Origin: Marinobacter sp. SS13-12
GTDB lineage: Bacteria; Pseudomonadota; Gammaproteobacteria; Pseudomonadales; Oleiphilaceae
Length of the DNA stretch: 64,000 bases
Direction: 5' to 3'
Assembly (NCBI RefSeq): GCF_030227115.1
Contig: NZ_JASSUA010000001.1
Span: forward strand, 930,001 to 994,000
In this document: piece by piece, positions 1-64,000 of the stretch
Numbering within the stretch: position 1 is the stretch's first letter
How the letters are laid out: each line of letters opens with the position of its first letter
Position numbers and translations under genes: made by a program
Notes under the pieces: generated by a model
Databases searched by the model: none
What the model saw: only the letters and a program-made list of their open reading frames with translations
What the model was told of the DNA's origin: nothing

Positions 1-23
1 GTGCTTTCTGCATTGCTGGTCAT
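1..23 (-). CDS. Possible 5' end of a gene running off the left edge
   Basis: On the minus strand an ATG at 23-21 opens a frame reading MTSNAES before the window ends. An AGAGG-type ribosome binding site lies about six bases upstream. The start overlaps the stop of the small upstream ORF in an ATGA arrangement, which suggests translational coupling. Only seven codons are visible, so no function can be given and the call could be chance. Confidence 0.3.
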
Positions 24-157
24 GGCCTGCCTCTCACATGGATCGCTGATTGACACGTTTTGATACTTCCTCGGCGCTTTCCACCCGCTCGGAATAGCGG
101 TCCGTCAGATGCGGAAAACAGCGCCCGGTCAACGTTTGGAAGGTCTGGGTAACTCAT
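20..157 (-). CDS. Small hypothetical ORF (45 aa), uncertain
   Basis: This minus-strand ORF starts MSYPDLPNVDRALFSASD and has an AAGAG ribosome-binding-like stretch four bases before its ATG. It ends in an ATGA overlap with the start at position 23. In the frame shifted by one, the same DNA reads RYSERVESAEEVSKRVNQRSM and stops at 34-36; that composition looks more protein-like than the tail of the ATG frame. The region could therefore be a gene broken by a frameshift after about residue 18. I do not recognise the protein. It would be transcribed divergently from the arsenate operon. Confidence 0.3.
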   Translation of the reverse strand: MSYPDLPNVDRALFSASDGPLFRAGGKRRGSIKTCQSAIHVRGRP

Positions 158-308
158 AGCACTCTTTATTTCACCCCGCAGAATTCATGGAAATGGATCG
201 AGTTGTGAAGCATAGCTGTCTGGTCGACGAATAACCTGCCGAAAAGATGCCGGCGATTTTGTGAAGGGTTTACTTTGTCGCTACACCATTTTAATATCCA
301 GATAATCA

Positions 309-336
309 TATATCCACAAATAAATATATATGGATA
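309..336 (+). promoter_or_regulatory. Inverted repeat, probable ArsR operator
   Basis: TATCCA at 311-316 and TGGATA at 331-336 form an inverted repeat with a 14-base AT-rich centre, ending eight bases before the ATG of the ArsC-ArsR fusion gene. A further ATATCCA lies just upstream at 295-301. ArsR/SmtB repressors commonly bind such imperfect AT-rich palindromes over their own promoters. The assignment rests on position and symmetry only. Confidence 0.5.
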
Positions 337-343
337 AACGAAT

Positions 344-1108
344 ATGAAGCGTCGCGTTTTATTCGTCTGTACGGCTAACAGCGCCCGGTCCCTCATGGCA
401 GAAGCCCTGCTCAAGCATATGGCGGGGGATCGCTTTGACGTGGCGAGTGCCGGCACCGAGCCGACCAGGCCACACCCCATGGCACTGCAGGTTTTACAGG
501 AGTCAGGTATTGCCGTTGAAGGGTTGCACAGTAAGCAGCTGGCGGATATGCAGGATGAACGTTGGGATTACGTGATTACCCTGTGCGAGAAAGCCGCCGA
601 TGAGTGTGGCGCCGTCTGTCAGCCGGCCCAGCAGATTGCCTGGGATTTTCCCGATCCCGTGTTGACTGAGCGACACGCCACCTTTGCACTGACGCTCAAA
701 GAGCTCAAGGAGCGTATTGGCCTGTTCACCCTGGTGCATCAGAAGGAAACCGGCCTGAAGCCACTGGAATACAACCCGGTCTCTGTTTTTCGTTCCCTTG
801 GGGATGAGTTGCGGCTGGCGATCCTGATGCTGATTCGCGACCAGAAAAAACTCTGTGTGTATGAACTGACCACAGCACTTGATTCCTCCCAGCCCAAAGT
901 GAGCCGGCACCTGGCGAACCTGAAAGAAGCGGGACTCCTGGAAACGGAGCGCCAGGGCCAATGGATCTATTATTTTCTCCACACCCAGATGCCGCAATGG
1001 TTAATCAGAGTGCTGGATGAGACTTCGGAAAGTAACAACACACTGGTAGAACAGGAGATGAAACGGCTGCGTGCCATGACCGACCGACCTGTTGTACGTT
1101 TACTGTGA
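344..1108 (+). CDS. ArsC-ArsR fusion: thioredoxin-type arsenate reductase with ArsR repressor domain
   Basis: The 254-aa protein joins two arsenic-response modules. Residues 1 to about 130 are a low-molecular-weight phosphatase fold with the P-loop C9-TANSA-R15. Cys81 and Cys88 sit where the redox cysteines of thioredoxin-coupled ArsC lie (C10, C82, C89 in pI258 ArsC), followed by a WDFPDP segment, so As(V) reduction is plausible. Residues about 145-225 are a winged-helix ArsR domain with the recognition helix SSQPKVSRHL. The classical As(III) site of ArsR (CVCDLC) is reduced to CVYELT, leaving only Cys171, so sensing must differ from the standard mode. It is the first gene of an operon with gapdh and arsJ and presumably represses it through the palindrome at 309-336. 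Separate ArsC and ArsR proteins are the usual arrangement. Confidence 0.88.
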   Translation: MKRRVLFVCTANSARSLMAEALLKHMAGDRFDVASAGTEPTRPHPMALQVLQESGIAVEGLHSKQLADMQDERWDYVITLCEKAADECGAVCQPAQQIAWDFPDPVLTERHATFALTLKELKERIGLFTLVHQKETGLKPLEYNPVSVFRSLGDELRLAILMLIRDQKKLCVYELTTALDSSQPKVSRHLANLKEAGLLETERQGQWIYYFLHTQMPQWLIRVLDETSESNNTLVEQEMKRLRAMTDRPVVRLL

Positions 1109-1156
1109 AGGCAGTTTGACTGGAAAGCGTGAAGACCTTATTCAGGAGCAACAGAG

Positions 1157-2161
1157 ATGAGCAAGATCAAGGTAGGAATAAACGGTTTTGGTCGCATCGG
1201 CCGCCTGGCCCTTAGGGCTGCGTGGGGATGGCCGGAAATGGAATTCGTAGCCATCAACGATCCGGGTGCAGATGCCCGTACCCTGGCGCACCTTTTGAAT
1301 TTCGACAGCGTACATGGCCACTGGGACCATGAGGCCAGTCCCGATGGCGACGATATTGTTATCGGGGGTCAGCGCATTCACGTAACCCACAACAAGGCCA
1401 TCGGAGAGACCGACTGGTCGGGCTGTGACCTGGTGATCGAAGCCAGCGGTGTGAACAAGAAAGTGGCGGTTCTGCAGGATTATCTGGACCAGGGCGTGAA
1501 GCGGGTGGTTGTCACCGCCCCGGTCAAAGAAGCAGGTGCGAAGAACATCGTCATCGGCGTGAACGACGACATTTTTGATCCGGCCAACGACCGCATCGTT
1601 ACTGCCGCTTCCTGCACCACCAACTGCCTGGCACCGGTGGTGAAGGTCATCCACGAAAAACTGGGCATCAAGCATGGCTCGATTACTACAATTCACAGCC
1701 TGACCAACTCCCAGGTCATCATCGATGCACCCCACAAGGATCTACGCCGGGCACGGGCCTGTGGCAGTTCACTGATTCCGACCAGCACCGGTTCTGCGAC
1801 GGCAATCATCGAGATCTTCCCGGAACTGAAAGGGCGGCTGGATGGCCACGCGGTGCGAGTGCCGTTGACCAACGCTTCTCTGACCGATTGCGTGTTTGAA
1901 GTGGAAACACCCACGGATCGGGATACCGTAAATCAGCTGTTGAAAGAAGCCGCCGAGGGCGAGCTGAAAGACATTATGGGCTACGAAGAGCGCCCGCTGG
2001 TGTCCATCGATTACAAGACAGACCCGCGTTCGTCCGTCGTCGATGCCCTGTCCACAATCGTGGTCAACGGCACCCAGGTGAAAATCTACGCCTGGTACGA
2101 TAACGAATGGGGCTATGCCAACCGCACCGTTGAGCTGGCGCGAAGGGTAGGCTCTGCCTGA
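1157..2161 (+). CDS. Arsenate-operon glyceraldehyde-3-phosphate dehydrogenase
   Basis: A full-length 334-aa type I GAPDH. The N-terminal NAD-binding sequence is INGFGRIGR (residues 8-16), the catalytic motif is SCTTNC with Cys153, and the catalytic His180 lies in TTIHS. In operons with arsJ, this enzyme is known to use arsenate in place of phosphate to form 1-arseno-3-phosphoglycerate, the substrate exported by ArsJ. Context supports that role here: it sits 48 bases after the ArsC-ArsR gene and one base before arsJ. It is unlikely to be the central glycolytic GAPDH, because no other glycolytic gene is near. The start is the ATG preceded by CAGGAG. Confidence 0.9.
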
Positions 2162-2162
2162 T

Positions 2163-3356
2163 ATGACCGCCGCCATCCGACAGTACCTGGTCATTACCGG
2201 CAACTATTGGGCCTTCACCCTCACGGATGGGGCCCTGCGGATGCTGGTAGTGCTGCATTTCCACCAGCTGGGTTACTCACCGCTGGAAATTGCCCTGTTG
2301 TTCATCTTTTACGAGTTCTTCGGAGTGGTGACCAACCTGGTGGGCGGCTACCTGGGTGCCCGCATGGGCCTGAACCGCACCATGAATATCGGGCTGTTCC
2401 TGCAGATCGTGGCGCTGGCCATGCTGGCGGTGCCCGCGGCGATGCTCACCGTGCCCTGGGTGATGGCGGCCCAGGCGATGTCCGGCATTGCCAAGGACCT
2501 GAACAAGATGTCCGCCAAGAGCGGCATCAAGTTGCTGGTGCCTGATGAGCAGCAGGGCACACTCTATAAGTGGGTGGCAATCCTGACCGGCTCCAAGAAC
2601 ACCCTCAAGGGCGTAGGTTTCTTCCTTGGCGGCGTCCTGCTGATGGCCGCCGGCTTCACGGGCGCGGTCATTATTATGGCTGTTGCCCTCGCCGTGGTCT
2701 GGCTGGCGAGCCTGTTCCTGCTCAAGCAGGAACTGGGCAAGAGCAAGGCCAAACCGAAGTTCAGTGAGATCCTGTCGAAGAGCCGGGCCATCAATGTGCT
2801 CTCAGCGGCACGAATGTTCCTTTTCGGCGCCCGGGATGTGTGGTTTGTGGTGGCGCTGCCGGTGTATCTGCACACGGTGTTTGGCTGGGATTTCTGGAAA
2901 GTGGGCGGCTTCATGGCCACCTGGATCATTGGCTACGGTTTTATTCAGACCATTGCGCCGCGTATTACCGGCAATATGGAAGGCAAGCAACCCGCTGTGC
3001 TCTGGGCGGCAGCGCTGGCGGTGGTTCCTGCGGCCATTGCCGGTGGCCTGATGGCAGGCGGGCCGCCACAGATGGTGGTTGTGGGTGGATTACTGCTGTT
3101 TGGTGTGCTGTTTGCGATCAACTCCTCTCTCCACAGCTATCTGATCGTCAGCTATGCCCGGGGTGATGGCGTTTCCCTGGATGTGGGCTTCTACTACATG
3201 TCCAATGCTGCCGGCCGGCTTCTTGGCACCATTCTCTCCGGCTGGGTCTACCAGGCCTACGGGCTGGAAGCCTGTCTGTGGATATCATCGGCATTGGTGG
3301 CCATGGCATCGCTACTGTCTTTGTTATTGCCCGAGAGGCGGCACGCAGTGGCGTGA
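2163..3356 (+). CDS. arsJ: ArsJ organoarsenical efflux permease (MFS)
   Basis: A 397-aa integral membrane protein with about twelve hydrophobic segments and the basic inter-helix turn GARMGLNRT typical of major facilitator transporters. It begins one base after the GAPDH stop codon, so the two are translationally linked. The gapdh-arsJ pairing is the established arrangement for export of 1-arseno-3-phosphoglycerate, which breaks down outside the cell and releases arsenate. The pair thus gives As(V) resistance without reduction. Family assignment rests on topology and this operon context. Confidence 0.88.
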   Translation: MTAAIRQYLVITGNYWAFTLTDGALRMLVVLHFHQLGYSPLEIALLFIFYEFFGVVTNLVGGYLGARMGLNRTMNIGLFLQIVALAMLAVPAAMLTVPWVMAAQAMSGIAKDLNKMSAKSGIKLLVPDEQQGTLYKWVAILTGSKNTLKGVGFFLGGVLLMAAGFTGAVIIMAVALAVVWLASLFLLKQELGKSKAKPKFSEILSKSRAINVLSAARMFLFGARDVWFVVALPVYLHTVFGWDFWKVGGFMATWIIGYGFIQTIAPRITGNMEGKQPAVLWAAALAVVPAAIAGGLMAGGPPQMVVVGGLLLFGVLFAINSSLHSYLIVSYARGDGVSLDVGFYYMSNAAGRLLGTILSGWVYQAYGLEACLWISSALVAMASLLSLLLPERRHAVA

Positions 3357-3363
3357 GCCGGCG

Positions 3364-3990
3364 TCAGAACCGCATGACCAATCCTGCGCCGGCTTCCACC
3401 TGCAAGTAGCCGTTGCTGCGCAACCTGAACTCGCATCCGCCGGAGCAGAACACCGAGCCTCCCGAGTTCAGGGCGGTGTAAATGCCGCGAAGATCCAGCC
3501 TCAGGCGCAGTTGTTCGGTCAGGAAAAACTGATAGCCGCCACCGAGCGACAGTGCTGCCCGGTGGTGGTTATCGTATCTCGAGTCCTCCGGCTCCAGGCG
3601 GGTAACGCCCAGCACGCCGGAGACAAACCCTCCGTAGCTGTTTCCACCCGGAAAATAGAGCCCTCCGAACTGGAGTTGGTAAATCGTAAGATCAATGGAC
3701 CTGATGCCCGGGGTGAACAGGACGTTGTCAAGCCTGGCAGAGGTGCTTTGCCGGCTGAAGTAAACTTCCCCCTGCTTGCCAGGTTCGGCCAGGTCAAAAT
3801 TGAGTGCCAGCCCCTGGCTCGGGGAATCCCGGAAATGGATCTGATCGTCGGCGCTGGCAGCGGCCGTCTCGATATCCACCGAACTGCTCATACGAAAGCC
3901 TGCAAACGGCGACAAACCAACCTCTGCCACCGCCGGCGACGCTGGCAGGGTAAGGGCAAACAGGACCGCTGTGAGGGTTCGGAAGTGCAT
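3364..3990 (-). CDS. Outer-membrane beta-barrel protein (small OmpA-like/porin-family barrel)
   Basis: The chosen ATG gives 208 aa with a clear signal peptide (about residues 1-23, hydrophobic core then ASPAVA). Longer upstream starts would bury this signal. The mature part is rich in alternating hydrophobic/polar stretches and Gly/Tyr/Leu turns such as LSLGGGYQFFL, and it ends in Phe (GLVMRF), as outer-membrane barrels do. The size suggests an eight-strand barrel. A CSGGC pair could form a disulfide in a loop. It converges on arsJ with only seven bases between stops and diverges from the FetA-like gene. Specific function unknown. Confidence 0.7.
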   Translation of the reverse strand: MHFRTLTAVLFALTLPASPAVAEVGLSPFAGFRMSSSVDIETAAASADDQIHFRDSPSQGLALNFDLAEPGKQGEVYFSRQSTSARLDNVLFTPGIRSIDLTIYQLQFGGLYFPGGNSYGGFVSGVLGVTRLEPEDSRYDNHHRAALSLGGGYQFFLTEQLRLRLDLRGIYTALNSGGSVFCSGGCEFRLRSNGYLQVEAGAGLVMRF

Positions 3991-4048
3991 ACATACCTGC
4001 TCTGTGTGGCTGGTTGCTGGCAAAATCCTGTGCAATGGTGTCACCATT

Positions 4049-4687
4049 ATGGATTCCGCAGGCCCTGGTGAACCTATTTTGACAGAACTTCTACTGGAAA
4101 ACGTCAGTGTTGGCACCCTGAGTGAGGTATCACTGGTGGTGCCTGCCGGGCAGGTCGTTTGCCTGTCCGGCCCCTCCGGCAGTGGTAAAAGTCGCCTGCT
4201 GAGGGCAGTGGCCGATCTGGAGCCTCATGGTGGCGGCATTTCTCTGGGGGCGACCCGTCAGCAGGACACGCCTGCCCACCAGTGGCGGAGCCGGGTGGTG
4301 ATGGTGCCGGCAGACAGTCAGTGGTGGTTTGATGAGGTGGGAGGGCACTTTCCAGAGGATGCCGGTTCGCGACTGCCGTCGGCTCTGGGCTTTCCGTCCG
4401 AGGTGATGGGCTGGTCGGTCAGTCGGCTGTCCTCCGGCGAGCGTCAGCGGTTGGCCCTCTGGCGGGCGCTTTCTCTCCAGCCGGAGGCCCTTTTGCTGGA
4501 TGAACCGACTGCCAATCTGGATGGCAGCAGCACGGAAACCCTGGAAACCTGGTTGCTTGAGGAGATTCGGCGGCGGCATATCGCTACCCTTTGGGTGGCC
4601 CATGACCCCGGCCAGATTCATCGTGTGGCAGATGCCCACTACCGGATTCACGGGACCAGACTGGAGCCTGTCCATGGAAGTGATTGA
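4049..4687 (+). CDS. fetA: FetA-like ABC transporter ATP-binding protein
   Basis: A 212-aa ATPase with Walker A GPSGSGKS (41-48), signature LSSGE (127-131), Walker B ALLLDEP (147-153) and H-loop His185. Length and partner match the ATPase of the FetAB (YbbL/YbbM) system, linked in E. coli to iron export and peroxide tolerance. The downstream permease gene begins 14 bases before this gene ends, so translation is coupled. The start is the ATG preceding DSAGPGEP; an earlier in-frame ATG lies within the leader of the divergent barrel gene. Confidence 0.78.
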   Translation: MDSAGPGEPILTELLLENVSVGTLSEVSLVVPAGQVVCLSGPSGSGKSRLLRAVADLEPHGGGISLGATRQQDTPAHQWRSRVVMVPADSQWWFDEVGGHFPEDAGSRLPSALGFPSEVMGWSVSRLSSGERQRLALWRALSLQPEALLLDEPTANLDGSSTETLETWLLEEIRRRHIATLWVAHDPGQIHRVADAHYRIHGTRLEPVHGSD

Positions 4688-5471
4688 CCTTGCCTGGTGG
4701 AAACTGGGGTTGGCGGCCCTGCTGGTGCTGGCGTTGGGTGTATCCGGATACATTGCCCGGCTTGGGATTACCCGCAGCCTGCTGATTGCCGCCATCCGCA
4801 CGGTACTCCAGTTGGCGCTGATCGGGTTGGTACTTGAAGCCCTGTTTGCGTCCTCTGCGTTTTACTGGATTGCCCTGATGGCGGTGGTGATGCTGCTGAT
4901 CGCGGGCCGTGAGGTGGTGGCACGCCAGGGTCGGCGTTTGCAGGGCTGGTGGGCTTTCGGTATTGGCACCGGTGCCATGTTGGTGTCGTCGTTCACGGTC
5001 ACGGTTCTGGCCCTGACCGTGGTGATTGGACCCGACCCCTGGTATGCCCCCCAATATGCCATCCCCTTGCTGGGCATGATGCTTGGCAACACCATGACAG
5101 GCGTCAGCCTGGCTCTGGACCGGCTCAATGAATCGGTCTGGCGACAAAGAGGCGTGATCGAGAACCGGCTGATGCTGGGGCAGACCTGGCAGCAGGCGCT
5201 GGAAGATATCCGCAGGGACGCCATGCGCAGCGGTATGATGCCCTCGATCAATGCCATGGCGGCGGCCGGTATTGTCAGCCTGCCGGGCATGATGACCGGC
5301 CAGATTCTGGCGGGCAGCCCGCCTGCGGTGGCCGTGAAATACCAGATCCTGGTGATGCTCATTATTACGGCAGCCACCGGTTTTGGTGCAGTGATGGCGG
5401 TCTCCTGGGGTGGCCGCAGGCTGTTTGATGATCGTGAGCGCTTGCGTCTGGACCGGCTGGTAAAGTCTTGA
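4674..5471 (+). CDS. fetB: FetB-like ABC transporter permease
   Basis: A 265-aa inner-membrane protein with about six or seven hydrophobic segments, of the UPF0014/YbbM family. Conserved features are the RTVLQL stretch near residue 45, the PLLGMMLGNTMTGVSLALDRL block and the SLPGMMTGQILAGSPP block. With the overlapping ATPase gene it forms a two-gene exporter of the FetAB type, thought to export iron. The start was placed at the ATG inside the end of fetA because the family begins just before the first membrane helix; upstream in-frame sequence has no membrane character. Confidence 0.82.
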   Translation: MEVIDLAWWKLGLAALLVLALGVSGYIARLGITRSLLIAAIRTVLQLALIGLVLEALFASSAFYWIALMAVVMLLIAGREVVARQGRRLQGWWAFGIGTGAMLVSSFTVTVLALTVVIGPDPWYAPQYAIPLLGMMLGNTMTGVSLALDRLNESVWRQRGVIENRLMLGQTWQQALEDIRRDAMRSGMMPSINAMAAAGIVSLPGMMTGQILAGSPPAVAVKYQILVMLIITAATGFGAVMAVSWGGRRLFDDRERLRLDRLVKS

Positions 5472-5534
5472 GCCAGCGATCGGTCAGGAACTTTCGGGCC
5501 GGGTTGGCAGGCGCACCGGTGCGTTGACATCCGC

Positions 5535-5563
5535 TTGCGGCTGCCAAAAGCCCCGCCTAGACT
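5535..5563 (+). promoter_or_regulatory. Candidate sigma-70 promoter for nifJ
   Basis: TTGCGG at 5535-5540 and TAGACT at 5558-5563 are separated by 17 bases, about 48 bases before the nifJ ATG. A better -35 hexamer (TTGACA at 5524) has the wrong spacing for this -10. Both hexamers are imperfect. Confidence 0.35.
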
Positions 5564-5610
5564 GAACGGAGCCTGACGACTCTGGCAGGTTTTGACATGG
5601 AGGGGTGGTA

Positions 5611-8600
5611 ATGGTGTTCCAGACCCTGGATGGCAATGAAGCCGTGGCCTCAGTGGCCTATCGATTGAGTGAAACCATTGCCATCTACCCGATTACCCCG
5701 GCGTCGGTGATGGGTGAGCACGCGGATGACTGGGCTGCCCAGGGCAAGCCCAATCTCTGGGGCCAGGTGCCGGGCGTGGTGGAAATGCAGTCCGAAGCCG
5801 GTGCGGCCGGGGCCATGCATGGTGCACTGCAGTCGGGTTCGCTGGTGACCACGTTTACCGCCTCCCAGGGGCTGCTGTTGATGCTGCCCAACCTGTTCAA
5901 GATCGCCGGCGAGCTCTCGCCGTTCTGCATGCACGTTGCTGCCCGCAGTGTGGCCACTCATGCCTTGTCTATTTTCTGTGACCACTCCGATGTAATGAGC
6001 GCCCGGGGTACCGGCTTTGCCCTGCTGGCCTCGGGCTCGGTGCAGGAAGCCCAGGACCTCGCCGCCATAGGCCATGCGGTGACCCTGGAAAGCCGGATAC
6101 CGGTCATGCACTTCTTCGATGGCTTCCGCACTTCCCACGAAATCGACAAGATTGTGGCGCTGAGCGACGAGGACTTGCAGGCACTGGTGTCCCACGATGG
6201 GGTGGAAGCACACCGTAACCGCAGGATGACGCCTGACCGGCCGGTGATAAGGGGCACTTCCCAGAACCCGGATGCCTTCTTCCAGTCCCGGGAAGCCACC
6301 AATCCATTTTATCAGGCGTTTCCGGAGCGATTGGAAGCCGTCATGGCGCGGTTTGGCGATATCACCGGGCGCCAGTACCAGCTGTTCGATTACGTCGGCC
6401 ATCCGGAAGCCGAGCGAGTGGTTATTCTGATGGGTTCGGGCGCTGAGTGCGCCCATGAAACCGTGGAATGGCTGATGGAGCAGGGGCAAAAGGTCGGCGT
6501 CCTCAAGGTGCGCCTGTTCCGGCCCTTCGCAGGTGACCGCTTCCTGCAAGCGCTGCCGGATACCGTGAAACACCTGGCGGTGCTGGACCGGACCAAGGAG
6601 CCCGGAGCCCAGGGTGAGCCGCTATTGCTGGAAGTCAGCGGCGCACTGATGGAGGCTTATAGCAGGGGCGACCGGCAAGTGTTGCCCCGGGTGATCGGCG
6701 GGCGCTACGGCTTGTCCTCCCGGGAGTTCACCCCGGCCATGGTCTGTGCGGTCTTTGACCAGTTAGACGAGCCGTCACCGAAAACCCGCTTTACCGTCGG
6801 GGTTCGCGATGATGTGACGCACCTGTCACTGGACGTCAACAGCGAACTGGATATCGAATCACCGAAAACCCGCAGGGCGCTGTTCTTTGGTCTCGGCGCC
6901 GACGGTACGGTCAGCAGCAACAAATCCAGCATCAAGATCCTCGGCGAGGGCACGGACCTGTTTGCCCAGGGCCATTTTGTCTACGATTCCAAAAAATCCG
7001 GCGCCACCACCGTATCGCATTTGCGCTTCGGCCCACTGCCGATCCGCTCCAGTTACCAGATTCGCCAGGCCCAGTTTGTAGCCGTCCATGCGCCACAGTT
7101 CCTGGAACGGTTTGATGTTCTGGAACATGCGGCCCCGGGCGCCACGGTGTTGCTCAACGTACCCTGGCCACCGGATCAGGTATGGGACCGGTTATCCGTG
7201 GAAGCCCAGCGGGTATTGGTCGAGCGCAAGGCCCACCTGTTTGTGATTGATGCCGCCGAGGTGGCAGAGAGGGCCGGTCTGGAGCGACGTATCAACACCG
7301 TCATGCAGGTGTGTTTCTTCGCCCTGGCTGACATCCTGCCCCGTGACGAGGCCATTGCCCACATCAAGGAGTCAATACGCCAGACCTGGGGCCGTCGCGG
7401 GCCGGAGGTAGTTCGCCGCAATGTGGAGGCGGTGGATTCCGCCCTGGCGAACCTGCACGAAGTGACGGTGCCGGGCGAGGTAACGGCGACCCGTAGTCGT
7501 CCGCCAAGAGTCCCTGAGGACGCGCCGGACTTCGTCCAGAAGGTCACCCGCCTGCTGATGGACGGCCAGGGTGAAAAGCTTCCAGTCAGCGCCTTTCCGC
7601 CGGACGGTACCTGGCCCACCGGCACCAGCCAGTATGAAAAGCGAAGTATCGCCCTGGAAATCCCGATCTGGGAATCTGACCTTTGCGTGCAGTGCAACTT
7701 CTGCGCAATGATCTGCCCACATACTGCGATTACCAGCAAGGTCTTCGAACCGGAAGCGGCCAAGGGGGCCCCGGATACCTTCGAGGCGGTACCCGAAACC
7801 CACACCCGGGAACTGGAAGGGCTGGATTACCGGATTCAGGTGGCGCCGGAAGACTGCACCGGTTGCGGTTTGTGTGTGGAGGTGTGCCCCGCCAAGGACC
7901 GCAGCCAGCCCAAGCGCAAGGCGATCAACATGAGGCCACTGGAGGAACATCGGGAAGTGGAGGCGGAGAATCTGGCGTTCCTGCGTAGCTTGCCGGATGT
8001 GCCCCGGGACCGCATTCCCCGGGACTTCAAGTCGCTGCCGCTGCTGATTCCCCTGTTCGAGTATTCCGGCGCCTGCGCCGGCTGTGGCGAGACGCCTTAC
8101 ATTCGGCTGCTCACCCAGTTACTGGGGGACCGGCTGCTGATTGCCAATGCCACCGGCTGTTCCTCCATCTATGGCGGCAACCTCCCCACTACGCCTTACA
8201 CGGTGAATGCAGATGGGCGAGGGCCGACCTGGAACAACTCGCTGTTTGAAGACGCTGCTGAACTGGGTCTGGGCATGCGGATGGGGCTGAACAAACTGGT
8301 GGGCCGGGCCCGGCAGTTGTTGGAGGACATGAAAGATAAGCTTCCTCCGGAGCTATACCTCGATCTGACCAGCCCCTGTGCGACCCTGGATGAGACGGCC
8401 ATGATGACAAGGCGTCAGGCGGTGGAACGGCTGCGTGACTGGCTGTCGGACCAGCAAGGACCCGAAGCGCGGGAGCTGGCCAGCCTGGCCGATGAGCTGT
8501 GCCCCAAGAGCGTGTGGGTGATTGGCGGTGACGGCTGGGCCTATGACATCGGCTATGGCGGCCTGGACCATGCCCTGGCCTCGGGCCAGAACATAAAACT

Positions 8601-9204
8601 GCTGGTGCTGGATACGGAAGTGTATTCCAACACCGGCGGTCAGCAGTCCAAGGCCACGCCCATGGGAGCGATTGCCAAGTTTGCTGCCGCCGGCAAGGAA
8701 ACCCGCAAGAAAGACCTTGGCCTGCTGGCCATGAGTTATGGCCACGTTTACGTCGCCCAGATTGCCATGCAGTCCCACAGCAACCAGACCACCAAAGCCC
8801 TGCAGGAAGCCGAAAACTTTGACGGTCCGGCGCTGATCATTGCCCACAGCCCCTGCATTGCCCATGGCTATGACCTGGTGCATTCCCCGGCGCAACAGAA
8901 GCGGGCAGTGGACAGCTGGGCCTGGCCGATCTATCGATTCGACCCCCGCCGGATCCACCAGGGCCTGCCGCCCCTGCAACTGGACTCCGTGCGCCAGAAA
9001 GTGCCCATGAAAACCTACATGCAGGAGGAAGCTCGCTTCCGCATGCTGGAGTTGCGGGATCCACAGCGCTACGAGCAGCTGGCGAGCGCAGCCAGTGACG
9101 CGGCAACGGAGCAGCGGGAGCTGTATATGCAGCTGGCGGGTATCCACTTTGAGCCCCATGAATCACCTGCCGATCCGGCCAAGGGAGCAGACCATCATGA
9201 CTGA
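5611..9204 (+). CDS. nifJ: Pyruvate:ferredoxin (flavodoxin) oxidoreductase
   Basis: A 1197-aa single-chain enzyme that oxidatively decarboxylates pyruvate to acetyl-CoA and reduces ferredoxin or flavodoxin. Domains in order: the N-terminal pyrimidine-binding TPP domain (YPITPASVMGEHAD), a CoA-binding region, the gamma domain (GLGADGTVSSNK), a two-cluster ferredoxin domain starting at Cys692 (CVQCNFC) and Cys749 (CTGCGLC), then the TPP-diphosphate domain with CAGCGETPY, GDGWAYDIGYGG (about 973) and NTGGQQSKATP (about 1007). The ATG at 5611 was chosen because GGAGGGG lies six bases upstream; a GTG two codons earlier is less well placed. The enzyme is oxygen-labile in most organisms, yet no nitrogenase genes are nearby. 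It overlaps the next gene by eight bases. Confidence 0.95.
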   Translation: MVFQTLDGNEAVASVAYRLSETIAIYPITPASVMGEHADDWAAQGKPNLWGQVPGVVEMQSEAGAAGAMHGALQSGSLVTTFTASQGLLLMLPNLFKIAGELSPFCMHVAARSVATHALSIFCDHSDVMSARGTGFALLASGSVQEAQDLAAIGHAVTLESRIPVMHFFDGFRTSHEIDKIVALSDEDLQALVSHDGVEAHRNRRMTPDRPVIRGTSQNPDAFFQSREATNPFYQAFPERLEAVMARFGDITGRQYQLFDYVGHPEAERVVILMGSGAECAHETVEWLMEQGQKVGVLKVRLFRPFAGDRFLQALPDTVKHLAVLDRTKEPGAQGEPLLLEVSGALMEAYSRGDRQVLPRVIGGRYGLSSREFTPAMVCAVFDQLDEPSPKTRFTVGVRDDVTHLSLDVNSELDIESPKTRRALFFGLGADGTVSSNKSSIKILGEGTDLFAQGHFVYDSKKSGATTVSHLRFGPLPIRSSYQIRQAQFVAVHAPQFLERFDVLEHAAPGATVLLNVPWPPDQVWDRLSVEAQRVLVERKAHLFVIDAAEVAERAGLERRINTVMQVCFFALADILPRDEAIAHIKESIRQTWGRRGPEVVRRNVEAVDSALANLHEVTVPGEVTATRSRPPRVPEDAPDFVQKVTRLLMDGQGEKLPVSAFPPDGTWPTGTSQYEKRSIALEIPIWESDLCVQCNFCAMICPHTAITSKVFEPEAAKGAPDTFEAVPETHTRELEGLDYRIQVAPEDCTGCGLCVEVCPAKDRSQPKRKAINMRPLEEHREVEAENLAFLRSLPDVPRDRIPRDFKSLPLLIPLFEYSGACAGCGETPYIRLLTQLLGDRLLIANATGCSSIYGGNLPTTPYTVNADGRGPTWNNSLFEDAAELGLGMRMGLNKLVGRARQLLEDMKDKLPPELYLDLTSPCATLDETAMMTRRQAVERLRDWLSDQQGPEARELASLADELCPKSVWVIGGDGWAYDIGYGGLDHALASGQNIKLLVLDTEVYSNTGGQQSKATPMGAIAKFAAAGKETRKKDLGLLAMSYGHVYVAQIAMQSHSNQTTKALQEAENFDGPALIIAHSPCIAHGYDLVHSPAQQKRAVDSWAWPIYRFDPRRIHQGLPPLQLDSVRQKVPMKTYMQEEARFRMLELRDPQRYEQLASAASDAATEQRELYMQLAGIHFEPHESPADPAKGADHHD

Positions 9205-10198
9205 CCTGACAACCCGGTGGCTCGGGCTGGACCTGAGATCGCCCCTGGTGGTTGGCGCCAGCCCGCTGACCGATGATCTGGACGCACTCAAAGCCTGTGT
9301 AGAGGCCGGCGCCGGTGCCATCGTGATGCATTCACTGTTCGAGGAACAGCTGGTCGCGGAGCAGATGGCCGCCCATCGGTTTATTGATTCCCGAATCAAT
9401 ACCGATGCGGAGGCGCGCTCCTTCTTCCCGGAATCCGAAGTGTTTGAAATGGGCTCCAGCAGCTACCTCAAACGTCTGGGACTTCTGCAAACCGCGCTGG
9501 ATGTGCCGGTGATTGCGTCGCTCAACGGCATTTCCCCTGGTGGCTGGACCCAGCATGCCCGGGAGCTGGAAGAGGCCGGTGCGGCGGCCATCGAGCTCAA
9601 TCTTTACGATCTGACCACCGACCCGTCCGACACGGCCGTTTCCCTGGAACAGCGCCAGCTTGAGGTGGTGCGCTCGGTGGTGGAGCAGGTCACCATCCCG
9701 GTCAGCGTCAAACTGTCGCCCTTCTATTCCGCGTTACCTGCTTTTGTGGCAGGCGTGGAAGCTGCGGGGGCCCGGGGGCTGGTGCTGTTCAACCGCTTCT
9801 ATCAGCCGGATATGGATCTTGAGGAACTGGAGCTGAGCCGGGAAGTGGTGCTGTCCACCAGTGCCGAACTGCCCCTGAGGCTGCACGGACTGGCGATGCT
9901 GTTCAACCGTACCACGCTGGAAATGGCGGCCTCCGGCGGCGTTCACAGCGGCGATGATGCTGCCAAAGCCATCCTGTCCGGCGCAACGGTGGTGCAAGTG
10001 GTGTCGGCGCTGTTGGGCGAGGGGCCAACGGCGCTGGCCAGAATCACCGACGAACTGAACCAGCGCCTGTCGACCATGGGCTATACCACCCTCACCGAAG
10101 CGCGCGGCGCCCTGTCACTGGAGAATGCACCCAATGCCCAGACCTGGGAGCGATTGAATTACGCCCGCCTGTTGCATGGCTGGCAATCGTCTCAGTGA
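9197..10198 (+). CDS. Dihydroorotate dehydrogenase-like flavoprotein linked to NifJ
   Basis: A 333-aa TIM-barrel protein of the dihydroorotate dehydrogenase superfamily (PLVVGASPLT near the N terminus, ELNLYDL, VSVKLSP, SGGVHSGDDAAKAILSGA near the phosphate-binding C-terminal part). It differs from biosynthetic PyrD and belongs to the DHODH-like group often encoded directly after nifJ. The start overlaps the end of nifJ, so the two are probably made together. A role in passing electrons to or from ferredoxin is an inference. Its 3' end overlaps the convergent transporter gene by seven bases. Confidence 0.8.
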   Translation: MTDLTTRWLGLDLRSPLVVGASPLTDDLDALKACVEAGAGAIVMHSLFEEQLVAEQMAAHRFIDSRINTDAEARSFFPESEVFEMGSSSYLKRLGLLQTALDVPVIASLNGISPGGWTQHARELEEAGAAAIELNLYDLTTDPSDTAVSLEQRQLEVVRSVVEQVTIPVSVKLSPFYSALPAFVAGVEAAGARGLVLFNRFYQPDMDLEELELSREVVLSTSAELPLRLHGLAMLFNRTTLEMAASGGVHSGDDAAKAILSGATVVQVVSALLGEGPTALARITDELNQRLSTMGYTTLTEARGALSLENAPNAQTWERLNYARLLHGWQSSQ

Positions 10199-11166
10199 GC
10201 TGAAATCGATTGGTCGGGTTTGCTGATCAAGCGCGGTAACCATTTCAGGTAGGCTGTCATCCCGAACAATTCCACCAACGACTGGAATACAATCACCACC
10301 ACCGCCGGCGCCCATGACTCTGGTAATGCGATGGCAAAAGGCAGCACCACGAAGGAGTTGCGGGTGCCGAAGCTGAACGCCAGGGTTCGCCCTTGTGCGC
10401 CCGGTAAATGGAAGCTCCTGCTCAGCACTTTGCCGACCAGTGCAGCGGCCACCAGATAGAGCGAAAAAATCACCAGCAACTGGGGCAGCATGCGCCCGGT
10501 CTGCATGACCAGGGTGATCTGTGATGCTGCAATCATGAACACCACCAGAGCCAGGACCGGCACCGGCAGCCAGCCAAGGGCCCGGATATAACCTGTAAAG
10601 GCTGGCCTTTGTTCACCGGCTTTCTCTGTCAGCCAGGCCAGTAGCAACGGGGTCAGGATCAGCCCGAAAAACACCGGCACAAAATGCCCGGTCAGGTTGG
10701 TGCTGACCATGTCGTCTCCGAGAAACAGCCAGAGATAGATCGGTAATGTCAGGATCTGCAGAACCAGCAGGATCGGACTGGCGGCAATGGCCCGGGCGCC
10801 GTCACCGCCGCCCAGATGGGTAAAGCTGATAAACCAGTCTGTGCAGGGCACCAGCAGGACCAGCAGAATGCCAAGCCGGATGGCAGGGTCTGCAGGCGCA
10901 ATGAACAGCAGCAGCCACACGATGGCGGGCATGATAAGAAAGTTGCCCAAGACCAGGGCGGTATTGAACCGCCTGTCGCGGAAAGCGGCAGCCAGGTGGG
11001 TCAGTGGCACCTGGGTAAAGGTGGTATACAGGAGCACCCCGAGCACCGGCCAGAGCAGGGTCTCAAAGGTCACTGTGACCGCTGGCCAAAACCAGCCGGT
11101 CACCATGCCGAAGATGATTGCCGCCAGATAAAGCCAGACCTGATGGCGCTCCAGCGAATCTTTCAT
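10192..11166 (-). CDS. ACR3/BASS-family transporter, possible arsenite exporter
   Basis: A 324-aa protein with about ten membrane helices. Cys108 in LVPCTDW matches the essential cysteine of ACR3 (PCT in helix 4), and Glu299 in SLVELFG matches the conserved acidic residue late in the protein, so As(III) extrusion is plausible. Another substrate of the bile-acid:sodium symporter superfamily is not excluded. It lies with a thioesterase gene rather than in the ars operon, which starts about 7 kb away. The two minus-strand genes are 12 bases apart and probably co-transcribed. Confidence 0.65.
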   Translation of the reverse strand: MKDSLERHQVWLYLAAIIFGMVTGWFWPAVTVTFETLLWPVLGVLLYTTFTQVPLTHLAAAFRDRRFNTALVLGNFLIMPAIVWLLLFIAPADPAIRLGILLVLLVPCTDWFISFTHLGGGDGARAIAASPILLVLQILTLPIYLWLFLGDDMVSTNLTGHFVPVFFGLILTPLLLAWLTEKAGEQRPAFTGYIRALGWLPVPVLALVVFMIAASQITLVMQTGRMLPQLLVIFSLYLVAAALVGKVLSRSFHLPGAQGRTLAFSFGTRNSFVVLPFAIALPESWAPAVVVIVFQSLVELFGMTAYLKWLPRLISKPDQSISAH

Positions 11167-11178
11167 TATGGCGCTGAC

Positions 11179-11583
11179 TCAGCCGTTTTGTGACGGTACT
11201 TCGCGAATACGGCCGTGTTCATCAATGGCCACATACACAAAGAGCCCCTCCGTTACCTTGCGAGGCGCTTGTGCCGTGCGGTCCAGGGTCCAGACTTCAA
11301 TGTTGATCTTCATTGAGCTGCGGCCCACTTCGACCAACTCTCCGTAACAACCAACCTGGGAACCAACCCGCAGCGGTGACAGGAACTCCATTCGATCCAT
11401 GGCAACCGTGGCGTTGCGGCCCTGGGAGATTCGCCCCGCCATGGTGGCGGCGGCAATGTCCATCTGTTTGACCAGCCAGCCGGCGAACACATCACCGTTG
11501 GGGTTGGTGTCGGAGGGCAGGGGGATTATCTGGATTATCAGTTCACCCCGGGGCATGGGTTTGTCGTCATCGAGCGCGGTCAT
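11179..11583 (-). CDS. Acyl-CoA thioesterase, YciA-type hotdog fold
   Basis: A 134-aa single hotdog-domain protein. The segment NPNGDVFAGWLVKQMDIA carries the Asn/Asp/Gly pattern of the YciA/acyl-CoA hydrolase family, and the strand-rich middle (SPLRVGSQVGCYGELVEVG) fits the fold. It likely hydrolyses acyl-CoA to free acid and CoA in the cytoplasm. It is the first gene of the minus-strand pair with the ACR3-like transporter; no functional link between them is evident. Confidence 0.82.
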   Translation of the reverse strand: MTALDDDKPMPRGELIIQIIPLPSDTNPNGDVFAGWLVKQMDIAAATMAGRISQGRNATVAMDRMEFLSPLRVGSQVGCYGELVEVGRSSMKINIEVWTLDRTAQAPRKVTEGLFVYVAIDEHGRIREVPSQNG

Positions 11584-11685
11584 GAATTAACCTTTCTGGT
11601 CTGGAATTGTTTTAGTACCACGCATGGTAGCGGCCTTTGCGGGGTCTGCAAGAAAAATTGAACGACCTGTTCTATATTGCAGGTG

Positions 11686-11703
11686 TTGTAACAAAGTTGT
11701 CAC
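11686..11703 (+). promoter_or_regulatory. Pho box (PhoB binding site) upstream of pstS
   Basis: Two 7-base direct repeats, TTGTAAC (11686-11692) and TTGTCAC (11697-11703), are separated by AAAG. This is the 7-4-7 layout of a PhoB box, whose consensus half is CTGTCAT. It lies 75 bases before the pstS GTG, and a TTTATC-like -10 follows about ten bases downstream, as expected when PhoB replaces the -35. Confidence 0.75.
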
Positions 11704-11777
11704 AGAGTGCCTTTATCGTTCACACATCGGTGAAGCAAACCCGACATAAAAGTCAAAGTGACAAATGGAGACTCAAC

Positions 11778-12836
11778 GTGATCAAACTTAAAACAGCCCT
11801 TACAACTCTGGCACTGGCAGGCAGCATCGCCGCCGTGTCAACTCCGGCCATGGCTCGCGACACCATCAACATTGTCGGATCCTCTACCGTTTATCCGTTT
11901 GCTACTGTAGTAGCCGAGCGTTTTGGTCGTAACACCGACTTCCCGACTCCGAAGCTGGAATCCACAGGCTCCGGCGGCGGGCTGAAGCTGTTCTGTGAAG
12001 GTGTTGGTACCCAGCACCCGGACATCACCAATGCTTCACGTCGCATGAAGAAGAGTGAGTTTGACAACTGCCAGGCCAACGGCGTCAAGGAAATCACCGA
12101 GGTACGTATCGGCGCTGATGGTATTGTCATGGCCAACTCCAAGGATGCGGAAAAGCTTGATCTGACCCTGGAGCAGGTTTTCCTTGCCCTCGCCAAAGAT
12201 GTGCCGAACCCGGACGGTGGTGACGAACTGGTCGCCAACCCTTACATGAACTGGAGTGACATCGACTCCAGCTTGCCGGATTATGAAATCAGCGTAATGG
12301 GTCCTCCTCCGACTTCAGGTACTCGCGACGCATTTGTTGAGCTCGCCATGGAGAGCGGCTGCAAACAGTTCGACATGATTGCACAGATGGAAGACGCGAA
12401 CGAAGACAAGTTCAAGAGCGTGTGTCACAGCATGCGTGAAGACGGTCCGTTCATTGAAGCTGGCGAAAACGACAACCTGATTGTGCAGCGCCTGGCACAG
12501 GATCCGGAAACACTGGGTATCTTCGGTTACAGCTTCCTGATGGAAAACTCAGGCCAGATCCAGGCCGCGACTGTAAACGGTGTTGAGCCGACTCCGGAGA
12601 ATATTTCCAGCGATAAATACCCGGTCGCCCGTTCACTTTGGTTCTACGTCAAGAACGCTCACGTGGGTGTGGTCCCGGGAATAAAGGAATACATTGCCGA
12701 GTTTACCAGCGAAGGCGCCTGGGGCGACAATGGCTATCTGGTTGATGTAGGGCTGATCCCACTCCCGCGTAACCAGCGTATGGCAACGGCTAAGAGAGTA
12801 AAAGATCTGGAGCCGATGACTGGTAACGAGCTGTAA
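11778..12836 (+). CDS. pstS: Phosphate ABC transporter periplasmic binding protein PstS
   Basis: A 352-aa protein with a Sec signal peptide (about residues 1-25, ending TPAMA). Phosphate-binding motifs are GSSTVYP soon after cleavage, STGSGGGLKLFCEG, and PPTSGTRDAFVEL. It delivers phosphate, and unavoidably some arsenate, to PstCAB. The GTG at 11778 is preferred over an in-frame ATG far upstream because GGAG lies seven bases before it and the signal peptide then begins correctly. It is expressed behind a Pho box and separated from pstC by a terminator-like hairpin, so it is probably made in excess. Confidence 0.95.
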   Translation: MIKLKTALTTLALAGSIAAVSTPAMARDTINIVGSSTVYPFATVVAERFGRNTDFPTPKLESTGSGGGLKLFCEGVGTQHPDITNASRRMKKSEFDNCQANGVKEITEVRIGADGIVMANSKDAEKLDLTLEQVFLALAKDVPNPDGGDELVANPYMNWSDIDSSLPDYEISVMGPPPTSGTRDAFVELAMESGCKQFDMIAQMEDANEDKFKSVCHSMREDGPFIEAGENDNLIVQRLAQDPETLGIFGYSFLMENSGQIQAATVNGVEPTPENISSDKYPVARSLWFYVKNAHVGVVPGIKEYIAEFTSEGAWGDNGYLVDVGLIPLPRNQRMATAKRVKDLEPMTGNEL

Positions 12837-12870
12837 GGCTTCATCAGTCAGTGTCAGGGATGACTGATAA

Positions 12871-12903
12871 GGAACGCGGGCTGAAGGCTCGCGTTCCTTT
12901 ATT
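12871..12903 (+). terminator. Hairpin after pstS (terminator or partial attenuator)
   Basis: GGAACGCG (12871-12878) pairs with CGCGTTCC (12890-12897) around an 11-base loop and is followed by TTTATT. It lies between pstS and pstC, where partial termination would lower expression of the membrane and ATPase genes relative to the binding protein. Confidence 0.7.
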
Positions 12904-12984
12904 GCTTTAGTATGAATATTTTTGCGCGGCAAGCTGGCAAAATAGACGTCCAGTTAACTCAAAGCCATCAAAACAGAGACTGAT

Positions 12985-14373
12985 ATGCAGACGGCTAATC
13001 TTCTGCCCCTGGTTCTGGTTCTCGCCGTGGTTGCCTATGGCCTCGCGTACATGCGGTCCAGGGCTGTGGCGGCGCCGCTGGGCGGCATCCGGAATCTCAA
13101 GGCACTTCCTTTCTATTATGCGGCACGAGCAGCACTCTGGTGTGCGATTCCCGCATTGATTGTGCTGGCAGCCTGGGCCGGTTTCGAAGGCAAAGTTATT
13201 CAGGGCATCGTGATCGCATCGCTGCCTCAGGATACCTGGCCCGAATCTGCAGGGCAGGCCAGCCTGATACTCTCGCAAATCAGCAACGTTGCAGCAGGTA
13301 AGCTCAATCCTGAATTTGTGCCCGAGCATATTGCCGGGGCAGCGTCGCTACTGGAAGCGATGGAAAGCAAGAGCGAAAACTTCAAGGCTGCGCTGGTGAT
13401 ACTGATCGCAGTATTAGGGGGCACGTTTGCGTGGACCCGAGTCGCGCCCCATATCAACGCCCGGAAAAACGTAGAAACAACGTTGCGCAGAATTTTCTTT
13501 GTATGCGCCGCATTGGCAGTGTTGACCACAGCGGGCATCGTATTCTCGGTGATTCTGGAGACCGTACGTTTCTTCGGCCGAGTGCCGATTACCGAGTTCC
13601 TGTTTGGCACCACCTGGAGCCCTCAGACCGCCTTGCGTGCCGATCAGGTAGGTTCCGACGGTGCCTTTGGCGTTATCCCGCTATTTACCGGCACCCTGTT
13701 GATTTCCGCCATTGCTTTGCTGGTTGCCGTGCCTGTCGGCCTGCTTTCTGCCATTTACCTGTCCGAGTATGCCAGCAAACGGATGCGCTCAACGGTGAAG
13801 CCGATACTGGAGATGCTCGCGGGCATCCCCACCGTGGTTTACGGTTTTTTTGCCGCTTTGACGGTAGCCCCGTTTATCCGTGATCTTGCTCAAATAGTGG
13901 GGCTGGAAGCCTCTTCACAGAGCGCACTTGCCGCCGGCCTGGTGATGGGAATCATGATCGTGCCATTTGTGTCTTCGTTGTCGGATGACGTGATCAATGC
14001 GGTACCTCAGACCATGAGAGATGGATCCCTGGCGCTCGGTGCAACACAGTCCGAAACCATGAAGAAGGTGATTTTTCCGGCGGCCCTGCCCGGAATCATC
14101 GGCGGTATCCTGTTGGCAGCATCCCGCGCCATTGGCGAAACCATGATCGTGGTGATGGCGGCAGGACTGGCAGCCAACCTGACGGCCAATCCGTTGGAGT
14201 CGGTAACGACAGTAACCGTTCAGATTGCAACATTGCTGGTGGGTGATCAGGAGTTTGACAGCGCCAAGACCCTGTCTGCCTTTGCATTGGGTATGTTGTT
14301 GTTCATAGTGACGCTGCTGCTCAACGTGGTTGCCCTCAAGATCGTACGCAAATATAGGGAACAGTATGAGTGA
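12985..14373 (+). CDS. pstC: Phosphate ABC transporter permease PstC
   Basis: A 462-aa inner-membrane permease. The C-terminal part is canonical PstC, with IYLSEYAS, EMLAGIPTVVYGFFA and the EAA-type loop (DGSLALGATQSETMKKV...ALPG). The N-terminal third adds two membrane segments and a polar loop, so the protein is about 150 residues longer than E. coli PstC (about 319 aa); this extended form occurs in a number of marine and pseudomonad relatives. Its stop overlaps the pstA start (ATG at 14366). Confidence 0.92.
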   Translation: MQTANLLPLVLVLAVVAYGLAYMRSRAVAAPLGGIRNLKALPFYYAARAALWCAIPALIVLAAWAGFEGKVIQGIVIASLPQDTWPESAGQASLILSQISNVAAGKLNPEFVPEHIAGAASLLEAMESKSENFKAALVILIAVLGGTFAWTRVAPHINARKNVETTLRRIFFVCAALAVLTTAGIVFSVILETVRFFGRVPITEFLFGTTWSPQTALRADQVGSDGAFGVIPLFTGTLLISAIALLVAVPVGLLSAIYLSEYASKRMRSTVKPILEMLAGIPTVVYGFFAALTVAPFIRDLAQIVGLEASSQSALAAGLVMGIMIVPFVSSLSDDVINAVPQTMRDGSLALGATQSETMKKVIFPAALPGIIGGILLAASRAIGETMIVVMAAGLAANLTANPLESVTTVTVQIATLLVGDQEFDSAKTLSAFALGMLLFIVTLLLNVVALKIVRKYREQYE

Positions 14374-15643
14374 TCAACGTTCTCAGGCGGAGATAGTCCG
14401 CAACTCGCTGAAACGCCGGTACCGCAAGGAACGTAGATTTCGCCTGTACGGAATTCTGGCAATTTTCATCGCCCTCGCGTCCCTGGTAATCCTGTTTGCC
14501 GATATTATCGGTAAGGGACATACAGGGTTCATAAAAACCACTATAACCCTGAATGTAACCCTCGATTCCGAAATGATGTACCTGGATGATCCGACCGACG
14601 AAGATCAGCGGTCTATGGCAGATTTCACTGCGCCTATTATTGCTGCATTGCAAGAGCAGATTCCGGAAGCAGAAGGCGCTGCGGATAAGCGTGCCCTGGG
14701 CGGCTTCCTCGGGACTTATGCATCCAGTGAGATTCGCGACCTTTTGATAAAGAATCCGGACCTTCTTGATACCACCCAGACAATCGAGTTCCCGGCCCAT
14801 GACCGGGTGTCGGTATACGTCAAACACGCGGGGAATCCCCGGTACAGCATTAAGCTGTCCGAGCAGCAACAACGCTGGGTGGATGAATTGTTGGAGAAAG
14901 GGATTATCGATACCAGCTTTAACGACGTGCTGTTCAGTCGAGGCGACTCCAGGGAGCCTGCCAATGCTGGCGTTCTTGGTGCGATAGTCGGCTCCCTGCT
15001 GACCATGCTGGTGACCCTGGCGATCTCGTTTCCAGTGGGCATTGCGGCCGCAGTGTATCTGGAAGAATTCGCGCCCCAGAACAAGATCACCGATTTCATC
15101 GAGGTCAATATCAACAACCTGGCCGCAGTGCCATCGATCATCTTCGGTCTGCTGGGCCTTGCGGTCTTCATTGGTCTGTTCGGCATGCCGCGGTCAGTGC
15201 CCGTGGTGGGCGGCATGGTATTGGCACTGATGACGCTGCCAACGATCATCATTTCCAGCCGCGCGGCCATCAAGAGCGTGCCGCCCTCTATACGTGAGGC
15301 GGCCGAAGGTGTCGGTGCCTCCAAGATGCAGGTGGTGCTCCATCACGTGATACCCCTGGCGATGCCCGGCATGCTGACCGGTTCCATCATCGGTATGGCC
15401 CAGGCCCTGGGGGAGACGGCACCGTTGCTATTGATCGGCATGGTGGCCTTTATCGTGGACGTACCGGGCGGCTTTTTTGATTCAGCCACCGTACTGCCGG
15501 TACAGATATACCTGTGGGCAAGCAGCTCCGAGCAGGGTTTTGTCGAGCTGGCATCCGCCGCCATTATGGTGCTGCTCACCTTCATGATCAGTATGAACGC
15601 ACTGGCGATCTGGCTGCGCAAGCGGCTTGAGCGTCGCTGGTAA
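14366..15643 (+). CDS. pstA: Phosphate ABC transporter permease PstA
   Basis: A 425-aa permease, longer than E. coli PstA (about 296 aa). One N-terminal helix (about residues 27-48) is followed by a roughly 170-residue soluble, probably periplasmic, insertion before the usual permease helices. Conserved PstA elements are [25 protein letters not shown], and the EAA loop [20 protein letters not shown]. The start was placed at the ATG overlapping the end of pstC, just before MSDQRSQ. The matching extensions in PstC and PstA suggest they meet in the periplasm. Confidence 0.92.
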
Positions 15644-15653
15644 GGAGAACGAA

Positions 15654-16544
15654 ATGAACACGATGAATCCGAGCATTTCCACGGAAGCCAACATGCGAGA
15701 CCAGGACGCAGAGATTCCGGTGCCCCAGGACAAGCCAGAAGACACGGTAATCGAAGAAGGCAAGACGGTTGGGGAGCCCTTTTCTGACGACCCCAAGTTC
15801 AAGTTGCGTAACGTGAGCGTTTCATACGGTAGTGACCGCGCGATTAAGGATATCAGCCTCGATATTGGTCGGAATGAGGTGATCTCGTTTATCGGCCCCT
15901 CTGGTTGCGGCAAGTCGACTTTCCTGCGCTGCCTCAATCGCATGAATGACAGCATTGATATCTGTCGCGTCAAGGGCCAGCTGATGCTGGACAACGAGGA
16001 CATCTACAGCTCGAAACGGGATGTGGTCGAACTGAGGGCCCGTGTAGGCATGGTGTTCCAGAAGCCGAATCCCTTTCCAAAATCTATCTACGACAACGTG
16101 GCCTACGGCGCGAGAATTCACGGTTTGGCAAACCGAAAGTCCGATCTGGACGACATCGTCGAAAACAGCCTTCGCAAAGCCGGGTTGTGGGAAGAGGCGA
16201 AGGATCGTCTCGATGCAGTCGCGACCGGCATGTCCGGTGGTCAGCAGCAGCGACTTTGCATCGCAAGAGCCATCGCCGTGAGCCCGGAAGTGATCCTGAT
16301 GGACGAGCCCTGTTCTGCGCTGGACCCGATTGCGACTGCAAGAGTCGAGGAACTGATCGCCGACATGTCTGAGAGCTATACTATCGTAATCGTGACTCAC
16401 TCCATGCAACAGGCAGCGAGGGTGTCTAATCGCACCGCGTATTTCCATCTGGGGCATCTGGTTGAAGTAAACGAGACCAACAAGGTATTTACCTCACCGG
16501 AGCACGAGCTTACCGAATCCTACATCACTGGCCGTTTTGGTTAA
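15654..16544 (+). CDS. pstB: Phosphate ABC transporter ATPase PstB
   Basis: A 296-aa ATPase: Walker A GPSGCGKS (81-88), Q-loop in [16 protein letters not shown], signature SGGQQQR, Walker [14 protein letters not shown], and H-loop THSMQQA. An acidic, low-complexity N-terminal stretch of about 45 residues precedes the ATPase core and is not part of the fold. The ATG at 15654 has AAGGAG six bases upstream; the longer frame would start inside pstA. Confidence 0.95.
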
Positions 16545-16577
16545 GCCCGGTACGGTTGAACACTGGAGAACAGAGTT

Positions 16578-17300
16578 ATGCCAGATAAAAAGGACGATGT
16601 TTACGGCGATCATATATCGCACAAGTTCAATGACGAACTGATGGCCCTGAAGAGCGAATTTCTCGAAATGGGCGGTCTGGTGGAATCCCAGGTGGATCGG
16701 GCCATCACAGCGTTGGTGGAGAACGACGGCCACCTGGCTGACGAAGTCCGTGCCACCGACAAGAAAGTCGACCAGATGGAAATCGAGATGGACGAGGAGG
16801 CCACTCTGATCCTGGCTCGTCGCCAACCCACGGCGCGGGACCTGCGACTGGTGGTTGCAGTGATCAAGATGGTCTCAGACCTGGAGCGTGTCGGTGACGA
16901 GGCCAAGAAAATCGCCAAGTTCGCCATCAAGCTGTCAGAGGAAGGCCAGGCGCCGCGTGGCTACGTGGAAGTGCGTCACATCGGCAATCATGTCCTGGCT
17001 ATGTTGCACGACGCCCTGGACGCCTTCGCACGCCTGGATTCTGAGCAGGCGCTGCGAATCATGAAGGAAGACAAGCGGGTGGACGAGGAGTACCAGGCGG
17101 CCACGCGCACGTTGTTGACCTTCATGATGGAAGACACCCGCAACATTTCCCGATGCATGTCGGTAATGTGGATTCTCCGTGCCCTGGAGCGGGTGGGGGA
17201 CCATGCCTGTAACATCGCCGAGAACGTGATCTTCATGGTCAAAGGCGAGGATGTTCGGCATACCCCTGTGGAAGAAGCCGAAAAAGTCGTTGGCCGCTGA
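16578..17300 (+). CDS. phoU: Phosphate signalling regulator PhoU
   Basis: A 240-aa all-helical protein with two PhoU repeats, marked by the metal-binding ExxxD patterns around SDLERVGDEAKKIAK and LERVGDHACNIAENV. PhoU couples the state of the PstSCAB transporter to the PhoR kinase and dampens the Pho response at high phosphate. It closes the pst operon and is followed directly by the structured repeat at 17321-17433. Confidence 0.95.
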   Translation: MPDKKDDVYGDHISHKFNDELMALKSEFLEMGGLVESQVDRAITALVENDGHLADEVRATDKKVDQMEIEMDEEATLILARRQPTARDLRLVVAVIKMVSDLERVGDEAKKIAKFAIKLSEEGQAPRGYVEVRHIGNHVLAMLHDALDAFARLDSEQALRIMKEDKRVDEEYQAATRTLLTFMMEDTRNISRCMSVMWILRALERVGDHACNIAENVIFMVKGEDVRHTPVEEAEKVVGR

Positions 17301-17320
17301 AGGCTAGGCACCAGGTTGCC

Positions 17321-17433
17321 AGCAAGTGGGCCGGTCATGCTGTTTGGGATCTATCTTTGGCCATGGATGGCCAAAGTTAAGCGCGCATGGATGCCTTGAG
17401 CGTGTCCCAAACAGCATGACCGGCCCGCTTGCT
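17321..17433 (+). repeat. Structured multi-hairpin repeat, copy A
   Basis: A 113-nt element between phoU and hinT. Outer arms of about 29 bases (17321-17349 and 17405-17433) pair almost perfectly. They enclose a hairpin at 17356-17375 (TTTGGCCAT, GG, ATGGCCAAA) and a smaller hairpin around 17385-17394 (GCAT, GG, ATGC). Both inner loops present GGA. Copy B at 34214-34325 has the same architecture and outer-stem length but different, still complementary, arm sequences, so the RNA structure appears to be what is maintained. It could also end transcription for the two flanking convergent genes. Confidence 0.8.
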
Positions 17434-17450
17434 TCCCCGAGGCTGAAAAA

Positions 17451-17816
17451 TCAGCCCTGCTTCATCTTGTCGGTATACGGCGGCCACCCCATGGGCTTGC
17501 CTGCCAGTACGTGCAGGTGGATATGGAAGACCGTCTGCCCCGAGTTTTCTCCACAGTTCATCACGGTTCGATAGCCATCGTCCGCAAACCCCATTTCCTT
17601 TGCCAGTTTGGCGGCAACCCAGTACAGGTGGCCTACCAGTTCGCGGTCGCCTTCCTGGATATCGTTGATGGTTGCGATTTCCTTTTTCGGGATAATCAGC
17701 AGGTGCACCGGCGCCTGTGGATTGATGTCCCGGAAGGCCAGGCTGGCATCGTCTTCATAAACGATATCGGCCGGAATTTCGCGGTTGATGATCTTGGTAA
17801 AGATGGTCTCCGACAT
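17451..17816 (-). CDS. hinT: HIT-family purine nucleoside phosphoramidase (HinT)
   Basis: A 121-aa protein of typical HinT length. The histidine triad HIHLHVLAG is present near residue 98, together with the conserved N-terminal FTKIINREIPADIVYEDD. HinT hydrolyses AMP-lysine or AMP-phosphoramidate-type substrates and may proofread aminoacyl adenylates. It lies 12 bases downstream of the UbiF-like gene on the same strand and probably shares its transcript. Confidence 0.92.
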   Translation of the reverse strand: MSETIFTKIINREIPADIVYEDDASLAFRDINPQAPVHLLIIPKKEIATINDIQEGDRELVGHLYWVAAKLAKEMGFADDGYRTVMNCGENSGQTVFHIHLHVLAGKPMGWPPYTDKMKQG

Positions 17817-17828
17817 AGTGGTTCCTTG

Positions 17829-19115
17829 TTAAAGTTGTTTGAACCCGGGTAACCGCTCCGCCAGTTGACGGATGACCGGGGGTAGTTCGTCGTCGATACC
17901 CATAGCGTATTTGGCCACCCGGTTTCTGGCAAATGGCATGGCTTTCGCCGCCCCCAGGCCCAGGTTGCGCAGCAGGTGCAGAGGTGGCGTGCGGTTGCTG
18001 AACAGGTGGTAGAAAACATCCATGGCCAGCATCATGCGGCGGTTGGCCGGGCGGCGTTGCTGCTCGTATTGATCAAGTCGGGCAGGGTTGGCCAGGTCAC
18101 AGCCGGCGCGCCTGGCTTCGCGGAGGACCGACTGCAGGCAGCGGGCGTCCTGGAAGCCCAGGTTTACGCCCTGGCCTGCCAGCGGATTGATGGTATGGGC
18201 AGCGTCGCCTACCAGTACCACGCGGTTGTTTACATAGTTTTTGGCATGCTGGCGCGCAATCGGGAAGCTGGCCCTGGCATCAATGTGGGTAAGCAGCGGC
18301 AGCTCCGGCGGGAAAGCGTTCTGTATTTCCGCCATCAATACGCTGTTATCCAGTGATTTGAGGCGCGCCAGCTCTTCCGGTGAGTCGTACCACACCAGCG
18401 AGGCCCAGCTTTCGCCGTTACCGGCGGCATGCAGTGGCAGGAAGGCCCGTGGGCCGCTTGGGTAGAAGCCCTGCCAGGTGATGTCCTGCACCGGGCCCTG
18501 GTAGCGCACGGAGATTACCATCGCCTGTTGCTGGTACTGGTCACGGGTGACGCCGATGCCGGCCAGGTTGCGGGTGCCGGAGTTGGCACCGTCTGCGCCG
18601 ACCACCAGTTCGCCAGTCAGTTCCGTGCCATCGTCCAGCATTACGGTTGCGTTGTCGTCGCTATTGCTGAGGCTGGTGACGGCATGGCCCGAAAACAGGG
18701 TGACGGACGGCTGTGCGGAAGCGCTGCTCCAGAGTGCCTGCTGGGTGATGCAGTTCTCCACAATATGGCCCAGATGGCGGGCGGACAGATTACGGGCGTC
18801 AAAAACCACCTCGGCGATCTTGCGGGGCAAAACATTGCTCAATGGATGGTCGGTTTCATCCCATACCGCCAGGCGGGTATAGCGGGTGGCGCGCATGGCG
18901 AGGATATCTGGCCAGGCGCCCAGTTCGGTCAGATAGCGCTCACTGCCGGCACTCAGGGCTGATACCCGGATGTCGGGAGGCTGAGCGGCATCGTAGGAGG
19001 GCGCGGCACCCTGATCCACAAGGCCAACGCGAAAGCCGCTGCGGCCAAGACCGGTGGCGAGGGCAGCGCCGACCATGCCGGCACCAACAATAACAACATC
19101 AAAGGCTTGGGTCAT
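17829..19115 (-). CDS. ubiF: UbiF-like FAD monooxygenase of ubiquinone biosynthesis
   Basis: A 428-aa flavoprotein hydroxylase of the UbiH/UbiF/VisC/COQ6 family. It has the N-terminal FAD motif VGAGMVGAA, the family block DIRVSALSAGSERYL, and GDAAHTINPLAGQGVNLG near residue 310. Several segments recall E. coli UbiF in particular: WASLVWYDSP, GPRAFLPL and the C-terminal MDVFYHLFSN...PPLHLLRNLGL. UbiF adds the C6 hydroxyl in ubiquinone synthesis. UbiI or UbiH remain possible because paralogues share the same motifs. Confidence 0.8.
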   Translation of the reverse strand: MTQAFDVVIVGAGMVGAALATGLGRSGFRVGLVDQGAAPSYDAAQPPDIRVSALSAGSERYLTELGAWPDILAMRATRYTRLAVWDETDHPLSNVLPRKIAEVVFDARNLSARHLGHIVENCITQQALWSSASAQPSVTLFSGHAVTSLSNSDDNATVMLDDGTELTGELVVGADGANSGTRNLAGIGVTRDQYQQQAMVISVRYQGPVQDITWQGFYPSGPRAFLPLHAAGNGESWASLVWYDSPEELARLKSLDNSVLMAEIQNAFPPELPLLTHIDARASFPIARQHAKNYVNNRVVLVGDAAHTINPLAGQGVNLGFQDARCLQSVLREARRAGCDLANPARLDQYEQQRRPANRRMMLAMDVFYHLFSNRTPPLHLLRNLGLGAAKAMPFARNRVAKYAMGIDDELPPVIRQLAERLPGFKQL

Positions 19116-19201
19116 AACGGGTTCCTGTCTGATACGCCCAGTTTACGCGATGGGCGCGTTCAGACAAGCGGCCCGGAGCAAGCCTGCACCGAGGGGTGCT
19201 T

Positions 19202-19759
19202 TCAGTAGCCAGCCAGGTTGGCAGTGTGGCTGTCTGTCAGCGACTCTGCCCGGCGGGGGCGACCTTTCAGCCAGGCGGGTTTTTGCGCCCCCGGCTTGAC
19301 GAAACCCTGCTCCAGAACCATGGGGTGAACCAGGTTCAGGAAGTCCTCGGTTTTCATATGGATGGACTCGGTATGGCTGCCAGCGGCAAAGGCCAGTTCC
19401 GGTTGCCGGGTCAGGGCTTCAGCGCAGTACACCGACATATCAAAGAGGTTGCCGAACGGCGGCATGGCGCCCACTTCGCATTCCGGGAAGCGGTCCTGAA
19501 ATTCCTGTTCGTCCGCCAGGTCAACAAAGTCGGTATCGAGAATCCGGCTTAACCGGTCCCAGCGAATACGCCAGGTGGCAGGCATGACCAGCATGGCCAT
19601 TTTGCCGTCCAGTTCAATAATCACGGTTTTTACCACCCGGTCACCAGCGATCTTGACGTGGTGCGCCAGCTGTTGGGCAGTAAAGGCAGGGGGGTGAGAC
19701 AGGCACATGTACTCCACGCCTGCCTGATCAAGGAATTCCTTCAACTGCTGTACCGGCAT
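19202..19759 (-). CDS. YbaK/ProX-type aminoacyl-tRNA deacylase-like protein
   Basis: A 185-aa protein with a single YbaK/ProXp editing-type domain (about residues 1-145): an N-terminal helix and strand (LDQAGVEYMCLSHPPAFTAQQLA), the conserved Lys in VVKTVIIELDGK, and the glycine-rich block CEVGAMPPFGNLF. Such proteins hydrolyse mischarged tRNAs in trans. The last 35 residues are basic and outside the domain. The exact tRNA specificity (Pro, Cys or other) cannot be read from the sequence. Confidence 0.75.
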   Translation of the reverse strand: MPVQQLKEFLDQAGVEYMCLSHPPAFTAQQLAHHVKIAGDRVVKTVIIELDGKMAMLVMPATWRIRWDRLSRILDTDFVDLADEQEFQDRFPECEVGAMPPFGNLFDMSVYCAEALTRQPELAFAAGSHTESIHMKTEDFLNLVHPMVLEQGFVKPGAQKPAWLKGRPRRAESLTDSHTANLAGY

Positions 19760-19822
19760 AGTGACAACCTCCTACCAGCAAGTCTGGAACCGGTGGTTTT
19801 TGTGGGCCCGGCTCACGTGGCC

Positions 19823-19857
19823 TGGCGGTGGTGCCGTTGTTACCGGCGCCACCGCCA
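19823..19857. terminator. Strong hairpin between mscS and the YbaK-like gene
   Basis: A 14-bp stem (TGGCGGTGGTGCCG at 19823-19836 against 19844-19857, one wobble pair) with a 7-base loop. It lies 66 bases downstream of the mscS stop and upstream of the YbaK-like gene, both on the minus strand. No T-run follows on that strand, so intrinsic termination is uncertain; it may be an mRNA-stabilising or Rho-related structure. Confidence 0.45.
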
Positions 19858-19922
19858 TTATTGGTCAGCTTAGTTGAGGCTGCTCAGAAAGCGAGTTACA
19901 AAGTGTATTGTTGAGATACCAA

Positions 19923-20756
19923 TCACTCGGTTTTGTAGACGTGCACATCCCGCTGTGGGAAGGGGATGGTGATGCCCTCGGCATCAAACGCCTTCTTTAC
20001 CTTCTCGTGCATGTCCCAGTAGTACGGCCAGAGGTCGTCAGTGGGCACCCAGGCGCGAAACATAAGATTGACCGAATTATCGCCCAGGCTGCCGACACAG
20101 ATCCGCGGCTCCGGGTCCTTCAGGGAACGCTCGTCTTCATCGAACAGGCGCTGGAGAATGGCCTTGGCCTTGTCGACGTCGTCGTCGTAATGGATGCCGA
20201 AAGTCATATCGCAGCGGCGCTTTTCGTAGATACTGACGTTCACCAGGGTGGAGTTGGACAGGTTGCCATTGGGGATGACGATACGGCGGTTGTCGAAGGT
20301 GTTCACCACCGTATAAAGAATCTGAATTTCAGCGACAGCGCCAAGGAAACCCTCGGCTTCGATGGTGTCACCCACCTTGAAGGGCTTGAAGATCAGGATC
20401 AGCACGCCACCGGCAAAGTTGGCAAGGCTACCCTGCAGCGCCAGGCCGATGGCCAGGCCGGCGGCACCAATGACGGCAATGAACGAGGTGGTTGCAATAC
20501 CGATCATGGAGGCGACCGAGATCAGCAGCATGACCTTGAAAACGGCGCTGATCAGGCCACAGAGGAACTTGTTCAGGGTGGGGTCTTTCGCGCCGAGCTT
20601 CTTGTCGAGAACCGCGATGAAGCGGTTAATCAGCCAGAGACCGATAACCAGTGTAACAATGGCCAGCACGAATTTCGGGGCGTAGGCCATAACCAGTGCC
20701 AGGGCCTCGTCCCACAGCTCTGTGGCGTTGATATTCGTTCCCAGAAGATCTTCCAT
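19923..20756 (-). CDS. mscS: Small-conductance mechanosensitive channel MscS
   Basis: A 277-aa protein matching E. coli MscS in length (286 aa). Three membrane helices are followed by the pore-lining and gating stretch AIGLALQGSLANFAGG and the beta domain beginning FKPFKVGDTIEAEG. The C-terminal alpha/beta cage domain is intact. It opens under membrane tension to release solutes during osmotic downshock, relevant to a marine organism. GGAG lies seven bases before the ATG. mnmH lies 49 bases upstream on the same strand. Confidence 0.93.
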   Translation of the reverse strand: MEDLLGTNINATELWDEALALVMAYAPKFVLAIVTLVIGLWLINRFIAVLDKKLGAKDPTLNKFLCGLISAVFKVMLLISVASMIGIATTSFIAVIGAAGLAIGLALQGSLANFAGGVLILIFKPFKVGDTIEAEGFLGAVAEIQILYTVVNTFDNRRIVIPNGNLSNSTLVNVSIYEKRRCDMTFGIHYDDDVDKAKAILQRLFDEDERSLKDPEPRICVGSLGDNSVNLMFRAWVPTDDLWPYYWDMHEKVKKAFDAEGITIPFPQRDVHVYKTE

Positions 20757-20805
20757 TCACTGACTCCTTGATCGGTTTTGGTTACTTGTCTGTCGCATAC
20801 GATGC

Positions 20806-21900
20806 TTACCTGTGCCTGGCCCACTCGATAATGGCTTCTGGCCCACCCTGCATGACAATCCTGCCTTTTTTCTGGTCCAGCTGGTAGTCATACATGGGAT
20901 CGTAATAGTTTTCCAGCAGGGCCTGAATCCACTGATGATGCGCGGCGACATCCGCCGTCCGCTGCTGTATATCGAGGGCGTCTTCCATCAGCTGTCGCAG
21001 CCTGCTGTGGCGTTCACCACCGAGGCGCTTGCGGATCCGGTCCAGAGCGCTGAGCAGATAATCGCGGAAATTGAGCCAGCCGGCCTCTTCGCCGTCCCGT
21101 TCAGCATAGTCCGCAGCCATCTGGTCGACATAGTCTTCACGGATGATGTGTATTCGCTCCTCCATAGGCTGATCAAGCACCATCAAAGATGCTTCCGTCA
21201 TTCGTTCGCGCAGACTTTCCGGCAACGCGCAACGGCCGACCATCCTGCTTTCATCTTCCAGATAAACCGGCCCGCCGACATGGTGGTGTGCCTTGAGCAT
21301 GGCAACTGCCAGGCGGTTTTCAAAGTCGATCTGTGACGGCTGGGGAGTGACCTGGCGGCCAAAGCTGGAGCCCCGGTGATTGGCCAGGCCCTCCAGGTCC
21401 ACCGGATTGGGCAGCTGTTGCAGGACACGGGTTTTGCCGGTGCCGGTGCGGCCGCTCAGAATGACAAACTCCGAGGATTCAACCAGTGCTTCCAGGCTGT
21501 CGATGAGGAAGCGTCGCATCGCCTTGTAGCCACCGGTAACCAGCGGGTAGTCGAGGCCGGCCTCACGGATCCACTCCTGGCTCAGCCGCGAACGCAGGCC
21601 GCCGCGAAAACAGAACAGGTAACCGTCCGGATGGTCTGCGGTGAAGCGCCGCCAGGCTTCAATGCGCTGTGCCTTGAGGTCGCCGGCAACCAGTTGATGG
21701 CCGAGTCTGATCGCTTCATCCTGGCCCTTTTCCTTGTAACAGATACCTACCCGGTGGCGTTCTTCGTCGTTCATCAGGGGAGCATTGATGGCACCGGGGA
21801 AACTGCCTTTACTGAACTCGACGGGGGCCCGCACGTCCATCAACGGCGCGTCGTTGAGGAACAGGGCAAGGTAGTCGCTGGTATCGGGTCTGGACGGCAT
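20806..21900 (-). CDS. mnmH: tRNA 2-selenouridine synthase MnmH (SelU)
   Basis: A 364-aa two-domain protein. The N-terminal rhodanese domain carries the catalytic Cys97 in FCFRGGLRS, and the following P-loop domain has GRTGTGKT (150-157). MnmH converts 2-thiouridine at the tRNA wobble position to 2-selenouridine, via a geranylated intermediate, using selenophosphate. No selenophosphate synthetase (selD) is in the window. It is divergent from the methyltransferase at 22035. Confidence 0.93.
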   Translation of the reverse strand: MPSRPDTSDYLALFLNDAPLMDVRAPVEFSKGSFPGAINAPLMNDEERHRVGICYKEKGQDEAIRLGHQLVAGDLKAQRIEAWRRFTADHPDGYLFCFRGGLRSRLSQEWIREAGLDYPLVTGGYKAMRRFLIDSLEALVESSEFVILSGRTGTGKTRVLQQLPNPVDLEGLANHRGSSFGRQVTPQPSQIDFENRLAVAMLKAHHHVGGPVYLEDESRMVGRCALPESLRERMTEASLMVLDQPMEERIHIIREDYVDQMAADYAERDGEEAGWLNFRDYLLSALDRIRKRLGGERHSRLRQLMEDALDIQQRTADVAAHHQWIQALLENYYDPMYDYQLDQKKGRIVMQGGPEAIIEWARHR

Positions 21901-22034
21901 GACGGGGACTGGTTCGTGCTGAAAATGAGGCAGCAGTATAACGGACGTGACGGTTTTTTGCTCGCCGGCAGATGCCGGTCACCCTTGCTGCCGTTACAAT
22001 GCATCCCTTGCCAGACCCGTACTCCGGAGTAGCC

Positions 22035-22700
22035 ATGACCCCCGACATTCTGAACCAGCACCTCGCGAAAACTCTCAGCCGTGGGCGGGTGGCGGCCACT
22101 GCACCGGCGGGCTGCCCTGACATTTCCCTGTATCTGTTCGATCCTTCAGTCCTGGAGGGACCGATCAGCCATGCCGAAGCCCAGGCCGTGGTGGCGGAGC
22201 CAGCGTATTGGTCATTCTGCTGGGCCAGCGGGCAGGTGCTTGCGGCTTATATCCTGGCCAACCCTCACCTGGTGAAGGGCGAGACGGTACTGGATTTTGG
22301 TTCCGGGTCGGGCATTGTTGCCATTGCCGCTGCTATGGCCGGGGCGCGGGAGGCCATTGCCTGTGACATCGACCCGGCCGCGCTGGATGCTGCCGGAGCC
22401 AATGCCAGGCTGAACGGCGTGACGGTGTCTTTGTGTGATGACTGGAGCACACGGCCAGATAATGTGGGCGTTGTGACGGCAGCGGATGTGCTGTACGACC
22501 CCGATAATCGGCCCTTGTTGTCGGTGTTCAGGCTGGCTGCACCACGGGTGTTGCTGGCGGACTCAAGGATGAGGGATCTGGGAGATGATCGTTACCGGCA
22601 GCAAGTGGTCATTGAGGCCCGCACCTGGCCAGACCTGCACGAGTTCGAGGAGTTCAACCGGGTACGGATCTATCGGGCGGGAGAGGGGCGGGCCGGATAG
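22035..22700 (+). CDS. Class I SAM-dependent methyltransferase (ETFB/nicotinamide N-methyltransferase-like)
   Basis: A 221-aa Rossmann methyltransferase. SAM-binding motif I is VLDFGSGSGIVAIAAA (about 90-105), with an acidic post-I residue in ACDIDPAALDAAGAN and ADVLYD as motif II. The N-terminal EPAYWSFCWASGQVLA is typical of the protein-lysine methyltransferase group related to METTL20 (ETF-beta), a possible substrate. The start is the ATG with CGGAG seven bases upstream. Downstream it shares a bidirectional terminator with the CsrB-type RNA. Confidence 0.75.
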   Translation: MTPDILNQHLAKTLSRGRVAATAPAGCPDISLYLFDPSVLEGPISHAEAQAVVAEPAYWSFCWASGQVLAAYILANPHLVKGETVLDFGSGSGIVAIAAAMAGAREAIACDIDPAALDAAGANARLNGVTVSLCDDWSTRPDNVGVVTAADVLYDPDNRPLLSVFRLAAPRVLLADSRMRDLGDDRYRQQVVIEARTWPDLHEFEEFNRVRIYRAGEGRAG

Positions 22701-22706
22701 ATAAAC

Positions 22707-22740
22707 AAAAAAAAAGGGCAGCCTCTCGGCTACCCTTTTT
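22707..22740. terminator. Bidirectional Rho-independent terminator
   Basis: A GC-rich stem around the loop CTCT (plus strand) has five T on one side and nine A on the other. It ends the CsrB-type RNA on the minus strand and probably also the methyltransferase transcript arriving from the plus strand. Confidence 0.85.
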
Positions 22741-22937
22741 CGGAACAGATGTCGCATCCTTGCGCTGTTGGCAACCATCCCGTTGCCGTTTTCCCTTGTC
22801 ATTCCCTTGTGCCAGCGTCCGAGCCAGCGATCCGATTAGTTGTCCCTTAAGCGAGGCGTCCCTGTGTCCTTGCCTCTCCCTGCATCCAGTTGCCGGGGTG
22901 CATCCAGTGCGTCGTCCTTTTCCCTGTCATCCTTGAT
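22707..22937 (-). ncRNA. csrB: CsrB-family regulatory RNA (CsrA/RsmA sponge)
   Basis: The minus strand of this gap reads as a roughly 230-nt RNA with 15 GGA motifs, mostly as AAGGA, CAGGGA, AAGGGA or CTGGATG. Some sit in small hairpins, for example CGCAAGGATGCG. It ends in a classical terminator: GGGTAGCC, GAGA, GGCTGCCC, then nine T. A TATAGT -10 hexamer lies at 22944-22949, giving a start near 22937. Repeated GGA in loops is the hallmark of CsrB/CsrC/RsmZ RNAs, which titrate the translational repressor CsrA. The gene sits between the methyltransferase and a VanZ-like gene. No credible protein is encoded on either strand. The exact 5' end is an estimate. Confidence 0.88.
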
Positions 22938-22943
22938 GTGATC

Positions 22944-22949
22944 ACTATA
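22944..22949 (-). promoter_or_regulatory. -10 hexamer of the CsrB-type RNA promoter
   Basis: Reading on the minus strand, TATAGT is preceded by a poor -35 (GTGTTT at about 16 bases spacing). A weak -35 fits a promoter that depends on an activator such as GacA/UvrY. Confidence 0.55.
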
Positions 22950-23105
22950 GCAATTGAAATCTTACAAACACGTGAATTATGCACCCCTTTAAAGTTACGA
23001 TCTCTTTAATTGTTCAATAAGTAACTGAAAATCAATAACTTGACATTTCTTACGCGAGAGCTGCTCGGTAAGCGTACGTAACAGAGAAGCGAGATCTCAC
23101 GCTCT

Positions 23106-23123
23106 TGTAGGATATATCTCACA
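23106..23123 (-). promoter_or_regulatory. GacA/UvrY-type upstream activating site
   Basis: The 18-base imperfect palindrome TGTAGG-N6-CTCACA closely fits the known GacA/UvrY box TGTAAG-N6-CTTACA that controls csrB/rsmZ RNAs. It lies about 170 bases upstream of the predicted RNA start, the range seen for csrB promoters. It overlaps the last codons of the VanZ-like gene. A half site, TGTAAG, lies closer to the promoter near 22960-22965. Confidence 0.65.
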
Positions 23124-23541
23124 AGCGACCAGGCTCTTCTCTCACATCTGTTTTCTTGCGCGATGGTTTGGCTCGCCGTCTGATGAAATCCGGGCAGGGC
23201 AGCAGCCCGACGGCAATGCCCGCGGCATCGGCCACAATGTCGGCAACGGCGAAGGTGCGATAGGGCAACTGGGCTTGCACGATTTCAATCGACGCACCAA
23301 AGGCGATCAGGCCAGAGGCAATCCAGAGCCGGCTGAGCCCGGGCCAGGCCAGGCGTGTCACAATCGTCAATTGCAGGAAGGCCAGCACATGATTCAGCTT
23401 GTCGTTATCGGACGAAGGCACCGGGTAGGGCTCGCTTGTGGTTGCGAGATAGAGAATGGCTGTCGCGGATATCACCAGCATTGCCCGCCAGAACGGCTGA
23501 TAATCAAGCAGAAAACGAATGCGCTGTGTCAGAAATGCCAT
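23119..23541 (-). CDS. VanZ-like membrane protein
   Basis: A 140-aa protein with about four hydrophobic segments. The pattern SSDNDKLNHVLAFLQLT (Asp and His in a KxxHxxAF-like context) and the later AVADIVADAAGIAVGLL (DxxxNxxG-like) are typical of the VanZ-like family. Function in this family is poorly defined. The C terminus is basic and charged. The ATG was preferred to a GTG two codons upstream. Confidence 0.68.
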   Translation of the reverse strand: MAFLTQRIRFLLDYQPFWRAMLVISATAILYLATTSEPYPVPSSDNDKLNHVLAFLQLTIVTRLAWPGLSRLWIASGLIAFGASIEIVQAQLPYRTFAVADIVADAAGIAVGLLPCPDFIRRRAKPSRKKTDVREEPGRL

Positions 23542-23625
23542 GTACACCGTCGGGCTGTGGTGGAGTTTGCAACATGATATGCTTTGCGCCCCGTCACTGT
23601 CATTGAAGCTGAGGTGCTGCGAGGT

Positions 23626-24381
23626 ATGTTGAAAGGTAACTTTTTCCGTGGCCTGGGATATCTCGGAGAGGGATTCCGGCTGATACGGCAGCCGGGGCTG
23701 AGGCTGTTTGTTGTTATTCCCCTCGTCATCAATATTCTGTTATTCGGTCTTCTGTTCTATTTCCTGGCCGAACTTTTCACTGCCATGATCGCGACCGCCA
23801 TGGGCTGGCTGCCGGACTGGGCCTGGTTGCAAAGCCTGGACTGGTTGTTCTGGCTGCTCTATGGCGCTGTGATCCTGCTCATGCTCGCCTACGGCTTCGT
23901 TATTGTGGCTAACCTCATCGGCTCCCCGTTCTATGGCTATCTGGCGGAATTGACTGAAAAACACCTGACCGGTCAGGAAGTCAGCACCGAGGAGGGCTGG
24001 AGCCAGATCGTCCGCGATATCCCGCGCGCGCTCTGGCGCGAAGTTCAGAAAATTGTCTATTACCTGCCTCGTGCGGTTGGCCTGTTTATTATCGGTGTTA
24101 TCCCGGTGGTCAACCTGGTGGCGGCCGTGCTCTGGTTCCTGTTCAATAGCTGGATGATGGCGCTGCAGTATGTGGACTACCCGGCGGACAACCACCGGGT
24201 CAGCTTTCCTGCCTTGCGACGCCTGTTGGGAGATACCCGCCTGTCGGCTCTGGGGTTCGGGCTTCCGGTGGCCCTGGCAGCGATGGTGCCGGTATTGAAC
24301 CTGGTGGTGGTTCCTGCAGCGGTTTGCGGGGCAACCGCCTATTGGGTGCGGGAGAACGGGCCATCGAACAAAGACGTATAA
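23626..24381 (+). CDS. cysZ: CysZ-type sulfate transporter
   Basis: A 251-aa membrane protein of the EI24/CysZ family. It has the conserved N-terminal GLGYLGEGFRLIRQPGLR, a helix-rich core and IGSPFYGYLAELTE after the second long hydrophobic region. CysZ imports sulfate for cysteine synthesis. The ATG at 23626 (after CGAGGT) gives the family length (E. coli 253 aa); an upstream start would extend toward the divergent VanZ-like promoter. No other sulfur genes are near. Confidence 0.85.
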   Translation: MLKGNFFRGLGYLGEGFRLIRQPGLRLFVVIPLVINILLFGLLFYFLAELFTAMIATAMGWLPDWAWLQSLDWLFWLLYGAVILLMLAYGFVIVANLIGSPFYGYLAELTEKHLTGQEVSTEEGWSQIVRDIPRALWREVQKIVYYLPRAVGLFIIGVIPVVNLVAAVLWFLFNSWMMALQYVDYPADNHRVSFPALRRLLGDTRLSALGFGLPVALAAMVPVLNLVVVPAAVCGATAYWVRENGPSNKDV

Positions 24382-24416
24382 AACCGCAAAAGTCAGCTAA
24401 ATCCGTCGGAGGTTTC

Positions 24417-27281
24417 TTGGATACATCGGAATTTGTAATCGGCCAGCGTTGGGTCAGCCACAGTGATACTGCGCTGGGTCTGGGCATCGTCACGGATATT
24501 TCCGGTCGCCGGGTGACGCTGGGCTTTCCCGCCGCAGACGAAGAGCGTACCTACGCCATCGACAATGCCCCTCTGTCGCGAATCATCTATCAGATTGGCG
24601 AAGAAATAGAGACCTTTGATGGCGACCGTTATGTGGTCCGGGCGGTTGACGATCTGGGCGGCGTGCTGATGTATCACGCCGACGATGGTAGCGATAACCT
24701 GACCCAGATCTCCGAAGTGAAGCTCAGTAGTCTGGTGGATTTCTCAGCCCCCCACCAGCGCCTGTTTGCCGGGCAGTTCGACCGCAATGGCGCGTTCCGT
24801 TTGCGAATGGCAACGGCACAGCACCAGGACCGGCTGCGGGCATCGTCTGCCCAGGGCCTGATTGGTGCGCGTACCCAACACCTGCCGCACCAGATCTATA
24901 TTGCCCACGAAGTGGCCAAACGCTATGCACCCCGGGTTCTGCTGGCGGACGAAGTGGGCCTGGGCAAAACCATTGAGGCGGGCCTGATTCTGCATTACCA
25001 GCTGCACACCAGCCGAGCTCGACGGGTGCTGATCGTGGTGCCGGATTCGCTGATTCACCAGTGGCTGGTGGAAATGCTGCGGCGGTTTAATCTGCGATTC
25101 TCGATCATTGACCAGGGGCGTTACGAGGCCATGGAGGACTTCGCCGAGCTGCCGGAAGAGGAGGACGACCTGGCCGACGCCGATGAGAATCCGTTCGAGA
25201 GTGAACAGCTGGCCCTGTGCAGTCTGGACTTCCTGATGTCCAGCGAGCAGGCCCAGGCGGATGCCGTTGCCGCGGGGTGGGACCTGATGGTGGTGGACGA
25301 GGCTCATCACCTGGCTTGGAGCCCGCAAGCGGCCAGCCCGGAATACCGTCTGGTTGAACAGCTTTCGGCAACCAGCAAGGGCTTGTTGCTGTTGACGGCA
25401 ACACCGGAGCAGGTGGGGGTGGCCAGCCACTTCGCACGCCTGCGTCTGCTGGACCCTGCGCGGTTCCACGACCTGGAGGCCTTCAAGGAAGAAGAAAAGC
25501 AGTACGAAGTCATCAACCGTGTGGTGTCTCAGATCAGTGAGCAGGGGGTGACGGCGCTTTCCAGCGATGATCGCAATTCCCTCAAGGACTGGCTGGGTGA
25601 TGAACTGGACGCGCTAATGTCCGCCCAGCAACCGGAACAGGCGGTGATTGATGCGCTGCTGGACCGTCATGGCACCGGACGCGTGCTTTTCCGCAATACC
25701 CGTGCGGCGATCAAGGGTTTCCCGGAACGCCATCCGTTGCCGGCTGCACTGCCCTGCCCCGGGATTTATCAGCACAACGACATTGTCCATGGTATTGGCG
25801 GATTGACCCCGGAAACCGCGGTGGAGGAAGAACAGTGGCTGGCGGAAGACCCTCGCGTTGCCTGGCTGGAAAAGACCCTGAGCGGTCTGAAACCGGCCAA
25901 GGTGGTGGTGATCTGTGCCCATGCCTCGACGGCCATGGCGCTGGAACACTACCTGCAACTTCGCGCAGGTATCCGCAGTGCCGCGTTCCATGAACACCTG
26001 AGCCTGATCGAGCGGGACCGGGCAGCCGCCTACTTCTCCGACACCGAGCAGGGCGCCCAGGCGTTGATCTGTTCGGAAATCGGCAGTGAGGGCCGCAATT
26101 TCCAGTTCGCCCATCACCTGATCCTGTTTGATCTGCCCGCTAACCCAGATTTGCTGGAGCAGCGGATCGGTCGGCTGGACCGAATCGGCCAGACCGACAC
26201 CATCGACATACACATCCCCTACCTGCAGGGGACGGCCCAGGAAAGCCAGTATCGCTGGTTCGAGGAGGGCCTGAATGCCTTCGGCGAAAGCTGCTCGGTG
26301 GGCGTTGCGGTGCACGAACAGGTTGCGGACCAGTGGCAGGCCGCCATTGATGGCCAGGTCGATGAGCTGCCGGCCCTGCTTGAGGCCTCACAGAAAGAGG
26401 CGGAGCGCTTGCGTACCCTGCTGCGCAACGGCCGGGATGCGCTGATTGAGCTCAATTCCTGCCGGCCCGAGGTCGCAGATGCACTGATCAGCCAGATCGA
26501 AACCGAGGAAGAATCGGCCCGGGTACGGGACTACATGATCGAGGCCTGCGACATCCTTGGCGTGGACGTGGAGGACCACTCCGAATATGCCGATGTGCTG
26601 CGCCCGGGGGAGCAATACCAGGCCGGGCACGTGACGGAACTGCCGGAAGACGGCATGACTGTTACCTGGAGCCGCGACCAGGCCCTTGAGCGCGAAGACA
26701 TGGCGTTCATGAGCTGGGAACATCCACTGGTCACCGGGGTGATGGAATCGGTTACCAGTTCCGGGCTGGGCAAGGCGGCCCTGGCCAGTATGACGGTCAA
26801 GGCCCTGCCTCCGGGTACGCTGTTGCTGGAGGCTCTTTTCACCGTGCATTGCCCGGCCCCGGAATCACTGCAACTGTCCCGCTATCTGCCGGTCTCACCG
26901 TTACGGCTGCTGGTGGATGTGAACGGACGGAATCTGTCGGCAACCCTGCCTCACGACCGGCTCAACGACATGTGTTCCAACATTCGCCGGCGCACTGCGC
27001 AGGCCATCGTGCCCCAGATTCGCCCTCAGGTGGAAACCATGGTTGATCATGCGGAAGCACTGGCAGAGCCGCACCTGGAGCCTCTGCGAACGTCTGCTCT
27101 GGCCCGGGTCAGGGAAGTGTTTGGCCCGGAAATCCGTCGTCTGGAGGCAATGAAAAAGGTGAATCCGGCCATTCGTGATGACGAAATCGGGTTTTTCCGG
27201 GAACAGCTGACGGCAGCGGAGACGGCGCTGGGCCAGGCCAGCCTGTCACTTGAAGGTATTCGGGTGATTGTAACTGCCTGA
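24417..27281 (+). CDS. rapA: RNA polymerase-associated SNF2 ATPase RapA
   Basis: A 954-aa SWI2/SNF2 translocase close to E. coli RapA (968 aa). The N-terminal part begins GQRWVSHSDTALGLGIV (tandem Tudor-like region). Walker A is DEVGLGKT (about 178-185), the DEAH box is at 294-297, and motif VI is in QRIGRLDRIGQ. RapA recycles RNA polymerase. The start is TTG at 24417, chosen because GGAGG lies four bases upstream and the family begins here; the longer ATG frame would add 31 non-conserved residues overlapping cysZ. A TTG start suggests weaker initiation. Confidence 0.95.
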   Translation: MDTSEFVIGQRWVSHSDTALGLGIVTDISGRRVTLGFPAADEERTYAIDNAPLSRIIYQIGEEIETFDGDRYVVRAVDDLGGVLMYHADDGSDNLTQISEVKLSSLVDFSAPHQRLFAGQFDRNGAFRLRMATAQHQDRLRASSAQGLIGARTQHLPHQIYIAHEVAKRYAPRVLLADEVGLGKTIEAGLILHYQLHTSRARRVLIVVPDSLIHQWLVEMLRRFNLRFSIIDQGRYEAMEDFAELPEEEDDLADADENPFESEQLALCSLDFLMSSEQAQADAVAAGWDLMVVDEAHHLAWSPQAASPEYRLVEQLSATSKGLLLLTATPEQVGVASHFARLRLLDPARFHDLEAFKEEEKQYEVINRVVSQISEQGVTALSSDDRNSLKDWLGDELDALMSAQQPEQAVIDALLDRHGTGRVLFRNTRAAIKGFPERHPLPAALPCPGIYQHNDIVHGIGGLTPETAVEEEQWLAEDPRVAWLEKTLSGLKPAKVVVICAHASTAMALEHYLQLRAGIRSAAFHEHLSLIERDRAAAYFSDTEQGAQALICSEIGSEGRNFQFAHHLILFDLPANPDLLEQRIGRLDRIGQTDTIDIHIPYLQGTAQESQYRWFEEGLNAFGESCSVGVAVHEQVADQWQAAIDGQVDELPALLEASQKEAERLRTLLRNGRDALIELNSCRPEVADALISQIETEEESARVRDYMIEACDILGVDVEDHSEYADVLRPGEQYQAGHVTELPEDGMTVTWSRDQALEREDMAFMSWEHPLVTGVMESVTSSGLGKAALASMTVKALPPGTLLLEALFTVHCPAPESLQLSRYLPVSPLRLLVDVNGRNLSATLPHDRLNDMCSNIRRRTAQAIVPQIRPQVETMVDHAEALAEPHLEPLRTSALARVREVFGPEIRRLEAMKKVNPAIRDDEIGFFREQLTAAETALGQASLSLEGIRVIVTA

Positions 27282-27381
27282 TGGTGAACCAGTTGCTGGT
27301 CAGAATTCATCTGATCAGGTAGGTTGAACGTAACAAATTGTAGTTTTTGACATTCAAAACCACGGACGACAGAGAGTATCC

Positions 27382-29838
27382 ATGATGACTTTCATACTGT
27401 TTCTTGTTGCTGTTGCCGGGCTCCTTGTTGTAATGCGCAACGAATCCGGTGCCAGGCCCGCTATCGGGGTGTTGGTAGTGACAGGCCTGCTTTCGCTGTT
27501 CTTCGCGTCGGGCCTGTTGGCGTTGATCCTGTTTATTGGTGCTGCCGTCACAGCGGCCGCCGGCCTGCCCGGGTTCCGCCAGAGCTGGCTGACACCAAGG
27601 GTGTTCGCCATGTTCAAGAAGGTGGCTCCCAAGGTTTCCGACACCGAAAAAGTGGCCCTGGAAGCGGGCACCGTCAGTTGGGACGGTGAACTTTTCACCG
27701 GTCGTCCGGACTGGCACAACCTGCTGATCAATCGCAACACCGGCCTGTCTGAAAAGGAGCAGGCCTTTGTCGATAACCAGTGCAACCAGGCCATCTCCAT
27801 GTGTAACTCCTGGGACGTGGCGGTTGAGCGTGCCGACCTGCCGGAAGAGCTGTGGGACTTTCTCAAGAAAGAAGGCTTCTTCGGGATGATCATCCCCGAA
27901 GAATACGGTGGCCTGCACTTCTCCGCCAAGGCACAGACAGCCGTGTTGCAGAAACTGGCAGGCAACGAAATGCTGATGGTTTCCGTCGGCGTGCCCAACT
28001 CCCTCGGCCCCGGTGAGTTGCTGGTCAAATACGGCACCGAAGAGCAGAAGAACCATTATCTGCCTCGCCTGGCGGATGGTCGCGAAATTCCCTGCTTCGG
28101 CCTCACGGGTCCCCGCGCCGGTTCCGATGCCACCTCGCTGCCGGACACCGGTATCGTCTGCAAGGGCGAATTCGAAGGCAAGGAAGTGCTCGGCCTGCGA
28201 CTGAACTTCGAGAAGCGCTGGATCACCCTGGCGCCCATTGCCACTGTGGTGGGCCTGGCCTTCCGCATGTTCGACCCGGACGGACTGCTGGGTGACACCA
28301 AGGACTATGGCATTACCTGCGCGCTGATTCCCCGCAACACCAAGGGGATGGAAATCGGTCGCCGTCACTGCCCCATTGGCACACCGTTCATGAACGGCCC
28401 CATCAAGGGTAACGACGTGTTTATTCCGCTGGACTACATCATTGGTGGTCAGGAAATGGCAGGTCAGGGCTGGCGCATGCTGGTTGAGTGCCTCTCTGTT
28501 GGCCGTTGTATCACACTGCCATCCGGTGCGGCGGGCGCTGCAGCCTATGCCGTCGGTACCGCCGGTGGCTTTACCCGCATACGCCGCCAGTTCAATACGC
28601 CGGTGGCGGATATGGAAGGCGTTCAGGAGCCTCTGGCCCGCATCGCCGCGCAAACCTACATCGCCCAGTCAGCGGTGAACCAGACCGCCAACATGATTGA
28701 TAAGGGCGAGAAGCCGGCCGTACCTTCGGCGATTCTGAAATACCACCTGACCGAAATGCAGCGTGCAGTGCTTACCGACGCCATGGACGTCCACGGCGGC
28801 AAGACTGTCACCCTCGGCCCACGTAACTACCTGGGCATCGGTTTCAGCGGTGCGGCAGTATCCATTACCGTTGAGGGTGCCAACATCATGACCCGCAGCC
28901 TGATGATCTTCGGGCAGGGCGCGATTCGGTGTCATCCCTATGTGCTCAAGGAGCTGGCGGCCAAAGACAACGACGACATCGACGCCTTCGACGATGCCTT
29001 CTTCAGCCATGCCGGCCTGATCTTCGGCAACGCAGCCCGTGCCTTCACCCAGGCGCTGGGCATTGGCAAGGCCGACGTGCCGTTCGATCATCATGCCCGC
29101 AAATACGCCCAGGGCGTGGCCCGCTTCAGCGCCGCCTTCGGCCTGTGCGCGGATGCCGCCATGACGACGCTGGGCTCCGAGCTGAAAATGCGCGAACTCA
29201 TCTCGGCCCGCCTTGGCGATGTGTTGGCAAACCTTTACCTGGCCTCCATGGTGCTCAAGAACTGGCACGAATCCCAGCCGGTCGACGGCGAACGGGACCT
29301 GATGGAATACAGCATGGCGCTGTTGCTGTACCGCGCGGAAAACGCCATGGATGAATTCCTCCAGAACCTGCCCAACCGTCCGGTGGCCCTGGCTCTGCGT
29401 GCCATCACCATGCCCCTGGGCCGTCGCTGGGACAAACCCCACGACGACCTGTCCCGCAAGCTGGCCCGGGCTATCTCGACCGACAGCCCGGTACGTGAAA
29501 AACTGCTGGCCGGCGCCTGGACCACCGCAGGGGAAGGCAAGGGCGCGGTTGAAAACCCGGTCGCCCAATACAATGGCTTGCTGAAAGACTACGACAAGGC
29601 CGAACAGCTCTATCGCAAGGCAACCAAAGCTTATGCCAAAGGACAGCTGCCAATGGAAGCCCTGCATCCTGAGGAGCGTTTCGAGGCTGCCCTGGAAGCG
29701 GATATCTATACCAGGGAAGAGGCTGACTTCATGCGCCAGTATGAAGCCACAGTCCTGGAAATGTTGACCGTCGACGACTTCCCATTCGACGAGTTTGCCC
29801 GCAACAAGGACACGCTGATCGACCACAACCCGGCCTGA
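27382..29838 (+). CDS. fadE: Acyl-CoA dehydrogenase FadE
   Basis: An 818-aa protein of the long FadE type (E. coli 814 aa). Two N-terminal hydrophobic helices (about 1-60) are followed by the acyl-CoA dehydrogenase fold (GFFGMIIPEEYGGLHFSAKAQ, CFGLTGPRAGSD), the VHGGK flavin-contact region and the DUF1974-type C-terminal domain. It carries out the first oxidation step of fatty-acid beta-oxidation and is membrane-associated. An intrinsic terminator lies 14 bases after its stop, inside the convergent gene. Confidence 0.95.
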   Translation: MMTFILFLVAVAGLLVVMRNESGARPAIGVLVVTGLLSLFFASGLLALILFIGAAVTAAAGLPGFRQSWLTPRVFAMFKKVAPKVSDTEKVALEAGTVSWDGELFTGRPDWHNLLINRNTGLSEKEQAFVDNQCNQAISMCNSWDVAVERADLPEELWDFLKKEGFFGMIIPEEYGGLHFSAKAQTAVLQKLAGNEMLMVSVGVPNSLGPGELLVKYGTEEQKNHYLPRLADGREIPCFGLTGPRAGSDATSLPDTGIVCKGEFEGKEVLGLRLNFEKRWITLAPIATVVGLAFRMFDPDGLLGDTKDYGITCALIPRNTKGMEIGRRHCPIGTPFMNGPIKGNDVFIPLDYIIGGQEMAGQGWRMLVECLSVGRCITLPSGAAGAAAYAVGTAGGFTRIRRQFNTPVADMEGVQEPLARIAAQTYIAQSAVNQTANMIDKGEKPAVPSAILKYHLTEMQRAVLTDAMDVHGGKTVTLGPRNYLGIGFSGAAVSITVEGANIMTRSLMIFGQGAIRCHPYVLKELAAKDNDDIDAFDDAFFSHAGLIFGNAARAFTQALGIGKADVPFDHHARKYAQGVARFSAAFGLCADAAMTTLGSELKMRELISARLGDVLANLYLASMVLKNWHESQPVDGERDLMEYSMALLLYRAENAMDEFLQNLPNRPVALALRAITMPLGRRWDKPHDDLSRKLARAISTDSPVREKLLAGAWTTAGEGKGAVENPVAQYNGLLKDYDKAEQLYRKATKAYAKGQLPMEALHPEERFEAALEADIYTREEADFMRQYEATVLEMLTVDDFPFDEFARNKDTLIDHNPA

Positions 29839-29845
29839 TCAGGGA

Positions 29846-31516
29846 CTAATCGCCGCCCAGGATCCAGCGGGCGGCTTTTTCCGCAATCATCAGGGTGGGC
29901 GAGTTGGTGTTGCCACTGGTAATGGTGGGCATCACGCTGGCATCGACCACCCGCAGACCTGCCACACCCCTCACCCGCAGGTGGGGGTCTACTACGGCGA
30001 GCTCATCGTCGGCGCGCCCCATTCGGGTGGTGCCTACCGGATGGAAAATGGTGGTACCGATATCTCCCGCCAGTTTGGTGAGTTCCTCATCGGTCTGGTA
30101 CTGCAGGCCTGGTTTGTACTCTTCAGGCTGGTACTGCATGAAAGCAGGCTGTTCCGCAATGCGTCGGGTCACCCGCAGTGAATCCGCGGCCACTTTCCGG
30201 TCTTCCGGTGTGCTCAGGTAATTGGGGGCGATGGCCGGTGCCTGTTTCGGATCTTTGCTGCGAATACGTACCGTGCCGCGGCTGGTCGGATTCAGGTTAC
30301 AGACACTGGCGGTAATGGCCGGGAAGTCATGCAGCGGCTGGCCGAAGGCATCCAGGCTCAGGGGCTGGACGTGATACTCGATGTTGGCGTAGTCGTACTC
30401 CGCGGAACTGCGGGTGAACAGGCACAACTGAGACGGTGCCATGCTCATGGGGCCGGAGCGGGTGAGCAGATATTCCAGCCCAATGCGGGCCTTGCCGACC
30501 AGTGAATTGACCATGGTGTTCAGGGTAGTGACCCCCTTTACCTTGTACACAGAGCGGATCTGAAGATGATCCTGCAAGTTCTCGCCAACCCCGGGCAGGT
30601 CTTTCACCACTTCGATTCCATGCTCTTTCAACAGGTCAGCCGGGCCGATGCCGGAAAGCTGCAGCAGCTGCGGTGAGCCAATGGCGCCGGCTGAGAGGAT
30701 GACCTCCCGTTTTGCCCTGGCAATGACCTCACCGTCAACCGGCCGGTCAACCCGCACGCCCGTGCAACGGGGCCCGGACCCGGAGGTTTCCGTTTCCAGG
30801 CCGAGCACGTGGGTGGAATGCCAGAGGGTGAGATTGGCGCGTTTCCGGGCTCCGCGGAGGAAGGCCTTGGCGGTATTCCAGCGCCAACCCGAGCGCTGGT
30901 TCACTTCGAAATAATCGACACCTTCGTTGTCGCCCCGGTTGAAGTCCCGGGTCCGGGGTATTCCGGCCTCGACGCAGGCGGTGGCAAAGTCTTCCAGCAC
31001 TTTCCATTTCAGGCGCTGATGCTCCACGCGCCATTCGCCGCCGTGGCCGTGATACTTGTCGTGTTCCGGGTCGGCGTCGCCACCGTCATCCAGGCGGTAG
31101 TGATCTTCATGGCGCATAAAGTCGGGCAGGCAGTTGTCCCAGTTCCAGTTTTCTTCGTCGGTGATCTCCGCCCATTGGTTGTAATCCCGGGCCTGGCCGC
31201 GAATGTAGAGCATGCCGTTGATGCTGGAACAGCCTCCCAGGGTTTTACCCCGGGGATAGATCAGCGTGCGCCCGTTAAGTCCGGGGTCCGGATCCGTGCG
31301 GAAGCACCAGTCAGTGCGGGGGTTGTTGATGCAGTACAGGTAGCCCACCGGAATGTGAATCCAGTGGTAATTGTCCCGGCCGCCGGCTTCGATCAGCAAT
31401 ACCCGGTTGGCCGGATCTGCACTCAGCCGGTTGGCCAGCAGGCAGCCGGCAGTACCAGCGCCTATCACGATGTAGTCGAACTCGAGATGTCCCGGTGCTT
31501 TGTTGTTGTCGGACAT
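29846..31516 (-). CDS. GMC-family FAD oxidoreductase (choline/alcohol dehydrogenase-like)
   Basis: A 556-aa GMC flavoprotein. It has the FAD dinucleotide motif IVIGAGTAGCLLANRL near the N terminus, the GMC signature GGCSSINGMLYIRGQ, and the C-terminal catalytic His in FHPVGTTRMG followed by GNTNSPTLMIAEKAA. Members oxidise choline or primary alcohols to aldehydes. No glycine-betaine genes lie nearby and its partner is an MmsA-type dehydrogenase, so an alcohol feeding that pathway is as likely as choline. It lies 28 bases downstream of mmsA. The ATG at 31516 is preferred to one 23 codons earlier that would overlap mmsA. Confidence 0.85.
   Translation of the reverse strand: MSDNNKAPGHLEFDYIVIGAGTAGCLLANRLSADPANRVLLIEAGGRDNYHWIHIPVGYLYCINNPRTDWCFRTDPDPGLNGRTLIYPRGKTLGGCSSINGMLYIRGQARDYNQWAEITDEENWNWDNCLPDFMRHEDHYRLDDGGDADPEHDKYHGHGGEWRVEHQRLKWKVLEDFATACVEAGIPRTRDFNRGDNEGVDYFEVNQRSGWRWNTAKAFLRGARKRANLTLWHSTHVLGLETETSGSGPRCTGVRVDRPVDGEVIARAKREVILSAGAIGSPQLLQLSGIGPADLLKEHGIEVVKDLPGVGENLQDHLQIRSVYKVKGVTTLNTMVNSLVGKARIGLEYLLTRSGPMSMAPSQLCLFTRSSAEYDYANIEYHVQPLSLDAFGQPLHDFPAITASVCNLNPTSRGTVRIRSKDPKQAPAIAPNYLSTPEDRKVAADSLRVTRRIAEQPAFMQYQPEEYKPGLQYQTDEELTKLAGDIGTTIFHPVGTTRMGRADDELAVVDPHLRVRGVAGLRVVDASVMPTITSGNTNSPTLMIAEKAARWILGGD
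29852..29880 (+). terminator. fadE terminator embedded in the 3' coding end of the GMC gene
   Basis: GCCGCCC (29852-29858) and GGGCGGC (29869-29875) form a perfect 7-bp stem followed by five T on the plus strand. It ends fadE transcription and at the same time encodes the C-terminal residues of the convergent oxidoreductase. Confidence 0.8.
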
Positions 31517-31544
31517 GGCGCTTTCCCCGAAGCTGGTTAAGCCG

Positions 31545-33056
31545 TTATTTGGCAGTCGGCATGACAAATTCTGCGCCGGCGTCAATGGAGTCGGACCAGC
31601 GTTGCATGATGGATTTCTGGCGTGTGTAGAACTTCACGCCTTCTTCACCATAGGCGTGGGTATCGCCGAACAGCGAGCGCTTCCAGCCACCGAAACCGTG
31701 CCAGGCCATGGGAACCGGAATCGGAACGTTAATGCCCACCATGCCCACCTGGATGCGACGGCCGAATTCCCGGGCCACGGTGCCGCTTTCGGTGAAGCAG
31801 CTGACGCCGTTGCCGAATTCATGGTCGTTGATCAGTCGGATGGCGGTGGCGATATCCGGAACCCGCACACAGGCCAGTACCGGGCCAAAAATCTCTTCCC
31901 GGTAAATGGTCATCTCCGGGGTTACGTGATCGAACAGCGAGCCGCCCATCCAGAAACCGTCTTCACAGCCTTCGCCGGTGCCTGAGGCGTCAAACTCACG
32001 GCCATCAACCACCAGTTCAGCACCCTCGGCCACACCCTTGTCAATGTAGCCGGTAATGCGCTGATGTGCGGCGGCCGTGACGATGGGGCCCATCTCGGCG
32101 TCGAGCTGCTCGCCGTTTTTCACTTTCAGTGTGCGGGCCCGTTCAGCCAACTGCGGCATGATCTTGTCGGCCACATCGCCAACCAGCACAGCCACGCTGA
32201 TGGCCATGCAGCGCTCACCGGCACTGCCGTAGGCAGCGCCGATCAGGGCGTCTACTGCCTTGTCCAGGTCAGCGTCGGGCATCACCACCATGTGGTTCTT
32301 GGCGCCACCAAGGGCCTGGATACGCTTGCCGTGTTTCGCGCCTTTCTCGTAGAGAAGGTTGGCTATCGGGGTGGAGCCAACAAAGCTCAGCGCCTGAACA
32401 TTGGGGTGCTCGATCAGTGCTTCTACCGCTTCCTTGTCGCCCTGGACAACGTTAAACACGCCGTCGGGCAGCCCCGCCTGGCGGAGCAGGTCGGCAATCA
32501 TCAGTGAGGCGCTGGGGTCCAGCGGGCTCGGCTTCAGTACAAAGGTGTTGCCCGCCGCGATGGCGACCGGAAACATCCACATGGGCACCATGACCGGGAA
32601 GTTGAACGGCGTGACCCCGGCCACCACGCCCAAGGGCTGCCGCATGGTCCAGTTGTCGATGCCGGTGCTGACCTGCTCGGTGTAATCCCCTTTCAGCAAC
32701 TGAGGAATGCCGCAGGCGAATTCCACGATGTCGATGCCGCGGGCTACTTCGCCCTGGGCATCGGTGAAGACCTTGCCATGCTCGGCAGTGATGGCCCGGG
32801 CCAGGTCATCCTTGTGCCGGTTCAGCAGTTCCAGGAATTTGAACATCACCCGTGCGCGGCGGATCGGCGGGGTATCGGCCCACGCCGGGAAGGCCGCATC
32901 GGCCGCCGCGACGGCGGCATCCACATCCGCACGATTGGCAAGGGCAACCTGACCGGTGATCTGGCCAGTGGCCGGATTGGACACGTCCTGGGACTGGCTG
33001 GACGTGCCTGCAGATATTTCGCCATTGATATAATGTTGGATGGTTGCCGTGGTCAT
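31545..33056 (-). CDS. mmsA: CoA-acylating methylmalonate-semialdehyde dehydrogenase
   Basis: A 503-aa aldehyde dehydrogenase of the MmsA type. It has the family block [15 protein letters not shown], the nucleophile Cys in GERCMA, and the C-terminal [16 protein letters not shown]. MmsA converts methylmalonate or malonate semialdehyde with CoA and NAD to propionyl-CoA or acetyl-CoA in valine, inositol or beta-alanine degradation. It heads a two-gene operon with the GMC oxidoreductase and is divergent from a LysR regulator, the likely controller. Confidence 0.92.
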
Positions 33057-33200
33057 GGTTGCCTCTGTATTTTTCGCGTGAAACCATTTGGAAGTGCCAG
33101 AAAATGGGCTCTGTCCGGATTCTTGTCGATATTGGTGGAATTTTAACCATAAGGCTAGAGTGGATCAGGGGCTAAAGCAATTGAGATTTCTAAAAGCGTG

Positions 33201-33219
33201 ATATAAGTTATTCTTATAT
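33201..33219. promoter_or_regulatory. Palindrome between mmsA and lysR, probable LysR-type operator
   Basis: ATATAAG (33201-33207) and CTTATAT (33213-33219) are perfect inverted repeats around a 5-base centre. This satisfies the T-N11-A rule of LysR-type sites and lies in the divergent intergenic region, 26 bases before the regulator's ATG. Confidence 0.65.
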
Positions 33220-33244
33220 TAACTTGGTGCCAATGAGGCGTTCT

Positions 33245-34159
33245 ATGCATCCCCTCCAGAGCCTGCGGGCTTTCGTTATGGTTGCTCGGGAAGGAAGTGT
33301 CTCCCGCGCTGCGGCCCGCCTTCACCTGACACAGCCGGCGGTAAGCCTGAAACTCAAGCAACTGCAGGATGAGCTGGACCTGAAGTTGTTCCTGCGCAAA
33401 CCCCAGGGTCTGGTTCTCACACCAGACGGCCAAGCCCTGCTGCCTTCGGCAGAAAAAGCACTGGCAACCATGTCGGCGTTCGAACAGAGCGCCCGGGCAT
33501 TGCACTGCACCCTGCGAGGACGACTCAGGATCGGCACCATTGTCGACCCCGAATTCATTCGCCTGGGCGCATTCCTGCACCGGCTGGTGGAGCGCGCGCC
33601 CCAACTGGAAACGGAACTGCGGCAGGGGATGAGTGGCAGTGTTCTGGAGCAGGTCCGGGATGGCCGGCTGGACGTGGGGTTTTTCCTGGCCCCGCCCGGA
33701 GCCGGCCCGGGTATGCTGGCACCTGAAGTCGCCCATCGGGAGCTGACCGGCTTTCACTATTATGTCATTGCTCCGGCAGGCTGGGGGCAACGGATTGTGT
33801 CGAACGAATGGCCCGAGCTGGCCGCCATGCCCTGGATCGTCACACCCGAGAACTCCGTTCATCACCGGTTGCTCAAGGGCATCCTGGATCCGCTGGGCCT
33901 GACGCCCCACGGTGTCGCCCAGGTTGACCAGGAGGCCTGCATGCTGGACCTGGTCCGGGCCGGAGTAGGCCTCAGCCTCGCCAGGGACGCACTGGCCATG
34001 GCCGAGCGCCAGGAAAGGGGCCTGGTGGTCGTGGAAGGGGTTCAGCTGCCCTGTGCCCTGAGTTTCATCTGGCATCGCGATCGGCGGGATGAACCGCTGA
34101 TAGCCGAGGCGCTGGAGGCTCTGGCAGGAGTCTGGGGCCTAAGTGGAACAACAGCTTAA
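33245..34159 (+). CDS. LysR-family transcriptional regulator
   Basis: A 304-aa regulator. The N-terminal winged helix-turn-helix (residues about 1-60) contains GSVSRAAARLHLTQPAVSLKLKQL, and a substrate-binding-like effector domain follows. It is transcribed away from mmsA and the GMC oxidoreductase and probably controls them and itself through the palindrome at 33201-33219. The ATG at 33245 was chosen because GAGG lies seven bases upstream and the HTH then starts at the usual distance. The effector is unknown. Confidence 0.88.
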   Translation: MHPLQSLRAFVMVAREGSVSRAAARLHLTQPAVSLKLKQLQDELDLKLFLRKPQGLVLTPDGQALLPSAEKALATMSAFEQSARALHCTLRGRLRIGTIVDPEFIRLGAFLHRLVERAPQLETELRQGMSGSVLEQVRDGRLDVGFFLAPPGAGPGMLAPEVAHRELTGFHYYVIAPAGWGQRIVSNEWPELAAMPWIVTPENSVHHRLLKGILDPLGLTPHGVAQVDQEACMLDLVRAGVGLSLARDALAMAERQERGLVVVEGVQLPCALSFIWHRDRRDEPLIAEALEALAGVWGLSGTTA

Positions 34160-34213
34160 GGTGGAGCGACTGCTTAACTTGTAGGCTGTTTGACGGCATA
34201 CTCAGCATAACGC

Positions 34214-34325
34214 GGCTGGGCGTCGGAGGCCTTCCCCGGGATTGTGTGAAGCCATGGAAGGCTTCACTCAAGCGCACATGGATGTGCTCGTAGCGTATCC
34301 CGGGGAAGGCCTCCGACGTCCGGCC
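34214..34325 (+). repeat. Structured multi-hairpin repeat, copy B
   Basis: A 112-nt element between the LysR gene and crcB. The outer arms (34214-34242 and 34297-34325) pair over 29 positions, the inner 22 perfectly. Inside are a hairpin with an 8-bp stem (GTGAAGCC against GGCTTCAC, loop ATGGAA) and a second one, GCACAT-GG-ATGTGC. The order of parts, GGA-bearing loops and the linkers AAGCGC and AGCGT match copy A at 17321-17433, whereas the stems differ by paired changes. Confidence 0.8.
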
Positions 34326-34357
34326 AGACTCCCAAGCAAGAAGTATGGAACCGCAGA

Positions 34358-34738
34358 ATGTGGCTATCAATCCTGGCCGTAAGCGCCGGAGCCGTCATAG
34401 GCGCTAACCTGAGATGGGCCCTGGGCCTCTGGCTCAACAGCAGTTATCACGCTATCCCCTACGGCACCCTGGTGGCAAACCTCTCGGGCGGCTGGCTCGT
34501 CGGCCTGCTGATGGGCTATTTCGTACACGGCAGCTCCCTCGCACCCGAATGGCGATTGTTCGCCATTACCGGCCTTTGTGGCGCCCTTACCACCTTCTCT
34601 ACCTTCTCCCTGGAAATGTTCTCCGCCATCCAGGAAGGCAAATGGAGCATGGCCCTGGCCGGCATATTGGCCCATGTTGTTGGCTCTATCCTTATGACTG
34701 CACTAGGAATTTACACCTTTGGCCTGGTCCGCGGATGA
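34358..34738 (+). CDS. crcB: Fluoride channel CrcB (Fluc)
   Basis: A 126-aa four-helix membrane protein of Fluc length. Conserved elements are GANLRW near residue 15, GTLVANLSGGWLVGLLMGYF and GLCGALTTFSTFS, which line the fluoride path. Fluc channels work as dimers to release cytoplasmic fluoride. I found no fluoride riboswitch upstream; the gap is largely filled by repeat copy B. The ribosome binding site is weak (GGAA). Confidence 0.93.
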   Translation: MWLSILAVSAGAVIGANLRWALGLWLNSSYHAIPYGTLVANLSGGWLVGLLMGYFVHGSSLAPEWRLFAITGLCGALTTFSTFSLEMFSAIQEGKWSMALAGILAHVVGSILMTALGIYTFGLVRG

Positions 34739-34978
34739 TGGGTATCACTACTTATGCAATAAATTCAAAATAGGGTTGGCAATTCTGGTAACAAAGAGTA
34801 AAGTTATTTTCGTAGGAAAGATTCAGCAAAGCTTTCATGAATAGAACGTATCTCCGCAGTTAGTAGTGACCGTCCTGTTTTTGATTCCGCGAGTTCTGTA
34901 TTTCCGTAAACGCTGATCGGGCATCATGACGATGGCCTGGCGGCAAGATAAAATGATTGATTTCAGGAATGTTTAAGT
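34739..34978 (+). promoter_or_regulatory. Non-coding leader region of the cold-shock gene
   Basis: These 240 AT-rich bases between crcB and the cold-shock gene hold no ORF of note. A TAAAAT hexamer at 34949-34954 could be a -10, but the matching -35 is poor. By analogy with cspA a longer structured 5' leader is possible; I cannot identify a defined cold-box. Confidence 0.4.
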
Positions 34979-35185
34979 ATGTCTACTACTACCGGTACTG
35001 TTAAGTTCTTCAACGAAGCTAAAGGTTTTGGCTTTATCACTCGTGAAGGCGGCCCGGACGTATTCGTTCACTACAGCGCAATTCAGGGCAGCGGTTTCAA
35101 GACTCTGGCAGAAGGCCAGCAGGTCGAGTTCACCGTTACCCAGGGCCAGAAAGGTCCTCAGGCGGAAAACGTAACTGCTATCTAA
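34979..35185 (+). CDS. CspA-family cold-shock protein
   Basis: A 68-aa single cold-shock domain. RNP1 (KGFGFI) and RNP2 (VFVHYSAI) are intact. Such proteins bind single-stranded RNA/DNA and melt mRNA structure in the cold or in stationary phase. It is monocistronic, with its own long leader and a strong terminator 20 bases after the stop. Confidence 0.96.
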
Positions 35186-35204
35186 CCGATAGTCGTTATC
35201 GCCA

Positions 35205-35231
35205 GAAAGGCAGCTTCGGCTGCCTTTTTTT
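35205..35231 (+). terminator. Rho-independent terminator of the cold-shock gene
   Basis: AAAGGCAGC, the tetraloop TTCG and GCTGCC are followed by seven T. This is a textbook intrinsic terminator. Confidence 0.93.
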
Positions 35232-35323
35232 GTGCCCGGATTTTGTGATTTCTGCCCGAATGTGACATCTTTTATACCCTGCCGTTTGCGATAGCCGCGT
35301 CGTTATCTTGCCCAGGGGCCCAC

Positions 35324-36019
35324 ATGTTGAAAATCCTGAAAGCTGTCTGGATACTGTTCTGGGCCGCACTGCTCACACTGATTCTTTTCCTGCCCATCGT
35401 CATTGCTGCCCTGGCGGGCCGAAGTGGCAATGCCGCTTTTTTCGGCACTCAGGTCTATGCCTGGTGCATCCTCAAACTGACAGGCATTCGCCTGCGGATT
35501 TCCGGGCGCGAAAACATCGACCCGACCGAGCGCTACGTTATCCTCAGCAATCATGCTTCCTACTATGATCCACCGGCCCTGGTTCTGGCGCTCGGGCTGC
35601 AGTTCCGCTGGGTAATCAAGAAGGAACTGAGAAAGGTGCCGCTGTTTGGCCTGGCACTGGAAACCTCGCGCAACCTGTTTATCGACCGATCCAGAGGCAG
35701 CGATGCGCTGGAGAGTATCAAGCGGGGCGTGGCGCAACTGCCGGAGGGTACCAGTATTCTGATATTCCCCGAGGGCACCCGGTCCTGGGACGGCAAGTTG
35801 CTGCCTTTCAAGAAAGGCGGGTTTGTAATCGCCCGCGATGGGAAGTTACCTATTCTGCCGGTGACGATACGGGGTTCCCACGAACGTTTACCCAAAGGTA
35901 CAGCGGCGTTCTCGCCGGGAATTATAGAGATCATCATTCACCCCCCGGTCGCGACTGCCGGGCGTGAGGTAGAAAACGTACGGGAAGAAGTAAAGGGCAC
36001 CATAGCTGGTGCCCTCTGA
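35324..36019 (+). CDS. PlsC-family lysophospholipid acyltransferase
   Basis: A 231-aa membrane-bound acyltransferase. One or two N-terminal hydrophobic helices precede the catalytic HX4D motif NHASYYD and the substrate motif FPEGTRS; GGFVIARDGKLPILPVTIRG is also conserved. It probably transfers an acyl chain to 1-acyl-glycerol-3-phosphate or a related lysolipid. It may be a paralogue of the essential PlsC. It converges on the next gene with four bases between stops. Confidence 0.86.
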   Translation: MLKILKAVWILFWAALLTLILFLPIVIAALAGRSGNAAFFGTQVYAWCILKLTGIRLRISGRENIDPTERYVILSNHASYYDPPALVLALGLQFRWVIKKELRKVPLFGLALETSRNLFIDRSRGSDALESIKRGVAQLPEGTSILIFPEGTRSWDGKLLPFKKGGFVIARDGKLPILPVTIRGSHERLPKGTAAFSPGIIEIIIHPPVATAGREVENVREEVKGTIAGAL

Positions 36020-36023
36020 CGCG

Positions 36024-36857
36024 TCAGTCTTTGAAAACTTCGTCGTAGAGCCGCATGGTGCCGCTCCAGGAACGGTTGGCAGCATCCTCATTATAGGCAA
36101 TAGGCATATTGAACTCCTCGGCGACCTTGTCCGCGCCGGGGTTAGTGAAGGAGTGCATTACGCCCGGGAAGCTGACCAGGGTCAGGTCGGCTTCCGCGTC
36201 CTGCATTTCCTTCACCAGGCCAGCCACCTGATCTGATGGCACCATCTGGTCCGCGCCACCGGTGTAGACGTGAATCCGGGGCTGGACCTTGCCGGCTTCG
36301 GCTTTTATCGGGCTGCCCAGGGCGCCGTGGTAGCTGACTGCGGCGTCGAGGTCTACGCCCAGGCGGGCCATATTCAGCACGACGGCGCCGCCGAAACAGT
36401 ACCCCTGGGCCGCAATCTTGCTGCCGTCGACGCTGTCGTGCTGTTGCAGCAATTCCTTGGCGGCCATAAACCGGGCCTTCACCTGATCCATGTCTTTGGT
36501 GGCTTCCTTCATGAATTGCTGGGCATCCTCAGGATGTTCCGCCAGTTTTCCCGAACCGTACATGTCCAGGGCGAATGCGGTGTAGCCAGCCGCGGCAAGC
36601 TTCTCAGCCTGCTCCCTGGCAAATTCGTTATGTCCCCACCATTCATGGACCACGAGAACACCGGGGCGTTTGCCGTCGGCTTCGTCGTCATAGGCCATGT
36701 AGCCGGTGAAGGTCTCACCATTGACTTCATATTCCACGGTTTCTGTCTGCATTTCTGCTGATACCTGCCCACTGTTCAGGGTGAGTGCTACGGCCAGGGA
36801 AAGCGCCGCGGGCTTCGAGAAGGAGGATGCCACTGGGGCATGCTTGTGTTTATTCAT
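36024..36857 (-). CDS. Dienelactone hydrolase-family protein, probably exported
   Basis: A 277-aa alpha/beta hydrolase. The nucleophile is Cys in GYCFGGAV, with the acid in TGGADQMVP and the His in GVMHSFTNPGADK. This Cys-His-Asp triad is that of dienelactone hydrolases. An N-terminal hydrophobic stretch ending GQVSA looks like a signal peptide, so the enzyme is likely periplasmic, which is unusual for classical ring-cleavage enzymes. The start at 36857 is preceded by CAGGAA. Substrate unknown; no aromatic-degradation genes are adjacent. Confidence 0.8.
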   Translation of the reverse strand: MNKHKHAPVASSFSKPAALSLAVALTLNSGQVSAEMQTETVEYEVNGETFTGYMAYDDEADGKRPGVLVVHEWWGHNEFAREQAEKLAAAGYTAFALDMYGSGKLAEHPEDAQQFMKEATKDMDQVKARFMAAKELLQQHDSVDGSKIAAQGYCFGGAVVLNMARLGVDLDAAVSYHGALGSPIKAEAGKVQPRIHVYTGGADQMVPSDQVAGLVKEMQDAEADLTLVSFPGVMHSFTNPGADKVAEEFNMPIAYNEDAANRSWSGTMRLYDEVFKD

Positions 36858-37016
36858 AGGTTCCTGCTCCATTTGGGTCGATTGTCTGGCTGGTCCGGTG
36901 TTTTACGCCGGAATCCATTGAACCGATGCAATCAATTGCTACTGCCGGTGTCAGACCTTTTTACTACACTTTAGCGGATGACACATTGTTTACTCCATGG
37001 ATTCAAGGGGCAGCGG

Positions 37017-38135
37017 ATGAAGATCGGTGTACCGAAGGAAATCAAGAATCATGAATACCGGGTAGGAATGACGCCTGCGGCCGTGCATGAACTATGCGAA
37101 CATGGCCACAGCGTTTATGTTCAGGCTGGCGCAGGTTCGGCGATCGGATTCAGCAACGAGGATTACCAGAAAGCGGGTGCGGAGATACTGGACGATGGTC
37201 CGGCCGTGTATGCCGCTGCAGAGATGATCGTAAAGGTCAAGGAGCCCCAGGCCAATGAAAGAGCGTTGCTGACGCCGGGCCACACCCTGTTTACCTATCT
37301 GCACCTGGCGCCGGACCAGGCCCAGACGGACGACCTGGTGAAGTCCGGTGCCACCTGCATCGCCTATGAAACGGTGACTGACAGCCATGGGCGACTGCCG
37401 TTGCTGGCGCCCATGTCGGAAGTGGCGGGGCGAATGTCGATTCAGGCCGGTGCCCATTGCCTGGAGAAATCCATGGGGGGCCGCGGTGTGCTGCTGGGTG
37501 GTGTGCCCGGAGTCAGCCCGGCACGGGTGACGGTGATTGGCGGCGGCGTGGTCGGGCAGAATGCGGTGGCCATGGCTATCGGGCTGGGGGCCCAGGTGAC
37601 CGTGCTGGACCGGAACATGGACGTACTGAGAAACCTCGACCATCTTTACGGCAACCGCATCAGCACCCTGTTTTCCACGGCCGCAACCCTGGATGAGGCA
37701 GTGACCGAATCGGACCTGGTGATTGGCGGTGTGCTGATTCCGGGAGCGTCTGCGCCCAAACTGGTCAGTCGTGATATGGTCAGCCGCATGCCGGAGGGCA
37801 GTGTTATCGTGGATGTGGCCATTGATCAGGGCGGTTGTACCGAAACCTCCAGGCCCACGACACACGATGCCCCGACCTATGTGGTGGATGGTGTGGTGCA
37901 TTATTGCGTAGCCAATATGCCGGGCGCCGTTGCCAGAACCTCTACACTGGCGTTGAATAATGTAACCTTGCCGTTTATTGCCGCCCTGGCTAACAAGGGC
38001 CCTGAGCAGGCGATAAAAGACGACCACCACTTGCGCAATGGCCTGAATGTCTATCAGGGCAGGGTGACCTATCGCGAGGTGGCGGAGGCCACCGGCTACG
38101 AGTTTGCCGACCCCGAAGCGCTGCTCGGTCAGTAA
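37017..38135 (+). CDS. ald: Alanine dehydrogenase
   Basis: A 372-aa NAD-dependent L-alanine dehydrogenase. Its N-terminal signature is [17 protein letters not shown], the catalytic Lys and His lie in VKVKEPQ and YLHLAPD, and the NAD site is [22 protein letters not shown]. It interconverts L-alanine and pyruvate plus ammonia. The ATG at 37017 gives the exact family length; a longer frame begins within the upstream region shared with the divergent hydrolase. The GST gene follows after 28 bases. Confidence 0.95.
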
Positions 38136-38163
38136 CTCCATTCCAATCCAACGAGGAGATTTC

Positions 38164-38736
38164 ATGAAACTGATTGGCTCTACCACATCCCCCTACGTCC
38201 GTCGTATCCGGCTGCTGCTGGCTGACAATGACTATGAGTTCGTGAATCTCGACATTTATGGCGAGGGCAGGGACGAGCTCAGGCGCAACAACCCGGCGTT
38301 GAAAATTCCCATGCTGATTGACGGTGACCAGGAGGTTTACGATTCCAGAGTGATTGCCCGCTACATCAGTGAAAAACAGGGCCTTGCCCCGTTGACCTGG
38401 GATCAGGAGAACCAGCTGACGCTGATCGATGCCGCCAACGATTCGGCCGTTATCCTGCTGCTGGCGTCCCGGTCGGGCATCGACACCAGCGAGAACCTGA
38501 TGTTTTTCAACCTCCAGCGTGAACGCATCATGACGACGATGCGAACCCTGGCAGCCATGGTTGATGATGGCCAGTTCACCCAGTGGAACTACCCGGCCAT
38601 TTGCCTGTACAGCCTGGTGGATTGGGTGGATTTCCGGGACCTGGTGGATTTTACCGGTGTTGAAAGCCTGATCAGCTTCCGGAATCACCATCGCAACGAT
38701 GAATGGGTTGGCGCCACGGACCCGAGAAAATCGTAA
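38164..38736 (+). CDS. Glutathione S-transferase family protein
   Basis: A 190-aa protein with a thioredoxin-like N-terminal domain (KLIGSTTSPYVRRIRLLLADN, cis-Pro in ALKIPML, then YDSRVIARYI) and an all-helical C-terminal domain. Ser or Tyr near residues 8-11 could be the glutathione contact. The start has GAGGAG six bases upstream. It probably shares the ald transcript and is followed by a terminator. Confidence 0.85.
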   Translation: MKLIGSTTSPYVRRIRLLLADNDYEFVNLDIYGEGRDELRRNNPALKIPMLIDGDQEVYDSRVIARYISEKQGLAPLTWDQENQLTLIDAANDSAVILLLASRSGIDTSENLMFFNLQRERIMTTMRTLAAMVDDGQFTQWNYPAICLYSLVDWVDFRDLVDFTGVESLISFRNHHRNDEWVGATDPRKS

Positions 38737-38743
38737 CGCTTTC

Positions 38744-38771
38744 GCAGGCCGGGCCCCGCCTGGCCTGCTTT
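38744..38771 (+). terminator. Terminator after the GST gene
   Basis: GCAGGCC (38744-38750) pairs with GGCCTGC (38762-38768) and is followed by TTT. It closes the ald-GST transcript. Confidence 0.7.
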
Positions 38772-38783
38772 CCCGCCTGAAAA

Positions 38784-38864
38784 ATTAAGTTAAAATTAAG
38801 TTCCCCTCAAGGTTGCAGAACCTATCTGCCAAAATTATCTTGGTCATTACTTAATCATTTAAGT
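38784..38864. promoter_or_regulatory. Repeated ATTAAGTT motifs upstream of the sugar cluster
   Basis: ATTAAGTT occurs at 38784-38791 and 38795-38802, and an imperfect palindrome ACTTAAT-CA-TTTAAGT lies at 38849-38864. All share the half site of the perfect palindrome at 38992-39009, so they may be auxiliary operator sites for the same regulator. Confidence 0.5.
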
Positions 38865-38991
38865 TCGTGTGCATTCAAAGTGCAGCCGGCAAATATGATT
38901 GAGAAACGACGATAGCTTGGGGCGCATGTGAAGCCTCTGATTCATTAACATTGTGGTAGCCGTTACAAACGCGGGAGTTTTTTATCACATA

Positions 38992-40471
<1,480 letters not shown>

Positions 40472-40501
40472 TACTGACAACAACAAGATGAGGTAAGCAC
40501 C

Positions 40502-41773
40502 ATGTTCAGATCCAATGGATTTCAGTGGATTCTAGGCGGCCTGGCCGTCAGCATGCTGGCCGGTGGCCTGCAGGCCAAGACCATCACCATCTCCTGTGGT
40601 GCCGTCGGAGCAGAGAAGCAGCTTTGTGAGGAGGGCACCCGGGCGTGGTCGGAGAAATCCGGCCATGAGGTCAAGGTGGTGTCCACGCCGAATTCGGCCA
40701 CCGAGCGCCTGTCGCTCTACCAGCAGCTGTTCGCCGCCCGTTCCGGCGATGTGGACGTGTTCCAGATCGACGTGGTCTGGCCCGGCATGCTGGCCAGTCA
40801 CCTGGTGGACCTGACGGAGTACACCGACGGCGCGGAAAGCGCGCACTTTGAAGCACTGGTAAAAAACAACACCGTGGATGGCAGCCTGGTTGCCATGCCC
40901 TGGTTTACTGACGCCGGTGTTCTGTACTACCGCAAGGACTTGCTGGAAAAGTACGACATGGAGGTACCGGAAACCTGGCAGCAGCTGACCGATACCGCCA
41001 CAACCGTGATGGCGGAAGAGCGGGAAGCCGGCAATGACCGTTTCTGGGGTTACGTCTGGCAGGGCCGGGCATACGAGGGCCTGACCTGTAACGCCCTGGA
41101 ATGGGTTGCCAGCTTTAACGGAGGCACCATCGTTGATGCAAACGGTGACGTGACCATCAATAATGAACAGGCGGCCGAGGCTCTGTCACTGGCCAGCACC
41201 TGGATTGATGGCATCTCTCCCCGCAGCGTATTGAATTACACCGAGGAAGAAGCCAGGGGTGTGTTCCAGTCCGGCAATGCCCTGTTCATGCGCAACTGGC
41301 CTTACGCCTGGAGCCTGGCCCAGAATGAGGACAGTCCGGTCAGGAACAAGGTTGGCGTTTCGGCGCTGCCACGGGGTGGCGACGATGGTCGGCACGCCGG
41401 CACCCTGGGTGGCTGGCAACTGGCCGTGTCGAAATACTCGGATAACGTGGACGAGGCAGCCGATCTGGTGAGGTTTCTGACCAGTTATGAGGAACAGAAG
41501 CGCCGCGCTATCGAAGGCAGTTATAACCCCACCATCCCTGATCTGTACCGTGATGAGGAAGTGCTCTCGGCGGTGCCGTTCTTCGGTGAGCTGTTCGAAA
41601 CCTTCAAGAATGGTGTGCCACGCCCGTCCTCGGCGACCGGCGACCAGTATAACCGTGTCAGCAATGCCTTCTTCAATGCCGCCCACGAGGTGCTTGCGGG
41701 CAAGGCGGAGCCTGAACAGGCACTGAGCGAGCTTGATGCTCAACTGAAGCGGCTCGGACGTCGCGGCTGGTAA
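40502..41773 (+). CDS. Sugar ABC transporter substrate-binding protein (ThuE/MalE-like)
   Basis: A 423-aa periplasmic binding protein of family 1 with a signal peptide ending LQAK. The fold markers DVFQIDVVWPGML, MPWFTDAGVLYYRKDLLEKY and ALFMRNWPYAW resemble the trehalose/maltose/sucrose-binding ThuE and AglE group. Its leader repeats the 12 bases ACAAGATGAGGT found before the porin gene. The stop overlaps the first permease start. Confidence 0.88.
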   Translation: MFRSNGFQWILGGLAVSMLAGGLQAKTITISCGAVGAEKQLCEEGTRAWSEKSGHEVKVVSTPNSATERLSLYQQLFAARSGDVDVFQIDVVWPGMLASHLVDLTEYTDGAESAHFEALVKNNTVDGSLVAMPWFTDAGVLYYRKDLLEKYDMEVPETWQQLTDTATTVMAEEREAGNDRFWGYVWQGRAYEGLTCNALEWVASFNGGTIVDANGDVTINNEQAAEALSLASTWIDGISPRSVLNYTEEEARGVFQSGNALFMRNWPYAWSLAQNEDSPVRNKVGVSALPRGGDDGRHAGTLGGWQLAVSKYSDNVDEAADLVRFLTSYEEQKRRAIEGSYNPTIPDLYRDEEVLSAVPFFGELFETFKNGVPRPSSATGDQYNRVSNAFFNAAHEVLAGKAEPEQALSELDAQLKRLGRRGW

Positions 41774-42771
41774 TGACCATGGCTGATCCGACCGTCACCT
41801 CAGCAAACGCGGACGCGGGCGAGCAGTCACTCGCCCGGCCCGCTCCCCCTAAACACCGGCACAACACAGTGCATCGTCAGCGCCTCCGTGCGGCCTGGAT
41901 GTTCCTGATACCGATGCTGGTGGTACTGGCGGCGGTAGCCGGCTGGCCCCTGATGCGTACCATCTGGTTCAGCTTTACCGACGCCAGTTTCTCGGATATC
42001 AGCACCTACAGCATGATCGGGTTCGAAAATTACCTGGTGTACGACAATGGTGCCTGGTATGGCGTGCTGGCGGACCCGAGCTGGTGGCGTGCGGTCTGGA
42101 ATACGCTGTTCTTCACGGTGGTTTCCGTGGGGGCTGAAACGGTGTTGGGGCTGATCATCGCCCTGACCCTGAATGCCCAGTTCCGGGGCCGCGGACTTAT
42201 CCGGGCAGCGACCCTGATCCCCTGGGCCATTCCCACCATTGTGTCGGCAAAGATGTGGGGCTGGATGCTCCATGACCAGTTCGGGATTATCAATGACCTG
42301 TTGATGACCCTGGGCATCATTGCCGAACCCTTGAACTGGACGGCCAACTCGGACCTGTCCATGTGGGCGGTGATTATGGTGGATGTGTGGAAAACCACGC
42401 CTTTTATGGCGCTGCTGACACTGGCGGCACTGCAGATGCTGCCATCGGACTGCTACGAGGCCGCAAAGGTGGATGGCATCCACCCGGTGCGGGTGTTTTT
42501 CCGCGTCACCCTGCCTTTGATCTATCCGGCGCTTATGGTGGCGATCATCTTCCGCGTGCTGGATGCGTTGCGGGTGTTCGACGTGATCTACGTGCTCACC
42601 TCCAACAGCGAGGACACCATGTCCATGTCCGTCTATGCCCGCCAGCAGCTGGTGGAATTCCAGGATGTGGGTTACGGCTCGGCAGCATCCACCGTGCTGT
42701 TCCTGATCATTGCCCTGCTGACCATTTCCTATCTCTACCTGGGGCGCAAACAGTTCGGAGGTGATGCATGA
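41773..42771 (+). CDS. Sugar ABC transporter permease (MalF/ThuF-like)
   Basis: A 332-aa inner-membrane permease. A basic N-terminal tail of about 40 residues is followed by six helices. The EAA motif in the cytoplasmic loop is YEAAKVDGIHPVRVFFRVTLPLIYP. The start codon overlaps the previous stop (TAATG); an ATG two codons later is an equal alternative. It overlaps the next permease gene by four bases. Confidence 0.9.
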   Translation: MTMADPTVTSANADAGEQSLARPAPPKHRHNTVHRQRLRAAWMFLIPMLVVLAAVAGWPLMRTIWFSFTDASFSDISTYSMIGFENYLVYDNGAWYGVLADPSWWRAVWNTLFFTVVSVGAETVLGLIIALTLNAQFRGRGLIRAATLIPWAIPTIVSAKMWGWMLHDQFGIINDLLMTLGIIAEPLNWTANSDLSMWAVIMVDVWKTTPFMALLTLAALQMLPSDCYEAAKVDGIHPVRVFFRVTLPLIYPALMVAIIFRVLDALRVFDVIYVLTSNSEDTMSMSVYARQQLVEFQDVGYGSAASTVLFLIIALLTISYLYLGRKQFGGDA

Positions 42772-43610
42772 ACCGCAAACTGCTCAGGAAAATAGTGGCG
42801 AAAACCGGGTTTGGTCTGCTTCTGGCGGCGATCATGCTGTTCACGGTGTTCCCCTTCTATTACGCGATCCTGACGTCGTTCAAGAGTGGCTCCGAGCTGT
42901 TCAACATCAATTACTGGATCACCAGCTTTAATCTTGAGAATTACCAGGCAGTACTGGGGCAGAGTTCGTTTGTATCCAGCATCTGGAATTCGATTCTGGT
43001 CGCCACCTCCGCCGTTGCCATTGCCATGGTGTTTGGTCTGACGGCTGCCTATGCCCTTGGGCGGGTGCATTTCCGTGGGCGGGGAACGGTGCTGATGATT
43101 GTGCTGGGGGTTTCCATGTTTCCCCAGGTGGCGGTTCTGTCGGGCCTTTTCGAGGTAATCCGGGCGTTCAATCTGTATAACGATCCGCTGTCCCTGGTGT
43201 TCTCCTACACCATTTTCACATTGCCATTCACCGTCTGGGTGTTGACCACCTTCATGCGGCAGCTACCAAAAGAACTGGAAGAAGCCGCCATTGTGGATGG
43301 CGCTTCGCCACTGGTCACCTTGTTCAAGGTGTTTATACCGTTGATGGGGCCGGCCATGGCCACCACCGGGCTGTTGGCGTTTATTGCCGCCTGGAACGAA
43401 TTCCTGTTTGCGCTGACCTTCACGCTGACAGACGACCAGCGCACGGTTCCGGTGGCCATCGCCCTGATTACCGGCGGATCCCAGCACGAACTGCCCTGGG
43501 GTCACCTGATGGCGGCATCGGTAGTTGTCACCGTGCCACTGGTAGTCCTGGTACTGATTTTTCAACGTCGAATCGTGTCCGGCCTGACGGCAGGCGCGGT
43601 CAAAGGTTAA
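42768..43610 (+). CDS. Sugar ABC transporter permease (MalG/ThuG-like)
   Basis: A 280-aa permease with six helices and the EAA loop LEEAAIVDGASPLVTLFKVFIPLM. The ATGA overlap with the previous permease shows tight coupling. It forms the heterodimeric membrane part of the importer, powered by the ATPase at 45293. Confidence 0.9.
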   Translation: MNRKLLRKIVAKTGFGLLLAAIMLFTVFPFYYAILTSFKSGSELFNINYWITSFNLENYQAVLGQSSFVSSIWNSILVATSAVAIAMVFGLTAAYALGRVHFRGRGTVLMIVLGVSMFPQVAVLSGLFEVIRAFNLYNDPLSLVFSYTIFTLPFTVWVLTTFMRQLPKELEEAAIVDGASPLVTLFKVFIPLMGPAMATTGLLAFIAAWNEFLFALTFTLTDDQRTVPVAIALITGGSQHELPWGHLMAASVVVTVPLVVLVLIFQRRIVSGLTAGAVKG

Positions 43611-43626
43611 CTGAGGAGTTATGTGT

Positions 43627-45243
43627 ATGAGCCAGTCACAGCCCTGGTGGAAGGGTGGCATTATCTACCAGATCTATCCCCGCAGTTTCATGGACAGCAA
43701 CGGGGACGGCATTGGTGACCTCAAGGGGGCAACCGAAAAGCTGCCCTATGTGGCATCACTGGGTGTAGACGCCATCTGGCTGTCGCCCTTCTTTACCTCG
43801 CCGATGAAGGACTTTGGCTACGATGTGTCCGATTACCGGGGCGTTGATCCTCTTTTTGGCACCATGGCGGATTTCCGGGCTCTGGTCAGCGAGGCTCACC
43901 GGCTGAATCTGAAAGTCATCATTGACCAGGTGATCAGCCACACCTCCGATGCCCATCCCTGGTTCGAGGAAAGCCGCCGCAGCCGCGACAACCCCAAAGC
44001 GGACTGGTTTGTCTGGGCTGATCCCAAGCCGGATGGCACGCCACCCAACAACTGGTTGTCCATCTTCGGCGGCAGCGCCTGGGCCTGGGATACCCGGCGG
44101 GGGCAGTATTACCTGCACAATTTCCTGGCGAGTCAGCCGGATCTCAATTTCCATAATCCGGAGGTGCGCCAGGCTCAGCTGGATAACATGCGCTTCTGGC
44201 TGGATCTGGGAGCGGACGGTTTCCGGCTGGATACGGTCAACTTCTATTTCCACAACCAGAGCCTGGCGGATAACCCGGCGGTGCCGGCAGGGGAGAACAA
44301 GACCTTTGTGGCCCAGGGCATGAACCCCTATACCTACCAGCGCCATGTAAACGACCTGAGCCAGCCGGAAAACATCGGGTTCCTCAACGACCTGAGAGCG
44401 CTGATGGATGAGTACCCGGAAACCACCCTGGTGGGTGAGATTGGTGACGACAAGCCTCTGGAGCGAATGGCCGAATATACTGCCGGCAATGACCGCCTGC
44501 ATATGGCCTATTCTTTTGATTTGTTGTCTGACCGGCATGGCCCGGAGTATGTGCGTGATGTGGTGCGCCGCTACCAGGAAGGGCTGGGGGACGGCTGGCC
44601 CTGCTGGGCCCTGAGCAACCATGACGTGGTGCGCGTGGTGTCGCGCTGGGCTGATGGCGGTGAGGATCTGCGGCTGTATCCGCGGGTGTTGATGGCGCTA
44701 CTACTCTCTTTGCGGGGCAGTGTGTCCATGTACCAGGGCGAGGAACTTGGCCTTCCGGAAGCGTCGGTGCCCTACGAGGAGCTACAGGACCCATACGGAA
44801 TCAGCTTCTGGCCGGAATTCCGGGGTCGTGACGGGTGCCGCACGCCGATCGTGTGGGAGCCGGTACCAAAGGGCGGATTTACCTCCGGAAAACCCTGGTT
44901 GCCGGTGGACCGTGATCACCTGGAGTTCGCCGTCAGCCAACAGGAAGCTGACCCGGGCTCCACGCTTAATGCGGTGCGCAAGCTGATCCACTGGCGCCAG
45001 CAGCAGCCTGCGCTGGTTCGGGGTGATATGAGGGTGCTTGATAACACCGGTGATGCCTTGTGCTGGATCCGCGAAGCCAGCGAGCAGTCCTTGCTGGTGG
45101 CACTGAACCTGACCGGTGAGGAACTGCGGTTGGCGTTACCCTGCACGATATCCGGGCTGCTTGAGGGCCATGGCTTCCATGGCTATCTGGACGGTAACGA
45201 ACTTGTGCTGCCGCCATACCAGGCATTTTTCGCAGAAACGTAA
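43627..45243 (+). CDS. GH13 alpha-glucosidase (Halomonas HaG-like)
   Basis: A 538-aa GH13 (subfamily 23-type) alpha-glucosidase. With the ATG at 43627 as residue 1, the catalytic residues are Asp202 (FRLDTVNFYFH), Glu271 (VGEIGD) and Asp333 (SNHD), the same numbering I recall for the Halomonas enzyme HaG. That, and GAGGAG lying eight bases upstream, decides the start over an ATG two codons earlier. No signal peptide is present, so it acts in the cytoplasm on imported maltose, sucrose or other alpha-glucosides. With fructokinase in the same cluster, sucrose is the likely main substrate. Confidence 0.93.
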   Translation: MSQSQPWWKGGIIYQIYPRSFMDSNGDGIGDLKGATEKLPYVASLGVDAIWLSPFFTSPMKDFGYDVSDYRGVDPLFGTMADFRALVSEAHRLNLKVIIDQVISHTSDAHPWFEESRRSRDNPKADWFVWADPKPDGTPPNNWLSIFGGSAWAWDTRRGQYYLHNFLASQPDLNFHNPEVRQAQLDNMRFWLDLGADGFRLDTVNFYFHNQSLADNPAVPAGENKTFVAQGMNPYTYQRHVNDLSQPENIGFLNDLRALMDEYPETTLVGEIGDDKPLERMAEYTAGNDRLHMAYSFDLLSDRHGPEYVRDVVRRYQEGLGDGWPCWALSNHDVVRVVSRWADGGEDLRLYPRVLMALLLSLRGSVSMYQGEELGLPEASVPYEELQDPYGISFWPEFRGRDGCRTPIVWEPVPKGGFTSGKPWLPVDRDHLEFAVSQQEADPGSTLNAVRKLIHWRQQQPALVRGDMRVLDNTGDALCWIREASEQSLLVALNLTGEELRLALPCTISGLLEGHGFHGYLDGNELVLPPYQAFFAET

Positions 45244-45292
45244 AACATCCGGGCCCGGCCCTTGAGCCGGGTCCAACAGAGGAGTCTCCACC

Positions 45293-46429
45293 ATGGCTTG
45301 TGTGGAACTGAAAAAAATCAACAAAACCTTTGGCAACATAGAAATTATTCAGTGTGTGGACCTGCGGGTTGAAGACGGTGAGTTCGTGGTATTCGTCGGA
45401 CCCTCGGGCTGCGGCAAGTCCACGCTGCTACGTCTTATCGCCGGACTGGAGGAGCCCACGGCGGGAGATATCGAGATCGCCGGCGAGGTGGTCACTGACC
45501 TGTCCCCGAAGGAGCGTGGCGTGGGCATGGTGTTTCAGTCCTACGCGCTATACCCGCATATGTCGGTGTACGAGAACATTGCCTTCGGGCTGAAACTGGA
45601 CAAGGCCAACAGGGGCAAGGTCCGGGAGTGGGTGGAGAAAACCGCAGAGATACTCCAGCTCACCAGCCTGCTACAACGCAAGCCCCGTGAATTGTCTGGC
45701 GGCCAGCGCCAGCGGGTGGCCATTGGTCGCTCCATGGCCCGGGAACCGCAGATCATGCTGTTCGATGAGCCCCTGTCCAACCTGGACGCCAGCCTGCGTG
45801 TGCAAATGCGTACCGAAATTGCGAAGCTGCACGACCGGCTGCAGTCCACCATGATCTATGTCACCCATGATCAGGTGGAGGCCATGACCCTGGCGGACAA
45901 GATCGTGGTGCTTAACGGTGGCCATATCGAGCAGGTAGGTACGCCCTATGAGCTTTATGAAACGCCCGCCAGCCTGTTCGTGGCGGGGTTTATCGGCTCC
46001 CCGAAAATGAACCTGATGCCTTCCGCCATCAAGGCTACAAGCCCGGGGCGGTCTGTTGATGTTGACGTGTGTGGCATGGGAACGGTGACCGTGGAGCGGG
46101 ATGCTTCGCACATGGCAGATGGTGCCGCGATGACCGTCGGGCTGAGGCCCGAACACATCCGGCTTTCGCTTTCGGGGCCGGATTCCGGGCTGGAAGTGGT
46201 GAACGTGGAGTACCTGGGCAATGAGGCTTATGTGTACCTGGAAATGCCCGGGATGGACGATCTGGTAGTGGTTCGTGAATCTGTTCCCTGTCAGATTCGG
46301 CCAGGCCAGAGGGTTGCCCTGGACGCCGAGCCGGAGCGCCTCCATGTTTTCGACGCCGACGGCCACAGTCTGCCACGCGTGGACCCGCGCACCAGGGAAG
46401 ATTCGGTTCAGCAAGCCGCAACTAACTGA
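45293..46429 (+). CDS. Sugar ABC transporter ATPase (MalK/UgpC/MsmK family)
   Basis: A 378-aa ATPase with Walker [10 protein letters not shown], signature LSGGQRQR, Walker B IMLFDEPLSNLD and H-loop THDQVEAMTL. The C-terminal 130 residues form the TOBE/OB-fold regulatory domain (VGLRPEHIRLS). It energises the importer at 40502-43610, from which it is separated by the glucosidase gene. Confidence 0.93.
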   Translation: MACVELKKINKTFGNIEIIQCVDLRVEDGEFVVFVGPSGCGKSTLLRLIAGLEEPTAGDIEIAGEVVTDLSPKERGVGMVFQSYALYPHMSVYENIAFGLKLDKANRGKVREWVEKTAEILQLTSLLQRKPRELSGGQRQRVAIGRSMAREPQIMLFDEPLSNLDASLRVQMRTEIAKLHDRLQSTMIYVTHDQVEAMTLADKIVVLNGGHIEQVGTPYELYETPASLFVAGFIGSPKMNLMPSAIKATSPGRSVDVDVCGMGTVTVERDASHMADGAAMTVGLRPEHIRLSLSGPDSGLEVVNVEYLGNEAYVYLEMPGMDDLVVVRESVPCQIRPGQRVALDAEPERLHVFDADGHSLPRVDPRTREDSVQQAATN

Positions 46430-46446
46430 CATACGGGCCAGTACGC

Positions 46447-47511
46447 ATGGAAACATCAACCCCGGAAAACCGGCCAAAACGATTGACCGTCAAGCTGATG
46501 GCAGAGAAGCTCAATGTCTCCACAGCGACCATCTCGAATGCGTTCAACCGCCCGGATCAACTCTCGGAGGCGCGTCGCCGGTGGATCCTGGAGGAATGCA
46601 AGCGCCATGGTTACCTGGGCCCCAATGCCGCTGCACGCAGCCTTCGCACCGGGAGAACGGGGAATGTCGGGGTGATGCTGGCAGACAACCTGGCCTACAG
46701 TCTGACCGACCCGGTGGCCAGCGAGTTTCTCCACGGCCTGGCGGAAGTGTTCGATCAGAAGCAGATGAACATGCTGTTGCTGTCCAGCAAGGAAGACGAC
46801 GAGCATCGAAGCCGGGTGCAGGAAGCGATGGTGGATGGCTTCATCGTGTATGGCTGGCTGAAGAAGGGCCGCACTTACGACCGGCTGTTGCAGCATGGCA
46901 AGCAGATGGTTGCCGTGGATTTTGATCTGGAGGGCTGTACCTGGGTCAACATCGACAACTATGAAGGGGCGCGGTGCAGCGCCGAACATGCCCTGAAAAC
47001 GCCGCCCACCAACGTCGCCATCATGGGCTTGCGGCTGGTGGATACCGATCGGGTCTGCCGCATCCGTGACCATGAGCTGTTCAGCGAATCACGGGCCATT
47101 TCCGTGCGCCGGCTGCGGGGCTACCTGGATGCGCTGGAGGCTGCCGGCCATCATGTTTCCTCCGACAGGATCTGGTCCACCCCCACCAACACCCATCAGG
47201 ACGCCTACCAGGCCGCCCGCGAGGCGCTCACCAGCAACCCGCGCCCGGATCTGATGCTGTGTATGAGTGACCGGATTGCCCTGGCGGCTATTCAGGCAGC
47301 GTTGCAAATGGGTCTGAGGGTGCCGGAAGACGTTCGCATCGTCGGCTTTGACGGCATTCCGGAGGGGGCCAACCTGCACCCGTCGCTGACCACGGTTTAC
47401 CAGCAGAGTGCGGAGAAAGGACGCACCGCCGCGCGGATCTTTCTCGGCGAGAAGGAGGATCGCAACGTATTGTTGCCTACTTGTTTGCTGGTGCGGGAGA
47501 GCTGTCCATGA
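46447..47511 (+). CDS. LacI-family transcriptional regulator of the sugar cluster
   Basis: A 354-aa regulator. The N-terminal LacI HTH is VKLMAEKLNVSTATISNAFN with the hinge helix AARSLRTGRTGNVGVML, and a type I periplasmic-binding-like effector domain follows. It lies inside the operon between the ATPase and fructokinase genes (ATGA overlap with the latter), so it probably autoregulates through the palindromes at 38784-39009. Release by a sugar or sugar phosphate is expected. Confidence 0.9.
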   Translation: METSTPENRPKRLTVKLMAEKLNVSTATISNAFNRPDQLSEARRRWILEECKRHGYLGPNAAARSLRTGRTGNVGVMLADNLAYSLTDPVASEFLHGLAEVFDQKQMNMLLLSSKEDDEHRSRVQEAMVDGFIVYGWLKKGRTYDRLLQHGKQMVAVDFDLEGCTWVNIDNYEGARCSAEHALKTPPTNVAIMGLRLVDTDRVCRIRDHELFSESRAISVRRLRGYLDALEAAGHHVSSDRIWSTPTNTHQDAYQAAREALTSNPRPDLMLCMSDRIALAAIQAALQMGLRVPEDVRIVGFDGIPEGANLHPSLTTVYQQSAEKGRTAARIFLGEKEDRNVLLPTCLLVRESCP

Positions 47512-48476
47512 CCGATGTACTGTGTTTTGGCGAGGCCCTGATTGATATGCGCGGTGAAGCGGTATCAGGCCGGCAGGTCTATATCCCGCAGCCTGGCGGC
47601 GCGCCTGCCAACGTGGCGGTGGGGGTCGCCAGGCTCGGCGGCCGCTCCGGATTCATCGGCCAGGTCGGCGCGGATGTTTTTGGCAGCGACATAGTAAGCG
47701 CGCTGGTGGAATACGGTGTGGACGTCTCGCTCACCCGCCGGACCTCCCAAGCCATGACGGCGCTGGCATTCGTCACCCTCGACCAGGATGGTGAGCGCAG
47801 TTTTGCCTTTTACCGCACCGGAACCGCCGATCTGCTCTACGAGTCCCGAATGTGCCCGGATGAAGCACTGAAGCGGGCACGTATTGTCCATTTCTGCTCC
47901 AACACCCTGACGGCGCCGGCTATCCGGGAGACTACCTTTACAATGATGCGGCGCGCCAGAGAGCATGACTGCCTGGTCAGCTTTGACGTGAACTATCGGC
48001 AACCGCTCTGGCCAGCCGATGAAGGGCCGGCACCTCATATCCTGAAAGCGGCCGGTATGGCGGACATCGTCAAGTTCAGCCGCGAGGAGCTGGAGGCGCT
48101 GTTCGGGAAAAGCGCCGGGCTGGCCGATGATTTGCTGGCCGAGGCGGTGCAGCTCGTGCTGATATCAGACGGCGCAAACCCGTTGCAGGCCTGTTGCCCG
48201 GGGCAGACACTGACCCTGCAACCGCCACAGGTGGAGGCGAAAGATACCACCGCCGCCGGTGATTCCTTTGTTGCCGGCCTGCTGTATGGGCTTGGTACGC
48301 AAGCCATTGGAAGCGCAGCCTTCGGTGACTGGCTGGCAGTGCCGGGAAACCTCGAGGCGGCACTGGCATTTGCCGCTCGTTGCGGCGCCTACACGGCCAT
48401 GCACTACGGTGCATTTGATGCTTTGCCAACGATTGACCGTTTGCAGGATCTCGTGCCGGAAACAGGCAGGGTCTGA
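47508..48476 (+). CDS. PfkB-family fructokinase
   Basis: A 322-aa sugar kinase of the ribokinase/PfkB family. It has the substrate motif QPGGAPANVAVGVARLGG and the anion-hole/catalytic motif DTTAAGDSFVAGLL, where Asp is the base; Ala replaces the usual Gly before AGD. Closest in type to fructokinases (ScrK). It would phosphorylate fructose released from sucrose by the glucosidase. The start overlaps the LacI stop. Confidence 0.85.
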   Translation: MTDVLCFGEALIDMRGEAVSGRQVYIPQPGGAPANVAVGVARLGGRSGFIGQVGADVFGSDIVSALVEYGVDVSLTRRTSQAMTALAFVTLDQDGERSFAFYRTGTADLLYESRMCPDEALKRARIVHFCSNTLTAPAIRETTFTMMRRAREHDCLVSFDVNYRQPLWPADEGPAPHILKAAGMADIVKFSREELEALFGKSAGLADDLLAEAVQLVLISDGANPLQACCPGQTLTLQPPQVEAKDTTAAGDSFVAGLLYGLGTQAIGSAAFGDWLAVPGNLEAALAFAARCGAYTAMHYGAFDALPTIDRLQDLVPETGRV

Positions 48477-48542
48477 TCTGTTGAAACCCCCAGAACGTAA
48501 TTATCCGAGCCAACAACAATTTCAACCCAAGGGGATCGAGCT

Positions 48543-49154
48543 ATGCTTCTGAGTCATGCGTTTGGTCTGTTTACCCGTCCTGATAGTGAGTGGGCAGAAA
48601 TCCGCAAGGAACATGCGCCCCCCAGAAGACTCTATGTTGCCTACGTACTGGTTCTTGCAGCCATAGCGCCGATCTGTGCGTACATCTCCACGGCGCACTT
48701 TGGCTGGACCGTCGGCAGTGACCGACTGATCAAACTGACAGAAATAAGCGCGTTCCAGATGAGTCTGCTCACCTACCTGGCCATGCTGGTGGGTGTGTTT
48801 GCCCTGGGATATGCAATCAACTGGATGGCCAGGACTTACGGTGCCGATGAGGAGCCGGTTCCTTCCAACGCCCTTGCACTGGCAGCGTACTCCTGCACGC
48901 CGCTGTTCCTGGCCGGGTTCGCTCTGCTGTATCCGGTACCCTGGTTCAATGCTCTCGTCTTTCTGGCAGCGGCCGGCTATGGCGCCTGGCTGATGTACGA
49001 AGGCCTGCCCATTGTCATGGGCATCCCCAAAGATCAGGCGGTTATGTATGTCGGTGCACTGCTGACGGTGGCGCTGGTGATTCTGGTCTCCACCCGTGTA
49101 GGCTCCGTTATCCTCTGGAACTACGGTTTTGGCCCGGTGTTTGTGCAAGGCTAG
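48543..49154 (+). CDS. YIP1-family membrane protein
   Basis: A 203-aa protein with five hydrophobic segments and the N-terminal LFTRPDSEWAEI common in bacterial YIP1-domain proteins. Its role in bacteria is not established. It sits 66 bases after the fructokinase gene but has its own ribosome binding site (AAGGGG) and terminator, so it is probably independent of the sugar cluster. Confidence 0.75.
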   Translation: MLLSHAFGLFTRPDSEWAEIRKEHAPPRRLYVAYVLVLAAIAPICAYISTAHFGWTVGSDRLIKLTEISAFQMSLLTYLAMLVGVFALGYAINWMARTYGADEEPVPSNALALAAYSCTPLFLAGFALLYPVPWFNALVFLAAAGYGAWLMYEGLPIVMGIPKDQAVMYVGALLTVALVILVSTRVGSVILWNYGFGPVFVQG

Positions 49155-49183
49155 AGCGCGAATGGTTGCTGAAAAGGCGAATC

Positions 49184-49206
49184 AAAGGCCGGCGATCCCG
49201 GCCTTT
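49184..49206 (+). terminator. Terminator-like hairpin after the YIP1 gene
   Basis: AAAGGCCGG and CCGGCCTTT form a perfect 9-bp stem with loop CGATC. The T-tract is short (three T). Confidence 0.65.
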
Positions 49207-49290
49207 CCGGGCTACTCTTGACCTGAAGCAACCCTTCGGAGCCTGCCTCCGGTTTCAATAGCGGCAGGTATATGGCCAGGGAGTCCGGCA

Positions 49291-52047
49291 ATGTCATCTT
49301 CTGAATCCACCCTATCGAAAGCGGGTCAATCTGCAGGTCTCCATGGTGTGCACTGGCAGGCCATGGAAATCGATAAAGCCCGTTCGGAGCTGTCTGTTAC
49401 CGGGCCATTGTCGGCACAGGAGGTGGCCGAGAGACTGACTGAATATGGTCACAATCGGCTGCCGGAAGCACGTCGCCGTGGCCCTCTTGCCCGCCTTGGC
49501 AACCAGCTTAAAAACTTCCTGATCTACGTTCTGATTACCGCCGCGGTAATTACCGCCCTGCTGGGCCATTGGGTGGACACCACGGTAATTATGGCAGTGG
49601 TGGTTATCCAGACCCTGGTTGGGTTTATACAGGAAGGCAAGGCCGAACAGGCACTCTCGGCAATTCGGCACATGCTGGCACCCAAGGCCGTTGTGGTTCG
49701 CGAAGGAGGGCAGCAGAAGATCGACGCCGCCGACCTGGTGCCCGGTGATACGGTAGTCCTGGAACCCGGTGATCGGGTGCCAGCCGATCTCCGGCTGGAA
49801 CGTTGCCATAACCTGAAAATCGAAGAGGCGGTGCTGACCGGAGAATCCGAACCGGTCGACAAAACAACCGATGTGCAGCCAGCAGATGCAGTCCTCGGTG
49901 ATCAGCTCAATATGGCGTTTTCGGGCACCATGGTGGCAACAGGTACCGGCCGTGGGGTGGTCGTCAGGACAGGAGAAAGCACTGAAATCGGCCGGATTTC
50001 CGGCTTGTTGCAGGAAACCACTACCCTGAAAACGCCCCTGCTTGAGCAGATTGACCGCTTTGCCCGTTACCTGTCAGTGATCATTATTGTTGCCGGTATC
50101 GCGATATTCGGTGGTGGCCTCGCGCTGAGCGGTCTACCGGTTCGTGAGCTGTTCATGGCGGTTGTGGGCCTGACCGTGGCGGCTATTCCCGAGGGGCTGC
50201 CGGCGATCCTCACCATAACCCTGGCCATTGGTGTTCGACGGATGGCAACCCGTCACGCGGTTGTGCGCAGAATGCCGGTGATTGAAACCCTGGGTGCGGT
50301 ATCAGTGATCTGCTCCGACAAAACCGGAACCCTGACCCGCAATGAAATGATGGTGACTGCCGCGGTGGTGGCCGGGAAGCGTCTGGAAATCGAGGGCGAA
50401 GGTTACGAGCCGGAGGGGGATATTCGTCACGGCAGTGATGTGGTCTCCGACAGTCCGCTGCTGGATGAATTGGCGAGAGCCGCCGCGCTGTGCAACGACG
50501 CCCACCTGGAGCGGCATGAGGGAACAATCCGGATCGCCGGTGACCCCATGGAGGGAGCCCTGAAGGTTTTCGCCCAGAAAGCGGGGTTTCATCCGGAGAC
50601 AGATGGCCGACAGTGGCCACGGACGGATGAAGTGCCCTTTGACGCTGAATACCGCTTCATGGCGACACTCAACCATGATCATCATCGCCATGGCGTGGTC
50701 TACGTAAAGGGGGCCCCTGAACGGATCCTGGAAATGTGCGCCAGCATGGTGACCGACAATGGCGAAACCGCGTCACTGGACCGGGAGGAATGGAGCAATG
50801 CGGTTTCCGAACTGGCCTCCGAAGGGCTGCGGGTGCTGGCCCTGGCACGCAGGCCGGCCGAGGCGTCGCAAAATACCCTGGCCGTGGAGGACGTTGAGGA
50901 CGGGCTGGAACTGCTGGGCCTCGTGGGTCTTCTGGACCCGCCGCGGCAGGAGGCTATCCAGGCCATTCAGGACTGCCATGACGCCGGTATCCGGGTAAAG
51001 ATGATCACTGGCGACCATGCCATGACCGCCAGTGCCATTGGTGCACGGCTGGGATTGCAGAATACGGCCCCGGTGATCACTGGCAGGGAGCTTGACCAAC
51101 TGAATGAGGAGGAGCTGAAGCAGGTTGCTGGAGAAGTGGATATCTTTGCCCGTACCAGTCCTGAACACAAGTTGCGACTGGTAGAGGCATTGCAGGCGTT
51201 GCATGGCGTAGTGGCCATGACCGGTGACGGCGTGAACGATGCACCCGCCCTCAAGCGTGCCGATGTTGGCATCGCCATGGGAGTAAAAGGCTCCGAGGCC
51301 GCCCGGGAGGCAGCTTCGGTGGTGCTGTTGGATGATAACTTTGCCAGTATTGCCGCTGCCGTGCGGGAGGGGCGCACGGTCTATACCAATCTCAAGAAGG
51401 GCATTGCCTTTATGCTGCCAATTAATGGTGGCGAGTCCGTCAGCCTGATCACGGCGCTGTTGCTGGGGCTGGCGCTGCCGATTTCGGCGCTGCAGATTCT
51501 CTGGGTCAACCTGGTCAGCTCGGTAATCCTGGCAATGACCCTGGCGTTCGAGCCCACCGAACCAGATGTCATGAAGCGGCCTCCTCGGCCAAGAGACGAG
51601 TCACTGCTGGCAGGGTTTGTGGTCTGGCGGGTCGCTTTTGTGTCGCTGTTGTTCCTGATCGGCATCTTCGCCGCCTGGTACTGGGCCATGTACCGGTTTG
51701 ACGATGAATCGGTTGCCCGTACGCTGGCGGTGAACACCCTTGTGGCGATGGAGGTTTTTTACCTGTTCGCCGTGCGCTACCTGGACAGCGCGTCCATAAC
51801 CCTGAGGGGGGTTCTGGGCACCCCCATTGTATTGATGGCGGTGGGCGCGGTAATTCTGCTGCAATTGCTATTCACCTATTTACCATTGTTTCACCAGACC
51901 TTTGCCAGTGCTCCGCTTACCCTTGGGGCGCTGGTCTTTGCGGCCAGTGCCGGGGTGATCGTGCTGGTGGTGCTGGAGCTGGAAACCTGGCTCAGGCGTC
52001 GATGGGGCAAGGGCGCCGGGGGCGCCCTCAGTTCTGGCTCCGGGTGA
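49291..52047 (+). CDS. P2-type cation-transporting ATPase
   Basis: A 918-aa P-type ATPase. It has a cation_ATPase_N domain (about 20-90), the actuator motif LTGESEP, the helix-4 motif PEGLP (about 302) typical of Ca2+/Na+/K+-type P2 pumps, the phosphorylated Asp343 in SDKTGTLT, KGAPERIL in the nucleotide domain and the hinge TGDGVNDAPALKRADVG. No heavy-metal domain or CPC motif is present. The ion is probably Ca2+, Na+ or K+ and cannot be fixed from sequence alone. Its last 20 bases overlap the convergent phosphoketolase gene. Confidence 0.9.
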   Translation: MSSSESTLSKAGQSAGLHGVHWQAMEIDKARSELSVTGPLSAQEVAERLTEYGHNRLPEARRRGPLARLGNQLKNFLIYVLITAAVITALLGHWVDTTVIMAVVVIQTLVGFIQEGKAEQALSAIRHMLAPKAVVVREGGQQKIDAADLVPGDTVVLEPGDRVPADLRLERCHNLKIEEAVLTGESEPVDKTTDVQPADAVLGDQLNMAFSGTMVATGTGRGVVVRTGESTEIGRISGLLQETTTLKTPLLEQIDRFARYLSVIIIVAGIAIFGGGLALSGLPVRELFMAVVGLTVAAIPEGLPAILTITLAIGVRRMATRHAVVRRMPVIETLGAVSVICSDKTGTLTRNEMMVTAAVVAGKRLEIEGEGYEPEGDIRHGSDVVSDSPLLDELARAAALCNDAHLERHEGTIRIAGDPMEGALKVFAQKAGFHPETDGRQWPRTDEVPFDAEYRFMATLNHDHHRHGVVYVKGAPERILEMCASMVTDNGETASLDREEWSNAVSELASEGLRVLALARRPAEASQNTLAVEDVEDGLELLGLVGLLDPPRQEAIQAIQDCHDAGIRVKMITGDHAMTASAIGARLGLQNTAPVITGRELDQLNEEELKQVAGEVDIFARTSPEHKLRLVEALQALHGVVAMTGDGVNDAPALKRADVGIAMGVKGSEAAREAASVVLLDDNFASIAAAVREGRTVYTNLKKGIAFMLPINGGESVSLITALLLGLALPISALQILWVNLVSSVILAMTLAFEPTEPDVMKRPPRPRDESLLAGFVVWRVAFVSLLFLIGIFAAWYWAMYRFDDESVARTLAVNTLVAMEVFYLFAVRYLDSASITLRGVLGTPIVLMAVGAVILLQLLFTYLPLFHQTFASAPLTLGALVFAASAGVIVLVVLELETWLRRRWGKGAGGALSSGSG

Positions 52048-54436
52048 CGATGGCGGCATCGCCTCGTCCCTCGACCGCAGCCAGTTCCGCACTGGAGAGC
52101 CACTCCCCGGGCGGCCGTTCCAGGATATCTGCGCAGGCGGCCAGGGCATGAGCCCAGGAGCTGCGGTTTGTAAACAGCATGCCTGCCTCGTTCAGAGTGC
52201 CACCGCGGTTGATGTACCCCAGGACCCGGGATTTCGACGGCTCCGGGAACAGCGGCGAAAGATGGCCGCGGAATACTTCAGGGCGCATGTGGGTGAGGGC
52301 GACTCGACGTATCATCCTCCTGGGGAACAGGCGCTCCTGTTCCAGATCACGAATACACTGCGCCGCTTCCAGGGTATCCCTGGGTTCGCGGAAACGGCCG
52401 GGCTCCTGCACATACACCAGCCGGAAGGGGGTGCCGGTTTCCCGCAGCCGCTCGCTGGCACGGATCATTTCGGAAAGCTGGTACGCGCCATTGGCGATCA
52501 GCATGACAGGTTCGCCGGGGGAGGTGTCCTCATCCACCACCAGGGCGCCGGTTTTTGCCAGCGCCTGTGCCTCATCCCGATTGAACACCACCGGTCGATC
52601 ACGCTTCGGTATCACCATGCAGGTCAGTTGTCCCCGCCCCAGGTAGACACCGGGCAGCGCCGCCAGAGTGCTGTTGTAGTCGGCAGGAAAGAGCACACGG
52701 CTGACATCGCTCATTTCCCCTAACAGGCTTTCGCAAAAGGTGGTGTCCTGATGGGACTGCTGGTTCTTGCCATTTTCCCAGGTGTGGGAGGTGGCAATGA
52801 CCGGGAAACCGAGCCAGCGGGCGGGCCTGCCGACTTCCTTCTGCTGGCGGGCAAAGATCAGCGCCTGGCGGATTGCCCCCAGCATTTTCACGCAGAATGC
52901 CTCGTAGCTGGCCACCAGGTTCAGCCCTGCCTTGTTGGCCAGACAGGCCGACACTACGGCTTCCTCGTTGAGCGCGGTGATGATCTTCCCGTGCACAGAC
53001 TCCTGTTCGCTTTCCGGGTCATTTACCCGGTGCTTGAGGGCATTGAGTACACCCTCCAGACGATTACTGGCCAGTTCATCCGGGTTGCCCACGCGCGCCC
53101 TTAATTCCGGGTTTGCCTCGACCAGCGCCTTGAAAAAATCGTCCACTGCCAGCATCGGTGAGCCCGAATCATGGGAGGGAGGCAGTATCGGTATGACAGG
53201 ATCTGGCGGATTGCGTGTCGCCAGCGCGTGGTCCCGTTCCAGAGGACGCTGCTGCTGCCAGTGCTGGTTGAGTTCGCTGACCGCACTGGCCAGTTGTTCG
53301 GGTGGAACCCATAGCAAACCGGCATGATGATGGAACAGCTCCCTGGCCCTGGTGTCGATTTTGGGGTTCCCGGGCAGTGGCAGGTTATGGGCGGAATTGC
53401 TGCCGGCGCCATAAAATCCGTATCCCTTGGAGGTTTCGGCGATACCGTAGGGAATCGGGACCGGGTAGGGCCGTTCTCCGTTCATCGCCTGCTGACGATA
53501 GTCATCCAGTTTTCGCTCCATATTGAACAGGGCGCAAACGAAGGCGGCCGGATCACGGCCATCAAAACGCAGCGGCTCGAAACCGCAATGCGCCAGGTGT
53601 TCGCCAAATCGTTCCAGGCCCGCGCGGGTTCCCAGTTCCGTGCGTTGCTCTATCCGTCGGCCATTGGCAATCATGACGGGCAGTACCGAGCCGCAATCTT
53701 CTGCCCGCCACCAGCGTGGCACCCAGTCACTGCCGCGCTGTTCTTCTGCGGCGCCATCAGACAGGAAGGCTACCAGTGACTCATCCGGTAGTGGCATGTG
53801 GGCGTACTGGAGTTCTGCGAAACCGAGATAGCCACCTTCGATGACACCGCCGGCTGTGTGGGGGCTGACGTGACTGCCCAGGGGGGCCTCCATGCCACCG
53901 TCCGGCCTTTGGCGGTAGCTGTAGAAATCGGAAACCAGGCGGGAGAGCCCGTCCTTGCCCTGGTAGCGGTCCTGCTGTTCCGGGTGCAGGTTTCCCGTCA
54001 GCACGTTCAGCGCGTCAATCGCGGCGACGCAATGCCCCTGGCCCATCAGCCAGCTTCTGGTCTGGCCGGTCAGGTTGTTCAGCGCCAGGTAGCCGGCATA
54101 GGCAGGAACCATGTTCAACGCCCCACCCGTATGGCCCTCGGGGTTGGTTTTGAAGTCATTGGGCTGCAGGGGCTTGCCGCTGGTGTCTACCCGTCTGGTG
54201 TAGGTCATGTGCGCCACCAGCCAGAGGCCGGCACTGGCCAGACGATCCAGGCTGGCCAGCTTGCGATAGACGGAGTCGGTGTCGGGTTGAAGCCCTTCAG
54301 CAACCAGATCGCTGGCCATTTGCCGGGCCTGGTTGCAGGTGGTTTCGGAGTGCTGGATGACGCCATAGCCCCGCCGCCAGCGCTGGTAATCAGAAACGGC
54401 GCGCTCGACGAACTCCGGGTTTTCAGGGGATGACAT
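52028..54436 (-). CDS. Divergent phosphoketolase family protein
   Basis: An 802-aa TPP enzyme of the xylulose-5-P/fructose-6-P phosphoketolase family (typical length about 790-825). Catalytic positions appear kept: His in EGHTGG, His in GQGHC, His in GSHVSP, Glu in PDELASNRL and His in NQQSHQD. But the canonical GPGHG reads GQGHC, and the TPP/Mg motif GDGEAETG reads SDGAAEEQ, so cofactor binding or substrate may differ. Phosphoketolases cleave sugar phosphates to acetyl phosphate. The ATG at 54436 has GGAGG six bases upstream; a start seven codons earlier is less likely. The 3' end overlaps the P-type ATPase by 20 bases. Confidence 0.8.
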   Translation of the reverse strand: MSSPENPEFVERAVSDYQRWRRGYGVIQHSETTCNQARQMASDLVAEGLQPDTDSVYRKLASLDRLASAGLWLVAHMTYTRRVDTSGKPLQPNDFKTNPEGHTGGALNMVPAYAGYLALNNLTGQTRSWLMGQGHCVAAIDALNVLTGNLHPEQQDRYQGKDGLSRLVSDFYSYRQRPDGGMEAPLGSHVSPHTAGGVIEGGYLGFAELQYAHMPLPDESLVAFLSDGAAEEQRGSDWVPRWWRAEDCGSVLPVMIANGRRIEQRTELGTRAGLERFGEHLAHCGFEPLRFDGRDPAAFVCALFNMERKLDDYRQQAMNGERPYPVPIPYGIAETSKGYGFYGAGSNSAHNLPLPGNPKIDTRARELFHHHAGLLWVPPEQLASAVSELNQHWQQQRPLERDHALATRNPPDPVIPILPPSHDSGSPMLAVDDFFKALVEANPELRARVGNPDELASNRLEGVLNALKHRVNDPESEQESVHGKIITALNEEAVVSACLANKAGLNLVASYEAFCVKMLGAIRQALIFARQQKEVGRPARWLGFPVIATSHTWENGKNQQSHQDTTFCESLLGEMSDVSRVLFPADYNSTLAALPGVYLGRGQLTCMVIPKRDRPVVFNRDEAQALAKTGALVVDEDTSPGEPVMLIANGAYQLSEMIRASERLRETGTPFRLVYVQEPGRFREPRDTLEAAQCIRDLEQERLFPRRMIRRVALTHMRPEVFRGHLSPLFPEPSKSRVLGYINRGGTLNEAGMLFTNRSSWAHALAACADILERPPGEWLSSAELAAVEGRGDAAIVTRSQN

Positions 54437-54498
54437 GACGGGCCTCCATGGCTTCAAGGTATGGAGCGATTATAGAAGCCAGAACCTGAAAAACCGTT

Positions 54499-54523
54499 GA
54501 TGCAGATCATTCGGACCTGCATC
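54499..54523 (-). terminator. Hairpin downstream of the glutaredoxin-like gene
   Basis: GATGCAG and CTGCATC form a 7-bp stem with an 11-base loop. On the minus strand it is followed by AACGGTTTTT, so it may end the glutaredoxin-like transcript 39 bases after its stop. Confidence 0.45.
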
Positions 54524-54561
54524 TTGTTCTACCGTTTGTTCACCTGACTGCTCAAGGGAGG

Positions 54562-54960
54562 TCAGATGCCGGCCGGTTCAAACCGTTGCTGCAGCCATGA
54601 CCTGATGTCGTCAGACTCGTACAGCCATTGCTCGTTGCCATCATCCTCCCGAATTAACAGGCAGGGTACCTTCACGCGCCCACCACCGGCAGCAAGGGCC
54701 GCACGATGACTGTCGTCATGCTGGGCATCCCGGGTTTCGATGTTCAGCCCCAGGCGAGCCATTTCCTTGCGGACCTTGATGCAGAACGGGCAGGCACTGA
54801 ACTGGTAAAGCGCCAGGTTTTCGCAGGCGTTATCCACGCGGCCCTGCTCTTCGGGAGACCGCTCGACGCTCTTCGGGGTGCTGAGCTTTTCGCTGATCAA
54901 CATAAATGGTGTCAGAATCAGGCGAAGGGTGCGGAAAAAATAACGGATGATAAGTCTCAT
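54562..54960 (-). CDS. Glutaredoxin-like protein with N-terminal hydrophobic segment
   Basis: A 132-aa protein. Residues about 1-30 are basic and hydrophobic (YFFRTLRLILTPFMLI), probably an amphipathic or membrane anchor. They are followed by a glutaredoxin fold with the active-site dithiol CPFC after LYQFSA and the cis-Pro in RVKVPCLL. It would reduce disulfides near the inner membrane using glutathione. Free-standing glutaredoxins are usually about 85 aa, so the N-terminal extension is notable. It is divergent from ilvD. Confidence 0.8.
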   Translation of the reverse strand: MRLIIRYFFRTLRLILTPFMLISEKLSTPKSVERSPEEQGRVDNACENLALYQFSACPFCIKVRKEMARLGLNIETRDAQHDDSHRAALAAGGGRVKVPCLLIREDDGNEQWLYESDDIRSWLQQRFEPAGI

Positions 54961-55174
54961 GGACGGGGTAAGGCTCCGGTTAATAAAGGGGTGGGCCGGT
55001 GCAGGGCCTCACCAGATACAGGAGCGCGTACAGTATCATTCCGCCGGGTTCCGAGCCAGGCCCGGCGTGCCCTGGGGGCCTGGGTGTGTTGCTGTCAGGG
55101 GGTGTTTCTGCCAATCTCGGGGTCAAAACAGGAACAAGGCCGGAAATACCGGTGGTTAACAGGAGAACAATGCG
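54961..55174. promoter_or_regulatory. Intergenic region between glutaredoxin-like gene and ilvD
   Basis: The 214 bases between these divergent genes should carry both promoters. I see no clear leader peptide rich in branched-chain residues and no attenuator, so ilvD does not appear to be regulated by classical attenuation here. Confidence 0.4.
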
Positions 55175-56851
55175 ATGACAGAAGACAAGCGCCGCCGCTA
55201 CTCATCCCCGGTTGTGGATGGTCTGGGTAAATCGGCAAGCCGCGCCATGTTGCGGGCCGTGGGCTTTACCGATGAGGATTTCCGCAAGCCCCAGATCGGT
55301 ATTGCCTCCACCTGGAGCAACCTGACGCCCTGCAACATGCACATCAACCAGCTTGCGGAAGAATCCGCTGCGGGAGCCGATGAAGCCGGTGGCAAGAGCC
55401 TGACGTTCAATACCATTACCGTGTCCGATGGCATCGCCAATGGTACCGAGGGCATGAAGTACTCGCTGGTCTCGCGGGAAGTGATTGCCGACTCCATTGA
55501 AACCGTGGCCGGTTGCGAAGGGTTTGACGGCCTGGTGGCCATTGGCGGCTGCGACAAGAACATGCCCGGCTGCATGATGGGCCTTGCGCGGTTGAACCGG
55601 CCCTCGGTGTTTGTCTACGGCGGCACCATCATGCCTGGTGAAAATCATACCGATATTATCTCGGTATTCGAGGCGGTGGGAGCCCATGCCCGTGGCGATC
55701 TCGACCTGATCCAGGTGAAGCAGATCGAGGAGACCGCCATCCCCGGCCCCGGGTCCTGTGGTGGCATGTACACCGCCAACACCATGGCCTCGGCCATTGA
55801 GGCCATGGGCATGAGCCTGCCGGGCAGCTCGGCCCAGAATGCCATTTCCGATACCAAGGCCGCGGACTGTCGGGCCGCAGGTGCGGCTGTGCTCAATCTG
55901 CTGGACAGGGACATCAAGCCTTCCGATATCATGACCCGGGAAGCCTTTGAAAACGCCATTACAGTGGTCATTGCCCTGGGTGGCTCCACCAATGCGGTAC
56001 TTCATTTGCTGGCCATGGCCAGTACCGTCGGGGTCGAACTGTCTCTGGATGATTTCGTGGACATCGGCAAGCGGGTACCTGTGCTTGCGGACCTGCGTCC
56101 CAGCGGCCATTACATGATGTCGGAGCTGGTGGCCATTGGTGGTATCCAGCCACTGATGAAAATGCTGCTGGACAAGGGCATGCTGCACGGGGACTGCATG
56201 ACCGTAACGGGGCAGACTCTGGCCGAAAACCTGAGGGATGTGGCGCCCTATCCGGAAAGCCAGGACATCATTCATGCCTTTGACAATCCCATCAAGGCGG
56301 ACAGTCACCTGCGCATTCTCTACGGCAACCTCGCACCTACCGGAGCAGTGGCCAAGATTACCGGCAAGGAGGGTACCCACTTCACGGGCCAGGCCCGGGT
56401 GTTCCACTCCGAGGAAGAAGCCCAGGAGCGGATCATGGATGGCACCGTGGTAGCCGGGGATGTTCTGGTGATCCGTTATGAGGGGCCGAAAGGTGGCCCG
56501 GGCATGCGGGAGATGCTGACACCCACCTCGGCCATCATGGGTAAGGGCCTGGGCAGCGATGTGGCGCTGATTACCGATGGGCGCTTCTCCGGTGGCAGCC
56601 ACGGCTTTGTGGTGGGCCATATCACGCCGGAAGCCGCCGAGGGCGGGCCGCTTGCACTGGTCGAGAACGGCGATACCATCACCATTGACGCTGTCGCCAA
56701 CCGTATCGAGCTGGATATTTCCGACGAGGAGATGGAGCGCCGCCGTAAGGCCTGGTCAGAGCCGGCCCCGAGGTTTACCCGCGGGGTGCTGGCCAAGTAT
56801 GCGCGAACGGTAGGTTCGGCCTCGGAAGGCGCGGTGACGGACAAACCCTGA
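55175..56851 (+). CDS. ilvD: Dihydroxy-acid dehydratase
   Basis: A 558-aa IlvD/Edd-family dehydratase for valine and isoleucine synthesis. Cluster and metal motifs are [16 protein letters not shown] and [14 protein letters not shown], with the catalytic Ser region in [12 protein letters not shown] near the C terminus. The length (558 rather than about 615 aa) and these motifs fit the shorter group common in plants and many bacteria, several of which carry a [2Fe-2S] cluster. It stands alone, without other ilv genes. CAGGAG lies nine bases before the ATG. Confidence 0.94.
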
Positions 56852-56856
56852 CCGTT

Positions 56857-58485
56857 TCAGGGGCAGGCCGGTTCCGGCCGGCCCCAGAAATAGCCCTGTC
56901 CGAAGAGGCCGGGGAATTGCTGTAACCAGCAGACCACGGCCTCGTCCTCCACGCCCTCGACCACCACATCCAGGTCCAGTGCCTCGCCCAGTTCCAGGGC
57001 GGCGCGAAAGATACGTTGGCGGGTCGGATGGGCGAGGATATCCTTGAGGAAGCTGCGGTCGATCTTGAGCTCGTCCAGATCAAAACTTGCCAGCGTTCCC
57101 AGTGAGGAATGGCCAGTACCGAAGTCATCCATTGCGATCCTGAATCCTTTGCGGCTGAGGGCATGGATGATTTTTCCGGAATCTTCCGGGTCGGTCATCA
57201 TAGCGGTTTCGGTAATTTCCAGGATCAGATCCCCGGTCTTCATGCCGTGGCGGGTAACGATGTCGGCAATCTCGTCTTCGAAACCGGCGTGAATCAGGTC
57301 GACGGCGGAAATATTGACGGCCACGGACAGGCCTGGGCCATAGCGGGAGACCAGATGACGGTATTCACTGCAAGCCCGCTCGATGACCCAGAGTGTTACC
57401 GGATGGATCACCCCTACCTGTTCGGCCAGCGGTATCCACTGGTCAGGCGCAACGATGCCGAACTCCGGATGACGCCAACGGATCAGGGCCTCCACAGAGC
57501 GAACTTTCGAGTCGCGAATGCTTACCTTGGGCTGGTATTCCAGCCACATGGCGTTGCTGGCCAATCCATCTTCCACGTCCAGCATCAGAACCTGCTGGCG
57601 ATACTGCCACTCGGCAATGGCCGGATCATAGACGGTAAGTAGCTGCCCGGCATTCAGTGACGCCAGACCGGCTGAAGAAAGGATTCCGGCTGCATCGGCC
57701 CCGTGCTCCGGTGCATGGGCGATGCCCAGTGAAGGGCCCCAGGAGAAGGAGAACCGGCCCTCGCGGAAGTTGTCGGCCAGCCAGTCCCGTATCTCGAAGA
57801 GCAGATCCTGAACCTGATCAGTATGGTCCTCGCGGTACAGTGCGAAGGCGTGGTTGATGGTGTCTATCGTCGCCAGCCCATAACCATTGATGATCACCAG
57901 CCGGGCGCTGGCGAGGCGTTTGAGATAACTGTTCAGCTGGCGCAGATAACTCCTGAGTAGCTCCTCGGCAGCACGGTATCCCAATGCCTGTTCAATCTCG
58001 TTGAACCGGCTGAGCCGGATCATACACAGCGTGTAGGGGATCTGGCCGGTGTCGATGTTGTCGAGGGTTTCTTCCAGTATGGCCCGGTTGGGCTTACCGG
58101 TGACCCGGTGGGATTTCAGCAGGCGGTCATAATCCTGCTCGATCTGTGAGCGAACCTGTTGTTCCTGGCGAACCAGCCTGTCAGCGCTCAGTCGTTTACG
58201 GCGTTCCTGCCGGCTGACGGCCCTGAGGACATAACTGCCCCCCGCCAGAAGCAGCAGTGCGAACATCAGGACGCCGCCGATAAACGCTTTGCGGATCAGT
58301 TCGTGGCTCGCTTCAAGGGCCTGGCCCTGAAGGACTTGCGGCAATAAGCCAATGAGCAGTACGGCGTAGGCGATGGCAAGCAGTATCAGGATCAGGGGCA
58401 ACCATCGCCAGAACACACCGGCCACGCCTGGGTTGGCATCTTTTCGTATTGGAGTTCTGTCTGACGAGGTTGTGGGAGATTCCAT
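56857..58485 (-). CDS. Membrane-bound EAL phosphodiesterase with degenerate GGDEF domain
   Basis: A 542-aa protein. Two N-terminal helices flank a short periplasmic stretch; a degenerate GGDEF domain follows, with no GGDEF motif (the position reads about INGYGLA), then an EAL domain. The EAL part keeps EALIRW, DDFGTGHSSL, LKIDRSFL and QGYFWGRP, so c-di-GMP hydrolysis is plausible; EGVED replaces the usual EGVET. It would lower c-di-GMP at the inner membrane, possibly tuned by nucleotide binding in the dead GGDEF domain. The ATG at 58485 is preferred to a GTG ten codons upstream. Confidence 0.85.
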   Translation of the reverse strand: MESPTTSSDRTPIRKDANPGVAGVFWRWLPLILILLAIAYAVLLIGLLPQVLQGQALEASHELIRKAFIGGVLMFALLLLAGGSYVLRAVSRQERRKRLSADRLVRQEQQVRSQIEQDYDRLLKSHRVTGKPNRAILEETLDNIDTGQIPYTLCMIRLSRFNEIEQALGYRAAEELLRSYLRQLNSYLKRLASARLVIINGYGLATIDTINHAFALYREDHTDQVQDLLFEIRDWLADNFREGRFSFSWGPSLGIAHAPEHGADAAGILSSAGLASLNAGQLLTVYDPAIAEWQYRQQVLMLDVEDGLASNAMWLEYQPKVSIRDSKVRSVEALIRWRHPEFGIVAPDQWIPLAEQVGVIHPVTLWVIERACSEYRHLVSRYGPGLSVAVNISAVDLIHAGFEDEIADIVTRHGMKTGDLILEITETAMMTDPEDSGKIIHALSRKGFRIAMDDFGTGHSSLGTLASFDLDELKIDRSFLKDILAHPTRQRIFRAALELGEALDLDVVVEGVEDEAVVCWLQQFPGLFGQGYFWGRPEPACP

Positions 58486-58530
58486 TCTGTCCGTGTCCTG
58501 CCGGCTTGCCGGCACGCCTGTTACAGTCTG

Positions 58531-58555
58531 GTTACTTTATGAATCATTAAGTAAC
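58531..58555. promoter_or_regulatory. 25-bp near-perfect palindrome upstream of the EAL gene
   Basis: GTTACTT and AAGTAAC flank ATGA-A-TCAT with a single mismatched pair, giving a 25-base palindrome 46 bases before the EAL gene start. Size and symmetry fit a dimeric repressor or activator site. The rest of the 58516-58785 gap is AT-rich in its first half and shows no ORF. Confidence 0.5.
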
Positions 58556-58785
58556 ATTATGATTTATATGTAATTTTACGGGATTTAAAGAAATTTTGCA
58601 TTTACTGTTTAAAACGCTTTGGTAGGGCCGGGCCGAGACGGATTAATGAGGCGGACAACGGTAGAACTGACAAACTGGTAACGCTTTTACCGCCCCGGGC
58701 CGGAGTCAGCGGGCGTTTTGGCTGGTATAGTTGTAACCTTGTCAGATAAGGCAGGCGTGTGCAGGCAAATACAAGAAGGGTTGAA

Positions 58786-59703
58786 ATGATGATCCGATCG
58801 GCCGGTTTACTGGCGCTGACAGTGCTGCTGGTAGTGACGTTTTCTCCTGCCAGTGCAGCGGAAAGGGCAGAGTTGCAGCTGGCTTCGGTCAACGCAGCGG
58901 TCGCTTATGCGGATGCAGATGAGCTGGTCTATGGCAAGAATGCCCACCGCCCGGTGCCCATTGCTTCCATTACCAAACTGATGACAGCCCTGGTAGTGAT
59001 GGAGTCCGGGGAACCACTGACGGAATGGCTGGAGTTCAGGGAGCGCCATATTCCGGCGCCCGCAAATGCCTATACCCGTATTCGCGAAGGCTCTGAGCTG
59101 CGGCGTGCTGATGTGCTGAGGATTGCATTGATGTCGTCGGAGAACTTTGCCGCCTATACCCTTGCCCGTCATCATCCGGGCGGCTATGACGCCTTTGTCA
59201 AAGCCATGAATACCCGTGCCAGCGAACTGGGCATGGTCAATACCACGTTTGTGGACCCGACCGGGCTGTCGGTAAAAAACCGTTCGACTGCGGCAGATCT
59301 GGTGCGCCTGGTCAGGGCCGCCAGCAAGTATCCACAGATCCGGGAATACTCCACCACCCGCTACTTCACAGGGCGCTTCCGGCAGCCCCGCTACCGCCTT
59401 GCGTACGGAAACACCAATGTCCTTGTGCACCGTGAGAGCTGGGGTGTGGGTATCAGCAAAACCGGTTATCTCTCCGAGGCAGGGCGCTGCCTGGTTATGC
59501 TGTCCGAGATGGACGGCAGGCCAGTGGTTACCGTACTGCTGGACTCCCTGGGCACCCGGTCGCCAATGGGCGATGCCGGGCGTATCAAGCGCTGGCTGAC
59601 CACCGGAGTGGGCGGCAGTGTAGCCGCAGCGGCACGGGCCTATGAGCGGAAAAAGAACGCTGCCTATGCGTCCTCTGCCAGCACCTCTGCCAGTGTGAAC
59701 TGA
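58786..59703 (+). CDS. pbpG: D-alanyl-D-alanine endopeptidase (PBP7-like)
   Basis: A 305-aa serine peptidase of the S11 family with a signal peptide ending ASAA. Active-site motifs are SITK (Ser nucleophile), SSEN (SxN) and KTG in ISKTGYLSEAG. The length matches PbpG/PBP7, which cleaves peptidoglycan cross-links in the periplasm. The C terminus is a Ser/Ala-rich tail. A second ATG directly follows the first. Confidence 0.9.
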   Translation: MMIRSAGLLALTVLLVVTFSPASAAERAELQLASVNAAVAYADADELVYGKNAHRPVPIASITKLMTALVVMESGEPLTEWLEFRERHIPAPANAYTRIREGSELRRADVLRIALMSSENFAAYTLARHHPGGYDAFVKAMNTRASELGMVNTTFVDPTGLSVKNRSTAADLVRLVRAASKYPQIREYSTTRYFTGRFRQPRYRLAYGNTNVLVHRESWGVGISKTGYLSEAGRCLVMLSEMDGRPVVTVLLDSLGTRSPMGDAGRIKRWLTTGVGGSVAAAARAYERKKNAAYASSASTSASVN

Positions 59704-59730
59704 CGTCGAATTTATCAGGATCCTTGGCCA

Positions 59731-60210
59731 ATGATCGAGATCTTCACCACCGGTGGCACTATCGACAAGGTGTACTTCGACGCCAACAGCGAGTTTGAAA
59801 TCGGGGACAGTCCGGTTGCAGAACTGCTTGCGGAATCCAATATTCGCGACGGATTCTCGGTCACGGGCCTGATGCGCAAGGATAGCCTGGAGATGAAAGA
59901 CGAGGACCGCGAGGCGGTCAGAGCCGCGGTCAGCCGTTGTTCCGCAGAACGGATTCTGATCACCCACGGCACTGACACCATGCCGGACACGGCAAGAGCG
60001 CTATTGTCAGTCAGGGACAAAACCATCGTGCTTACCGGTGCCATGCAGCCTGCCCGCATGCGCCGCAGTGATGCTGTGTTCAACATTGGTTTTGCCTGGG
60101 CCGCGGTGAAGCTGCTGCCCCACGGTGTCTATATCGCCATGAACGGAGAGGTGTTCGAAGCGGGCTCCGTTCGCAAGAACCTGAAGGCCCAGCGCTTCGA
60201 GCGAACCTGA
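59731..60210 (+). CDS. Short asparaginase-domain protein
   Basis: A 159-aa protein that corresponds only to the N-terminal domain of type I/II asparaginases (usually about 330 aa). The first catalytic Thr is Thr10 in TTGGTID; the second triad is present as HGTDTM and the Lys in DKTIVLTGAMQP. The C-terminal domain that completes the dimer active site is absent, and the stop is not followed by its remains, so this is a compact family rather than a recent truncation. Activity as an amidase is uncertain. It lies 27 bases after pbpG. Confidence 0.8.
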   Translation: MIEIFTTGGTIDKVYFDANSEFEIGDSPVAELLAESNIRDGFSVTGLMRKDSLEMKDEDREAVRAAVSRCSAERILITHGTDTMPDTARALLSVRDKTIVLTGAMQPARMRRSDAVFNIGFAWAAVKLLPHGVYIAMNGEVFEAGSVRKNLKAQRFERT

Positions 60211-60903
60211 TCACGCCAGGCAGCCCACTTCATCAACGGTAAGCTCGCGGTATTGGCCTGGAGCCAGTTCGGGGTCCAGAACGATGTCTCCAATCCGCCA
60301 TCGGTGCAGCCCGACCACATGATTGCCTACCGCAGCCAGCATTCGCCGGACCTGGTGGTAACGCCCTTCAGAAATGGTCAGATCAATCAGCCGCTCATCC
60401 AGTTTGTGGACCCCGGCGGGGGAGGTAGGCGTGGGTTCGTTGCGCAGGGTCACCCCCTGTTCCAGCCGCAGGATCGCGGTAGGATCGATGCGCTCACTGA
60501 GGGTTACGCGGTAGGTCTTGGGGCAGCTCACCCGAGGGGAGGTTATCCTGTGGGACCACTGGCCATCCGTGGTCAGTAGTAACAGCCCGGTGGTATCCGC
60601 ATCCAGTCGTCCGGCGATGTGCAGTCCCCGCCTTATATCAGCAGGCAGCAGGTCAAGGGCGGTTGGTTGCTGGCTGTCAGTGGTGGCACTGATGACTCCT
60701 TCGGGTTTGTGCAGCATGAGGTAGCGCTCGCCCGGCAGAGCCAGGGTTTGCCCCTCAAGGGTGATTCTGGACTCGGGAGTTACCAGGGTGCCGGCTTTGC
60801 GGCAGGTTTGATCGTCCACCTGCACCAGGCCAGCGCTGATGGCCTTTTTTGTATCCCGGCGCGACAGGGTCGTGGCGTTGGCTATGAAATAATCCAGACG
60901 CAT
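60211..60903 (-). CDS. rsuA: 16S rRNA pseudouridine synthase RsuA
   Basis: A 230-aa pseudouridine synthase: an N-terminal S4-like RNA-binding domain (MRLDYFIANAT...SRRDTKKAISAGLVQVDD) and a catalytic domain with the nucleophilic Asp in AGRLDADTTGLLLLT. GQWSHRITSPR and EGRYHQVRRMLAAVGNHV match RsuA closely, so modification of U516 in 16S rRNA is expected. The ATG at 60903 is two bases after the stop of the YdjM-like gene. Confidence 0.92.
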   Translation of the reverse strand: MRLDYFIANATTLSRRDTKKAISAGLVQVDDQTCRKAGTLVTPESRITLEGQTLALPGERYLMLHKPEGVISATTDSQQPTALDLLPADIRRGLHIAGRLDADTTGLLLLTTDGQWSHRITSPRVSCPKTYRVTLSERIDPTAILRLEQGVTLRNEPTPTSPAGVHKLDERLIDLTISEGRYHQVRRMLAAVGNHVVGLHRWRIGDIVLDPELAPGQYRELTVDEVGCLA

Positions 60904-60905
60904 GT

Positions 60906-61937
60906 TCAGGTACAGCCTTCTCCCGGCGGTGGCAAGGTCAGGCTGGCAAGGCACAGAACTTCGGCCGAGCCGGTCATCCGGCTCCATAATAGCCCCAGCA
61001 GCTCACCGGCGACAGCCGGGCGTTCCGTACGGGAACTGGGCAGGGGCTTCAGGCCGTCGCCATTGTCCGTTGCCAGAATGAACGTGAACGGATGGGCACC
61101 TGGAATGCCGAGGCGTATATCCGTGGCTGTCAGCCTGCCATTGGCTCTTTCGTAATGCAGAAAACCGTTCGTAAACCACTCCAGGCGCCGGCCCTCGGCC
61201 AGCGTCGCTGCAACTTCCGCCAGTTGCGGATCGCGTGGGAAGCTTTCCAGGGTGACCGGTCCGTCGCCATCCAGAAACCCGGTGACGATTTCCACCCGCC
61301 GGTCCTCACCCATGACGGTCACACGCCACAATACGGTGTTGAAGGGCATGGGCTGAACCATTCTCGGCGCATCCTGAAGACCTTCCTGTGCCAGGGCGGG
61401 CTGCACGCGGTCTGAAATGATCTGCTGGGCGGTGACGCTCCAGCCAAGATACAGCGTCGATAACACCAGCCCTGCCATGACAGCCCTGGTATCCGGCCCA
61501 CGGAACAGGAACGCCAAGATCCCCGCCAGCAAGGGCAAGGTGTAGAGGGGGTCGATAATAAAGATACTGCTGATCGCAATCGGCGGGCCGAAGGGCCAGA
61601 ACAACTGGGTGCCGTAGGTGGTGAAAGCGTCCAGCAAGGGGTGTGTCAGCAATATCAGGGCTGTGACCGCGAGCCAGCGCCTGTAACTGAGAACCGGGCG
61701 CCAGCGGTGCAGTGCCCAGGCAATAAGAAACGACAATGGAAACAGGATAAACAGGGAGTGGCTGAAGCCCCGGTGCTGGGTAAAGTTGGCCACGGCGGTG
61801 CCGTAATCGATAACCACATCCAGGTCCGGCAGGGTGCCGAGGGCCGCGCCAATCAGCAGTGCCGAGCGGCCAAGGGTTTTGCCGGCAACCGCGCCGGCGA
61901 GCGAGGCGCCCAGTGCAGCCTGGGTTATCGAGTCCAT
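60906..61937 (-). CDS. YdjM-like inner-membrane metal-dependent hydrolase
   Basis: A 343-aa membrane protein. The N-terminal half has four or five helices with the metal-binding pattern DSITQAALGASLAGAVAG, LPDLDVVID, HRGFSHSLF and HPLLDAFTTYG, typical of the YdjM/YfhO-type metal-dependent hydrolase family (DUF457-like). The C-terminal half is soluble. Function is not well defined; a membrane-lipid or phosphoester substrate is possible. Operonic with rsuA. Confidence 0.78.
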   Translation of the reverse strand: MDSITQAALGASLAGAVAGKTLGRSALLIGAALGTLPDLDVVIDYGTAVANFTQHRGFSHSLFILFPLSFLIAWALHRWRPVLSYRRWLAVTALILLTHPLLDAFTTYGTQLFWPFGPPIAISSIFIIDPLYTLPLLAGILAFLFRGPDTRAVMAGLVLSTLYLGWSVTAQQIISDRVQPALAQEGLQDAPRMVQPMPFNTVLWRVTVMGEDRRVEIVTGFLDGDGPVTLESFPRDPQLAEVAATLAEGRRLEWFTNGFLHYERANGRLTATDIRLGIPGAHPFTFILATDNGDGLKPLPSSRTERPAVAGELLGLLWSRMTGSAEVLCLASLTLPPPGEGCT

Positions 61938-61953
61938 CGGTATTGAAGCCTTG

Positions 61954-63189
61954 TCAGAGCACTACGCCAAGCGATTCCAGAACCGCATCGCCAGGATACC
62001 CATCGGCCACAAGGCCATTTTTGGCCTGATAGGTTCGAATGGCAGAGCGGGTATCAGGGCCCATGATACCGTCCGGTTCGCCGGTGTCGAAGCCCTTTTC
62101 ATTCAGTGCCTCCTGGATAGCCAGAATGTTGTCCCGGGACAAGGCCGGCAGATCTTCCGGGGGCGGATTCTGCAGTTCTCCGGCACCGGCAATACGGTCT
62201 GCCAGGTGTCCCACGGCAATGGCATAGAATTCAGAGCGATTCCAGCCCATGATCACGCCAAAGTTGTGGTAGGCCAGGAAGGCTGGTCCGCGGTGGCCGG
62301 AGGGAACGACCACAGAGGCCTTGATGGGCTCATTGGCCAGGGCATTGCCGAAAGCGTCGGTGACGCCCAGTTTTCGCCATTCCTCGAGTGCAAGTTTGCG
62401 GCCATCTGCCAGTTCATAATCGAAGTTTTCTGGCAGCAAGACCTCCCGCCCCCAACGGTAGTCGCCGTTCCAGCCAAGGTCTTCCAGGAAGTTACCGGCG
62501 GACATCATGGCATCCGGCAGACTGTTCCAGAGGTCCCGCTTGCCATCCCCGTCACCATCCACGGCGTGACGGAGGAAGACGGTGGGCATGAACTGGACGT
62601 GGCCCATGGCTCCCGCCCAGGAGCCTTCCATCTGTTCGGCGGGTATCGCGCCCTCGTCAATGATACGCAGTGCTGCGATCAACTGCTCGGTAAAGAAATT
62701 ACTGCGGCGCGGGTCACAGGCCAGCGTGGCCAGGGAACTGGGTACCGGCATCTTGCCAAAATAAGCACCAAAGTTGGTTTCCAGGCCCCAGAAGGACACC
62801 AGGTAGGGGGCAGGTACACCGGTTTCACGGGTGACACGGTCGAGCAGTTCCCGGTGCTCCTGAAGCAGCTCCCGCCCCTTGCTGACGCGCTGGTCATTGA
62901 CCCGGCGGTTCAGGTAGTCGGCAAAGGTGGTGGTGAATTCCGGCTGGCGCCGGTCCAGCTCGATAACCCGCTCCAGGTACTCGGCACTGGCCAGCACGTT
63001 TTTGGCGGTCTGCGATGACACACCAGCCTCAATCGCCTGGCCTTCCAGCCTTTCGATGCACAGGGGGAAGTCTTCTGCAGCATCGCTGTAGGCGATGCCG
63101 GGCAAGCTTCCCAATGCCAACGCCCCTGCCAGTGACAGATGGCGAATCGTCCGTTTGCCTGCAAAAGTCCCTGTGAAAATGATCGGCAC
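61954..63189 (-). CDS. MltB-type lytic murein transglycosylase with peptidoglycan-binding domain
   Basis: A 411-aa protein: a signal peptide (about 1-35), an SLT_2 lytic transglycosylase domain with the catalytic Glu in FWGLETNFGAYFG, the block GSWAGAMGHVQFMPT, and a C-terminal peptidoglycan-binding_1 domain (about 350-411, LNEKGFDTGEPDGIMGPDTRSAIRTYQ). It cleaves the glycan backbone to 1,6-anhydromuramic acid products. No lipobox is visible, so it is probably periplasmic and soluble. The start is GTG with GAGG seven bases upstream. Confidence 0.9.
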   Translation of the reverse strand: MPIIFTGTFAGKRTIRHLSLAGALALGSLPGIAYSDAAEDFPLCIERLEGQAIEAGVSSQTAKNVLASAEYLERVIELDRRQPEFTTTFADYLNRRVNDQRVSKGRELLQEHRELLDRVTRETGVPAPYLVSFWGLETNFGAYFGKMPVPSSLATLACDPRRSNFFTEQLIAALRIIDEGAIPAEQMEGSWAGAMGHVQFMPTVFLRHAVDGDGDGKRDLWNSLPDAMMSAGNFLEDLGWNGDYRWGREVLLPENFDYELADGRKLALEEWRKLGVTDAFGNALANEPIKASVVVPSGHRGPAFLAYHNFGVIMGWNRSEFYAIAVGHLADRIAGAGELQNPPPEDLPALSRDNILAIQEALNEKGFDTGEPDGIMGPDTRSAIRTYQAKNGLVADGYPGDAVLESLGVVL

Positions 63190-63409
63190 GCTGAACCTCG
63201 GTCTGGAGTGGATGTTTCAGGCTCATGGTAGCCTGTTTTCACTACCCTTAAATACCGTTGTTGGCCGCTTTCGGTGACAATTCTTTAACCTGGGGTTTCC
63301 TGCGGCCATCCGTGTGTCGTCTTTTTGTAGCCCGGCTATTCCCGGGTTACGGCTTGTTCTATAGTTTGGGCTGATAACCAACAAATTTCTGAATGAAAAG
63401 GTCCGAATC

Positions 63410-64000
63410 ATGGCAGCACTGAAGGCGCTGGTGGTGGATGATGCCAGTTTTGTCAGGGATCTGGTCAAGCGGACAGTACGCCAGCGCTTCCCGGTCATCG
63501 AAACCACCGACGCCCAGAACGGTCGCAGGGCCCAGTCCTTGATGTCGAGAACGGTGTTCGACCTGATCCTGTGTGACTGGGAGATGCCGGAGATGTCGGG
63601 CCTGGAGCTGTTGCAATGGATGCGCCAGCAGCCCCAGTACGAGAAAGTACCGTTTATCATGATTACCAGTCGAGGCGACAAGGATCATGTGGTGGAAGCC
63701 GTCAAGGGCGGGGTGTCCGAGTACCTGGGCAAACCCTTCAGCCCCGAAGGGCTGAGCAACAAGATCATCAAGGTTATGGGCCGGCGGCTCAAGGACGCCA
63801 TGGACCGCAGTGGCAAGTCCATGGGCGGCCCCGCCGATGCCTTCAAGGAGTCTGCCACCCTGTTGACGCAGAAACGGGAACCGGCGGCACCGGCGTCGCC
63901 TGCTCCGGGCAAACCACCCGCCGGGCCAGCTGCTTCAGGCAGGCCAGCGATGAGTGTGGCTTCGGTGCGCTTTGCAGACAGCACGCTGCGTTCGGTGGTC
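63410..64000 (+). CDS. CheY-like response regulator, 3' end beyond window
   Basis: The visible 197 codons start MAALKALVVDDASFVRDLVK. The receiver domain has the acidic pair DD (10-11), the phospho-acceptor Asp in LILCDWEMPEMSG, Thr/Ser in MITSRG and Lys in YLGKPFSP. After residue 125 comes a Pro/Ala/Gly-rich linker, and the frame is still open at the window edge, so an output domain is expected but not visible. AAAAGG lies eight bases before the ATG. This is the rightmost gene and is incomplete. Confidence 0.88.
   Translation, partial: MAALKALVVDDASFVRDLVKRTVRQRFPVIETTDAQNGRRAQSLMSRTVFDLILCDWEMPEMSGLELLQWMRQQPQYEKVPFIMITSRGDKDHVVEAVKGGVSEYLGKPFSPEGLSNKIIKVMGRRLKDAMDRSGKSMGGPADAFKESATLLTQKREPAAPASPAPGKPPAGPAASGRPAMSVASVRFADSTLRSVV

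Follow-up and report, generated by a model that had tools for sequence, protein, structure and literature searches.

A probable CsrB/RsmZ-type RNA gene with a distal GacA box in Marinobacter and its relatives

The RNA locus and its promoter

The window, a 64-kb stretch of the Marinobacter sp. SS13-12 genome corresponding to G000:C1:930001–994000, includes a noncoding stretch of the minus strand lying between an ORF for a VanZ-family protein and a convergent methyltransferase-like ORF. The VanZ-family gene (23119..23547, minus strand; 22 bits against a cut-off of 20) forms the upstream flank and the putative methyltransferase gene (21972..22700, plus strand; below every NCBIfam cut-off) the convergent flank, and neither is part of the RNA. 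A candidate CsrB/RsmZ-type small RNA of approximately 230 nt occupies 22708..22938 on the minus strand, with a 5′ end predicted from the position of the −10 hexamer. The initial annotation had described 15 GGA motifs in about 180 nt of the minus strand, a clean intrinsic terminator, a TATAGT −10 and an 18-bp box about 170 bases upstream, and all of these were recovered. The region 22940–22707 (minus strand) contains exactly 15 GGA, spanning 22932 to 22757 and all within its first 185 nt, and ten of them are in an ANGGA context. The terminator (22710..22741, minus strand) is made up of a 14-bp stem followed by a T run.

The abundance of these motifs was compared with dinucleotide shuffles of the 199 nt preceding the terminator. 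The 15 GGA observed compare with 8.6 ± 1.9 in the shuffled sequences, 15 or more being reached in 7 of 5000, while the ten ANGGA compare with 2.5 expected and were equalled in none of the 5000. When 200-nt segments covering the whole 64 kb were counted, the RNA locus was the richest in GGA on the minus strand (15, with a runner-up of 10), and the plus-strand maximum was 13, at 7768.

A promoter scan at the RNA locus found no −35/−10 pair. The predicted promoter is an extended −10, TGC-TATAGT (22944..22952, minus strand), with the hexamer at 22949–22944. The GacA/UvrY box TGTGAGATATATCCTACA (23106..23123, minus strand) has one mismatch to TGTRAG-N6-CTTACA, and its first base is 174 nt from the −10 hexamer. 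This box overlaps the 3′ end of the VanZ-family ORF, which has its stop at 23119. A weak second box-like copy, CGTGAGATCTCGCTTCTC, is found 4 bp downstream of the box (23084..23101, minus strand); it is the second-best match, with four mismatches, and varies among relatives. Between the box and the promoter there is an IHF-like site, CAAGTTATTGATT (23030..23042, minus strand), with no mismatches to YAAN4TTGATW; it begins 93 nt before the −10 hexamer. The conserved IHF-like site and the TGN ahead of the −10 are additional to the features in the initial annotation, as is a candidate second Csr-type RNA with a GacA box at another place in the genome (described below).

The arrangement was examined in the relatives described below, with the window included in each count. 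The −10 hexamer reads TATAGT in 67 of 79 sequences, and TGN precedes the −10 in 70 of the 79. Enough upstream DNA to examine the promoter geometry was available for 78 sequences, and 76 of these have a GacA-type box with three or fewer mismatches at −178 to −173 from the −10 hexamer (two or fewer in 72, one or none in 48). An IHF-like sequence with no more than one mismatch was found at −98 to −92 in 47 of the 78, compared with 0–1 in each of 17 control windows, and allowing two mismatches raised this to 72, compared with 0–11 in the controls. Scoring against letter-shuffled DNA was performed on 63 sequences, as a strict anchor left out 16 of the 79; a box with two or fewer mismatches was present in 61 of the 63 real upstream regions and in approximately 1.5% of the shuffled ones. 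The best box lay off the main position in three of the 63 (at −187, −185 and −153). Fifteen of the 16 were re-examined separately and each has a box at −174 or −175 with three or fewer mismatches, the sixteenth (L041) being excluded because its contig is too short. In a sequence from another genus of the family (L132), the box is found exactly at −174 and the best IHF-like sequences have two mismatches. Genome-wide, TGTRRGN6CYTACA and its backwards control have two matches each, so the box pattern by itself is weak evidence; it is the fixed position across species that makes the box convincing.

Distribution and structure of the RNA

Relatives were sought at loci of the neighbouring gene mnmH, taking the best 80 of 208 (79 from Marinobacter and one from a metagenome assembly labelled Halomonas). 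A BLASTN search with 22690–23160 placed the element upstream of mnmH and co-oriented with it in 78 of these 80. The two loci lacking it near mnmH were L085, where the contig ends early, and L104, from M. xestospongiae, and in both of these genomes the RNA is present at another position. All 79 aligned sequences (window included) contain 12–17 GGA and 8–12 ANGGA.

From 59 non-redundant sequences, 47, including the window, were used for the main alignment (A1). Of the 15 GGA in the window's RNA, 12 keep their alignment columns in 41 or more of the 47 rows, and the other three do not. Identity to the window averages 90% in GGA columns and 75% in the other columns of the body. The 12 sequences left out of A1, which comprise a clade with a 3′ insertion together with outliers, were aligned separately (A2). 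In this Marinobacter clade (e.g. L067:2946–3216 and L091:2942–3212), an extra hairpin-like insert containing another GGA precedes the terminator, possibly representing the gain of a CsrA site.

A covariance model (R1) was built from the 47 A1 sequences. Within the family, R1 matched 153 of 163 genomes, in 14 of 16 genera, at E ≤0.001; the ten genomes missed are three in the genus and seven in two other genera. The matches in G313, G403 and G418, also in the genus, cover part of the model only. When 293 genomes drawn from the order were searched, 15 were matched; 13 of these belong to the family, and the two from outside it gave weak matches. One of the weak matches outside the family (L133, in G273) was rejected as it has no more than one ANGGA per 200 nt. 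In another genome, an additional BLAST hit (L029) was also set aside, as by eye it appears to be part of a coding frame.

The structure obtained with RNAalifold mixed in long-range pairs, and local hairpins were then named by hand, so the choice of helices leans on the A1 alignment. The drawn structure comprises seven local hairpins plus the terminator. Across the 47 sequences, 92.5% of cells are paired in this structure, compared with 29–45% when the partners are slid by 1–3 columns. Cells changed on both sides of a pair number 54, compared with 15–28 in the slid versions and 14.9 ± 4.4 after shuffling. When pairs with any double change are counted instead, the drawn structure has 18, compared with 6.7 ± 1.7 after shuffling, and by this measure it barely exceeds the versions slid by +2 and +3, which have 17 and 16, respectively. 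Folding of the single sequence gave z = −2.58, and eight of the 15 GGA are fully unpaired in the minimum-energy fold of the window's RNA.

Hairpins 3, 5 and 6 and the terminator are well supported. Hairpin 3 (22878..22897, minus strand; CCC-GC stem, loop GGA at 22887) has 98.3% of cells paired, three of five pairs changed on both sides, and all five pairs in the window's minimum-energy fold. Hairpin 5 (22811..22828, minus strand; GCUGGC-UCGGAC-GCUGGC), which also has a GGA in the loop, has 99.3% of cells paired, three of six pairs changed on both sides and all six in the fold. Hairpin 6 (22770..22787, minus strand; GGCAAC-GGGAUG-GUUGCC) has 89.9% of cells paired, with three of six pairs changed on both sides, and is fully formed in the fold; its loop GGA is kept in few relatives, being in the same columns in ten of the 47 rows. 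In the terminator (helix 8), seven of nine pairs are changed on both sides, and it too is fully formed in the fold.

Hairpins 1, 2, 4 and 7 are weakly supported: double changes are scarce or absent in them, and the window's minimum-energy fold contains none of their pairs, which have probabilities of 0–0.13. They are therefore treated as tentative. Hairpin 1 (22926..22937, minus strand; AUCA-AGGA-UGAC) has 87.7% of cells paired and no double changes, and in the window's own fold none of its four pairs forms and its GGA is paired otherwise. Hairpin 7 (22753..22765, minus strand; GCGCA-AGGA-UGCG) has 85.6% of cells paired, with double changes in one of four pairs, none of which is in the fold (pair probability 0.10–0.13). 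If formed, these two hairpins would present AGGA as a four-base loop, near the SELEX consensus RUACARGGAUGU quoted in PMC7652899.

Classification, partner genes and alternative explanations

No Rfam family was matched at the gathering threshold anywhere in the 64-kb window. The initial annotation had proposed a match above threshold to the Rfam CsrB, CsrC, RsmY or RsmZ models as a check, and none was obtained; the best match at the locus under an E-value threshold was to CsrC (RF00084), with 23.2 bits (E 5.8e-5) against a gathering score of 61 bits. The CsrB model had no match listed at the RNA locus in the E-value search, and PrrB_RsmZ, searched against the whole genome with E up to 10, had none there. 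The RNA therefore falls outside the present Rfam families CsrB, CsrC, RsmY and PrrB_RsmZ. This refutes family membership and not function, because R1 finds the RNA in 153 of the 163 genomes of the family. R1 thus covers an RNA that is unrecognised by Rfam and widespread in one family.

The genes needed for a Gac/Csr circuit appear to be present. A single CsrA is encoded in the genome (92.6 bits, cut-off 27), and a search with 64 of its residues, starting at residue 2, matched nine CsrA-type sequences of solved structure. One of these is 2JPP, the complex with RNA that is shown in PMC7652899. Two RNA-binding residues that this paper names, L4 and R44, are both present, by our own count on the translation. 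The gene for GacA (302.9 bits against the NCBIfam UvrY/SirA/GacA cut-off of 280) lies directly before uvrC. One nearly full-length BarA-like kinase, with 843 bits under a curated cut-off of 890, is probably GacS/BarA.

The initial annotation held that the combination of GGA motifs, terminator, −10 and box defines the CsrB/RsmZ class, and this was too strong, as these features alone are insufficient to define it. The reading itself is supported by the conservation of the GGA, by compensatory change in three hairpins and the terminator, by the fixed promoter geometry and by the csrA, gacA and gacS-like genes. The properties used to recognise the class can be set beside the locus in turn. It has multiple conserved GGA and ANGGA motifs in a noncoding RNA. 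At the level of sequence it has its own transcription unit, with a conserved −10 and a terminator. A GacA/UvrY box is fixed relative to the promoter (76 of 78), and csrA, gacA and gacS/barA are found in the genome, the last as the BarA-like kinase under its cut-off. For the placing of GGA in loops or single strands the picture is mixed: the supported hairpins 3, 5 and 6 have a loop GGA, and the window's fold leaves eight of the 15 GGA unpaired, but hairpins 1, 2, 4 and 7 are absent from that fold. Comparison shows a conserved noncoding RNA with conserved GGA, some supported hairpins and a fixed box, IHF-like site and −10, and it very probably belongs to the CsrB/RsmZ functional class, acting as a CsrA sponge under GacS/GacA. 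Transcription, the binding of GacA and IHF, CsrA binding, sequestration and downstream phenotypes are what we infer from these features.

According to the mechanism proposed, phosphorylated GacA (UvrY) would bind the 18-bp box approximately 178 bp upstream of the start, IHF would probably bend the DNA linking box and promoter, and RNA polymerase would start from the extended −10. The resulting RNA of about 230 nt would show around a dozen conserved GGA, some of them carried in hairpin loops and many left unpaired. Via these motifs it could bind several CsrA dimers and so remove CsrA from its target mRNAs.

Three other explanations were considered. One is a small RNA under GacA control that works chiefly through base-pairing with mRNAs, in the manner of Hfq-dependent RNAs, and in which the GGA are incidental; it would also be built like a terminated sRNA in general, as this one is. 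The 12–17 GGA in all 79 sequences and the higher identity in GGA columns (90% vs 75% in the rest of the body) fit binding of a protein to the GGA and argue against base-pairing as the main activity, which we regard as unlikely. The VanZ-family ORF is co-directional with the RNA and ends at 23119, as would be expected if the RNA had no gene of its own and were a processed 3′ UTR of the VanZ-family gene or the leader of one further downstream. However, the RNA has its own conserved extended −10, it is separated from the VanZ-family gene by the fixed box and the IHF-like site, and its strong terminator is followed by a convergent gene. This origin is therefore very improbable.

The remaining explanation, a short coding gene using a 27-codon frame from GGAUGA near the 5′ end, draws on the ATG at that point, which is kept in 40 of the 47 sequences; however, that ATG belongs to the AGGAUG binding motif. 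The window's reading frame is kept in 12 of the 47 rows (window included) and left by 35, so neither the frame nor its length is conserved. Open frames can be found in 44 of the 47 rows if any frame is counted and conservation is ignored. Substitutions at codon positions 1, 2 and 3 number 45, 29 and 30 across the 47 rows, with no preference for position 3 and hence no coding bias. A coding reading was rejected on these grounds and is given almost no weight. A GacA-controlled CsrA sponge accordingly remains the preferred reading.

RNAs of the CsrB/RsmZ kind are already known, and this one is unannotated and lies outside the curated families. Among the literature matches listed there was no report of such an RNA in Marinobacter, though an earlier computational prediction is possible; the main text of the InvenireSRNA paper does not name Marinobacter. 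The biology is ordinary, yet the RNA is unannotated, conserved through a family and accompanied by a second unannotated RNA. It supplies a likely CsrA antagonist for a large genus of marine bacteria, in which the Gac/Csr circuit would be directly testable. In an oil-and-dispersant experiment, CsrA of a Marinobacter is reported to be up-regulated under the nutrient-amended treatment (PMC10516948).

Other candidates in the genome and comparison with known systems

A GacA box with one or no mismatch is found at seven places in the genome, including the one in the window (10 rows, compared with 25 for the backwards control). As the box alone proves nothing, each of the seven was read individually. 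Four had few ANGGA and were rejected, namely L119 (no more than four per 200 nt) and L149–L151 (no more than three). At L147:1101–1400 (minus strand; G000:C1, near 281186), a small Met/Asp-rich protein mimics a GGA cluster beside a box-like sequence, and the stretch is coding. Searches with the models gave no further candidates in this genome: R1 gave no good match besides the RNA locus itself, a weak one at C1:962374 (32374–32450 in the window, 17.2 bits, E 0.003) is without Csr features, and the best PrrB_RsmZ match in the whole genome (L031, 21.6 bits) has a box with three mismatches and no more than two ANGGA per 200 nt.

The remaining place, outside the window, carries a GacA-boxed, GGA-rich candidate for a second Csr-type RNA (L148:1220–1530, corresponding to G000:C1:1650887–1651197, minus strand). 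Its box, with one or no mismatch, is at C1:1651168–1651185, with the RNA on the minus strand. There are 13 GGA and ten ANGGA in 200 nt, and the RNA starts with CGTCAAGGATGA, as do many relatives of the first RNA. Rfam gave no Csr match for it. BLASTN matches at E ≤0.001, some of them partial, were found in 53 of the 61 Marinobacter genomes. In 28 of 30 loci fetched from these the box precedes the GTCAAGGA start by exactly 74 nt, and the other two gave 106, the anchor having matched elsewhere. The box in these 30 loci has zero to four mismatches, a TAGAAT-like −10 is found approximately 60 nt from it in nearly all, and there are 8 to 14 GGA in 190 nt. No evident intrinsic terminator was seen for this RNA, and a gene for a ComEA-type helix-hairpin-helix protein (comEA-like) lies downstream.

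It is thus probable that Marinobacter carries two or more Csr-type RNAs, which differ in promoter geometry. A more tentative proposal, which may well prove wrong, is that two divergent sponges answer to one GacA through different wiring. The first would be driven, as in csrB, by a distal box combined with an IHF-like site, and the second by a proximal box lying about 60 nt away from its −10. As no intrinsic terminator is evident for the second RNA and it lies in a possible 5′ leader of the comEA-like gene, it could serve as both sponge and mRNA leader. If true, this would tie Gac/Csr signalling to competence or DNA uptake.

GGA-rich stretches were also seen elsewhere in the order. In one genome (G149), L134:896–1300 contains 26 GGA and 17 ANGGA in approximately 400 nt and L134:1500–1650 is a second, short GGA-rich stretch, each ending, by eye, in a terminator. 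By eye these look like two adjacent Csr-like RNAs, and the Rfam match there is weak (RsmY, 27.3 of 57 bits). Csr-type RNAs have been described in other genera of marine gammaproteobacteria, namely CsrR2 of Alcanivorax, with six unpaired GGA, and Aln1a–c of Alteromonas (PMC9788540, PMC5864184), and the Marinobacter RNA would be of the same general type.

The RsmY, RsmZ and RsmX RNAs of Pseudomonas share with the Marinobacter RNA a GacA box and GGA loops, the latter as predicted here. RsmY and RsmZ of P. fluorescens SS101 are 118 and 133 nt long with eight GGA each (PMC4353343), whereas the Marinobacter RNA has approximately twice the length and twice the number of GGA. CsrC (RF00084) is the best Rfam match and covers the 3′ half of the RNA, but the score is far under the 61-bit gathering score and a large internal part of the model is unmatched.

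E. coli CsrB is 369 nt long. At about 230 nt the Marinobacter RNA is shorter, and it differs further in having an extended −10. Like csrB of E. coli and Salmonella, it has many GGA, an 18-bp UvrY repeat about 180 bp upstream and a putative IHF site between the box and the promoter. In E. coli csrB, the UvrY repeat TGTGAGAGATCTCTTACA has its centre at −183/−182 relative to the start, a putative IHF site separates it from the promoter, and a partly conserved TGTAGGAGA is reported to follow the box after 5 bp; chromatin and footprint work found IHF to be required for full UvrY binding and expression (PMC4682653). The centre of the Marinobacter box is at approximately −178 from the predicted start, assuming about 12 nt from the beginning of the hexamer to the start of transcription. 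The predicted promoter geometry is of the same design as that of E. coli csrB, and this shared geometry suggests that the distal box with an IHF site is an old design.
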